Origin: Ignavibacteriaceae bacterium
GTDB lineage: Bacteria; Bacteroidota; Ignavibacteria; Ignavibacteriales; Ignavibacteriaceae
DNA length: 42,746 nt
Reading direction: 5' to 3'
Assembly: GCA_013360295.1 (NCBI GenBank)
Contig: JABWCL010000035.1
Coordinates: forward strand, 1-42,746
Part shown: piece by piece, positions 1 to 42,746 of the stretch
How the letters are laid out: each line of letters begins with the position of its first letter
Position numbering within the stretch: the first letter of the stretch is position 1
The notes under the pieces: model-generated
The model's input: only the letters and a program-made list of their open reading frames with translations
Database searches by the model: none
Told to the model about the DNA's origin: nothing
Program-made: the position numbers and the translations under genes

Positions 1-147
1 AAGTTGGCGGAGCCGGTACCATAAGAGATGATTAGAAGTTATTAATTGCGATAACCCCTCCCGGCCTCCCCTTTGTAAAAATGGGAGGAGATTTTATTGA
101 AAATTTAAAACAATTTGCGCAGAATATTTTTTCTAACCACCTAATTC
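1..147. repeat. Dispersed intergenic repeat, copy 1 (partner at 9384-9628)
   Basis: This gap shares blocks, in the same order and orientation, with 9384-9628: GGAGCCGGTACCATAAG, GATAACCCCTC, CCCGGCCTCCC, AAAATGGGAGGAGAT, AATTTGCGCAGAA and AACCAC, followed by a TTAATTCTTAATT-type AT-rich tail. Both copies sit directly after the 3' end of a minus-strand gene. The window starts inside or next to this copy. Confidence 0.7.
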
Positions 148-1989
148 TTAATTAACTTCCTTTCCCAAAATCTTAAACACCGCGTCAATCCTCCCCAACG
201 GCGCCGCTAACTGAACACCGGCAACAGATCCTTTAATATACTCAAAAGTTTCTTTCGCAATAGTAACGCCCTCGTTAAATCCTTCTTCTTTTGTGTTAGT
301 CTTTCTCATCCTTTCCATTATGTCTATCGGAACCGACGCGCCCGGTACTTCATTATTCATAAACTCCGCGTTCCTGTACGACACAAGCGGCCATATACCG
401 CATATAAGCGGTATATTTACATATTCAATCCGCTTTATAAAGTTTTCCAGTATCCTTATATCAAACACCGGTTGAGTAATCATATACTCCGCGCCGGCTT
501 CTATCTTCCAGTCGAGCCTGCGGATTTCCTCATCCAGGTTAATGGCGCCGGGATTAACACCCACACCGATACTAAAACCAGTAGGATCTCCTATAGGATT
601 ACCTCCAAGATCAAGCCCGTGATTTAGCCGGTTGAGAAGGTTAGTTAATCCTATCGCGTCAACGTCAAACACAGCAGTTGCGTCCGGGTAGTTGCCAAGT
701 TTTGGCGGATCACCCGTAATAGCAAGAATATTTCTTACTCCTAACGCCCACGCTCCGAGTAGGTCTGACTGCATGCCTATTACATTCCTGTCGCGGCAGG
801 CAAAGTGCAGTACTGCCTCAATACCAACTTCACGCTGAATCATAACAGCGAGCGCCATAGCCGACATTCTTGCCGATGCGCGCGGACCGTCTGGAATATT
901 AATCGCGTCGATGCCATAATAAAATAGTTTACGTGCCTTTTCGAGTTCCTTTTTAGCGGAGACGCCTTTAGGCGAGACCAGTTCAACAAGCGATACAAAC
1001 TGTTTGCTTTTAATCTTATTACAGAGCCGTGATTTATCTTCTTTTTTGTATGGGGTAACTTCTTCCGGTGCTTCTATCGCGAAGCCGCTGCTTTTCACTT
1101 CAACTCTCTTCGCCGGACGCAGCGCCTGCACTGCCCGGCGTATTGCGCGAATGTGAGACGGATTAGTTCCACAGCATCCACCCACGATACTGGCACCGGT
1201 CTGTATAAAACGCTTCGCGTACTCGGCAATGTATTCGGGCGATGTAAGATAAATATTCCTTCCGCCGATGCTTTGCGGAAATCCCGCGTTTGGCTGCACG
1301 GAGATTGGCAGGTTTGTTCTTGAACGAAGCTCTTCAAGCGCGTCAAGCATAAGTTTTGGGCCGACGGAACAGTTCAACCCGACGACATCCACGTTGTATT
1401 CTTCTATCTTTTCAATAAAGCGGGAAAGCGGCGCGCCGCTGATCAGAGTACCGTATTCATTAATCGTAACCTGCGCGATGATAGGTATATCCGGGTTAAT
1501 TTCCCTTACCGCGCGCACCCCCTGTATCATCTCTTTCACCAGCGCGAATGTTTCAAAAATTATCAGGTCCGCGCCCCCATCGATCAAACCTTTTACCTGT
1601 TCCTTAAAATATTCTTTTGCTTCATCAAAAGATATTTTGCCCAGGGGCTCTATCTGCACGCCAAGCGGCCCGACCGATCCGGCAACAAGAGCGCTGTCCC
1701 CCGCAACAGCTTTTGCCAACTCCGCGCCTTTGAAGTTAATTTCGTAAAGCCTTTCATCAAGCCCGTGCGGCTGCAACTTAAAGCGGTTGGCGCCGTAAGT
1801 GTTTGTTTCGATAATATCAGCGCCTGCGTTAATGTAATCGCGGTGTACCTCCTGTACAAGTTCAGGGCTTACCAGGTTAAGTTCTTCAAAACAGCGGTTA
1901 ATGTAAATACCCTTTTCATAAAGGTATGTTCCGGTACCACCGTCAAAAACCATTATTTCGTTTTCGAGTCGTTCTCTGAATGATTTCAT
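148..1989 (-). CDS. Bifunctional homocysteine S-methyltransferase / 5,10-methylenetetrahydrofolate reductase
   Basis: Residues 1-290 match the homocysteine S-methyltransferase family: GGTGTYL near residue 17, and the three zinc-ligand cysteines C207 (GLNCSVG) and C272/C273 (GGCCGTNP). Residues about 320-613 match the TIM-barrel methylenetetrahydrofolate reductase, which makes 5-methyl-THF using FAD. The 613-residue length and two-domain order are those of the YitJ type, in which no cobalamin-binding or activation domain is present. The predicted role is methionine synthesis and one-carbon metabolism in the cytoplasm. The gene is divergent from the phosphatase at 2167 across about 180 bp in which I see no SAM or cobalamin riboswitch. 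Its stop codon lies in an AT-rich repeat (see 1-147). The family call is firm; which methyl donor is used is inference. Confidence 0.93.
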   Translation of the reverse strand: MKSFRERLENEIMVFDGGTGTYLYEKGIYINRCFEELNLVSPELVQEVHRDYINAGADIIETNTYGANRFKLQPHGLDERLYEINFKGAELAKAVAGDSALVAGSVGPLGVQIEPLGKISFDEAKEYFKEQVKGLIDGGADLIIFETFALVKEMIQGVRAVREINPDIPIIAQVTINEYGTLISGAPLSRFIEKIEEYNVDVVGLNCSVGPKLMLDALEELRSRTNLPISVQPNAGFPQSIGGRNIYLTSPEYIAEYAKRFIQTGASIVGGCCGTNPSHIRAIRRAVQALRPAKRVEVKSSGFAIEAPEEVTPYKKEDKSRLCNKIKSKQFVSLVELVSPKGVSAKKELEKARKLFYYGIDAINIPDGPRASARMSAMALAVMIQREVGIEAVLHFACRDRNVIGMQSDLLGAWALGVRNILAITGDPPKLGNYPDATAVFDVDAIGLTNLLNRLNHGLDLGGNPIGDPTGFSIGVGVNPGAINLDEEIRRLDWKIEAGAEYMITQPVFDIRILENFIKRIEYVNIPLICGIWPLVSYRNAEFMNNEVPGASVPIDIMERMRKTNTKEEGFNEGVTIAKETFEYIKGSVAGVQLAAPLGRIDAVFKILGKEVN

Positions 1990-2166
1990 ATATGTAAATA
2001 TTATTTATCAGGCAATTTAAGTAACATTAATATAATTAAAAATTGATCCGTGTAATTCATTAATATATTGTGTTACGAGCGATGTTCTTGATGGATTTTT
2101 AATGATCATCCGGTGATTATTCTGAGCATATGCTTATCTTTGAGAATCAAAAATTTAAGTATACCC

Positions 2167-3477
2167 ATGAAAAAGATATTCAGCCTCCTGTTTATTATCA
2201 CCATTTCAGTTTTCTCACAAAAAGCACTGCTGCAGTCAGGCCCCATGTTAGGTCCCACCGAGATGCGTGAAACAATGCTTTGGGTTCAGACAACAAAAGC
2301 CGCCCAGGTTAAGTTTGCTTACTGGGATAAAGAAAAACCCAAGGACAAGTATGAAACAAAAACGGCGCTAACAAAGGAAGAAGACGGTTTTACGGCAACA
2401 CTTATCGCGGATAAAGTGGAGCCTGGCAGAATTTATAACTATAAATTGTATATCAACAATAAACCGGTAGACCTACCTTACCGCAACGAGTTTAAGACGC
2501 TTAAACTGTGGCAGTGGCGCGAAGACCCTCCGGAGATAAATTTTGTTACCGGAAGCTGTGCTTATGTAAACGAACCGGTTTATGATCGCCCCGGTAAAGG
2601 ATATGGTTCGGATTATGAAATATTTACCGCCATTTATGAGAAGAAACCGGATTTTATGGTATGGCTGGGAGATAATTATTACCTTCGCGAAGTTGACTGG
2701 AACACAAGATCGGGAATGATTAAACGCGCCACACACACACGCTCGCTTCCTGAACTTCAGCCGGTGTGGGGCACAGTGCATCAGTACGGCACGTGGGATG
2801 ACCACGACTACGGCCCAAACAACAGTGATATGGGTTTTATACATAAATTCAAAGCATTGGAAGTATTTAAGTTATTTTTCCCGATGAACAGTTACGGTAT
2901 TAACGGAAAACCGGGACTGACCACAAGTTTTGAGTGGGGTGACTGTGAATTCTTTATGCTCGATAACAGGTTCTACCGCACACCAAACGACCGGAAGACA
3001 GGCTACCGCGGGATATTCGGAGAAGAGCAAATTGAGTGGCTGATCAACGCGCTTGTAAGTAGTAATGCGACATTTAAATTTATCATCTCAGGCGGACAGG
3101 TGCTAAACCCCGTGGCAAAGTATGAAAATTATTCTACTTATCCGGAGGAACAGCAAAAACTCCTTTCACTGTTAAAAGCCGAAAATATTCCCGGGGTTAT
3201 TTTCCTCAGCGGCGACAGGCATCACTCTGAACTAACAAAGATGGAGCGTGAAGGAACATACCCGCTTTATGATTTTACAGCATCTTCATTTACCGCGGGA
3301 ATTTTTACACAGCCCGAAGATAACGAATGGCGGGTGGGAGAAGTAATAAAGAAGCATAATTTTTTACATATTAATGTATCAGGGAAAAGAAAAGACCGTG
3401 TGCTGAAGTGTACGTATTATGATAAAGACGGTAAAGAAATCTCCGTGTTTACATTGAAAGCCGCGGATCTTAAATAA
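2167..3477 (+). CDS. Secreted PhoD-like metallophosphatase (alkaline phosphatase D family)
   Basis: The mature part carries the metallophosphatase motifs in order: GSCAYV, WLGDNYY (D169), WDDHDYG (residues 210-216) and SGDRHHS (residues 348-354). These are the metal ligands of the PhoD/calcineurin-like fold. An N-terminal beta-sandwich region (about 20-105) precedes the catalytic domain, as in PhoD. I chose ATG 2167 over the longer GTG at 2113 because it puts a clean signal peptide first (MKKIFSLLFIITISVFSQ). The protein is likely exported to the periplasm or cell surface and hydrolyses phosphomonoesters or diesters; the substrate cannot be read from sequence. It stands alone, divergent from the methyltransferase and followed by a repeat-filled gap before uvrA. 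Confidence 0.88.
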   Translation: MKKIFSLLFIITISVFSQKALLQSGPMLGPTEMRETMLWVQTTKAAQVKFAYWDKEKPKDKYETKTALTKEEDGFTATLIADKVEPGRIYNYKLYINNKPVDLPYRNEFKTLKLWQWREDPPEINFVTGSCAYVNEPVYDRPGKGYGSDYEIFTAIYEKKPDFMVWLGDNYYLREVDWNTRSGMIKRATHTRSLPELQPVWGTVHQYGTWDDHDYGPNNSDMGFIHKFKALEVFKLFFPMNSYGINGKPGLTTSFEWGDCEFFMLDNRFYRTPNDRKTGYRGIFGEEQIEWLINALVSSNATFKFIISGGQVLNPVAKYENYSTYPEEQQKLLSLLKAENIPGVIFLSGDRHHSELTKMEREGTYPLYDFTASSFTAGIFTQPEDNEWRVGEVIKKHNFLHINVSGKRKDRVLKCTYYDKDGKEISVFTLKAADLK

Positions 3478-3482
3478 TTTAA

Positions 3483-3612
3483 TTTCTCGCAGAGACGCAA
3501 AGGAGCAGAGCCGCAGAGTTTTAATCAAAAATCTCTGCGCCTCCGCGTTTCTGCGAGAATTTCTGTTAACAATCCCTAGACCTCTCTGCGCCTCTGCGTC
3601 TCCGCGAGAAAA
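3483..3612. repeat. Palindromic CGCAGAGACGC-type intergenic repeat
   Basis: TTCTCGCAGAGACGCAAAG (from 3483) is followed by its imperfect inverse CTCTGCGCCTCCGCGTTTC up to about 3562, which would fold as a long hairpin of roughly 80 nt. A further copy of the second arm follows at about 3581-3612 (CTCTGCGCCTCTGCGTCTC). Shorter relatives are at about 6537-6558 and 9222-9262. Confidence 0.75.
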
Positions 3613-3702
3613 TATTTGTTTTTATGTCAATTTTCACCCAAAAAACATAGGTATAAGTCGGGAAAATATTCTTAATTTTTAATTCTTAATTTTTAATTGA
3701 CA

Positions 3703-6489
3703 ATGCCTCCTAAGAAAAAAGAATCTAAACCACGACAAATAATCGTTAAAGGCGCGCGGGAACACAACCTTAAGAACGTAAGCCTGGAGATACCTCGTAA
3801 CAAGTTAATAGTCTTCACCGGAGTAAGCGGAAGCGGAAAATCATCACTCGTTTTCGACACCATATACGCCGAAGGACAGCGCCGCTATGTGGAAAGCCTC
3901 TCCTCCTACGCCCGTCAGTTCCTCGAACGAATGAACAAACCAGATGTTGACCTTATCACCGGCATAAGTCCCGCGGTAGCAATTGAACAGAAAACCACCA
4001 CCCGCAACAGCCGTTCCACAGTGGGCACCACAACCGAAATATACGATTACCTCCGCCTCCTTTTTGCTCGCGTAGGCAGGACTTTCTGTTTTACCTGCGG
4101 CAAGGAAGTTGTAAAAGCCACCACCTCCACAGTCTGCGACTACCTCGAATCACTTGATGAAGGCGGTAAATATTATCTCACCTTCCCCATTCACGAACAC
4201 GAAGGAAGAAGCGCAAAGGAAGAGATAACCTCCCTTTCCAAGCGGGGATTCTTCCGGTTTTACTATGACGGCAGGTACATAGACCTTAACGAAGAAGAGT
4301 TTGAACCAAAATCAAAAAAGGGAATAAATATAGTTGTTGACCGTTTCAGGATAACGCGTGGAAAGATGCGGGATAAACTTGCCGACTCTATAGAAATCAC
4401 CTTTAAGGAAGGGGAAAACCGCCTCGCCATTATAAACGGGGACGCAGGAGAATCGGTTGAATTTAACAAATATTATGAATGCTGCGGGATAAGGTACGAA
4501 GAACCGGAACCAAGGCTTTTCTCTTTCAATAATCCATTCGGCGCTTGCCCGGTCTGCCAGGGCTTCAGTAAAACGATAGGGTTGGATATGAACCTGATTA
4601 TCCCAAATGAATATATGACTTTAAGCGAGGGGGCGATCGCGCCATTCAGGACCGACCGTTACAACATAAACCAGATGAAGCTCATACAGGAAGCCCGCAA
4701 ACAGAATATTCCCGTCGATGTGCCTTACAGGGAACTGACCGCAGAGCAGAAGCAGAAAGTGTTTAAGGGTTTCGGCGCTTATAAGGGAATAAAGAAGTTT
4801 TTCTCGGAGCTGGAAGAAAAAACATATAAGATGCACATTCGAATCCTGCTAAGCCGTTACAGGGGTTACACCACCTGTGAAACCTGCGGCGGCGCCCGCT
4901 TAAGAAAAGAAGCGCTCCAGGTAAAGGTCGGCGCAAAAAACATTCACGAGATAGTTGTATTGCCAATAGAAAAATCACTGGAGTTCTTCAGGGATCTGAC
5001 CCTTACGGAATTTGAGCAGAAAGTCGCCGAAAGGGTGATGAAAGAACTCCTCCGCAGACTGACGTATCTTAACGATGTCGGCTTAGGTTATCTGACACTC
5101 GACCGTATCAGCGCAACGCTATCCGGCGGCGAAACACAGAGAATAAATCTGGCTACAGCGTTGGGGTCTTCGCTTGTCGGGACCTTATATGTGCTCGATG
5201 AACCGAGTATCGGCCTTCATCCGAGCGACAACGAAAAACTGATAAAGATTCTGCATAACCTGCGTGATATTGGCAACTCCGTTCTTGTTGTGGAACACGA
5301 TCCCGAAATGATGAAATCCGCGGATATCATCATTGATATGGGGCCCAAAGCAGGAAGCGGCGGCGGAGAGATTGTGGCGCAGGGTTCATACGAGGAATTT
5401 TGTAAAAAAGATTATGCCGGTTCACTTACCGCGCAATATTTATCGGGAAGAAAAAGCATTCCGCTGCCAAAACAAAGAAGAACAATTAAGACCGATGAGA
5501 TAGTTGTTAAAGGAGCGGCTGAACATAACCTGAAGAATGTAGATGTAGCCTTCCCGTTGAAGAAGTTTGTTGCCGTAACAGGAGTTAGCGGTTCCGGAAA
5601 AAGCACACTGATTCACAAGATTCTTTATTCGGGCATTGCAGCGGAAAAGGGATTGTCCGTTGATGAGACAGGAAAATTCCGCGAGATCACAGGCACAAAT
5701 CATATACATCTTATCGAGGTTGTTGACCAGTCCCCGATTGGTAAATCTCCCCGGTCAAACCCCATAAGTTACATTAAAGCATTTGACATAATCCGCGATT
5801 TATTTGCAAACACACACCTCGCGAAAACGAGGCAGTATACACCGGGATATTTTTCTTTTAATGTTCCAGGCGGAAGATGTGATGTATGCGAAGGGGACGG
5901 CTTTATTAAAATTGAAATGCAGTTCCTGGCCGATATATACCTTGAATGCGATAATTGTCACGGCACACGCTATAAAAAAGAAACACTTGAAGTCACCTAC
6001 GCCGGCAAGAATATTGTAGAGGTGCTCAACCTGACGGTAGATGAAGCTCTGGAATTTTTTAAGGGGCACAAAAAGCTTACGCGGTTGCTTCAGGTGCTGG
6101 CTGATGTGGGGCTGGGATATATTAAACTCGGACAGCCGTCAAACACGCTTTCCGGAGGGGAGGCGCAAAGGATTAAACTCGCTAACCACCTTACGGCGTC
6201 CGAGGATGGTTCCCATACTCTCTTTATATTTGATGAGCCAACCACCGGCCTTCATTATGATGATATTTCAAAGCTGCTCAAGTGTTTTGATATGCTGATT
6301 GAAAAAGGGAACTCGGTTATTGTTATTGAGCATAATCTTGAGGTGATTAAGTGCGCGGATTATATAATTGATTTAGGTCCCGGCGCGGGGGATAAAGGCG
6401 GAGAGGTTGTTGCCACGGGCACGCCCGAAGAGGTAATTAAAAATGAAAAATCATTAACGGGAAAATATCTTAAGAAATTATTATTGTAA
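3703..6489 (+). CDS. uvrA: UvrABC excision nuclease subunit A (DNA damage-sensing ATPase)
   Basis: This is a full-length UvrA of about 928 residues. It has two ABC ATPase modules: Walker A GVSGSGKSS near residue 41 and GVSGSGKST near 627, with signatures LSGGETQR near 472 and LSGGEAQR near 815. The zinc-binding cysteine pairs are CPVC/CETC in the first half and CDVC/CDNC in the second. UvrA dimers find bulky DNA lesions and load UvrB in nucleotide excision repair. A TTG at 3697 would add two residues; ATG 3703 is the more likely start. The start abuts an AT-rich repeat (3671-3698), so no ordinary ribosome-binding site is visible. No other uvr gene is adjacent. Confidence 0.97.
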   Translation: MPPKKKESKPRQIIVKGAREHNLKNVSLEIPRNKLIVFTGVSGSGKSSLVFDTIYAEGQRRYVESLSSYARQFLERMNKPDVDLITGISPAVAIEQKTTTRNSRSTVGTTTEIYDYLRLLFARVGRTFCFTCGKEVVKATTSTVCDYLESLDEGGKYYLTFPIHEHEGRSAKEEITSLSKRGFFRFYYDGRYIDLNEEEFEPKSKKGINIVVDRFRITRGKMRDKLADSIEITFKEGENRLAIINGDAGESVEFNKYYECCGIRYEEPEPRLFSFNNPFGACPVCQGFSKTIGLDMNLIIPNEYMTLSEGAIAPFRTDRYNINQMKLIQEARKQNIPVDVPYRELTAEQKQKVFKGFGAYKGIKKFFSELEEKTYKMHIRILLSRYRGYTTCETCGGARLRKEALQVKVGAKNIHEIVVLPIEKSLEFFRDLTLTEFEQKVAERVMKELLRRLTYLNDVGLGYLTLDRISATLSGGETQRINLATALGSSLVGTLYVLDEPSIGLHPSDNEKLIKILHNLRDIGNSVLVVEHDPEMMKSADIIIDMGPKAGSGGGEIVAQGSYEEFCKKDYAGSLTAQYLSGRKSIPLPKQRRTIKTDEIVVKGAAEHNLKNVDVAFPLKKFVAVTGVSGSGKSTLIHKILYSGIAAEKGLSVDETGKFREITGTNHIHLIEVVDQSPIGKSPRSNPISYIKAFDIIRDLFANTHLAKTRQYTPGYFSFNVPGGRCDVCEGDGFIKIEMQFLADIYLECDNCHGTRYKKETLEVTYAGKNIVEVLNLTVDEALEFFKGHKKLTRLLQVLADVGLGYIKLGQPSNTLSGGEAQRIKLANHLTASEDGSHTLFIFDEPTTGLHYDDISKLLKCFDMLIEKGNSVIVIEHNLEVIKCADYIIDLGPGAGDKGGEVVATGTPEEVIKNEKSLTGKYLKKLLL

Positions 6490-6892
6490 TTAAAATGGAG
6501 ATTAGGATTTTTTAGCTGTACATGATAAACAAGAAATTCTCGCAAAGACGCAGAGAGTAATATCGGCAGCTCGTTCATCGAAGAGAGTCTTATCTGTTGT
6601 TTATTTTATTGTTTTGGAGATTAAAACATACCGTTTTCATTTATCATTTCCGTGTATATTTACCGGCCAATACCACACTTAAGGGCGTTTATACTTAAAT
6701 ACTATTTAATTTCGTAAATAGAGAGAAAATAATAATTGAATATTTTCTCAGATTACGTAAGGAATACAGAAGACACAGATGGGGCGGATGACCACAGATA
6801 AAGATTGGCCCCAAAATTCCAACGTAAAGTGCGGGCACCGCATTGGGCGCCCGCTGAAAAGTATTTCTTGGTTCTATGTCAGCTCCTTCCCG
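6490..6892. other. Intergenic region with fragments of two dispersed repeats
   Basis: I see no gene here. The region holds a fragment of the CGCAAAGACGCAGAGAG repeat (about 6537-6558), a fragment of the ACACAGAT...ACCACAGAT repeat (about 6768-6808), and a GC-rich hairpin at 6831-6854 described separately. Confidence 0.6.
6831..6854 (-). terminator. Possible terminator hairpin after the beta-barrel gene
   Basis: GCGGGC (6831-6836) pairs with GCCCGC (6849-6854), with an extra CC/GG inside, about 40 bp past the stop of the minus-strand gene. There is no strong T run, so termination is only plausible. Confidence 0.35.
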
Positions 6893-7504
6893 TCAGAAGA
6901 GCAGCCCGCAGCCGACCATTAATGTGATATCTTCCAAGATCTGGTCATATTTCTTTTTTGTTCCGTATGGATTACTTGCGCTATATGCGTAATATTCCTG
7001 TTCCGAAGATTGTTCCTTATAATTCACCTCCGCGCGAATAACAGCACTGGTTCCAAAAAGGAATTTTACTCCTGCCCCGGCGTTTAATATACCTACATCA
7101 AAGCGGGAGGAAATGCGGTATGCTACCCCCCTGACTGCAGGGTAATAATATCCGTTCGAAAATCCGTACCCGGCTCTTGCGTATACCGCCAGAGGTGAAC
7201 TTTCCGCCTTATAAGTATAACTTACATTCCCGATAAGGCTTGTCGCGGGTTTGGAATTACTGTTAGCAAATATTGAAAATTCCGGCTCCACCGACAAACC
7301 ATCTATTATATAATACGCCGGGTTCAGTGACAGGTAAAAAACGGTTACCGGGTCAATACTCACATTAAATGGATAGTTTTCGGTCCTTTCGCTGTGTTTA
7401 TCTATAGTAGCCATAAACGAAAACTCAACATCGCCTTTTTTGAACTGTCCGTAAAGCGAGGACGCAAAAAGAACCAGCAAAAACGAATAGAATAATGATC
7501 TCAT
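6893..7504 (-). CDS. Small outer-membrane beta-barrel protein, function unknown
   Basis: A 203-residue protein with a signal peptide (MRSLFYSFLLVLFASSLYGQ) followed by alternating hydrophobic/polar strands rich in aromatic residues, such as SLNPAYYIIDGLSVEPEF and AVYARAGYGFSNGYYYPAV. This is the look of an OmpX/OmpA-barrel-sized outer-membrane protein. It ends in Phe (GCGLLF), a common terminal residue of such barrels. The ATG is preceded by AAGGAG at good spacing. No ligand or enzymatic motif is visible. It is transcribed away from the divergent M64 peptidase gene. Confidence 0.7.
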   Translation of the reverse strand: MRSLFYSFLLVLFASSLYGQFKKGDVEFSFMATIDKHSERTENYPFNVSIDPVTVFYLSLNPAYYIIDGLSVEPEFSIFANSNSKPATSLIGNVSYTYKAESSPLAVYARAGYGFSNGYYYPAVRGVAYRISSRFDVGILNAGAGVKFLFGTSAVIRAEVNYKEQSSEQEYYAYSASNPYGTKKKYDQILEDITLMVGCGLLF

Positions 7505-7723
7505 GACAACTCCTTAATTGATTAATTTAATTTCCGGTACAACTTTATGAAATTCCCCGGGCTGTTTTGTCACGGAATTGTCAGGGAAATGTAAAGAGAT
7601 GTTGGATTATGCGGGTTTAAGGGGAAACAAGCAGCGGTAAAATATTCACGTGCCGGTAACAATTATTTTTTTAATATTCAGTAATTTGGGGTATTAAGCA
7701 ACATTTTAGTTTGAGGCTGATTA

Positions 7724-9190
7724 ATGAAAACTTTATTATCATTTTTAATCATTTATATTTTTATGACATCTTCTTACACGCAGACATGGTTCGATAAATA
7801 CTTCATAAATGCGGCAATGCGGATTGATTACCACCACACCGGCAACGCTAAAGCGGAATATTTCAGCATAGACCGCATATACCATTATGACGGGTGGAAC
7901 AGAAGCCTGAACAACCTGCTCGATAATTTTAATAACGGCAAATATTTTATAAAGATATATTCCGTCCCCGAAGATAAACTGATCTTCTCCAAGGGATTTG
8001 ATTCATACTGCGGCGAGTACATCACTTCCGACGACGCGCATAACGGCATATTAAAATCGTTCCACGAAACGGCAATAATACCTTATCCTAAAGAAAAAAT
8101 CAGGTTCACAATTGAAAAAAGGAACAGGGAGAAAGGCTTTGATCCTGTATTCTCTCAAGAAATTGATCCCGCTTTTGTGAATATAGTAAAAGAAAACACT
8201 AACGATCCTTCGGTTGAAGTGATCCCGTCATTAAACAGCGGCGCGCCGGAAAAGAAAGTTGACGTTGTTATCCTGGCTGAAGGATATACAATAAAGGATA
8301 AGGAAAAGTTTGAAAAAGACCTGAAGCGGTTCACCGGTTACTTTCTGGAGAATGAACCATACGCCTCGATGAAACAAAGCTTCAATATATATGGTGTTTT
8401 TAAGCCTTCGGTTGAATCCGGCACAGACGAACCGCCCGCAAATATTTTCAGGAACACGGCCCTCAACACAACATTTAACTCAATGGGTTCAGAACGGTAC
8501 CTGCTCACGGAAGACAATAAAGCGGTGCACGATCTCGCCGCCTATGTACCGTATGATGCTATATATATTATGGTTAATCATCACAAGTACGGCGGGGGTG
8601 GTATCTATAATACCTTCTGCACCTTCACCGCTGATGCCCAGTTCGCGAAGTATCTCTTCATCCACGAGTTCGGCCACTCCTTCGCGGGGTTGGCTGATGA
8701 GTACTACACCTCATCCACAGCGTATAATGATTTTTATCCCCCCGGAGTAGAACCAAACGAGCCGAACATAACCGCGCTCCCGGATAAAAATAACGTGAAG
8801 TGGAAGGATATGCTTAGTGCCGGAATAGAAATTCCAACTCCGTGGGAAAAAGCGGAATTTGATAAAATGGATATTACCTGGCAGAAGGAAAGAGCGGTAA
8901 TGAACGCGGAGGTTGCCAGACTAAAAAGAGAAAAAGCCGATCCTAAAGCCATAAAAGAAGCGGAGGCTGCATATGCAAAAAAGGATAAGGAGCACTCGGA
9001 GTTGGTTGATAAATACCTTAAAGCCAGTAAATATGCGGGAAAGACAGGTGTTTTTGAAGGAGCCGGTTATGCATCCGAAGGGCTGTACCGACCGATGCTG
9101 GATTGTATTATGTTCTCAAAGGGAGATAAACCGTTTTGCAAAATATGTGAAGCGCACATAGCGAAGGTAATTAAGTTTTATTCAGAGTAA
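7724..9190 (+). CDS. Secreted peptidase of family M64 (IgA peptidase M64-like)
   Basis: The zinc-binding motif HEFGHSFAGLADEY is present with H314, E315 and H318, as in family M64 metallopeptidases. Upstream, DVVILAEGYTIKDKEKF near residue 180 is a second stretch typical of the family. A signal peptide (MKTLLSFLIIYIFMTSSYTQ) indicates export. The C-terminal part has a charged, probably helical segment (about 380-440) and a Cys pair (KPFCKICEAH) near the end that could form a disulfide. There is no type IX sorting domain. Despite the family name, IgA is not implied as a substrate; general extracellular proteolysis fits the other peptidases in this window. Confidence 0.88.
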   Translation: MKTLLSFLIIYIFMTSSYTQTWFDKYFINAAMRIDYHHTGNAKAEYFSIDRIYHYDGWNRSLNNLLDNFNNGKYFIKIYSVPEDKLIFSKGFDSYCGEYITSDDAHNGILKSFHETAIIPYPKEKIRFTIEKRNREKGFDPVFSQEIDPAFVNIVKENTNDPSVEVIPSLNSGAPEKKVDVVILAEGYTIKDKEKFEKDLKRFTGYFLENEPYASMKQSFNIYGVFKPSVESGTDEPPANIFRNTALNTTFNSMGSERYLLTEDNKAVHDLAAYVPYDAIYIMVNHHKYGGGGIYNTFCTFTADAQFAKYLFIHEFGHSFAGLADEYYTSSTAYNDFYPPGVEPNEPNITALPDKNNVKWKDMLSAGIEIPTPWEKAEFDKMDITWQKERAVMNAEVARLKREKADPKAIKEAEAAYAKKDKEHSELVDKYLKASKYAGKTGVFEGAGYASEGLYRPMLDCIMFSKGDKPFCKICEAHIAKVIKFYSE

Positions 9191-9625
9191 CAACGCCGGT
9201 TGTTTATATAAAAGGTATCGTTTAACGCAAAGACGCAAAGTTCACGCTAAGACCGCAAAGAAAAATTTAAAAAGGCGGAACGCATCCGCCTTACTTTAAA
9301 CTTGCTAATCCGGTACAATATTTGGTCTTGCCGGCGCTCCGATAAGAATGTCATTTAGTATAATGCAATTCTTAATCCGTTGGAGCCAGTACCATAAGTA
9401 ATGTTTAATATTTGTTTCGATAACCCCTCGCTTCGATATCTTCCGGCACTCAGCGCGGCGCCCGGCCTCCCACTTCGACGGGCTCAGTGCACCGCCTTTC
9501 CCCTATGGGACAAGTATAAAAATGGGAGTAGATGTTATCAAAAATTTTAACCAATCCCGAGAGGGATTTTCAATTTGTGCAGAAAATTTTTACAACCACT
9601 TAACTCTTAATTCTTAATTTTTAAT
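9191..9625. other. Intergenic region with three repeat elements
   Basis: No gene is visible. In order it holds a CGCAAAGACGCAAAG repeat fragment (about 9222-9262), a terminator-like hairpin (9272-9292), and copy 2 of the large dispersed repeat whose first copy is at 1-147 (see 9384-9628). Confidence 0.65.
9272..9292 (+). terminator. Hairpin downstream of the M64 peptidase gene
   Basis: AAGGCGGA and TCCGCCTT form a perfect 8-bp stem around the loop ACGCA, 80 bp after the stop. The following bases, TTACTTTAAA, are only partly T-rich. Confidence 0.5.
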
Positions 9626-9628
9626 TTA
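9384..9628. repeat. Dispersed intergenic repeat, copy 2 (partner at 1-147)
   Basis: This shares GGAGCCAGTACCATAAG, GATAACCCCTC, CCCGGCCTCCC, AAAATGGGAGTAGAT, AATTTGTGCAGAAAA and AACCAC with 1-147 in the same order. It is about 100 bp longer because of extra sequence after GATAACCCCTC, including CTTCGATATC and ACTTCGACGGGCTCAGTG. The AT-rich tail reaches the stop codon of the TonB receptor gene. Confidence 0.7.
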
Positions 9629-12142
9629 AAAGAAGATCATATCATCGTCTTCATCCATTTCACGGTCACGGTCGTTATAGTTGAACCGGTAAGTGATGCC
9701 GAGGAAGACTGTTCGTGATTGCGGCTTCCTGTATGTTGACTGATAATAACTCGGGGTTATTGTTTCTGAATTAAACTTGCGCGAGTCAAGAACGTCCTGT
9801 ATCCTCAGAATAACCGAAAGCTGACGCTTAAAATAATCCGCGCGAAGCGCCATATCCATAGAGTACATCTCTCCGCTTCTGGTCTGTGCGGAAACGCCGC
9901 CACCGCCCCATCTTCCGCCGCCGTGTCTCCCGCCACCGCCCCAGCCACCGCCTCCGGAAGAGTATCCCGCGGCACGGTAGTTGCCCATTATTTGCAGCTG
10001 GTAAGTGGTAAAAAACGTGAAATTCATTGATCCCCGGGTGTTCCACGAGATATTATCAACATCTATTTTGGTTTGTCCGTACTCCCCTTTTATAATATTC
10101 CTGTACCACGAAGCGCTCCAGTTAAAACGGAACCAGTCCGCCACCGGCTGCGTGGTCATAAGTTCTATTCCGAAGTTTTTTCCTTCGGCGATGTTTTCAT
10201 AAGTGCTTAGCGCCGCGCCGCTTGGCAGGAGGCTCACAACCGAACTTATCATCCGGTCGGTATACTTGTAGAACAAAGTTGTTGAGTATGTACTGCGCCC
10301 CATCATAGTTGAGTAGCCCAGTTCAAAATTATCTATATACTGAGGTTTTAGTTTTGGGTTACCTGACTGAATATTCAGCGAATCGCTCACGTCGAAATAA
10401 GGGAGGAGCTGCCTCTCGTTAGGCCTGTCTATTCTGCGGCTGTAGTTAAACAGGAATTCGTGAACCAGGTCTATGTTATATGAGAGATAAAATGAGGGGA
10501 ATATGCTCAGATACTGGTTCCTGTAAGATTCATTTGTTACTATCAGCAATGGTTCGGCTGTCGCGTGTTCTACCCTTAGTCCCGCCTGCGCCCCGAAGTT
10601 TTCCCAGCGGCGCGCGTATGTTCCGTAGACGGAGTAAAGATATTCTTTATAGTTAAATTTATTTCTCACCGCAGTTCTCTCTGACCACTGAAACAATGCC
10701 GGATCGTAGGTAAGATAATCAGCGAGAGAGTTCTGTGATTTGTGGGATATCCTGGTGCCCGCCTCTATCTTTTGACCCTGCACCAGTTCGTTTTCGTAAT
10801 CAGCCTTAAAAACAAACACCCTGTTTGTATTATCGGAAATGTTATCCTGGAACGTAAGGAACGGTATCGGCATTGCTTCCTGCCGTATCTGTTCTTCGCG
10901 GTAAGCATTATTGTAATTAAAATCCAGTTCAGTATCTATTTCGTGCCCCCGTTCAGCCAGTTTATATTTATAGGATAAGTCGCCGCTGAATGACTGAACA
11001 TTCCTGTCGGAAGAACTGTAGCGGTCGGTTCCATTTATAAGCGACTCTGTTGAATCCAGTGTCTGCGAATAGAGGTTTCCCCAGTTGTCGAAATTCATAT
11101 TCCTGTAACGCATAGAAAGGCGCCAGGTATTGCGAAGATCCGGAAAATAGTCAAAATTGAGTGACGCGTTCTGGTTAAACTGTTCGTTGGCGGTTTCGCT
11201 GTTCTGATTAATATACGGCATCCCGGTGAGCACATAATTGATCCTGTTTGAGCGGTACCAGGAATTTGATTTTTCATACCTACCGGAGTATCCCCCCGAT
11301 ACGTTCAGGTATTGAGAACGAAGATTACTGTTTATAGCCGCGTTGTATCTGTCATTAAGCCCGCCGTTCAGGTTCAGCACCGCGTTAACCCCGATATCAT
11401 CCTTCCTCTTCATAACTATATTAATAATACCCGCCGTCCCTTCCGGGTCATACTTTGCGGAGGGGTTGGTAATCAACTCAATTGATTCAATCGAAGAAGC
11501 GGGGATAGAGGTAAGCACATCCGTACTGCTTATCCCTTCAAGGCCGGTTGGTTTACCGTCAATAAGAAAATTTATATTGCTGCTGCCGCGGAGGGATACA
11601 TTTCCCTCTATGTCCACCGTTACGGAGGGGATGTTCTCAATCACCTCCAGCGCGCTGCCGCCGCTGGCCGCTATATTCTGGTCAACGTTAATTACTTTTT
11701 TGTCGAGGTTATAAGTCATAGCGTCCCGCTGCCCGGTGATGATGACGGTGTTCGTCTGCACCCCTTCGGGATAGATAGCCATCATTCCCATATCTACCTC
11801 GGTCTGGCGGGGACGAACAAAAATACTGTCTTTTACCAGGTCGCTGTAACCGATAAAGGCAGTTTTTATTTTGTAGGCTCCCACCCCAAGATCGGAGAAA
11901 GAGAAAGCGCCCTCCTTGTTGGTGGTCGTTCCTTTAACCAGAACCGAGTCTCGCAAGCGGATAAGGGAAATATTAACAAATTCCATCGCCTGCAGCGTTT
12001 GAGAGTCAACGATTATCCCGAATATTTTACCGTTTGCCGGAAAACGGGAGGGGTCGCCGCCTCTCATTCCGCCGGAGCCCCGGCGATCCTGTGGAAATGA
12101 TACGGATGTTATTATTAATAGTAGAAAAACAAGAAATTTCAA
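9626..12142 (-). CDS. TonB-dependent outer-membrane receptor with carboxypeptidase-like regulatory domain
   Basis: After a signal peptide (hydrophobic stretch ending SVSFPQ) comes a carboxypeptidase-regulatory-like beta-sandwich (GIIVDSQT...FSFSDLGVGAYKI). Next is a plug domain (ALEVIENIPSVTVD, SLRGSSNINFLIDG), then a long barrel resembling the OMP_b-brl_3 group. It should import a ligand across the outer membrane using TonB energy; the ligand is unknown. The frame stays open to 12301, but those 53 extra residues precede the signal peptide. I place the start at TTG 12142, which has AGAAGG 5 nt upstream; GTG 12148 is the alternative. A glycine/tryptophan-rich stretch near residues 727-749 is unusual. 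No SusD-type partner gene is adjacent. Confidence 0.88.
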   Translation of the reverse strand: MKFLVFLLLIITSVSFPQDRRGSGGMRGGDPSRFPANGKIFGIIVDSQTLQAMEFVNISLIRLRDSVLVKGTTTNKEGAFSFSDLGVGAYKIKTAFIGYSDLVKDSIFVRPRQTEVDMGMMAIYPEGVQTNTVIITGQRDAMTYNLDKKVINVDQNIAASGGSALEVIENIPSVTVDIEGNVSLRGSSNINFLIDGKPTGLEGISSTDVLTSIPASSIESIELITNPSAKYDPEGTAGIINIVMKRKDDIGVNAVLNLNGGLNDRYNAAINSNLRSQYLNVSGGYSGRYEKSNSWYRSNRINYVLTGMPYINQNSETANEQFNQNASLNFDYFPDLRNTWRLSMRYRNMNFDNWGNLYSQTLDSTESLINGTDRYSSSDRNVQSFSGDLSYKYKLAERGHEIDTELDFNYNNAYREEQIRQEAMPIPFLTFQDNISDNTNRVFVFKADYENELVQGQKIEAGTRISHKSQNSLADYLTYDPALFQWSERTAVRNKFNYKEYLYSVYGTYARRWENFGAQAGLRVEHATAEPLLIVTNESYRNQYLSIFPSFYLSYNIDLVHEFLFNYSRRIDRPNERQLLPYFDVSDSLNIQSGNPKLKPQYIDNFELGYSTMMGRSTYSTTLFYKYTDRMISSVVSLLPSGAALSTYENIAEGKNFGIELMTTQPVADWFRFNWSASWYRNIIKGEYGQTKIDVDNISWNTRGSMNFTFFTTYQLQIMGNYRAAGYSSGGGGWGGGGRHGGGRWGGGGVSAQTRSGEMYSMDMALRADYFKRQLSVILRIQDVLDSRKFNSETITPSYYQSTYRKPQSRTVFLGITYRFNYNDRDREMDEDDDMIFF

Positions 12143-12495
12143 GAACACCTTCTGACAAAAAAATATATATGTTAGACACAAGTTACGAAGGATAAGTTTA
12201 ATAGTTATACCCCCTTTTAACTTGTGATAGCTAAACACTTTTCTGGTGACACCTATTAGTTCCGATGGAACACAGAAAACGCAGATCAATTGGATTACCA
12301 CAGATTAAAGAACAATTCCCAAAATGTGAAAAGATTACAAAATTCAACCAAAGTTAAAGTGGATTTGGCGACGTTGCATTCTTGTGTTATTCAGATAACG
12401 AATATTTGTTCAGAAAAAAGTTCCCCGGGCATTCTAAGTTTTTGTATTTTACCAACAATAATGTAATTGATTTCTGTAATTAACGAGTTAAAGTT

Positions 12496-14325
12496 ATGAC
12501 GAAAGTATTACTTCTTTTGATTATCTTAACAGGATATATTAGTGCCCAAACCATCCAGATCGGGCAGACTTATAATATTTCCAACACAATGTCCGCGACA
12601 TCGGATTACCAGTCGGTACATTCTTCGCTTTTTGAAACGTGCGCCGCGTGGGGTGATAACGGGCGGATTATGTTTAAAAAGTGGCAGTACTTTTCCGGTT
12701 TTAGCGGATCAAACGTAATTGTATCCACAACAGAAAACACCTGCGGATGGCCGGTTGTTAAATACGGAAATATGTGGGATGGCAGTTTAATATATTTAGT
12801 TTATCACACGCTCGCCACCGGAGGTAATTATGAAATCATTTTTCAGAAGTCAACAAACGGCGGCAGCACCTGGTCGGCGATGAGAAAGATCTCGGGGCCC
12901 GCCTCCGCGATTACACCGCAAATGACTGTGCGCGGCGACTCTGTATTTGTGGTCTGGGAAGAACGTCCCAATAATAATTATGAAATATACTCCGCATATT
13001 CTTACGACGGCGGCGCCACCTGGTCACAGCCCGCGAATGTTTCAAACACACCGACAACATCAAGATGGGTGCAGGTGCATAAAGATGATTACGCCCTCTA
13101 CTGCGTGTGGATCGAACAACCCGTTTATCCTAACGGCGATATTTATATTTCCAGGTCGTTTAATAAGGGCTTAACCTGGTCACAGCCGGTTAATATTACA
13201 AACCAGAACGCCCCGATCCTTCGAGTCAGCCTCAGCCCCGTTTATTATATGGAAGACTACGCTGTGGATAAGCACTTTTACCTCCTCTACGACCTGCAGA
13301 TTACCGTTAACTTTAACGAAATTTATTCTATCCTTACGGAAGACGGTGGAAGTACATTCTCACAGGCGCAGAACTGGACCAATAACTCCGGCAACTCAAC
13401 GACCCCAAACCTGATGGCATACTGGACGGGGCTGAACAGCGGCATAACCCGCTTTCTTTATTTTACCTGGAGCGATAACACCCACTCTGCACCCGCGTAT
13501 GATAACCTAGATACCTATTTCAAGTACTCAATAGATAACGGCGCTAACTGGTCCCAGGTGTATAATCTTTCAAATAACAGCGAGAACTCATACCGCCCGA
13601 GATTCGGGTTTTTTCGCCCGATACCCTTAAGCTCTCCACCGGGAGCTGACTTCCTTACAGTTGTCTGGTACGATTACACAACCGGAAACGCGGAGATACT
13701 AGGCAAGGAAATAGAACATTATTTCGGCAACCTTGTTCCGGTTGAACTCATCTCATTCAGCGCTTCAGCACATAATGGAACCGTGCGCCTCAACTGGTCA
13801 ACCGCCACAGAGACCAATAACCGCGGTTTTGAAATCGAAAGAAAACCAGCAGAAGAAACAGATGGCTGGGTTAATATGGGATTTGTAAACGGCGCCGGGA
13901 CAACAACATCAATCCGCAAATATACGTTTGAAGACGTACCTTCAAAAGCAGGAAATTATATTTACCGGCTTACTCAGATAGATTATGACGGTACAAGAAG
14001 AGAGCTCGCAACGGAAGAAGTTGATCATAATACAAAAGAGAGTTTTTATCTTTCACAAAATTATCCCAATCCCGCCAGGGATAAGACCGTGATAAATTAC
14101 CGCGTTCCGGGTGATAAAGGGGGCGCGGGTGTGCCTGTTAGCCTGAAGATGTATGACCAGCTGGGGCGCGAGGTTTTAACGCTTGTTAACGCAATCCAGC
14201 CGGAAGGAAACTATTCGGTAACTATTAATACAGCCGATCTGGCTGATGGCATTTATTCTTACCGCCTGCAAGCCGGTGATTTTGAGGCGGCGGGAAAAAT
14301 GATAATACTTAAGTCCGGAAAGTAA
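12496..14325 (+). CDS. Secreted Asp-box (BNR-repeat) protein with type IX secretion sorting domain
   Basis: The signal peptide is MTKVLLLLIILTGYISAQ. At least five Asp-box motifs of sialidase-like propellers follow: STNGGSTWS, SYDGGATWS, SFNKGLTWS, TEDGGSTFS and SIDNGANWS. Then comes a fibronectin-like stretch (VELISFSASAHNG, RLNWSTATETNNRGFEIER) and a C-terminal sorting domain from about residue 528 (FYLSQNYPNPARDKTVINY to the final KMIILKSGK). Such domains direct export by the type IX system and surface attachment or release. Asp-boxes stabilise beta-propellers and do not prove sialidase activity; I do not see a convincing Arg triad. The gene may be followed by the DUF5686 gene in one transcript. 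Confidence 0.85.
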   Translation: MTKVLLLLIILTGYISAQTIQIGQTYNISNTMSATSDYQSVHSSLFETCAAWGDNGRIMFKKWQYFSGFSGSNVIVSTTENTCGWPVVKYGNMWDGSLIYLVYHTLATGGNYEIIFQKSTNGGSTWSAMRKISGPASAITPQMTVRGDSVFVVWEERPNNNYEIYSAYSYDGGATWSQPANVSNTPTTSRWVQVHKDDYALYCVWIEQPVYPNGDIYISRSFNKGLTWSQPVNITNQNAPILRVSLSPVYYMEDYAVDKHFYLLYDLQITVNFNEIYSILTEDGGSTFSQAQNWTNNSGNSTTPNLMAYWTGLNSGITRFLYFTWSDNTHSAPAYDNLDTYFKYSIDNGANWSQVYNLSNNSENSYRPRFGFFRPIPLSSPPGADFLTVVWYDYTTGNAEILGKEIEHYFGNLVPVELISFSASAHNGTVRLNWSTATETNNRGFEIERKPAEETDGWVNMGFVNGAGTTTSIRKYTFEDVPSKAGNYIYRLTQIDYDGTRRELATEEVDHNTKESFYLSQNYPNPARDKTVINYRVPGDKGGAGVPVSLKMYDQLGREVLTLVNAIQPEGNYSVTINTADLADGIYSYRLQAGDFEAAGKMIILKSGK

Positions 14326-14456
14326 AACAACGCCTGAATAGCACAAGTTTTTATATACCGGAAGAACTTTCAAAACATTTCGGGCATAAGTTTAAGCGGG
14401 TATTATTAACCCTGCTGGTTTTTCTTGCTTTAAGCACTCACCTGCAATCTCAGGTT

Positions 14457-16703
14457 TTGAAGGGATTCGTCTGTGATGAAAACGAAACTCCTCTTACAGG
14501 CGTAAATATCCTTTTGATAAACACAAATACCGGAAGCACATCAAATTCAGACGGGCGTTTTATATTTAAACTAAATTCAGGCATTAATTTCGTTGTCTTT
14601 TCATATGTGGGTTTTATAAGGGATACTCTATTTTTAACTTTAGAGAGGGGCGACACGGTTTTTAGACAGGTAAAACTGAAGCCGTCTTTTATACTGATGC
14701 CGGAAATTACTGTCAGCGCGACGGAGATTAGCGAGTCAGAAAGGTTAATTAAAAAGGTAATAGAGAACAAAAGCAGTTATTTAAATAAGCTGAATAATTA
14801 TTCTTATGATGCATATACCAGGACGGTTTTATTTGTCCCCATAATGGATTCGGTACGGTTCGGGGGTATAACACAGATTTTATCTAAGGGATATTTTGAA
14901 AAACCAGATAAATTCCAGGAGGTAATTCTTTCAAAGATTCAGACAAAAAACATCACAGAAGCGCATAATATTTTTTCTATCGGGAAAATACCGAACGTAT
15001 TAGAGGAGTATTTGATTTTTGATGATGAGAGAATTATTTCGCCGCTTAATTCCAACGCTCTCAAATACTATAATTATCAAATTACAGATACAATGTATCT
15101 GTCCGGAGACCCGGTTTATAACGTTGAGTTTAATCCCCAAAACAAGAACCTGCCGTTATTCACGGGAACTCTAAGCATTCTTGGGAGTAAATTAGTTCCG
15201 GTAAAAGTGGAATTATCAGGGAAAGAAAAGGTTGTCTCAAAGGTCCGGAAGAATATAGAGGTTAAACAACAGCATCAGGTATATGAAAATCAATTCTGGC
15301 TCCCTATAGAAGTAACTTATAACTCTGTGATAGATCTCGGAATGCCAGGTTTTCCCCCAATATCTCTGAATCAGCAAAGCCTTATCTCCTCTTATGAGAT
15401 CAACGATACATCAAAACCGTACTTGTTTGATGAATATATACTGAAGCAGGAACCGGTTTCCGGAAGAGATTCAGACATCCTGTGGAAGGTTAAGCAGGTG
15501 CAGCCCCTTACGGATCGGGAGCAAAGAGAGTTCGCCAGAATTGATAGTATAGTTGAGAATGCAAACCTGTTTTTCAGGCTTGCGATTAACTTAACAAGGT
15601 CGGTAACCGCTCCGGGGTCGTCTCTGATTACAAGTATAAACGATTTTTATCACTTCAACCGGGTTGAGGGGAATTATCTCGGCGCCGGCTTGAACCTGAA
15701 AGAAGTGCTGCATCCTTTTATCATAACAGCCTCAGCGGGATATGGTTTTAGCGACAGGAGAACAAAATATTTATTGTCAGTTAAATATGGTAAAAACCCG
15801 TTCGCCGTCCCCTACATCAAAGCCTTTAACCGCCTTAACTATGCGGATAAGTTTTATGAATATAACCGGCTCGATATTACCGCTTACTCTCTTCTCTTCA
15901 AAGATGATTATGCCGATTATTATTACTCCTCCGGATATGAAGCCGGCATTGATAATAACATTTCAAACAATCTCAGCCTGTCATTTTCCTTTTTACACGA
16001 GAAGCATTCCCCTGCTTATGTTAATACGGGCTATTCTTTTTTCAATAAGGAAAAGAAATACAGGAATCCTTACTTCGTTCAGAGCGGAGTGTTTAACTCA
16101 TTAAACTTTTCGTTTAAATACAACAATCAAAATTACTACGATTTTGGTTTTATTAGCGCTGCCGATGTTTCGCAGAATTATACGGAGATAAAATACGACC
16201 TCTCTGTCAGTTCAGATAAATTAAACAGCGATTTTTCCTTTGTACAATCGTATCTATCACTAAGAAGGCACCAAAAATTCAGCCCGGCACTAAACGTAAC
16301 CGTTACGTTTAATTATGGTAAACTGAAAAAGGATAAAGCCGAACAGTTTAAGTTTCACTTGCCGGGTAATTATGGCTTATTCGGACCCTCTACAACATTC
16401 CGAACAATCGCGAGTGATGAGTTCAGGGGGAGCGATTATTATGCCGTCTTTGTTGAAAACAATTTTAAAAACATACTATTCAATTTACTGGGAGTGCCGT
16501 TCCTTAAAAACAGCAGATATGATCTTGTTGCGTATTATAACGGGGGGATATTAAGCGACGAACCATTCGCTGGCAAAACCCTGTATCAGGAAGCCGGTTT
16601 GGGAATTGACAATATAATTACTTTTTTAAGATTTGATTTTACAAAGCAGTTGACTAAACATAAGACTGAAGATTACGTTTTTAGTTTACGGTTATCGCTG
16701 TAA
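14457..16703 (+). CDS. DUF5686 / carboxypeptidase-regulatory-like outer-membrane protein
   Basis: The first ~75 residues form a carboxypeptidase-regulatory-like domain (KGFVCDENETPLTGVNILL, FSYVGFIRDTLFL). The rest matches the DUF5686 layout: an early NYSYDAYTRTVLF segment and a C-terminal barrel-like half with many aromatic strands, ending RLSL. DUF5686 proteins are outer-membrane proteins of Bacteroidota with no assigned reaction. The TTG at 14457 is the first canonical start, but it cannot be the true one: the same frame is open from 14313 and encodes a textbook signal peptide just before it (KRVLLTLLVFLALSTHLQSQ). No ATG, GTG or TTG exists in that frame upstream, so initiation may use CTG (14334, 14412 or 14415), or a base error hides the start. 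Confidence 0.8.
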   Translation: MKGFVCDENETPLTGVNILLINTNTGSTSNSDGRFIFKLNSGINFVVFSYVGFIRDTLFLTLERGDTVFRQVKLKPSFILMPEITVSATEISESERLIKKVIENKSSYLNKLNNYSYDAYTRTVLFVPIMDSVRFGGITQILSKGYFEKPDKFQEVILSKIQTKNITEAHNIFSIGKIPNVLEEYLIFDDERIISPLNSNALKYYNYQITDTMYLSGDPVYNVEFNPQNKNLPLFTGTLSILGSKLVPVKVELSGKEKVVSKVRKNIEVKQQHQVYENQFWLPIEVTYNSVIDLGMPGFPPISLNQQSLISSYEINDTSKPYLFDEYILKQEPVSGRDSDILWKVKQVQPLTDREQREFARIDSIVENANLFFRLAINLTRSVTAPGSSLITSINDFYHFNRVEGNYLGAGLNLKEVLHPFIITASAGYGFSDRRTKYLLSVKYGKNPFAVPYIKAFNRLNYADKFYEYNRLDITAYSLLFKDDYADYYYSSGYEAGIDNNISNNLSLSFSFLHEKHSPAYVNTGYSFFNKEKKYRNPYFVQSGVFNSLNFSFKYNNQNYYDFGFISAADVSQNYTEIKYDLSVSSDKLNSDFSFVQSYLSLRRHQKFSPALNVTVTFNYGKLKKDKAEQFKFHLPGNYGLFGPSTTFRTIASDEFRGSDYYAVFVENNFKNILFNLLGVPFLKNSRYDLVAYYNGGILSDEPFAGKTLYQEAGLGIDNIITFLRFDFTKQLTKHKTEDYVFSLRLSL

Positions 16704-16896
16704 TTTGCTTTAATATGCCTTGCGGTAAAATTGCCCGGAGGAGAAAGTAAAAATAGTCAGGGCGGGTAATCGTCAAGTAAGGAAATAGCGGATAAATACA
16801 AGTTCCTGCAAACAAGCACACCAATCTGTGCAAATCCAATTAATATCTGCGTCACCTGTGTTCCCATTCCCTCGTTTTTACCCCGCCCACCGGATT

Positions 16897-16981
16897 TATA
16901 CGATGCTATCGTATAAAAACTTCGAAAAATATACGATACCATCGTATAAAAACTTGACTTTTTATACGATACTATCGTATA
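16897..16981. promoter_or_regulatory. Three perfect palindromic operators in 33-bp phase
   Basis: TATACGAT-NNN-ATCGTATA occurs three times, at 16897-16915 (spacer GCT), 16930-16948 (ACC) and 16963-16981 (ACT). Centres are exactly 33 bp apart, about three helical turns. The third copy fills the spacer of a good sigma70-like promoter, TTGACT (16954-16959) - 18 bp - TATATT (16978-16983), and ends 8 bp before ATG 16990. This suggests cooperative binding by a dimeric repressor. The protein that binds is unknown. Confidence 0.8.
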
Positions 16982-16989
16982 TTTGGTCC

Positions 16990-18156
16990 ATGAAACTCAT
17001 TTTTTCCCGAAATAACCCCTGGTGGGACGACCCGGATTTTAGACCGGAGGCACTGGACCGCCCGTCCGTGATGGAAGGGCTGGCTGCTTCGCTGACAACA
17101 CGTGATATCGTTTTCCTTACCGGACTGAGGAGGATAGGCAAGAGCACTCTTCTCAAACTCCTTATCCGGCGGCTGATCTCAGAAGAAGGCGTTAAGCCGC
17201 AGAACATTTTTTATATAAGTTTAGATGATTACCTGCTCGCTAAATATAACATTCTCGAACTGACGAAGGAATTCAGGAAGATTAACGGGCTGACGTTTTC
17301 CGAAAAGGTGTACTTTTTCTTTGATGAGGTTGCCTATCAGAAAGATTACCAGCAGCAACTGAAGAACCTATATGACAGCCAGAATGTAAAGGTGTTTGCG
17401 TCAACATCGCAGTCATCCCTGATAAAAGGAGATAAAGCCTTTATTACAGGAAGGGCAAAAGTAATTGAGGTCCTGCCTCTGGATTTCTCAGAGTACCTTG
17501 ACTTTAAGCGAATAAAACTTAAACCGGAAGATCAGCATCTTGCAGAGTATCATTTCGAACAATATCTGAACACGGGAGGCGTGCCCGAATATGTTTTACG
17601 CGCGGACCCCGAATATCTGAAAGAACTGGTTGATGATATTGTGATGAAGGATATCGCCGCGCACTATGGAGTGAGAGACACGGTGCTGCTCAAGGAGTTT
17701 TTGTTATTGTTGATGGAGAGATCGGGAGAGAGGTACAGCATAAACAAACTCGCGAATATATTAAAGCTTTCGCCTGACACGGCAAAGAGATACCTGCAGT
17801 ATTTTACAGAGTCATATCTGATTCATCTGGTTTCCCGTTACGGAAAAACAAACGAGAAGCTGCTCGCGCCGAAGAAAATTTACGCGGCTGATCTCGGGAT
17901 AAGGACTCTGTTCACCGGCTTCAGGGATAAAGGAAGCCTATTTGAAAACTATGTCTTCCTTAAACTTAAACAGAAGGAACCGTTTTACATATACGAAGAG
18001 GGGCTTGAGATTGATTTTATTACGCGGGATAAAAAGGTTTATGAAGTGAAGTATCTCTCCGAAGCGGAGGGGAAGCAATTGGAGTTCTTGAACAAACTGC
18101 CTTACGCTGAAAAGTATATAATAAAAAACGTGGAAGATACTTACCGTTATTTATAA
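16990..18156 (+). CDS. AAA_14 / DUF4143 ATPase with PD-(D/E)XK-like C-terminus
   Basis: From ATG 16990 the protein is 388 residues. Walker A GLRRIGKS is at 45-52, Walker B VYFFFDE near 105-112, and a middle winged-helix-like region (SINKLANILKLSPDTAKRYL) lies near 250-275. A DUF4143 C-terminus follows, with FENYVFLKL, GLEIDFI and VYEVKY, the E...D...ExK pattern of the PD-(D/E)XK nuclease fold. These ATPases are common and mobile among bacteria and archaea, and their cellular role is poorly defined. The frame is open upstream to 16828, including an in-frame ATG at 16903, but that region holds the three operators and promoter, so I prefer 16990. The transcript would then be nearly leaderless. 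Confidence 0.82.
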   Translation: MKLIFSRNNPWWDDPDFRPEALDRPSVMEGLAASLTTRDIVFLTGLRRIGKSTLLKLLIRRLISEEGVKPQNIFYISLDDYLLAKYNILELTKEFRKINGLTFSEKVYFFFDEVAYQKDYQQQLKNLYDSQNVKVFASTSQSSLIKGDKAFITGRAKVIEVLPLDFSEYLDFKRIKLKPEDQHLAEYHFEQYLNTGGVPEYVLRADPEYLKELVDDIVMKDIAAHYGVRDTVLLKEFLLLLMERSGERYSINKLANILKLSPDTAKRYLQYFTESYLIHLVSRYGKTNEKLLAPKKIYAADLGIRTLFTGFRDKGSLFENYVFLKLKQKEPFYIYEEGLEIDFITRDKKVYEVKYLSEAEGKQLEFLNKLPYAEKYIIKNVEDTYRYL

Positions 18157-18213
18157 CTTTAGAGAATATTGATGAAAATGATCAGGGGAAAAGAGTCCGG
18201 CTTCAGCATCTCA

Positions 18214-18528
18214 TTATCCCGGCACAGCCGGCACCTCAATCTCCAGATTCCCCGCGGCTTCAGGAAAGCTAAGGTGGAGAAGTATGATATACTGTTCATC
18301 TTCACTGATACTGTTTATGTTTCCGTGGTCAAGGCCGGAGAGTTTTGAGATTTTTTCTGTTAGGGTTGGAATGTTTTTCCCGGTTATCTCTATAATAATA
18401 CTGAGAGAAATATCGGAGAAGCGCTTGAATTCGCTGATGTAACCGCAGGAGTAGATAGCGGTTGAGATGTCGTTAATGGTTTCGATTCGTCCTGATTTGC
18501 CTATCGCGCGCCAGTATAACCGTTTCAT
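18214..18528 (-). CDS. Hypothetical small protein (104 residues)
   Basis: I do not recognise this protein. It starts MKRLYWRAIGKSGRIETINDI and has alternating hydrophobic segments (DISLSIIIEITG, QYIILLHLSFP) around a helix (TLTEKISKLSG). This could be a small alpha/beta fold of ACT-like size. It has no signal peptide or membrane segment, so it is probably cytoplasmic. A TATACT hexamer lies about 10 nt before ATG 18528. It is convergent with the ATPase gene. The absence of a competing frame and the upstream -10-like element support it as a gene. Confidence 0.6.
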   Translation of the reverse strand: MKRLYWRAIGKSGRIETINDISTAIYSCGYISEFKRFSDISLSIIIEITGKNIPTLTEKISKLSGLDHGNINSISEDEQYIILLHLSFPEAAGNLEIEVPAVPG

Positions 18529-18579
18529 CTTTCAAATCAAGTATAGTTTCTATTTGTTGTGAGTTATTTAACTTAAATC

Positions 18580-18616
18580 ATCGCGGGGCGCGAATGGTTT
18601 TCCGCCACCCCGCGAT
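18580..18616 (-). terminator. GC-rich hairpin after the LruC lipoprotein gene
   Basis: ATCGCGGGG (18580-18588) and CCCCGCGAT (18608-18616) form a perfect 9-bp stem with a 19-nt loop, 10 bp beyond the stop of the minus-strand gene. No long T run follows, so factor-independent termination is plausible but not certain. Confidence 0.5.
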
Positions 18617-18625
18617 AATCTTTAA

Positions 18626-20632
18626 TTATCTTGAAAATATGTTCTTTGTATTCCTGTAACCCGCTTTGTCGTGATACCAGTCCTTGTACACTCCCGCGTT
18701 GCTTTCAGCCCATGGCGCAAAGTGGTTATATGAGGAGGTAATCTCGGTTTTTTCCACGGGGTAATCAAATGACTCACCGAAGTGAACCGCCCACGGCAGA
18801 TTCTTGGATGACTTGTAATATCTTCCCTGCGCTATAACCGTGCGGTCATCATCTTTCCCGAAGAATGACGGGTCCGCGAGATCGGTTGGGGCGCTGCCGG
18901 GCAGGTGTACTTCCTTGCCGCGCACTTTGTTTACAACAATAAACGGATTGTACGGAGCCGTGCCAAGCGCGGTTTTTGAAATTGCAGACGCAAATGTTAT
19001 TTTCAGCGATACCGATTTTGGTTCATAATAAGTTGAACCCGGAATGGTATTGACTGTTACGCCGCCCCCGTTAATGACTTTGATCGGGTTATCAAAAGCT
19101 ATGATGGTCGCCTTGCTATTGCCGCTTTCGGTGCCGTTGGCGCTAAGGTTGATATAACCCTCCGTTAGTTTATGTCCCGTTACCGATGAAACAGCTGAAG
19201 CCGCTACCGGAAGCTGGAAGCCAAAAGCATTCACAAAGCTTCCGCCTACCGCGCGTACTTTAATATCAGCGAACATTTCGACAACGTTGTTCTGCGCGTT
19301 GGTTACGGTGTTAAAGTTATAGTCAACCACCAAATCGTTAAAATCATAATCCCCTCTTGCCGGCCACAGGTCTTCAAAAGCGAGTGTGCCGTAAGTATTT
19401 TTCGCCGGGGAGTAATTGTTAAAAGCTCTAAGCGGATCAGTTTTATATTCATCAAAGGTGTCTGTTACTCCGTCTTTATCGGCGTCAGCCGCGCTGTCAA
19501 GCGGCGCGACATTATTTACAACTATCGCGGTGAACGGATTCGCGGTAACATAGAAGAGGACGTCGTTAAAATCGTTATCACAACCGCTTTCATCCCGTTT
19601 AATATCTTCAAACCCCATTATGAGGCGATTGCTTGCCTCATCATACAGTAATACGTTATGCTGGCGCAGTGACGTGTTTGCTTCCGGGTTAAGGTTGGGG
19701 TGCGAAAAGAATCTCCAGTTACCATTACGGAGCGTCGGCCACGAGTAACCATCGGAAAGGATAAACCATCCTATCGCCTGGTTCGCGCTGAAATTTCCTA
19801 TCTTAACTTTATCTCCGCTGTATAACCCGCCTCCGCTGCCAGCATATGAAGCATTAGGATATATAATTGTCATACTCGCCTCGATATCTGAAATCTTTGT
19901 CGGGGGATTATTTTTATCGTAAGTGTAATATCCGAGCACGTTCTTGTAGCCCGCGCCTTCGTGTACGAAAGTAACAAATACTTCGCAGGTATCCTGTAAA
20001 AGCACGTTAGTTTCCACTCCCGCCAGGTACTGGGGATGGTGTGTGATGAGTGATTTCTGTTCCGGAAGAGAAGTGTTAATATTATTTAACAGGCTTTGCG
20101 AGATAACATCCCTCGGTTTTATCAGATACGATGGGACACCATTTGAATTCCAGGAACCAAGTGTTTTGTATTGTGTTTGGTTGGAGGAGCCTCCTTTTGG
20201 AAGGAATCCGCCCACATCTCTATTGTATGTAAAATCAACAAACGTACCGCTGACCGGAGCGCTTATTTCATTTGGCAAACCGATATAGTCTGTTACAATA
20301 TAAAGGCTGTCAAGATAACCCGGCAGGGCAACTACCGAAGTTATCATACCGTTTGCGTCCGAGACAAGTGTTTCAATATATACTCCTCCGTTTGAAGGAG
20401 AACCTTTGTAAAGTTTAACGGGAACACCCGACAGAGCTTCCGGGGTTGGGGTCTGAACCTTGATCGTAACTGTTACGTTCTTCACCGTTTCAAAATTAAA
20501 AGCAGGATTAACCGTCAGCTGATCCATATTTTTATTTACGGGGTCGGGCTGTGATACCGAGCCATCCTTGCTGCAGCCGATGAAAAATATCATCGCGGGT
20601 AAAATTATAAGGGCTATTAATGTCTTTTTCAA
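18626..20632 (-). CDS. LruC-domain lipoprotein with DUF4114-like and calcium-loop segments
   Basis: The N-terminus MKKTLIALIILPAMIFFIGC ends in a lipobox with Cys20, so the protein is a lipoprotein. After an Ig-like region (about 45-130) comes a DUF4114-like segment with GFEDIKRDESGCDNDFNDVLF. A calcium-type loop DADKDGVTDTFDEY follows, then the LruC/DUF4842 domain (FEDLWPARGDYDFNDLVVDY to about residue 600). Proteins of this layout are cell-surface lipoproteins of unknown role; a link to adhesion or immune interaction in gut species should not be carried over. It is transcribed away from the ATPase and separated by 215 bp from the arylsulfotransferase-like gene, with a terminator between, so it is probably its own unit. 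Confidence 0.82.
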   Translation of the reverse strand: MKKTLIALIILPAMIFFIGCSKDGSVSQPDPVNKNMDQLTVNPAFNFETVKNVTVTIKVQTPTPEALSGVPVKLYKGSPSNGGVYIETLVSDANGMITSVVALPGYLDSLYIVTDYIGLPNEISAPVSGTFVDFTYNRDVGGFLPKGGSSNQTQYKTLGSWNSNGVPSYLIKPRDVISQSLLNNINTSLPEQKSLITHHPQYLAGVETNVLLQDTCEVFVTFVHEGAGYKNVLGYYTYDKNNPPTKISDIEASMTIIYPNASYAGSGGGLYSGDKVKIGNFSANQAIGWFILSDGYSWPTLRNGNWRFFSHPNLNPEANTSLRQHNVLLYDEASNRLIMGFEDIKRDESGCDNDFNDVLFYVTANPFTAIVVNNVAPLDSAADADKDGVTDTFDEYKTDPLRAFNNYSPAKNTYGTLAFEDLWPARGDYDFNDLVVDYNFNTVTNAQNNVVEMFADIKVRAVGGSFVNAFGFQLPVAASAVSSVTGHKLTEGYINLSANGTESGNSKATIIAFDNPIKVINGGGVTVNTIPGSTYYEPKSVSLKITFASAISKTALGTAPYNPFIVVNKVRGKEVHLPGSAPTDLADPSFFGKDDDRTVIAQGRYYKSSKNLPWAVHFGESFDYPVEKTEITSSYNHFAPWAESNAGVYKDWYHDKAGYRNTKNIFSR

Positions 20633-20797
20633 TTCTCTTCCATAATTAATTTTTGACTCCCGTAAATTAATATATCATTTACGCAATGGCACGATTTTTC
20701 GATGAAATAGTGGAAATAATCGATGAAAACCCGGAAATCAGCCCTTTTTTGGACTTAATCCCGCTGAATTCCGGCAGACAACCGACAAATAACGGAT

Positions 20798-20827
20798 AAA
20801 AAAACCGCCCTTCCGGACGGTTTTTAT
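20798..20827 (-). terminator. Rho-independent terminator after the 955-residue sulfotransferase-like gene
   Basis: AACCGCCC-TTCC-GGACGGTT forms a 7- to 8-bp stem with one G-T pair, flanked by A6-7 on the left and T5 on the right. It lies 21 bp past the stop of the minus-strand gene and would work in both directions. Confidence 0.8.
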
Positions 20828-20847
20828 TGTTACCTGGTGGAGTGGAG

Positions 20848-23715
20848 TTACTTCACCAACAGAAGCTTTTTCACAAATGCGTGATTGCCGGCGGTCAGTC
20901 TGCAATAATAAATTCCCGAGGGAAAGCTTCCCGCGTTCCACGCCGCCGAGTAACTTCCCGCCTTTAAGGATTCGTTCAACAAAATATCAACCTGCTCTCC
21001 CAATTGGTTATATATAGTCAGGGTCACGCGGCTTTCTTCCGGAATGTCAAACCGGATGTTTGTAGAAGGATTAAATGGGTTAGGGTAATTCTGATGGAGC
21101 GAGAAGATAACGGGAATCTCATTCAGAGGCTCTATTCCTGTCAGCGGAGCAATCGAGAAAAATGATTCGCTGATATCAAACATAGCGGGATCTGTTGCTG
21201 ACGTTACTTTAATTTTATAAGTTGTGTCGGCGGCAATGCTGTCGGGGATCGTCCACTGGTAACTTCCGCAGTTATTTGCGAGAGATGCTACATTTGCATG
21301 AAGAACATTATCTCTCAGCAGTTCAATATTTATCAATCCTGGGAGGTTGTTGTTCCAAGTGATAAAGTACGCGCTCTTTTTCTTCCACGTCTGGCCGCCG
21401 TTCGGGGCGGTGAGCGAGATGAAAGGCGCTGTGGTATAAAACGATTTAACTTCAGACCAGCCGCCCCACCCAAGTTCATTCTTTCCGCGCGCTTTCCAGT
21501 AATATTTTGTTTCGGGCAGCGGATTTGGTAAGTAGAATATTCCCGCACGGAGCGTTGAATCGCTGAGTATAGTTGTGGTAAAAAGCGAATCAGTTGATAC
21601 AGCGAGGTGGTACCCCGTAGTTATTCCCAACGAACTGTAACCAAAAGTGACCGGAAGCGATTGATTAACAGGTTCATCCTGCTTCGGCGCGAAAGGAATC
21701 GGGGCAGAAGGGACAACCACGGGCTGAGAAATCCCGAGTATAAACTCACCGAATCCGGTGGTGATTACGGAAAGCTTCTTCGTTACCGGATTGTATGAAG
21801 TTGGAAGCGCGGTAAACGTTCCGGTTCCCTCGCTGCTTCTTTTCCATATAGTGATAGTTGAAGGATCAACCGGGAGCTGAGAGTAAGTGGAATCAAAAGT
21901 CACTTCCGCGGTATAGCTCATCATACCAAGTTGCATCACCACAGTTCGGAAAGGGAGAACACGCGGCACCGCGCCCGGGAAAGCCATATTCTTCGGAGAG
22001 TTACCGTACCTTTTGATATTCATAAAATTGTACCCTGACGTCATCTGCTGGAAGTAAACCCCTACACCGGTTGAACCCGCCACGTCATTAAATAAATACT
22101 GCACGCCCGGCTGAAGGTCTTCCTTTGATACTTCGGCTGATGGCTTAAAATCCCGGAACGGGTATTTCAGCGCGCGGTAACTCAATGTGTTTGGAGAAAG
22201 AGTCAGTTCAAACACAACCTGTTTATCGGGAGTAACTTCCGTTACCGAAGGCTTTCCCGTTAATCCAGCCGAACCCCAGCCTATGAGAGTGTTGCCGTTA
22301 TCAAGTCTTTGTGCGGAGCCCTGTGTGGCCGCGTAGATATCGGGAGTGTTCCTGTATTCCCACACAAGAGTGGCGGTTTTGTTTACTTCATCAATCTGAT
22401 ACTCAACAGCGCGGGAGTACTGCGGAGTGTGAAGCAGGCCGTTATCAAAGAAAAGATAATTACCGTTTGGCAGCAGCATCAATCCGTGGGGATGAGTAAA
22501 ATAGGTCGGCGCGTTGGCGGGGTTATCGTTAATGAACGTGAATTCATTCTGTTTGCCTCCCATCCTCCACATAATTTCTCCTGTCTGCCTGTTGAGTTTA
22601 GTTATCTCGCAGAGGAGCCTGCTCATAATAAGTATGTTACCGTCATAATCCATTCTCATCGCGTTAACGTGGATATAATCAAAGCCGGCGAGCTTCATAT
22701 TCTGGTATGTGTCTGTTATCGGAATTGCGTCCCAGCTTCTCCACTGGAATATAACGCGTTTCTGAAGGTCCAGTTCCTGGATAATGGACCCATAAACAAG
22801 CGCGCCCGGGTTTCCCCCGGTTACTATCTGGCTCATATCCACAGGCTGCAAGTCATAAGCAACCATCAGAACGTGCCCGTTAGGCAGCATTACAAACTCG
22901 TGAGAGTCCGACATATAACCGTTGCCGCACTGGAATGTGTCTATTTGGGTCAGGTTTGTATCTAAAACAATCGCGGTTGAGTGTCCCCCGCCCGCGTACT
23001 GATAAGTATCGTGCGGCATCTGGAAGGTGATCAGGCCGTTCGGCTGTGTCTGAAAACAGGACGGGTAGTGTTCCGGAGTGTTCTTGTATTTTACGTATTT
23101 GCCGTTCTTATCCAGAATAAAAAGATAGAACCCTACTCCCGGCGACTCGGTGCTTACCGACATAAACAGGTATCCCGGAGCCGGATTATTGTTTACGTTT
23201 ACGTTTATTTGCGGCAGGTCGGATGGAAGCGAATCGGTGGTCTGGTTTGGGTTTACAAAGTTTCCAACCGGAGCTGATGACCGGGGCTGCTGATTTTCCT
23301 CGTCCAGAAGCGCCCGCAGTTCTTTCGAAAGAGCGATTCTTTCTTTAAGCGGGGTTACTTTGAATGAGTAAGCGAATGGCGCTACCTCTCCCCCGTCAGT
23401 TGTGTTAATGCCGCCGGAGTATGTTATGGTGACTTCTTCCCCCTCCGCGAATTTTGTTGCTGGTTGGGCTATAACTGTCTTCCTGTCGTCTGATAATTCA
23501 ATCACGGTTTTAATTCTTCCGCTCACAGAGCCATTAACATTAATAATATTATCCTTAAGCGTGCCGGCGGATATTTCTCTTCCGTCCTTTATAATAATGT
23601 TTGATTCGCGTGAAACAAGAGTTGAGTTTGGCTTTGGCGAGAGATACGCGGGATGCTTCTGTGAAAAGAGATTAAAGGAGATCGCGATTAAAAAAAGAGT
23701 AATATAAAGTTTCAT
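20848..23715 (-). CDS. Secreted arylsulfotransferase-like (ASST) protein with type IX sorting domain
   Basis: Order of parts: signal peptide (MKLYITLFLIAISFNLFSQ), Big_5-like Ig domain (about 22-125), ASST propeller (about 175-560), fibronectin-like part (about 670-770), a Kre9/KNH-like domain (TAPNGGQTWKKKSAYFITW), and a sorting domain (NYPNPFNPSTNIRF to FVKKLLLVK). The propeller keeps residues at the places known in E. coli-type ASST: His in DSHEF, His-x-Asn in YIHVNAM, Arg in IMSRLL, and His in THPHGLM. ASST moves sulfate between phenols through a His intermediate. This is a divergent relative, so activity is not assured. It is 955 residues, far longer than the enzyme core, because of the added surface domains. 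A paralogue lies upstream at 23802. Confidence 0.82.
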   Translation of the reverse strand: MKLYITLFLIAISFNLFSQKHPAYLSPKPNSTLVSRESNIIIKDGREISAGTLKDNIINVNGSVSGRIKTVIELSDDRKTVIAQPATKFAEGEEVTITYSGGINTTDGGEVAPFAYSFKVTPLKERIALSKELRALLDEENQQPRSSAPVGNFVNPNQTTDSLPSDLPQINVNVNNNPAPGYLFMSVSTESPGVGFYLFILDKNGKYVKYKNTPEHYPSCFQTQPNGLITFQMPHDTYQYAGGGHSTAIVLDTNLTQIDTFQCGNGYMSDSHEFVMLPNGHVLMVAYDLQPVDMSQIVTGGNPGALVYGSIIQELDLQKRVIFQWRSWDAIPITDTYQNMKLAGFDYIHVNAMRMDYDGNILIMSRLLCEITKLNRQTGEIMWRMGGKQNEFTFINDNPANAPTYFTHPHGLMLLPNGNYLFFDNGLLHTPQYSRAVEYQIDEVNKTATLVWEYRNTPDIYAATQGSAQRLDNGNTLIGWGSAGLTGKPSVTEVTPDKQVVFELTLSPNTLSYRALKYPFRDFKPSAEVSKEDLQPGVQYLFNDVAGSTGVGVYFQQMTSGYNFMNIKRYGNSPKNMAFPGAVPRVLPFRTVVMQLGMMSYTAEVTFDSTYSQLPVDPSTITIWKRSSEGTGTFTALPTSYNPVTKKLSVITTGFGEFILGISQPVVVPSAPIPFAPKQDEPVNQSLPVTFGYSSLGITTGYHLAVSTDSLFTTTILSDSTLRAGIFYLPNPLPETKYYWKARGKNELGWGGWSEVKSFYTTAPFISLTAPNGGQTWKKKSAYFITWNNNLPGLINIELLRDNVLHANVASLANNCGSYQWTIPDSIAADTTYKIKVTSATDPAMFDISESFFSIAPLTGIEPLNEIPVIFSLHQNYPNPFNPSTNIRFDIPEESRVTLTIYNQLGEQVDILLNESLKAGSYSAAWNAGSFPSGIYYCRLTAGNHAFVKKLLLVK

Positions 23716-23801
23716 TCAAATTGTTGTTAGTTAATAAAAATATCTGTTGTGGCGCCGGGTCTGTTACCGGCTCATCATTGTGTTAATAGTTTCGTGTCCG
23801 G

Positions 23802-25244
23802 TTATTTCATTATCAGGGCCTTTACGGTTTTACTTTCTCCGCCTGACTGCATACGTATGAAGTACATTCCCGCAGGGAGCCCGTCAAACGAAACAGAAGA
23901 CTTACCCGCGTTTATTGCGCTGCTGCTATTGGCAAGTTCCCGCACTTCCCTTCCCAGGGCGTCATAAAGTTTTATGCTTGTGTCCCCCGGTCGTCCGGAG
24001 TAATACTCAAGCGTGGCTGATCCGAAAACGGGATTTGGATAAAGAGAGAGTTTAATATCGGTTTCTGCGCTAAGAATGTTTTTAATATCCGATACCGCAC
24101 CCCTACCGGAGGAAGAAGATTTACCGTCATAATGGAACACACGGTAAGAATAAATATAAAGGGGAAGCGTAAACTCCAACACCCGGTTGCCAATTGAATC
24201 AACTTCAGTGGCAGCGACAGCCTGTGCACTGCCGTCGGATGTCAGATTAAATCCCCATCCGATAATTGTGTTGCCGTCAGGCATCCGGCGCGCGTTTCCC
24301 ATCGCGGCGCTGTAAATGTCCGGTGTGCGCCTGTACTGCCAAACCAGTTCCGCGGTTTTTTTAATTTCGTCAACTTTATATTCCACGACTCTCGAATAAA
24401 GCGGCGGCTTATTGTTTCCGTTATCAAATATTAAAATATTTCCGTTTGCCAGTCTGCGCGCGTCGTGCTGGTGCGAGAATCCTTTAGGATCCTTTAAGAA
24501 AGTAAACTGATTGTTCTTTCCTCCCATCCTCCAAAGTATCTTCCCCGTTTTCCGGTGAATCTTTGTTATCTCATCAAGGTTTCTTGAGCTGAGGATTATA
24601 TTTCCGTCGGTATCCACCTCTATCGAGTTTGAATGAATAAAATCAACACGCCCTCCGGTGAGCACAATATCCGAAGCCGCGTCAAACAGTGTAAAATAAT
24701 CAAACCCGTTCCAGCTGAACACAAGATTTTTATCCGCGTCAAATTCCTGAACTACGTTTGCCGTTACTTCCGCCTCGGTGTGCCCGCCGGGTATGATTTC
24801 ACTCAGATCCATTATCCGGGTATCATCAGCCAGAATCATATACCCCCCTTTCGGGAACATAATAAGCTCGTGATTGTTGGTTGCGTAACCTTCCGCCGCG
24901 ATGGTGTCTATAATTTTATAGTCCTTATTCATCACGAGGTATTTGCCGAGTGTGCCGTCAAACCAGGTATAATGTCCGTTTGGCTGTATCTTAAAATCTG
25001 TAGCTGGGGCGTCTAGGGATTTATAAAAAAGATACTCCCCTTTGGTGTTCATCTCAATCAGGAAAGGAACAACATCCACCCCGAGCACTGTATAGGTGCT
25101 GAACAAATACCTCCCGTCAGGCGCGTGATTGTTTGGCAGGATCTCTATTCCCGGAAAACCGTTTGGTTCAGCTTGTCCGTATATAAGGATAGTCCCTGCG
25201 AGTAGAAATAGTACTAACAACTTGTTCATTTTCCGGGTTACCAT
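23802..25244 (-). CDS. Second secreted arylsulfotransferase-like protein with type IX sorting domain
   Basis: A shorter paralogue (480 residues) of the next gene, with the same propeller core and conserved residues: NNHELIMFP, FIHSNSIEV, ILSSRNLDEITK and FSHQHDARR, plus the shared GKILWRMGGK block. It lacks the Ig, fibronectin and KNH-like parts and goes from the propeller to a C-terminal sorting domain (LSLYPNPVFGSATLEY to KTVKALIMK). Two ATG starts are possible; the second (25229, MNKLLVLFLLAGTILIYGQ) gives the cleaner signal peptide. It runs into the larger paralogue after 86 bp, so the two are probably co-transcribed tandem duplicates that have diverged in surface architecture. Confidence 0.83.
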   Translation of the reverse strand: MVTRKMNKLLVLFLLAGTILIYGQAEPNGFPGIEILPNNHAPDGRYLFSTYTVLGVDVVPFLIEMNTKGEYLFYKSLDAPATDFKIQPNGHYTWFDGTLGKYLVMNKDYKIIDTIAAEGYATNNHELIMFPKGGYMILADDTRIMDLSEIIPGGHTEAEVTANVVQEFDADKNLVFSWNGFDYFTLFDAASDIVLTGGRVDFIHSNSIEVDTDGNIILSSRNLDEITKIHRKTGKILWRMGGKNNQFTFLKDPKGFSHQHDARRLANGNILIFDNGNNKPPLYSRVVEYKVDEIKKTAELVWQYRRTPDIYSAAMGNARRMPDGNTIIGWGFNLTSDGSAQAVAATEVDSIGNRVLEFTLPLYIYSYRVFHYDGKSSSSGRGAVSDIKNILSAETDIKLSLYPNPVFGSATLEYYSGRPGDTSIKLYDALGREVRELANSSSAINAGKSSVSFDGLPAGMYFIRMQSGGESKTVKALIMK

Positions 25245-25603
25245 AAATATCGAATTTATATTACAATAATCGTGCCGCGGAAAAACCGTTTTTAATTTAT
25301 TCTAAGTCGTTTTTTATAGAAAGAGATACGAATATTCTCCGTATCTACGAAATTTATTCGCTCCTTAATTCTTCGTGTACAGTTTTTGTGCAGGGGCTTT
25401 CTTGTTGCGCGCATTTTCTCGGGATAACATCCTGCCTTTATCGGTTTCCCCGCACTCCCGGGCGTGGAGTCTTTCCCGCCCATCCATCCCTTATCCTTGC
25501 CGTTCATCAGCAAAAACATATCAATATATATTATATGTATCCCTGACGTTTTTTTTATTTAGTTTTTATTTCTTAATATTAATAATAATATAAACACCGG
25601 AAT
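25245..25603. other. Intergenic region between divergent sulfotransferase-like and kinase genes
   Basis: I see no convincing gene. A minus-strand frame at 25292-25519 has no recognisable content. The right 80 bp are very AT-rich (TTAATATTAATAATAATATA), fitting a promoter region for the kinase operon. Confidence 0.5.
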
Positions 25604-26680
25604 ATTGCCCTGAACTACCTTCGAAACAGAGAAAAACTTTACTGGCTTTACCAGGTATCTGGCTGGGCATTTTACGCTCTTATCAATATAGTTCTTGAAA
25701 TAATCTACCGCGGATTTGACCCCAGGTCGCTGTTTGTATATTCATATCTCGCCTTATTAGGCATCAGCGCGACTCACGTTTACCGGTTTCACATCAAAAA
25801 AAATAAGTGGCTCACGCTCCCTTTACCTAAACTTTTCCCGAGGATTTTAACTGCAAGTATCCTGGGGGCGGCGGTGATTTTTTCGGTTACATCCGTGGTA
25901 GTCTTTACAACCCGGCTCCTTACCGCGCAGGATTTCTCCGTCGGTATGATCTTCGCCAATATGGTGAACATCAGTACCGTTATACTTCTCTGGTCGGCCA
26001 TCTACTTTTTCATTCATTACTTTGAGAATCTGAAGCGTTCGGAAATAGAAAGGCTCGTATGGGAAGCGGCGGTAAAGGATTTTGAACTTAAAACTCTCAA
26101 GTCGCAGCTTAACCCTCATTTTATGTTCAACGCAATGAACAGCATAAGGGCGCTGATTGAAGAGAATCCGGAACGCGCGAAGACCGCCCTCACCCAGCTG
26201 TCAAATATTTTCAGGTACTCACTCAGGATCGAAAGAACAGAAACGGTTCCCCTTGAAGACGAAGTGAAAACGGTCGAAGATTACCTCGCGCTTGAAAAAA
26301 TTCGCTACGAGGAGAGGCTGAATTACAATGTTGAAATTGACCCGGCGGTAAAAAGCATCGAAATTCCACCGATGATGATCCAGACGCTTGTGGAAAACGG
26401 CATCAAACACGGTATATCAAAATATCCTAAAGGAGGCGAGTTGAGATTAAAAGCCGTCTCCGTTAACGGGCACGCTGAAATTGTTATAAGTAATACCGGC
26501 TCTTTCTCGGAAGAAGAGATGAAGAACAGTAAAGGCTTCGGTTTGGACAATACCAAGCAGAGGCTTAATCTTTTATATGGAAGTAAATCAGAATTTAATA
26601 TTGTAAATGACAACGGTTTTGTAAATGTTATTTTAAAAATTCCACCAGGAGGCAGACAGAATGAAAGCTATAATAGTTGA
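25604..26680 (+). CDS. LytS-type membrane sensor histidine kinase
   Basis: The C-terminal half has the His_kinase (LytS/YehU) signature LKSQLNPHFMFNAMNS with the phosphorylated His at about 172. An ATP-binding lobe follows (PMMIQTLVENGIKHGI, GFGLDNTKQRLNLLYG). Four hydrophobic segments precede it (LYWLYQVSGWAFYALINIVL, FVYSYLALLGISATHVY, ILTASILGAAVIFSV, ISTVILLWSAIYFFIHYF). The first canonical start in frame is GTG 25874, but that would remove the first membrane helices. The frame is open from 25589 with no stop, and the full ~358 residues match the family's usual length. ATT 25604 or CTG 25610 would then initiate. It overlaps the regulator gene by 20 bp, so the two are translationally coupled. 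Confidence 0.85.
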   Translation: MALNYLRNREKLYWLYQVSGWAFYALINIVLEIIYRGFDPRSLFVYSYLALLGISATHVYRFHIKKNKWLTLPLPKLFPRILTASILGAAVIFSVTSVVVFTTRLLTAQDFSVGMIFANMVNISTVILLWSAIYFFIHYFENLKRSEIERLVWEAAVKDFELKTLKSQLNPHFMFNAMNSIRALIEENPERAKTALTQLSNIFRYSLRIERTETVPLEDEVKTVEDYLALEKIRYEERLNYNVEIDPAVKSIEIPPMMIQTLVENGIKHGISKYPKGGELRLKAVSVNGHAEIVISNTGSFSEEEMKNSKGFGLDNTKQRLNLLYGSKSEFNIVNDNGFVNVILKIPPGGRQNESYNS

Positions 26681-27380
26681 TGATGAAAGACTGGCACGCA
26701 CCGAACTTCAGAGGCTCCTCGCTCCGTTCAAGGATATACAGGTAGTTGATGAAGCGGTTAACGCCGATGACGCGATTGAAAAGATAAGCAAACACCAGCC
26801 CGATCTCATTTTTCTCGATATCCAAATGCCGGGAAAAACAGGGTTTGATCTGCTTGAGGAACTTGACAATGTTCCTTATGTTATTTTCACCACCGCCTAC
26901 GATGAGTACGCGCTGAAAGCTTTTGAAGTGAACGCGCTTGATTATCTTCTTAAGCCGATAGAGCCGGCGAGGCTTGAAAGCGCCGTAAACCGTGTGCTCG
27001 AAAAATCGAAAAAGGAGGATACGCCCGAATTAAAATCAGGTAAGCTCAAAGCGGATGACCAGGTGTTCGTGAAAGACGGCGAGAGATGCTGGTTCGTTAA
27101 ACTGGAAGACGTGCGGCTTCTGGAGTCAGAAGGTAATTACGTCCGTCTTTTTTTCCACGATCACAAGCCGCTGATTCTCCGCACACTGAATTATCTCGAT
27201 GAGCGCCTCGACCCGAAAACCTTCTTCCGCGCCAACAGGAAGCATATCATAAACCTGAAATGGGTGGAGAATATCGAACCGTGGCTTAACGGCGGACTTC
27301 TGGTTAAACTGAAGGGCGGGCAGAAGGTTGAGATTTCAAGAAGGCAGTCTATAAAATTTAAAGATATACTAAGTCTATAA
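26661..27380 (+). CDS. LytTR-family response regulator
   Basis: The receiver domain (1-120) has acidic residues D7/D8, phospho-acceptor D53 in FLDIQMPG, a conserved Thr in FTTAYDEYA and Lys in YLLKPI. A LytTR DNA-binding domain follows (about 135-239: LESEGNYVRLFF, FFRANRKHIINLKWV). It is the partner of the overlapping LytS-type kinase; the start is preceded by a strong AGGAGG-like site inside the kinase gene. The S9 peptidase gene follows after 23 bp and is likely in the same transcript. What the pair senses is unknown. Confidence 0.95.
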   Translation: MKAIIVDDERLARTELQRLLAPFKDIQVVDEAVNADDAIEKISKHQPDLIFLDIQMPGKTGFDLLEELDNVPYVIFTTAYDEYALKAFEVNALDYLLKPIEPARLESAVNRVLEKSKKEDTPELKSGKLKADDQVFVKDGERCWFVKLEDVRLLESEGNYVRLFFHDHKPLILRTLNYLDERLDPKTFFRANRKHIINLKWVENIEPWLNGGLLVKLKGGQKVEISRRQSIKFKDILSL

Positions 27381-27403
27381 TCTAATTAAGTAAAGGATAC
27401 CCG

Positions 27404-29314
27404 ATGTTCAGGCATATTGTTTTTACACTTTTATTTGCAGGAGTTATTACAAGCGTGATTATTTCACAGAGCAATTCAGCGCAACCACCCGTCATTCCAA
27501 TGAAGGATTTTTTCCGTAACCCGGATAAAACAGGTTTTTCCATTTCACCGGACGGCAAATACGTCGCTTTCCTCTATCCGTGGGAAAGCAGGCTCAACGT
27601 CCACGTTCAGGCTATCGGCAGCGATAAGGAAACCCGCATCACATCCGCCAAGGAGAGGGATATCGCCGGTTACTTCTGGGCCAACAATAACAGAATTGTA
27701 TACGTGCAGGATAAGGGGGGAGATGAGAACTACCGCTTATATGCTGTGGATATTAACGGAAAGAACGATAAAGACCTTACCCCGTTTGAAAAAGTAAGGG
27801 TTATGCTGGTCGACGAACTTCCGGAGAATGAGAGCGAAATGCTGATCTCAATGAACAAAGATAACCCCGAAGTGTTTGACGTCTACCGCATCAATATCAA
27901 TAACGGCGAAATGAAAAAGATCGCCACCAATCCCGGCAACATTACCGGGTGGCTGACTGACCACGAGGGTAAACTCAGAGTTGCAACTACAACCGATGGA
28001 GTGAATACGAGCGTGCTTTACCGCGATACCGAAGACCAGGAGTTTCGCCCGCTCTTAACCACAAACTTCCGCGAAGCCGCCGACCCATATATGTTCACGC
28101 CGGATAACAAAGCGCTCGTGATGGGTTCTAACATTGGCAGGGATAAGACCGCGCTGGTAATATATGACGTGAATAAAAAAGCGGAAGTTGAAAAACTTTA
28201 TGAAAATGATGAAGTGGATATTAACTCGCCCCTTTATTCACGGAAGAATAAAAAACTTTACGCGGTAAGTTACGTGAAGGCAAAAGTTGAATATCATTTC
28301 TTCGATCAGGATTATAAAAAACTCTACGAAAAGATCACGGCAAAGCTGCCCGGTGTTCAGATCGCGGTAACCGACGCCAATAAGGAAGAAGATAAGCTTC
28401 TTATCAGGACGTACAGCGATAAAACCCGCGGCTCATATTATTATTATGAAACCAAAACGGATAAAATGGAGAAGCTTTCCGATATTTCCCCCTGGCTTAA
28501 GGAAGAGTATATGGCGGATATGAAACCAATCAGTTATAAAAGCCGTGACGGGAAGACAATTCACGGTTACCTTACTCTGCCAAAAGGCATTGATCCGAAA
28601 AACCTGCCGGTGGTTGTTAATCCGCACGGCGGACCGTGGGCCCGCGATAACTGGGGATTCAATCCCGAAGTTCAGTTCTTAGCAAACAGGGGATATGCAG
28701 TATTACAGATGAACTTCCGCGGCTCGACCGGATACGGTAAAGAGTTCTGGATGTCCAGCTTCAAGCAATGGGGCAAGACTATGCAGGATGATATTTCCGA
28801 CGGAGTAAAGTGGCTCACCGCCGAGGGAGTTGCCGACCCGAAACGTATTGGTATCTACGGCGGCTCTTACGGTGGTTATGCCACGCTTGCAGGTTTAACA
28901 TTCACCCCGGAACTTTATGCCTGCGGTGTTGATTACGTTGGTGTTTCCAATCTCTTTACTTTTATGAAATCAATTCCGCCATACTGGAAGCCGTACCTTG
29001 AAATGTTTTATGAAATGGTTGGCCACCCGGAAAAAGACAGCGCCTTGATGCACTCCGCGTCTCCGGTATTCCACGTTGATAAGATACGCGCGCCGCTTTT
29101 CATTGCACAGGGCGCTAATGATCCGCGCGTAGTTAAATCAGAATCAGACCAGATGGTTGAAGCTCTGAAGAAGAAGGGAATTGAAGTGCCTTATATGGTG
29201 AAGGATAACGAAGGGCACGGTTTCCGCAATGAGGAGAACCGCTTTGATTTCTATTCCGAAATGGGTAAGTTCTTCGCCAAACACCTCGGCGGCCGGACGG
29301 GAAAATCAAAATAA
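27404..29314 (+). CDS. Secreted S9 family serine peptidase (acylaminoacyl/dipeptidyl peptidase type)
   Basis: A signal peptide (about 1-24) is followed by a beta-propeller (about 35-385) and an alpha/beta-hydrolase domain. The nucleophile is S488 in GGSYGGYA, the Asp is in GANDPRVV and the His in NEGHGF, the S9 catalytic triad. NPHGGPWARD supplies the oxyanion-hole region. These enzymes cut dipeptides or acyl-amino acids from short peptides, here in the periplasm. It follows the LytTR regulator by 23 bp with AAAGGA before its ATG, so it may be regulated with or by it. A terminator closes the unit. Confidence 0.93.
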   Translation: MFRHIVFTLLFAGVITSVIISQSNSAQPPVIPMKDFFRNPDKTGFSISPDGKYVAFLYPWESRLNVHVQAIGSDKETRITSAKERDIAGYFWANNNRIVYVQDKGGDENYRLYAVDINGKNDKDLTPFEKVRVMLVDELPENESEMLISMNKDNPEVFDVYRININNGEMKKIATNPGNITGWLTDHEGKLRVATTTDGVNTSVLYRDTEDQEFRPLLTTNFREAADPYMFTPDNKALVMGSNIGRDKTALVIYDVNKKAEVEKLYENDEVDINSPLYSRKNKKLYAVSYVKAKVEYHFFDQDYKKLYEKITAKLPGVQIAVTDANKEEDKLLIRTYSDKTRGSYYYYETKTDKMEKLSDISPWLKEEYMADMKPISYKSRDGKTIHGYLTLPKGIDPKNLPVVVNPHGGPWARDNWGFNPEVQFLANRGYAVLQMNFRGSTGYGKEFWMSSFKQWGKTMQDDISDGVKWLTAEGVADPKRIGIYGGSYGGYATLAGLTFTPELYACGVDYVGVSNLFTFMKSIPPYWKPYLEMFYEMVGHPEKDSALMHSASPVFHVDKIRAPLFIAQGANDPRVVKSESDQMVEALKKKGIEVPYMVKDNEGHGFRNEENRFDFYSEMGKFFAKHLGGRTGKSK

Positions 29315-29336
29315 CCAAAACGGTTTAATTTTTATT

Positions 29337-29371
29337 AAAGCCAATTCTGCCGCGCGGGATTGGCTTTTTTT
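29337..29371 (+). terminator. Rho-independent terminator after the S9 peptidase operon
   Basis: AAGCCAAT pairs with ATTGGCTT, closed by a GC-rich loop and followed by a T7 run, 23 bp after the stop. Confidence 0.85.
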
Positions 29372-29453
29372 ATTACTCTGATTTTACAAGATAGCTTTCT
29401 TCTCAGTAACCTTACGCACCCCAATATTTAATATTTTGCAATTATTATTGCCA

Positions 29454-29723
29454 GGCGGCAGAGTAGCGGAGCGCCGCTGATGAAGAAAAAGCTCTAAATT
29501 CAATACCGCTCCGCATATCAAAGCCACCGGAACACACTTCGACTCTGTTATTGCGGCTTCGAGCCGGTGTTCGGTTGTTTCGATATGCCATCGCTGAGTT
29601 GAAAAATGAAAAGATGCGATGGCTACTCAACAACCTTGCACGGTGCCAGGTGGCAGAGTAGCGGAGCGCCGCTGATGAAGAAAAAGCCTTAAATTCAATA
29701 CCGCTCCGCGTATCGAAGCCACC
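29454..29723. repeat. Hairpin repeat cluster, three units (plus, minus, plus)
   Basis: Units are at 29454-29528 (plus), 29573-29635 (minus) and 29649-29723 (plus). Each has outer arms (GGYGGCA/AGCCACC or GGTTGTT/AACAACC), then GAGTA on one side and TATCGA or a close variant on the other, then an inner stem and an AT-rich loop. Inner stems are GCGGAGCG/CGCTCCGC in the two outer units and GCCATCGC/GCGATGGC in the middle one. It is the same family and the same alternating order as 38610-39935. Confidence 0.85.
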
Positions 29724-30014
29724 GGAGGAAAGCCGCTTGCTTCGCCACCTTCCCCTAAAATAGAAAAAGGACATCGGCAGCTTACTCGGCAAACTTTCGC
29801 TCACCCCAATTCTTCATTCTTAATTTTTAATTCTTAATTAATATTCACTAACTTTGGTTATTAATTTTTCACGAAGGTTTCATAGTATGCTTAGTGAGTT
29901 AGAGTGGTCCCCAACAGAAAAAAAGATTATATCCAGGCAGTCAATTTAGCTTCTTTGAAACCATAAATCACTTTTTACATCCTACTACTGTCGAAGAAAT
30001 TAATAGAGAGAAAA

Positions 30015-31124
30015 ATGAAAAATATATTTGCGCTAATACTTCTTTTTTTATTATCGGTTTCTGTACACTTACAGGGCCAGTCCACAGAAGACAACACACA
30101 GAAAACTAAAATATCAGCTTATTTCTGGAGTGATTATTTTTATAATGTCATACGCGATAATGACCACGCACAGATAACCTCGAACCGCACTCTGACCGGG
30201 AACAAAGATAACAGCGGCTTCCAGATCAGGAGGATGAACCTGACTTTTGACCATAAACTCGAAAAGAATATTTCTGCCAGGTTAAGGTTTGAATCGGAAA
30301 ACGAATCGTTTACTCAAAACGGTCGCTCAGCAGCCTTTATTAAGGATCTTTATGTGGAGGTTAAGGATGCGTTCGCCGGACAAGATGTTGTGCTGGGGCT
30401 TCAGGCAAACCCGATGATTGAACTTGCCGATAGATACTGGAACAACCGGCATATCGAAAAAACCATTGGCGATTACCGTGGGTTCTTCTCGTCACGCGAT
30501 CTCGGAGTTAGTATCGCTGGCGATATACTGGAGGACGGTCTGCTGAATTATAAATTTTTATTCGGTAACCGTTCAGCACTCAGGATTGAAGATAATAATT
30601 CAAAAAGTTTCCAGCTAACCCTCAATGGCACTGCAGCAGGCAGTTTTTCGTATATGCTGAATACCGAGTTTGTTAATTACGGAAATATGCTCGTCAATAC
30701 CGGGTCGGCAGAAACCGAATACGCAAACAATCAATATTCGGGGTTTGTGCTTGTTGATTATACACAAAAGGGATTTTTCTCTCTCACGGCGGAAGGGATT
30801 TATTCCGTAAGACAGAACGGCGCATCTTCCGCGGGAGTATATTCTGACAGAAACACACTCGCGTTTTCTGTTCACGGAAAATACCACATCTCTCCGGAAC
30901 TCAACGCCGCATTACGATACGACTATATAGATCCCAACAGCTCTTCAGACTTTAAGAACGACAGCCGCACCGGTTATATCGCAGTGTTGAACTGGAAGGC
31001 AAACAAATATATAACAGTCAGCCCGAACGTCCTCGTAGAAGAATATGAAGAACTAGCTAACGGCAACAAATACCGTCCGTCAGTCACCGGAAGAATTACT
31101 TTTAACGTAGTGCTTATTCCTTAA
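30015..31124 (+). CDS. Outer-membrane porin-like beta-barrel protein
   Basis: A signal peptide (MKNIFALILLFLLSVSVHLQG) is followed by about 345 residues of amphipathic strands, with GFQIRRMNLTFDHKLEKN and ISARLRFESENE early on. This resembles the start of phosphate-selective porin O/P-type barrels; later strands are rich in Tyr/Phe and short turns. The likely role is diffusion of small solutes across the outer membrane, with no specificity readable. The gene stands alone: upstream is the repeat cluster, downstream a 110-bp gap that forms an inverted repeat. Confidence 0.72.
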   Translation: MKNIFALILLFLLSVSVHLQGQSTEDNTQKTKISAYFWSDYFYNVIRDNDHAQITSNRTLTGNKDNSGFQIRRMNLTFDHKLEKNISARLRFESENESFTQNGRSAAFIKDLYVEVKDAFAGQDVVLGLQANPMIELADRYWNNRHIEKTIGDYRGFFSSRDLGVSIAGDILEDGLLNYKFLFGNRSALRIEDNNSKSFQLTLNGTAAGSFSYMLNTEFVNYGNMLVNTGSAETEYANNQYSGFVLVDYTQKGFFSLTAEGIYSVRQNGASSAGVYSDRNTLAFSVHGKYHISPELNAALRYDYIDPNSSSDFKNDSRTGYIAVLNWKANKYITVSPNVLVEEYEELANGNKYRPSVTGRITFNVVLIP

Positions 31125-31131
31125 CTTTTAA

Positions 31132-31221
31132 ATGGAACACGGATAACGCAGATTGACCGGATATACACAGATCATATTAATCTCCGAAAATCTGTTTTAT
31201 CTGAGTCATCTGTGTTCCATT
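31132..31221. repeat. Inverted repeat of the ACACAGATNACNCAGAT family
   Basis: AATGGAACACGGATAACGCA at the left is matched by the inverse of the right arm (ATCTGAGTCATCTGTGTTCC), giving an imperfect stem of about 22 bp with a long loop. It lies between two convergent genes. Related single copies occur near 6768, 12268 and 16823. Confidence 0.7.
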
Positions 31222-31233
31222 AAATACTGATTA

Positions 31234-32280
31234 CTACACCACAGCCGGTTCGAGTAGTGTTAATGTCGCGGCTTCGGTATTGAGGCGTGCTTTTATTCCT
31301 GTAGGGATTGTGAATTTATTTGTGATATGCCCGAAGGATAAACCATAGACGACCGGGATGCCGAGAGGGTACAGCCTGTCTGAAAGTACTTCACGTAATG
31401 TAAATGAATTTGATATTCCGGACTGTGAAGGTTTAGGTTCGCACTTGGAAAAAACACCTATTGCAACTCCCGCCGCCTTTGCAAACTTCCCGGCCTGTAT
31501 CATCTGAGTAAGCATCCTGTCAATCCTGTACGGCTCTTCTCCAACTTCTTCGAGATAGATTATACAACCCGAAGTGTCGGTATCGTATTCAGTCCCGATC
31601 AGTGAAACGACCAGCGACAGGTTGCCGCCGTAAAGTATCCCTTCTGCTTTGCCAGTGTTTATGGTGTATATCTGAGACTGCTCATCCGCTGCCAGCGGAG
31701 GGTTGCTCATCTCATATTCCGCAACGGGGTTCATCAGCACATTCCGGAAATGGTTAACGCTGTAATCATTGTAAGTAGATATCCCAACAGGACCGTGAAA
31801 CGAGACCAGGCCGGTTTTAGCATAGAGCGCGCTGATCAGTACGGTTATATCACTGTAACCAACAAGCGGTTTTGGATTATTTTTAATAATATGATAATCG
31901 AGATAGGGGAGCATACGGGCCGCGCCATATCCGCCGCGTGTACATACGATACCCCTGATCGTTTTATCGGCAAACATATTGTTCAGGTCTTCAGCACGCT
32001 CCTTATCAGTTCCGCCAAGATAACCGCTTCTGTTAAGCGCATACTTTCCCGCGACGGGGTTAAATCCAAGGTTATTAAGGTTTGTAATGCTATCGTTTAG
32101 TTCCTCTTCGCTGATAAAACCCGCTGGAGAAACCAATCCGATCTTATCTCCCTGTTTCAGTCTACCCGGCTTGATTGCCGCCGGCGGCTTTCCCTGGGCG
32201 TTGATTAAGTTAAATTTTCCGCTGACACCCAGAGCAGCGGCAGTTAGAGCGCCTGTTTTTAAGAATGATGACCGTTTCAA
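31234..32280 (-). CDS. LD-carboxypeptidase (peptidase family S66)
   Basis: It matches the muramoyltetrapeptide carboxypeptidase (LdcA/MccF) fold: GLVSPAG at 48-54, CTRGGYGAARML, and the nucleophile S143 in GYSDITVL. The Glu is in YLEEVGEEPYRIDRM and the His in SFGHITNKF. LdcA removes the terminal D-Ala from peptidoglycan tetrapeptides. The N-terminus MKRSSFLKTGALTAAALG resembles a Tat signal but has Ser where the second Arg should be, so export by Tat is doubtful. The start is TTG with TAAGGA upstream, and that site overlaps the stop codon of the prolyl oligopeptidase gene 9 bp away, so the two are co-transcribed. Confidence 0.9.
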   Translation of the reverse strand: MKRSSFLKTGALTAAALGVSGKFNLINAQGKPPAAIKPGRLKQGDKIGLVSPAGFISEEELNDSITNLNNLGFNPVAGKYALNRSGYLGGTDKERAEDLNNMFADKTIRGIVCTRGGYGAARMLPYLDYHIIKNNPKPLVGYSDITVLISALYAKTGLVSFHGPVGISTYNDYSVNHFRNVLMNPVAEYEMSNPPLAADEQSQIYTINTGKAEGILYGGNLSLVVSLIGTEYDTDTSGCIIYLEEVGEEPYRIDRMLTQMIQAGKFAKAAGVAIGVFSKCEPKPSQSGISNSFTLREVLSDRLYPLGIPVVYGLSFGHITNKFTIPTGIKARLNTEAATLTLLEPAVV

Positions 32281-32289
32281 AATTTTTCC

Positions 32290-34386
32290 TTACCTGAATT
32301 CCGGAGTGAAGTTCATATTATATAATATAAATGAGTAAATGTCCGCCGTCTTTTCAATTCCTTTCGTGGTGGAACTGGCGCCATGTCCCGATTTTGTATC
32401 AATCCTTATCAGCACCGGATTATCTCCTTTGTGTGCTGCCTGAAGCCTGGCTGCAAATTTATAAGAATGTGCCGGTACTACACGGTCATCACGGTCCGCA
32501 GTGGTAACCAGCGTTGACGGATATTTCACTCCGTCTTTAAGGTTGTGCAGGGGGGAGTAGTTATATAGGTTTACAAAATTTACCGAATCATCGCTTGTGC
32601 CGTAATCGCTTGCCCAGTTCCAGCCGATTGTGAACTTGTGGTAACGCAGCATATCCATAACACCTACTTCCGGTATTGCCACCCCAAACAATTCCGGCCG
32701 CTGACACATTACCGCGCCAACAAGCAAACCGCCGTTTGACCCGCCCTGTATCGCCAATCTTTCCGGGGATGTGTATTTGTTATTAATAAGATATTCAGCC
32801 GCCGCAATAAAATCATCAAACACATTCTGTTTGTTCAGCAGCATTCCTCCTTCGTGCCATTTTTCACCATACTCGCTCCCGCCGCGCAGGTTTGCCATCA
32901 CATATATGCCGCCCAGTTCAAGCCACGGTATGCGCGACGCGCTGAATGAGGGATTAAGTGCGACGTTAAACCCGCCATAGCCGTATAGCAGGGCGGGGTT
33001 GGTGCCGTCCAGTTTAATTCCTTTTTTGTGGACAATGAACATCGGTATCTTTGTTCCGTCCTTGCTCTGATAAAACACCTGTTCGGTTACATAGTCTTCC
33101 GGGTTGAATTTTACTTCCGACTGTTTAAATAGTTCACTCGTTCCCGTCTTAACATCATACCGGAAGATCGTGTTCGGGTATGTAAAGGAGGTGAAGGAAT
33201 AGAACAAAACTTTATCATCCTTCTTCCCGTCGAATCCCGAAACGGTGCCGGGGTCCGGGAGCGTTACTTCGCTTTCAAACACTCCCTTATAGTTATAAAC
33301 CTTAACGATATGCTTCACGTCGGCCATATAGGTCACGAATATCTTTCCGCCGCCGGTTGTCACGCCATCAAGCACATATTCCTGTTCCGGGATCAGATCG
33401 GATACCGCGCCTTTTTTCGCCGTATTTACCGCGATAACCTTGCCGTTCGGGGCGTTATGATTTGTATATACAATAATAATATCCCCCTCGTTGTCAACGG
33501 GGGAGTACCTGACCGCCATATCTTTGTTTATCGGAATAAAATCCCGTCCGCCTCCGCGCAGTTTCCGGTAATAGAGGCCGTTGCCGCGCCCCTGGCCGCT
33601 TTTAAAAAGGTAAATGAAGCGCTCATCATCCGAGATACTGACCGAGTTGAAGATCAGCGAAGAAGTGTCCTGATGGTAAAGTTTGTCCTGCGACTGGTTT
33701 TCGCCGAGGATGTGATAATATATTTTATGGTTTTTGTTCTTTTCGGAATATTGTTTACCGCTGTCTGCTGGGGCGTCATAACGGCTGTAGTAGAAGCCGT
33801 TGCCGAACCAAGCCGCACCCGAGAATTTCACCCAGGCCAGGGAATCGCGGTATTTTTTCCCGGTGCGTGTGTCCATAACAAATAATTCTCGCCAGTCCGC
33901 CCCCCCGCGCGAGATACCATACGCAAGCAGGTTCCCGTTCTTTGAAAAGCTCAGCGAGCGCAACCCAACGGTGCCGTCTTCGGAAAAAGTATTCGGATCG
34001 AGGAATACCTCCGGCTTTCCGTCGAGCCCTTCCTGACGGTAAAGCACGAACTGGTTTTGCAGCCCGTCGTTTTTATAAAAGTAATAATGTTTTCCCTCCC
34101 TGAACGGAAGCCCGTAGCGGGGATAGTTCATATAGCTTTCGATTTTTTCCTTGATGGCGTTCCGGTAGGGGATAGCAGCGAGATACTCTTCGGTGGTTCC
34201 GACCTGCTGACTGATCCACTCTTTTGTTTCGGCAGATGTTTCATCTTCAAGCCAGCGGTACGGATCCGCTACAACCGTTCCGAAATAATTATCCGTCTGC
34301 TCTGTCTTGCGTGCTTCGGGGTATTTAATTGTCTGGGCGTAACCCGCCAGAAAACAAAAAACGAATAATAGAAATACTTTTTTCAT
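32290..34386 (-). CDS. Secreted prolyl oligopeptidase (family S9A)
   Basis: A signal peptide (MKKVFLLFVFCFLAGYAQ) is followed by the S9A N-terminal motif (YRWLEDETSAETKEWI), a seven-bladed propeller (about 85-420) and a hydrolase domain. The nucleophile is S550 in GGSNGGLL, the Asp is in DRDDRVVPAHS and the His in SGHGASSTTKG. It cleaves after proline in short peptides. The 698-residue length is normal. On the minus strand TTGATT - 17 bp - TATTAT ends 7 bp before the ATG, suggesting a leaderless or near-leaderless transcript. The LD-carboxypeptidase gene follows directly. Confidence 0.95.
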   Translation of the reverse strand: MKKVFLLFVFCFLAGYAQTIKYPEARKTEQTDNYFGTVVADPYRWLEDETSAETKEWISQQVGTTEEYLAAIPYRNAIKEKIESYMNYPRYGLPFREGKHYYFYKNDGLQNQFVLYRQEGLDGKPEVFLDPNTFSEDGTVGLRSLSFSKNGNLLAYGISRGGADWRELFVMDTRTGKKYRDSLAWVKFSGAAWFGNGFYYSRYDAPADSGKQYSEKNKNHKIYYHILGENQSQDKLYHQDTSSLIFNSVSISDDERFIYLFKSGQGRGNGLYYRKLRGGGRDFIPINKDMAVRYSPVDNEGDIIIVYTNHNAPNGKVIAVNTAKKGAVSDLIPEQEYVLDGVTTGGGKIFVTYMADVKHIVKVYNYKGVFESEVTLPDPGTVSGFDGKKDDKVLFYSFTSFTYPNTIFRYDVKTGTSELFKQSEVKFNPEDYVTEQVFYQSKDGTKIPMFIVHKKGIKLDGTNPALLYGYGGFNVALNPSFSASRIPWLELGGIYVMANLRGGSEYGEKWHEGGMLLNKQNVFDDFIAAAEYLINNKYTSPERLAIQGGSNGGLLVGAVMCQRPELFGVAIPEVGVMDMLRYHKFTIGWNWASDYGTSDDSVNFVNLYNYSPLHNLKDGVKYPSTLVTTADRDDRVVPAHSYKFAARLQAAHKGDNPVLIRIDTKSGHGASSTTKGIEKTADIYSFILYNMNFTPEFR

Positions 34387-34392
34387 CTTGAG

Positions 34393-34421
34393 TTATAATA
34401 CCTGTAACTTAGTGAACAATC
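34393..34421 (-). promoter_or_regulatory. Sigma70-like promoter for prolyl oligopeptidase gene
   Basis: Read on the minus strand, TTGATT, a 17-bp spacer and TATTAT lie just before ATG 34386. The expected transcription start would fall at or very close to the start codon. This is a motif match only. Confidence 0.35.
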
Positions 34422-34444
34422 AATTTACTATAGCGATTAACAGA

Positions 34445-35932
34445 CTAACGTATCAGCCTTAGCACCGGGTAAGCTGTACCGGCAGTCACCAGGCTTTCAA
34501 AAGGTTTATATGTCGCCAACCCAATATGGCTTTTAGGCTCAAGCGCCTGAACGATGATATTCCCGTAAAGCTGATTAGTCGGCAGTAAAATAAAGTTTCC
34601 CCTGATTTCCGGAGCTTTTAATTTTCTCCTTTCAAGAGCGGGATCAATAATGATATCTCCTTCAAAATCCGTCGAGTCTATTTTTATTATTTGATACTGT
34701 TCCGCCGCGTCATTTTTCTCCGGCGTGTAATTTTCGTAAATCATATTATGTTTTTTTATCCACGCGAGCAATTCCTTGTTTTCTTCGGGTATTAGATAGC
34801 CGGCGGGTTTTTCAACTTCAGTAACCGCTTTTACTACGGGGCGGTAGTCAACAACCGTAACAACAGTATCACTGTTTGTTGAAAGTGAGAAAAGAGGCAT
34901 CTCTAATTTTCGGCCATCCTTTACGTGTATCATCTGTACGGCTATTTTCGCCGGATAGCCGTTCACAATCTTTTCTCGTTCTGCCCTCACCATTTCTTTA
35001 ATTTTTACGGCGTTTTTATAAACAAATTCAAGGTAGCCCTGCATACCAGCCATCTGGCTCTTCGAGCGGCGTTCGATCATATGTATCGAATCCCTTCCGT
35101 TAATTCCCTCCTGAATAAAAGAGAGCGTTGCGAGAGAGCCAAAACCCTGCCGGCCATCGTTGATATCATAAGTGCTGTGCCTGATATATTCAATTTCAGG
35201 CGGACCACCCGGGGTGTATTCCGCGAAGGAGTAACCGGCGTCGGTTATATATTTTTTTATAAACGGTACATATTCACTGTTTGAAAAAGCCCTCATCTCG
35301 GGAGATATATTGCAGTTTGTAAGTGTTCCGAGAGTGACATCGGAATTTTTCCTGTATCCGTATTTAAACCAGCTTTGAGAGTAAGGGGAGTACTCGTGTA
35401 CATCCATCGAAACATCAAACTTATATTTATTAAAGAAAGTATGGAGCCCAATATTTTCCGGCTGCATAAGTATCAGGTGGTCGCGGTTAAGATCAGCGTT
35501 GTTCCCGTTGCGGCGCGTGTTGGCATCGCTCCCGTCAGGATTCATCTGAGGTATCAGGGCGAGATCAATTTTTTCAAAGAGATAATTTAGCTCCCCCGAC
35601 GCGATTCTGCCGAGCAGCATAAGCGCACCTTCTTTCCCGGATGCTTCATTGCCGTGCTGCTGCGCGAAGAGCAGCACCTTCAGTTTACCGTCATCCTTGC
35701 CAAACTCACCTTTCGAGAATTTAATAACCGGGAGGTCTTTACCCTTAACCGATCTGGCGAAATACTCTACCTCCCAGCGGATCTTATCCGATGGAAATTT
35801 TTTAATATAGTCAATTAGCTGGGCGTAAGTAGTGAGTTGTTTGTACCCTGATGTTTCAAGCGGAGTCTGCTGCTGAGCGAACGAGAAGTTAATTATAGTA
35901 ATAAGAACGAAAGTAAAAATATAGCGCATCAT
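34445..35932 (-). CDS. Secreted M14 zinc carboxypeptidase
   Basis: M14 motifs are present in order: the zinc ligands in QQHGNEASGKEG (HxxE), NPDGSDANTRRNG and NADLNRDH for substrate binding, the third zinc ligand His in DVHEYS, and a candidate catalytic Glu in FIQEGING. The start at ATG 35932 (MMRYIFTFVLITIINFSFAQ) gives a proper signal peptide; the longer ATG at 35962 adds ten residues before it. After the catalytic domain (about 40-330) comes a C-terminal region of about 150 residues, probably beta-rich, often seen in Bacteroidota members. It likely trims peptides outside the cytoplasm, alongside the neighbouring prolyl oligopeptidase. Confidence 0.88.
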   Translation of the reverse strand: MMRYIFTFVLITIINFSFAQQQTPLETSGYKQLTTYAQLIDYIKKFPSDKIRWEVEYFARSVKGKDLPVIKFSKGEFGKDDGKLKVLLFAQQHGNEASGKEGALMLLGRIASGELNYLFEKIDLALIPQMNPDGSDANTRRNGNNADLNRDHLILMQPENIGLHTFFNKYKFDVSMDVHEYSPYSQSWFKYGYRKNSDVTLGTLTNCNISPEMRAFSNSEYVPFIKKYITDAGYSFAEYTPGGPPEIEYIRHSTYDINDGRQGFGSLATLSFIQEGINGRDSIHMIERRSKSQMAGMQGYLEFVYKNAVKIKEMVRAEREKIVNGYPAKIAVQMIHVKDGRKLEMPLFSLSTNSDTVVTVVDYRPVVKAVTEVEKPAGYLIPEENKELLAWIKKHNMIYENYTPEKNDAAEQYQIIKIDSTDFEGDIIIDPALERRKLKAPEIRGNFILLPTNQLYGNIIVQALEPKSHIGLATYKPFESLVTAGTAYPVLRLIR

Positions 35933-36023
35933 TCCATAATAAGGGATATAGTTAAACCTCAAATATAAAAAGAAAATATAAGCGGCTGTAACGAACAGAG
36001 AGATATTTTTATTCCATCTTTCG

Positions 36024-36857
36024 TCACATCGGGCGGCAATCTATACAGGCGAAGGGGATCGTCAGTATCATACCCTTGTTTTTACTTTGCTCATTTAGCA
36101 TTTGTTCTGTTTCGCCGAACACAGTTTCGACTCTACCCGCGGGCAATAATTTTATCCACGGCTCAAGAAAAGCCAGGCGGATAAATGAATGGTTAAGCAT
36201 CGCGCTGCCGTTTGTATAGTGATAACGGAATTTATCCTCACTTACTTCTGTAACTTCAAAGCCGGAGTTTCTCATCAGTTTAATCCAGCTGACAAGCGGT
36301 TTCCGTTTTTGCAGTATATGCTCCTCCGTCTTTGCGATCTCCTCTGTCATCCCGTGATTCTTTAACACCGATTTGAACGCATCATAAAATTCGTGCATTG
36401 TTCCCGGCAGGTTGATCGTAATTACCAATTGTCCTTTCCCTTTCAGTACGCGATGAATTTCACTAAGCGATTTATCAACATCATCAACATTATTCAGACC
36501 GTTGTTGGAAACAATAAGGTGAAAATAATCCTTATCAAAAGGAAGTTCTTCCGCAAAGCCAGGCAGAAGCTTTATATTGGTTATCTGTCGCGCCATTATC
36601 TTTTCCTTCGCTCTATCCAGCGCCTCTTTCCACGGATCAAATCCGAAAACCTCGCAAGTCCCGCCCAGCGATTCCGCGAGTTCTATAAGAGGGTAACCGG
36701 TTCCGCATCCCACATCCAGCGCTCTTATATTTTGCCTGAAGCGGACACGTTCAAAAATCTTTAAGCCGAAAGGAACAGACCAAAGGGGCGCCTCATCGAG
36801 GGAAGAGATAAATGAGGGATCATTTACATTGAATTTATTATTAAGGTAACCGATCAT
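36024..36857 (-). CDS. Class I SAM-dependent methyltransferase
   Basis: The SAM-binding motif LDVGCGTGYPLIEL lies near residues 46-59. Acidic motif II (VFGFDPWKEALDRA) and the motif near FHLIVSNNGLNNVDD are the usual Methyltransf_11/25 arrangement. The C-terminal half (about 165-277) probably forms the substrate cap and gives no clue to substrate. It ends with Cys residues (PFACIDCRPM) that could be reactive or metal-binding. An antitoxin-like gene lies 14 bp upstream and is likely in the same transcript. Confidence 0.85.
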   Translation of the reverse strand: MIGYLNNKFNVNDPSFISSLDEAPLWSVPFGLKIFERVRFRQNIRALDVGCGTGYPLIELAESLGGTCEVFGFDPWKEALDRAKEKIMARQITNIKLLPGFAEELPFDKDYFHLIVSNNGLNNVDDVDKSLSEIHRVLKGKGQLVITINLPGTMHEFYDAFKSVLKNHGMTEEIAKTEEHILQKRKPLVSWIKLMRNSGFEVTEVSEDKFRYHYTNGSAMLNHSFIRLAFLEPWIKLLPAGRVETVFGETEQMLNEQSKNKGMILTIPFACIDCRPM

Positions 36858-36871
36858 ATTTCTTTGATTAG

Positions 36872-37060
36872 TTAAACTGTTTTTACTTTTTCTGATACGA
36901 GTTTTTCAAAAAGCTTTGTGCTTAGTATAACAGCCTCCGCCTTACCGTTTATAGTAATAACCATAGGTCGGTTGCTGTTCTTCAACTGATCCATTACGCG
37001 GACCGTATTCTTCTTTAATTCTGAAATGGGGAGAATATCTTCGCTTAGTCTTATTTTCAA
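36872..37060 (-). CDS. Phd/YefM-type antitoxin-like protein, without an adjacent toxin
   Basis: The 62 residues match the N-terminal DNA-binding part of Phd/YefM antitoxins: ILPISELKKNTVRVMDQL, RPMVITINGKAEAVIL and FEKLVSE. Family members bind their own promoter and neutralise a toxin through a C-terminal tail; here the tail is very short. The start codon is TTG. No Doc, YoeB or RelE-type toxin gene lies next to it: downstream is the methyltransferase, upstream the divergent mnmE. It may be an orphan regulator or the remains of a toxin-antitoxin pair. Confidence 0.8.
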   Translation of the reverse strand: MKIRLSEDILPISELKKNTVRVMDQLKNSNRPMVITINGKAEAVILSTKLFEKLVSEKVKTV

Positions 37061-37149
37061 TTTGCTTCTTTAACGATTAAAAGATTATTAAAAATCTTTT
37101 AAAGATACTTTAAAAAATAATATTTAACAAACGATGATCTCTCATCACC

Positions 37150-37178
37150 TTGATAAGCTCCTAAGTTATACTTATTTT
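37150..37178 (+). promoter_or_regulatory. Sigma70-like promoter for mnmE
   Basis: TTGATA (37150-37155), a 17-bp spacer and TATTTT (37173-37178) are followed by ATG after 5 bp. A near-leaderless transcript is predicted. This is a motif match only. Confidence 0.35.
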
Positions 37179-37183
37179 TCGGT

Positions 37184-38539
37184 ATGAACAACGAAGATAT
37201 TATCATAGCCGAAGCAACGCCGCCTGGAGCAGCCGCGATTTCCGTTATCAGATTAAGCGGGACGAACTGCATAGAGGCAGCAGACAGACTATTCAGCGGG
37301 AAGGTTAAGCTCAGTGCCGTGCCATCCCACACACTGCACTACGGAAGAATCGTAGGCCGCAATGCACAAACCATAGACGACGTGCTCGCCTCGGTCTTTC
37401 GCGAACCCAACTCCTACACCGGGGAAGATTCCGTAGAAATCAGCACACACGGTAACCCGCTTGTTACCGCCACCGTAATAAACGAGTTCCTCCAGATGGA
37501 TATTCGTATCGCTGAGCCGGGAGAATTTACCAAGCGGGCATTTCTGAACGGGAGGATAGATCTCGCCCAGGCCGAGGCCGTGATTGAGCTAATTAACTCA
37601 CGAAGCGAAGCTGCTGTCAGGGGCAGCCGCAATCAGCTTGATGGTTTACTTTCTCAAAAGATCGGAGAACTGCGGCAACAGCTGATTAATGCAGTATCGC
37701 TTGTTGAACTGGAACTCGACTTTGCAGAAGAGGACCTGGAATTTATTGATAACTCTGCAGTAATTGAACTGATCACCGGAATTAAAAAAGAGATATCAGC
37801 CTTGCTTGCAACTTACCGATTCGGAAGAGTATTCCGGGAGGGAGTTAATGTTGCTTTAGTTGGATTGCCAAATGTGGGGAAGTCCTCTGTTCTGAATCAT
37901 ATTTTAAAAGAGAGAAGAGCGATAGTCAGTCCGATTCCCGGCACCACCCGTGATATAATCCGTGAAGACGTCACTATTGATGGTGTACTTTACCGGCTAT
38001 ATGACACCGCCGGAATAAGAAATACCGAAGATCTGATTGAAAAAGAAGGTGTTGAGAGAAGCCGAAAGGCTGTCAGGGATGCCGACCTCGTTTTATTCAT
38101 TAACGAAACCGCCCACCCGTTTGACGAGTATCTCTATTTGGAATTACAGGAATTCACTTCTGAAGAAAGAATAGTAAAAGTAATCAACAAATCCGATTTG
38201 CCAGGGAAAGTAGGGGATCAGCCTGGCAGCATTCGCGTTTCTGCGCTTACCGGTGAAGGGTTTGAACAACTCTTCGACCTTATGAAAGAGCGGGCTTATG
38301 GGGGAGAGAACTACACGGAAAAAAGCATCCTCGTTTCCAGTATTCGCCATAAATCCCTGCTCGAAAAAGCGAACATCGCCCTGGAAAACGCTAAAGACTC
38401 CGCAAAACAACAAATGAGCGGGGAGTTTATATCGGTGGATATTCGGCACGCCATTAATTCTCTGGGAGAGATAATCGGGACAGTAACTACTGACGATATC
38501 CTGAACAACATATTCTCCAAATTCTGCATCGGGAAGTGA
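37184..38539 (+). CDS. mnmE: tRNA uridine-34 5-carboxymethylaminomethyl modification GTPase MnmE
   Basis: The N-terminal folate-binding domain (IIIAEATPPGAAAISVIRLSG, then GEFTKRAFLNGRIDLAQAEA) is followed by a helical domain with an inserted G domain. The G motifs are GLPNVGKSSVLN near 226-237, GTTRDI, DTAGIR and NKSD near 335. The invariant C-terminal FCIGK supplies the Cys. MnmE works with MnmG to modify wobble uridine in tRNAs. Gene and partner are usually close; here they are 1.6 kb apart because a repeat array, a GIY-YIG gene and two parS sites lie between them. There is no clear ribosome-binding site, fitting a leaderless transcript. Confidence 0.97.
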   Translation: MNNEDIIIAEATPPGAAAISVIRLSGTNCIEAADRLFSGKVKLSAVPSHTLHYGRIVGRNAQTIDDVLASVFREPNSYTGEDSVEISTHGNPLVTATVINEFLQMDIRIAEPGEFTKRAFLNGRIDLAQAEAVIELINSRSEAAVRGSRNQLDGLLSQKIGELRQQLINAVSLVELELDFAEEDLEFIDNSAVIELITGIKKEISALLATYRFGRVFREGVNVALVGLPNVGKSSVLNHILKERRAIVSPIPGTTRDIIREDVTIDGVLYRLYDTAGIRNTEDLIEKEGVERSRKAVRDADLVLFINETAHPFDEYLYLELQEFTSEERIVKVINKSDLPGKVGDQPGSIRVSALTGEGFEQLFDLMKERAYGGENYTEKSILVSSIRHKSLLEKANIALENAKDSAKQQMSGEFISVDIRHAINSLGEIIGTVTTDDILNNIFSKFCIGK

Positions 38540-38973
38540 CGTGTTTCACGTGGAACAGTTGATTTTTTCTGGTCAGTAATGTTGTTGAGTCACCCGGTCG
38601 CTGTGTGCCGGGGCTTCGATACGCGGAACGGGGAAAAGAGTTGAAAAAAGAGAAGAATTGCGGTGTTCCGCTACTCAGCCACCTGGCAATTAAGAATTAA
38701 AAATTATGAATTAAAAATATAACTCCCAGTAAGGTTGTTGAGTATCCCGACTACTTCTCATTTTTCAATTGAAGTCGGGAGTATCGAAACAACCGGTCAA
38801 TGCCACGGAGGTATCACAACGACTGACCGCTGTGTGCCGGTGGCTTCGATACGCGGAACGCAAAGAAGAATTGAGAAATGGAAAGAGTTTTGGCGCTCCG
38901 CTACTCAGCCACCTAGCGGCAGGTGAGGAAAAAATTTTAGAATTAAAAATTTTACATTATTACAGCTGCTTAT
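38540..38973. other. Intergenic: parS site and first part of the hairpin array
   Basis: After mnmE come parS (38542-38557), hairpin P1 (38610-38683), AT-rich linker (38689-38718), hairpin Q1 (38733-38794) and hairpin P2 (38839-38913), then about 60 bp leading to the GIY-YIG gene. Open frames here (for example 38735-38926) are made by the repeat and recur in its other copies. Confidence 0.75.
38542..38557. promoter_or_regulatory. parS site (ParB-binding centromere), one mismatch
   Basis: TGTTTCACGTGGAACA differs from the parS consensus TGTTTCACGTGAAACA at one base. It lies 2 bp after the mnmE stop codon. Confidence 0.82.
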
Positions 38974-39935
38974 ATGAAAGGCTATACATACATACTGCTT
39001 TGTGCTGACGGAAAATACTACACCGGTAGCACTAACGATCTCCGAAGGAGGCTGGAACAGCATCAGCTTGGAGAGGGCGCGAATTTTACCAGTAAAAGAT
39101 TACCGGTTGAGCTTGTGTATTATGAGGAGTATGAGAGAGTAGATGAAGCGTTTTATCGTGAAAAACAGATTCAGGGATGGAGTAGAAGCAAAAAAGAAGC
39201 CCTGATCTTCGGAAAAGAAAGCGCTTTACCAACTTTGGCAAAGAAGGTGTGGAAGAAGAAGTAAAAGAGATGCCTGACTCGCTATGTGCCGAGGCTTCGA
39301 TACACGGAACGCAAAGAAGAATTGAGAAATGGAAAAAGTTTTGGCGCTCCGCTACTCAGCCACCTGGTAATTAAGAATTAAAAATTATAAATTAAAAATA
39401 TAACACCCAGTAAGGTTGTTGAGTATCCCGACTACTTCTCATTTTTCAATTAAAGTCGGGAGTATCGAAACAACCGATCAATGCCACGGAGGTATCACAA
39501 CGACTGACTCGCTATGTGCCGGGGCTTCGATACGCGGAACGCAGAGAAGAATTGAGAAATGAAAAGAATAGTTGCGTTCCGCTACTCAGCCACCTGGTAA
39601 TTAAGAATTAAAAATTATAAATTAAAAATATAACACCCAGTAAGGTTGTTGAGTATCCTGACCGCTTCTCATTTTTCAATTAAAGTCGGGAGTATCGAAA
39701 CAACCGGTCAATGCCCCGGAGGTATCACAACGACTGACCGCTGTGTGTCGGTGGCTTCGATACGCGGAACGGGGAAAAGAGTTGAAAAAAGAGAAGAATT
39801 ACGGTGTTCCGCTACTCAGCCACCTGGCAATTAAGAATTAAAAATTATGAATTAAAAATATAACTCCCAGTAAGGTTGTTGAGTATCCCGACCGCTTCTC
39901 ATTCTTCAATTAAAGTCGGGAGTATCGAAACAACC
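38610..39935. repeat. 230-bp-period array of alternating hairpins P and Q, interrupted by a nuclease gene
   Basis: P hairpins (read on the minus strand) are at 38610-38683, 38839-38913, 39289-39364, 39520-39594 and 39750-39824. Q hairpins (plus strand) are at 38733-38794, 39414-39475, 39644-39705 and 39874-39935. A shared CTTCGA in P starts at 38614, 38844, 39295, 39525 and 39755, so the spacing is 230 bp except across the nuclease gene (451 bp). P has outer arms GGTGGCT/AGCCACC and inner stem GCGGAAC/GTTCCGC. Q has GGTTGTT/AACAACC and TCCCGACT/AGTCGGGA. Both carry GAGTA and TATCGA between the two stems. Linkers hold TTAAGAATTAAAAATTA-type AT-rich sequence. Confidence 0.92.
38974..39264 (+). 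CDS. GIY-YIG nuclease family protein (UPF0213/YhbQ-like)
   Basis: A single-domain 96-residue protein. The GIY-YIG core appears as YTYILLCADGKYYTGSTNDL, with Arg residues and His in RRRLEQHQ (24-31) and the likely metal-binding Glu63 in FYREKQIQGWS. A basic tail (KKVWKKK) could bind DNA. Members are stand-alone small nucleases with unclear cellular roles; the fold cuts DNA in homing enzymes and UvrC. The gene sits in the middle of the hairpin array and replaces one linker-Q stretch; nearly identical P hairpins lie on both sides. This placement suggests it belongs to a repeat-based mobile element or acts on the hairpins, which is inference. Confidence 0.9.
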   Translation: MKGYTYILLCADGKYYTGSTNDLRRRLEQHQLGEGANFTSKRLPVELVYYEEYERVDEAFYREKQIQGWSRSKKEALIFGKESALPTLAKKVWKKK

Positions 39936-40125
39936 GGTCGCAGCCACCACCGAATCGAAACGACCGACCAAAGCTATAAACGCACTAACCAACCAACCGC
40001 TTCACCGATCCACACTCCCCGTTCCATCCCCTTGTTTCCCACCTATTATTTTACGATTTTTGCAAAACTTTTTTCCATCTCTCTTTGTTTCACGTGAAAC
40101 AGCAAGGATTTAGCAATAATTTTTA
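39265..40125. other. 860-bp intergenic region: second part of hairpin array and parS
   Basis: It holds hairpins P3, Q2, P4, Q3, P5 and Q4 in exact 230-bp phase (39289-39935). A pyrimidine-rich, apparently non-coding stretch follows (about 39960-40085), then a perfect parS site just before mnmG. No gene is visible; the 60- to 73-codon frames at 39646 and 39876 are by-products of the repeat. Confidence 0.8.
40086..40101. promoter_or_regulatory. parS site (ParB-binding centromere), perfect match
   Basis: TGTTTCACGTGAAACA is an exact palindromic match to the bacterial parS consensus. It lies 24 bp before the mnmG start codon, probably inside its leader. ParB spreading from it could affect mnmG transcription. 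Confidence 0.93.
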
Positions 40126-41997
40126 ATGAATAATTTCGATATAATAGTAATCGGTGGCGGACACGCGGGAATCGAGGCGGCTTGTGCTGCTTCGAAGATG
40201 GGGTGTTCCGTTGCGCTGGTTACAATGGATAAAAACGCTATCGGGAGAATGTCGTGCAACCCGGCAATAGGGGGGACGGCCAAGGGGCACGTTGTCAGGG
40301 AGATTGATGCGCTGGGGGGGGTAATGGGCTTAATTGCAGACCGGTCGGGCATTCAGTTTAGAATGCTTAATCGTTCAAAGGGACCTGCGGTGTGGTCACC
40401 CAGAAGTCAGAATGACAGGAAACTCTATTCCGAAGAAGCGATTCGTGTGATTGATTCGCACAAGAACATTACGGTTGTAAAGGAATCGGTGACTGGAATA
40501 AACACCGAAGATGGAAAAGTAACCGGGGTTACAACTATTGAAGGACACTCCATTTCCGCGAAGGCCGTTATCCTCTGCTCCGGAACTTTCCTGAACGGGT
40601 TAATGCACACAGGACTCAACCAGTTTGAAGGGGGGAGATATGGTGAGCAGAAGGCTATTGGCATAACCGAATCTCTGGTGGGCCTGGGATTTGAAGCGGG
40701 GAGGCTGAAGACCGGAACACCACCTCGCCTGCACAAAGATTCAATTGACTGGGATGCTCTTGAGGTTCAGTCGGGAGATGATGACCCGCAGCCGTTTTCA
40801 TTCCGTACTCCACGCAGTGAGTTTCCATATCAACCGCAGTTAAGTTGTCACATAACCCACACCGATGTTAATGTTCATAATATTTTAGAAACAGGTTTTC
40901 ATCAGTCGCCTCTTTTTACCGGAGTAATCGGTGGTGTGGGGCCAAGATATTGCCCGTCAATAGAGGACAAAATAGTCCGATTTAACGATAAACCCAGGCA
41001 CCAGTTATTTCTTGAACCGGAAGGGCTTGATTCGGAGCTAATATATGTTAACGGTTTCTCCACCTCGCTTCCGGCAGAAGTGCAGGATAAAGCGTTGCGG
41101 TTAGTTCCCGGTCTAAAAGATATGAAGATGGTGCGTCCTGGTTACGCTGTTGAATATGACTTCTTCCCGCCCCACCAGGTTGATTTAACTCTTGAGACAA
41201 AACGAGTGCGCGGGTTATACTTCGCGGGACAAGTGAACGGAACATCGGGATATGAAGAAGCAGCCGCGCAGGGCTTGGTTGCGGGGATAAACGCCGCGGC
41301 AAAAATTCTTGGTAAAAAAGAATTTGTACTTAAAAGAAGTGAAGCCTATATCGGAGTTATGGTGGATGACCTTGTCAATAAATCAACAGACGAACCTTAC
41401 AGGATATTTACTTCGAGGGCGGAACACAGGCTGCTGCTGCGCCAGGATAACGCCGACCGCAGGCTCTCACAGTACGGACACTATTATGGTCTGATAGAAG
41501 ACGAACATAATGAAGAGATCAGGATGAGGAGTGAAAAAATATCCGTGGGCATTGAAATCCTCTCCAGAAAAAAAATTAAGCCCGCCGATATCAATCCCGT
41601 GCTTCATTCAAAAGAGGCGGATCTGATTGACACCCCGGAGGCCATATCCAAATTATGCAAGCGTCCTGAGCTTCAGCTCGAAGAAATTCTTGCCCTTACT
41701 AACGGTGACGAGGAGCTTGCAACAATAAAGAATGATAAATATGCCGTTGAACAGATTGAAATCGAGTTAAAGTACGAGGGCTATATCAAGAGGCAGTTTG
41801 ACCAGGTGGAGAAGATGGAAAAATACGAAGGGTTAAGGATCCCGGCCACATTAGATTACGCAAAGGTAAAAGCCCTTTCCACAGAGGGGCGCGAGAAACT
41901 GCTCAAAGTTCAACCCCGGTCTATCGGCCAGGCATCAAGAATATCTGGAGTAACCCCTTCAGATATTTCAGTTTTATTGGTATATTTAAAGAAGTAA
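40126..41997 (+). CDS. mnmG: tRNA uridine-34 5-carboxymethylaminomethyl modification enzyme MnmG
   Basis: The FAD-binding Rossmann motif IVIGGGHAGIEAA is at 7-19, followed by family blocks MSCNPAIGGTAKGH and GLKTGTPPRL-like RLKTGTPPRLHKDS. GTSGYEEAAAQGLVAGINAA lies in the middle, and a helical C-terminal domain binds MnmE and tRNA (YEGYIKRQFDQVEKM). The 623-residue length is standard. With MnmE it makes cmnm5U34 or nm5U34 in tRNAs. rsmG follows after 39 bp and is probably co-transcribed. Confidence 0.98.
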   Translation: MNNFDIIVIGGGHAGIEAACAASKMGCSVALVTMDKNAIGRMSCNPAIGGTAKGHVVREIDALGGVMGLIADRSGIQFRMLNRSKGPAVWSPRSQNDRKLYSEEAIRVIDSHKNITVVKESVTGINTEDGKVTGVTTIEGHSISAKAVILCSGTFLNGLMHTGLNQFEGGRYGEQKAIGITESLVGLGFEAGRLKTGTPPRLHKDSIDWDALEVQSGDDDPQPFSFRTPRSEFPYQPQLSCHITHTDVNVHNILETGFHQSPLFTGVIGGVGPRYCPSIEDKIVRFNDKPRHQLFLEPEGLDSELIYVNGFSTSLPAEVQDKALRLVPGLKDMKMVRPGYAVEYDFFPPHQVDLTLETKRVRGLYFAGQVNGTSGYEEAAAQGLVAGINAAAKILGKKEFVLKRSEAYIGVMVDDLVNKSTDEPYRIFTSRAEHRLLLRQDNADRRLSQYGHYYGLIEDEHNEEIRMRSEKISVGIEILSRKKIKPADINPVLHSKEADLIDTPEAISKLCKRPELQLEEILALTNGDEELATIKNDKYAVEQIEIELKYEGYIKRQFDQVEKMEKYEGLRIPATLDYAKVKALSTEGREKLLKVQPRSIGQASRISGVTPSDISVLLVYLKK

Positions 41998-42036
41998 ATT
42001 TTTGTTTTTTGTAGAAAAGAGAATATACCGCTTGCT

Positions 42037-42711
42037 ATGCAAGATACTTATCTTAAACAGTTAACCGCCTTCTACTGGGAAAACGGTTACAACCCCGACA
42101 TCACGCAAATGGAACGTCTCGCTCACTTTGCTTGTCTGGTTGCGGAAAAGAATGAAGTTCTGAACCTTGTTTCACGTAAAGACGTTGATTCGATAATAGA
42201 AAACCACGTCTTCATATCTTCATACATCTCGAAGCATATACCCGAGAAATGCACGAAGTTTGTGGATATTGGCACGGGGGGAGGTTTCCCCGGAATACCC
42301 GTTGCGATTATGCGTCCGGACCTTCGCGGAGTACTCGTTGATTCGATCAGAAAGAAAACTGCCGCGGTAGCTGAGTTTGTTGAAAAACTGATGCTCAGCA
42401 ATGTTTATGTTGAAAACGCAAGAGTCGAGGATGAAGAATTCATTCAGAAACACGCGGGAACGGTAGACCTTGTTTTCAGCAGGGCGACAGTTCCTCTCAT
42501 TATGCTTGTGAAATATGCAATGCCGCTTATCAAGGACAAAGCCTACCTGATGGCGCTCAAGGGAGGAGACATTGATGAGGAACTCAAGAAAGCACAGATG
42601 AAGTACACACCATTCATCAAGAAAGCCACCGTGTTCGAGCTCCATTATAAGCCGAGCAATATTAAGAATATAAAAGAAAAGAAACTGGTTCTATTCGAAC
42701 TGGTAAAGTAA
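42037..42711 (+). CDS. rsmG: 16S rRNA (guanine-527-N7)-methyltransferase RsmG
   Basis: The SAM-binding motif FVDIGTGGGFPGIPVAI is near residues 70-86, then the acidic strand VLVDSIRKKTAAVAEFV and the motif VDLVFSRATVPL. This is the full GidB layout, 224 residues. It methylates G527 in the 530 loop of 16S rRNA. The order mnmE, mnmG, rsmG is the conserved origin-near block that is usually followed by parA and parB, which I would expect just beyond the window. A strong terminator directly after the stop means any parAB genes have their own promoter or rely on read-through. Confidence 0.97.
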   Translation: MQDTYLKQLTAFYWENGYNPDITQMERLAHFACLVAEKNEVLNLVSRKDVDSIIENHVFISSYISKHIPEKCTKFVDIGTGGGFPGIPVAIMRPDLRGVLVDSIRKKTAAVAEFVEKLMLSNVYVENARVEDEEFIQKHAGTVDLVFSRATVPLIMLVKYAMPLIKDKAYLMALKGGDIDEELKKAQMKYTPFIKKATVFELHYKPSNIKNIKEKKLVLFELVK

Positions 42712-42716
42712 AGCTT

Positions 42717-42746
42717 AAAAAAAGCCCCGTTCTCACGGGGCTTTTT
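42717..42746 (+). terminator. Rho-independent terminator after rsmG
   Basis: AAAAAGCCCCG and CGGGGCTTTTT form a strong stem around a TTCTCA-type loop, ending in T5 at the window edge. Confidence 0.9.

Follow-up and report, generated by a model that had tools for sequence, protein, structure and literature searches.

REP-like DNA hairpins cluster beside genes for small GIY-YIG nucleases, their probable partners

A two-tier hairpin array lying between mnmE and mnmG of an Ignavibacteriaceae bacterium encloses a gene for a small GIY-YIG nuclease, and hairpins with the same core are strongly linked to relatives of that gene in several phyla, the class of hairpin tracking the clade of nuclease. The nuclease is probably the partner of the hairpins and may be what spreads them. 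New here are the nuclease gene inside the array and its link to the hairpin family; an earlier note, made from the DNA letters alone, had described the hairpins without their core and its direction, the nuclease open reading frame in the interval, the placing of the two unit types on opposite strands or the spread over several phyla.

The window, a whole contig (C78) of 42,746 nucleotides, belongs to a draft genome of 4.46 Mb in 92 contigs and holds 12 two-tier hairpins, seven of type P and five of type Q, all present where the earlier note had placed them. Nine fall within 38609–39935, flanked by mnmE (37184–38539) and mnmG (40126–41997). This main array opens with P at 38609–38683 (−; arms GGTGGCT/AGCCCCG, core GAGTA...GTATCGA), Q at 38733–38794 (+; arms GGTTGTT/AACAACC, inner stem TCCCGACT/AGTCGGGA) and P at 38839–38913 (−), followed by the nuclease gene (38974–39264, +), and it continues with P at 39290–39364 (−), Q at 39414–39475 (+), P at 39520–39594 (−), Q at 39644–39705 (+), P at 39750–39824 (−) and Q at 39874–39935 (+), the last adjoined by a degenerate half-element (GGTCGCAGCCACCACCGAATCGAAACGACC, 39936–39965, +). 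The other three units form a second array without a nuclease gene at 29454–29723, composed of P at 29454–29528 (+), Q at 29573–29635 (−; inner stem GCCATCGC/GCGATGGC) and P at 29649–29723 (+), and P and Q stand on opposite strands in both arrays. Interleaved with the hairpins is an AT-rich repeat of about 30 bp (TTAAGAATTAAAAATTATGAATTA; 38690, 38936, 39371, 39601 and 39831), which also occurs at many other sites of the genome.

Each unit has, from the outside in, an outer stem of roughly 7 bp, GA/TC pairs together with a two-base bulge, and then the inner stem, closed by a loop that is mostly rich in pyrimidines; GAGTA and TATCGA are near-invariant across all units of the genome. The letters quoted earlier for the stems are correct: the outer arms differ between P (GGTGGCT/AGCCACC) and Q (GGTTGTT/AACAACC) yet pair in both, and the inner stems occur as TCCCGACT/AGTCGGGA or GCCATCGC/GCGATGGC in Q and as GCGGAACG/CGTTCCGC or GCGGAGCG/CGCTCCGC in P. 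Some copies are imperfect: in units 38839 and 39290 GCGGAGCG stands opposite CGTTCCGC or CGTTCCGT (a one-sided change giving G–T), and three P units end in CCCCG or CCTCG. As in REPs generally, the units are short intergenic palindromes, dispersed and often in inverted pairs. A search of the same genome yielded 11 more units, on contigs C17, C3, C71, C72, C25 and C16, which brings its total to at least 23.

These 23 units were aligned and scored on the two-tier structure against 500 shuffles. Paired cells (89.9% vs 75.1% in shuffles), cells changed on both sides (61 vs 25.9) and the covariation score (0.422 vs 0.165) were matched by none of the 500, and pairing fell to 33–51% when partner columns were slid by 1–3; six of the seven inner pairs carry changes on both sides. 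Two further measures were weak, namely the number of pairs having a both-sided change (8 vs 6.5; 25/500) and that of further pair types (17 vs 16.6; 285/500). The two units tried in DNA folding gave z-scores of −2.9 and −2.7. Because this signal is largely the split between P and Q, the cells are not independent events and the stronger test comes from outside the genome. A set of 272 elements, drawn from 75 of the 80 nuclease loci described below, includes 103 in which 4 nt separate the two halves of the core; the closing pair of this spacer, a position that played no part in selection, is Watson–Crick in 99 (CG 45, GC 42, TA 12), against 40.3 expected from column composition. The data show that pairing of the hairpin is under selection and that covariation extends past the genome of origin, in support of the earlier proposal of a REP-like family selected for folding. 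DNA is favoured over RNA as the acting form on indirect arguments only, the occurrence of both orientations and the alternation of copies.

The open reading frame at 38974–39264 encodes a protein of 96 aa with a GIY-YIG domain (PF01541, 70.8 bits), in which Y6, Y16, R26 and E63, presumably the catalytic residues as in other GIY-YIG nucleases, are invariant over 25 aligned sequences. Its structure model (pLDDT 87, pTM 0.76) and its sequence both have the UPF0213 proteins 1zg2 and 1ywl as nearest solved structures; Slx1 follows by structure search only, above an E-value of 0.001, and its entry titles mention how branched DNA is recognised and processed. Relatives at E ≤ 1e-15 occur patchily, in 56 of 296 genomes of the phylum with the genome of origin included, and the nearest, at 72–75% identity, come from outside the window's family, a pattern that suggests horizontal transfer. 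NCBIfam gave no specific name for the nuclease. A defence-system identity was dropped, PADLOC having returned one weak match (13.5 bits) for the protein of subfamily B, introduced below, and none for those of the other two subfamilies; an origin from phages or plasmids was dropped as well, with only weak relatives (<60% identity) in 8 plasmid and 15 phage records. Two other small GIY-YIG genes of the same genome, on contig C48, have no hairpin element within the 3.6 kb examined. These two lie in tandem after an apparent tRNA gene (L043:1400-2200), with a copy of the tRNA's 3′ part behind each of them, an arrangement like that of a tRNA-associated homing element.

The family is defined by an asymmetric core, with TGAG in its 5′ half and YCGAA in its 3′ half, set within freely changing arms. 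Elements were required to have 6-nt arms with at least five of six positions paired, G–T allowed; this rule forces pairing, and arm pairing is therefore excluded as evidence. In a first set of 29 loci, TGAG...TCGAA with such arms gave 94 matches (overlaps counted) in 22 loci, while 60 permuted cores gave a mean of 1.6 matches and a maximum of 6. The strict core was set on these loci beforehand, the maximum spacing later being lowered from 100 to 90 and overlaps merged, and it was then scored in 80 loci, the best 80 of at least 552 nuclease relatives in a profile scan, from Bacteroidota, Ignavibacteria, Calditrichia, Kapaibacterium, Leptospiraceae, Termititenax, Fibrobacter, Sulfurovum, Desulfoprunum, Cyanobacteria, Chloroflexota (Anaerolineae, Roseilinea), Verrucomicrobia and Proteobacteria. 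The two sets overlap, L116 and L139 apparently being L062 and L064. A strict-core element lies within 1 kb of the nuclease gene in 57 of the 80 loci, a few of them resting on one long, probably chance match (e.g. L100, L155), whereas 40 permuted cores reach a mean of 2.7 loci and a maximum of 12. Element density falls with distance from the gene, from 3.90/kb at 0–250 bp through 0.74, 0.16, 0.086 and 0.068 to 0.033/kb at 5–10 kb, a difference of about 100-fold; in intergenic DNA alone, with genes taken as open reading frames of at least 90 codons from ATG rather than from annotation, it is 5.17/kb within 250 bp against 0.17/kb past 1 kb. Loci with an element rise to 70 of 80 when CCGAA is added and to 75 when CGAG...YCGAG is also admitted, both counts and the 272-element set being post hoc, since these variants were chosen after inspection of loci without a match. 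Of 27 single-base changes to the core, T-to-C at YCGAA alone shows a strong near-gene excess (80 near, 37 far), the next-best change giving 19 near and 43 far.

The 272 elements are diverse in their arms (80 left arms, 148 arm pairs) and regular in their arrangement. Neighbouring units on one side of the gene alternate in orientation in 101 of 143 cases (P = 9e-7), and 92 of these 101 alternating neighbours have different arms. The plan [<P >Q] gene [<P >Q] recurs around the nuclease; the gene-adjacent unit points to the gene at 40 of 61 loci on the left and 45 of 63 on the right. Pairing reaches slightly beyond the 6-nt arms, position 7 being paired in 117 of 272 elements against 83.5 expected, and is near expectation from position 8. 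Where the spacer is 5 nt long it reads CGNAG in 113 of 115 elements, and C-GNA-G forms an unusually stable DNA mini-hairpin. Such a mini-hairpin in the spacer is a hint only: just 9 of 54 longer spacers have a GNA loop closed by a stem of at least 3, and when two short model elements were folded as DNA the spacer stayed open. The 5-nt spacer pair hardly varies (114 seen, 114.0 expected) and so says nothing on covariation.

In a tree built from 104 nucleases, of which 97 have elements, the hairpins switch arm type (G- or TC-type) once, where shuffles give 6.8 switches, and spacer class changes 29 times against 41.2 (86 loci; none of 200 shuffles as low). The choice of T or C in YCGAA carries no signal on this tree (18 changes vs 19.9), which counts against a tie to the nuclease; the nuclease trees are short (90–93 columns) and weakly resolved. 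The TC-type clade is here called subfamily B, and a follow-up search with one of its members gave 17 further loci, of which L216, L228 and L229 are shorter than 3.2 kb and have an assumed gene place. Elements were found at 11 of the 17 and were mostly TC-type at all 11, with some TT arms at L214 and one TA arm at L233; the other six had none. Of 59 TC/TT-type elements in 17 subfamily-B loci, 55 start with NGTC (TGTC 31, CGTC 14, AGTC 10). Linked elements were scarcer among 30 Pseudomonadota loci taken by PF01541 score alone, being present at seven, which again counts against a partnership: GAG-core elements were seen at L288, L291, L299 (apparently the locus of L154) and L306, and CGTC-type REPs at L300, L301 and L305. 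A looser GTC scan of these 30 loci did not rise above all control tags.

A search with the L305 nuclease gave 30 loci, termed subfamily C, the query matching in 72 of 299 genomes. Under a strict definition of the CGTC element (GTC, a stem from AT with at least 7 of 8 pairs, a loop of 3–6), 15 of the 28 loci with full flanks have one within 400 bp of the nuclease gene, ten of them on both sides; L318 is the query locus L305, which had been picked for its CGTC REPs; counted independently of it, the figure is 14 of 27. L323 and L326, excluded for short flanks, both carry CGTC elements. In genic and intergenic DNA together, 34 elements lie within 400 bp and 4 beyond 600 bp. The 63 control tags average 0.78 near these genes, and TGG reaches 34 because it reads the same CGTC elements from the opposite strand, the next tag reaching 2.

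A joint tree of 166 proteins recovers the three subfamilies as forks of 97, 25 and 30 rows with support of 94, 82 and 97, the 25-row fork including Pseudomonadota loci with TC-type elements. Hairpin class changes four times over the 127 labelled loci of this tree, against a mean of 33.1 and a minimum of 29 in 200 shuffles; 39 unlabelled rows are not counted and seven loci without a usable protein were dropped. L292 and L296 look misaligned, the label of L296 coming from a single 55-nt match, and L319 and L345 bear a G-type label within the CGTC clade. A fourth nuclease group, identified once the tree was built, has elements at none of its 12 loci; a fork with support of 88 unites 11 of them, L295 attaches weakly (32), and L304 sits on a very long branch.

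We consider it likely that these are REP systems that have a clade of small stand-alone GIY-YIG nucleases as their dedicated partner, the enzyme acting on the hairpin in its folded form; the cutting and the mobility are the conjectural part. The elements are REP-like imperfect palindromes with the core TGAG/YCGAA and with arms of many sequences, provided they pair, and each would fold when the DNA is single-stranded or extruded. The nuclease would recognise the fold together with the core and cut there, and repair or strand transfer would then copy P–Q units to new sites, much as RAYT transposases are supposed to act on GTAG REPs; the substrate would be DNA rather than RNA. Given an asymmetric core within a fold, an enzyme that cuts hairpins followed by copying through repair is the simplest account. 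We lean somewhat towards a wider proposal, in which small GIY-YIG nucleases are the mobilising enzymes of a second, non-RAYT REP world made up of the CGTC superfamily and the untagged TGAG...YCGAA family, that is, mobile DNA moving by enzyme-cut hairpins and co-evolving with its enzyme over a large part of the bacterial tree.

GIY-YIG domains are typical of homing enzymes, and the nuclease could instead be a homing-type parasite that landed on pre-existing REP hairpins while the hairpins spread otherwise. We regard this as unlikely. It would likewise yield both the linkage and the match between clades; there is also a weak match, far below the cut-off, to a group I intron endonuclease model, elements exist without a nuclease gene, and insertion sequences are reported to target REPs (PMC1525189). 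Evidence against it comes first from the gene flanks, where P–Q modules often stand on both sides and so exceed what one split landing site would leave, and second from hsdR, the gene for subunit R of type I restriction systems. In three hsdR genes a nuclease domain is inserted in frame, from FQTFM to YFGEYP: L140:9119-11809 (a Flavobacteriaceae MAG), L147:8507-11245 (a Verrucomicrobia MAG) and L067:1-2784 on the minus strand (G109, from the window's class), a sample of which two of three are thus MAGs. The insert occupies the same loop in the helicase part of these EcoAI/FtnUII-type proteins in all three genomes, two of them assigned to different phyla, and the common site suggests that a single insertion event was followed by transfer. 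Its ends form a recognisable palindrome, mostly decayed, with a scored element only at one end in L147 and none at the ends in L140 and L067. Four uninterrupted HsdR homologues, of 257 matching plasmid records, have a short loop at this site and no palindrome, so nuclease and palindrome remnants appear to have arrived together. A further GIY-YIG domain lies in an open frame of 1483 codons (G472:C133:28981-29199) and may likewise have been inserted into a large gene.

Dispersed copies bear on the same choice. Across the 296 genomes, an excess of at least 8 pattern matches was found in 28 of 52 with a strong nuclease hit, 32 of 110 with a weak one and 21 of 134 with none (Mann–Whitney, strong vs none P = 9e-8, weak vs none P = 0.004, uncorrected for descent). 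The nuclease score is imperfect both ways, as G194, one of seven element-rich 'nuclease-less' genomes, has a small GIY-YIG hit of 97 codons. More than 100 matches occur in five of the 296 genomes, and copy number in the genome of origin is low. In ten of ten genomes outside Bacteroidota, drawn from the 80 loci, the pattern exceeds its reversed control, from 133 vs 3 (G302), 128 vs 5 (G298) and 73 vs 0 (G300) down to small excesses such as 6 vs 2 (G296) and 16 vs 7 (G304). Eight of 20 stretches read at pattern matches in five other genomes have no arm-paired element, so such counts include chance or decayed copies. Several observations count against a partnership with the nuclease: 14 of the 23 units in the genome of origin lie away from the nuclease gene; only 5 of 31 elements at 19 dispersed places examined in G302 share the arms of its nuclease locus; and G002, with 221 matches and an inferred 110 or so inverted pairs (30 loci read), has no detected small GIY-YIG gene, its two PF01541 matches being part of long frames (609 and 460 codons). 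The REPIN-like inverted pairs of G002 (L173-L202) are often nested in a second palindrome family, GTCATTGCGAGGAACGAAGCAATC. Copies that lack a nuclease, ride in a MITE or have mismatched arms fit loss of the enzyme after spread, other carriers, or a nuclease landing on repeats.

Passive spread, by riding other mobile DNA or by recombination and tandem duplication, is already partly true, for some copies. In Oculatella (G299, L240-L245), six dispersed pairs sit in a MITE of about 130 bp with inverted ends GAATGGCACTGAAA..., the TGAG...TCGAA pair being central and in both orientations and the target duplications, by eye, apparently 8–10 bp. These pairs ride in the MITE and so spread by another route; having been considered as nuclease-driven dispersal, they were dropped once the DNA showed the MITE. 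Tandem copies are spaced at 230 bp in the window and recur on C72 of the same genome, and seven copies away from the gene in that genome show, by eye, neither MITE-type terminal repeats nor target duplications. As an account of the whole family, passive spread is very improbable, leaving unexplained the clustering of elements of matching class at one family of genes across many phyla.

Still harder to credit are ordinary GTAG-type REPs moved by a RAYT or an IS200-like Y1 transposase, even though size, dimers and alternating orientation are REP-like, the genome of origin has three PF01797 genes, and L140, among the 80 loci, has a Y1-like gene at a distance of about 1.1 kb. A relative of the L140 Y1 protein occurs at L140 itself and at no other of the 80 loci, in a search with this one query that a divergent Y1 could escape, and the three Y1 genes of the genome of origin are not near known elements, the closest being about 22 kb off on C25; on these two findings RAYT was dropped as the mobiliser. 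The elements also have no terminal GTAG tag: units start with GGT or GGC and end with ACC or CCG, the ends are mostly paired, and GTAG appears only internally in some window units (GAGTAG). Least probable of all are terminators or mRNA-stability hairpins regulating the nuclease gene or its neighbours, which stable intergenic hairpins near a gene might bring to mind but which would not call for a cross-phylum core with a class that changes by nuclease clade and which sit badly with elements in both orientations, on both gene sides, in gene-less places and as in-frame remnants in hsdR. With no Rfam match in the window at gathering score, an RNA family was dropped too.

REPs are common bacterial repeats, and the mobiliser of the CGTC class is left open in the paper that defined it (PMC3733652). 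The clade-by-clade match with one nuclease family makes that family a concrete candidate for the part, one that can be tested on a protein of some 96 residues with hairpins 25–75 nt long; if it holds, many small genes annotated merely as 'GIY-YIG nuclease family protein' would gain a role. Among the open-access papers listed in literature searches, none connects GIY-YIG nucleases with REPs in its title or the opening of its abstract. The term GIY is absent from the text of PMC3733652 and from PMC12306157, and PMC9465073 names GIY-YIG and RAYT as separate genes in a list.

Among known systems, the nuclease shares its fold by sequence and structure with the UPF0213 proteins (1zg2, 1ywl), and by structure alone, above an E-value of 0.001, with Slx1; the repeat-linked clades differ from both in being stand-alone proteins of about 95 residues. 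The closest parallel in organisation is that of the GTAG REPs and REPINs with their RAYTs (REPtrons), in which alternating palindrome pairs likewise surround the gene of a small DNA-processing enzyme. For RAYTs, too, the class of element follows the clade of enzyme. The enzyme there is an HUH tyrosine transposase and the elements carry a GTAG tag, whereas here it is a GIY-YIG nuclease and GTAG tags are lacking. Rickettsia palindromic elements resemble the three hsdR remnants as in-frame palindromes within genes, and R. conorii RPE-4 and RPE-6 are assigned to the CGTC class in PMC3733652, the source of this link. The CGTC REPs themselves are apparently without a dedicated transposase and not associated with transposase genes (PMC3733652, 2013). 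Compared with their published description, the window's units differ from them: they have no CGTC, TGTC or CCTC tag, and their G-type arms, two tiers and TGAG...YCGAA core contrast with a stem of 8–9 bp from AT and a loop of 4–5 nt. Like the present family, CGTC REPs are short palindromes that form dimers, have some intragenic copies and occur in several phyla; subfamily-B elements share their NGTC tag, and those flanking subfamily-C nucleases fit the description in tag, 8-bp stem from AT, 4–5-nt loop and CCA tail (PMC3733652).
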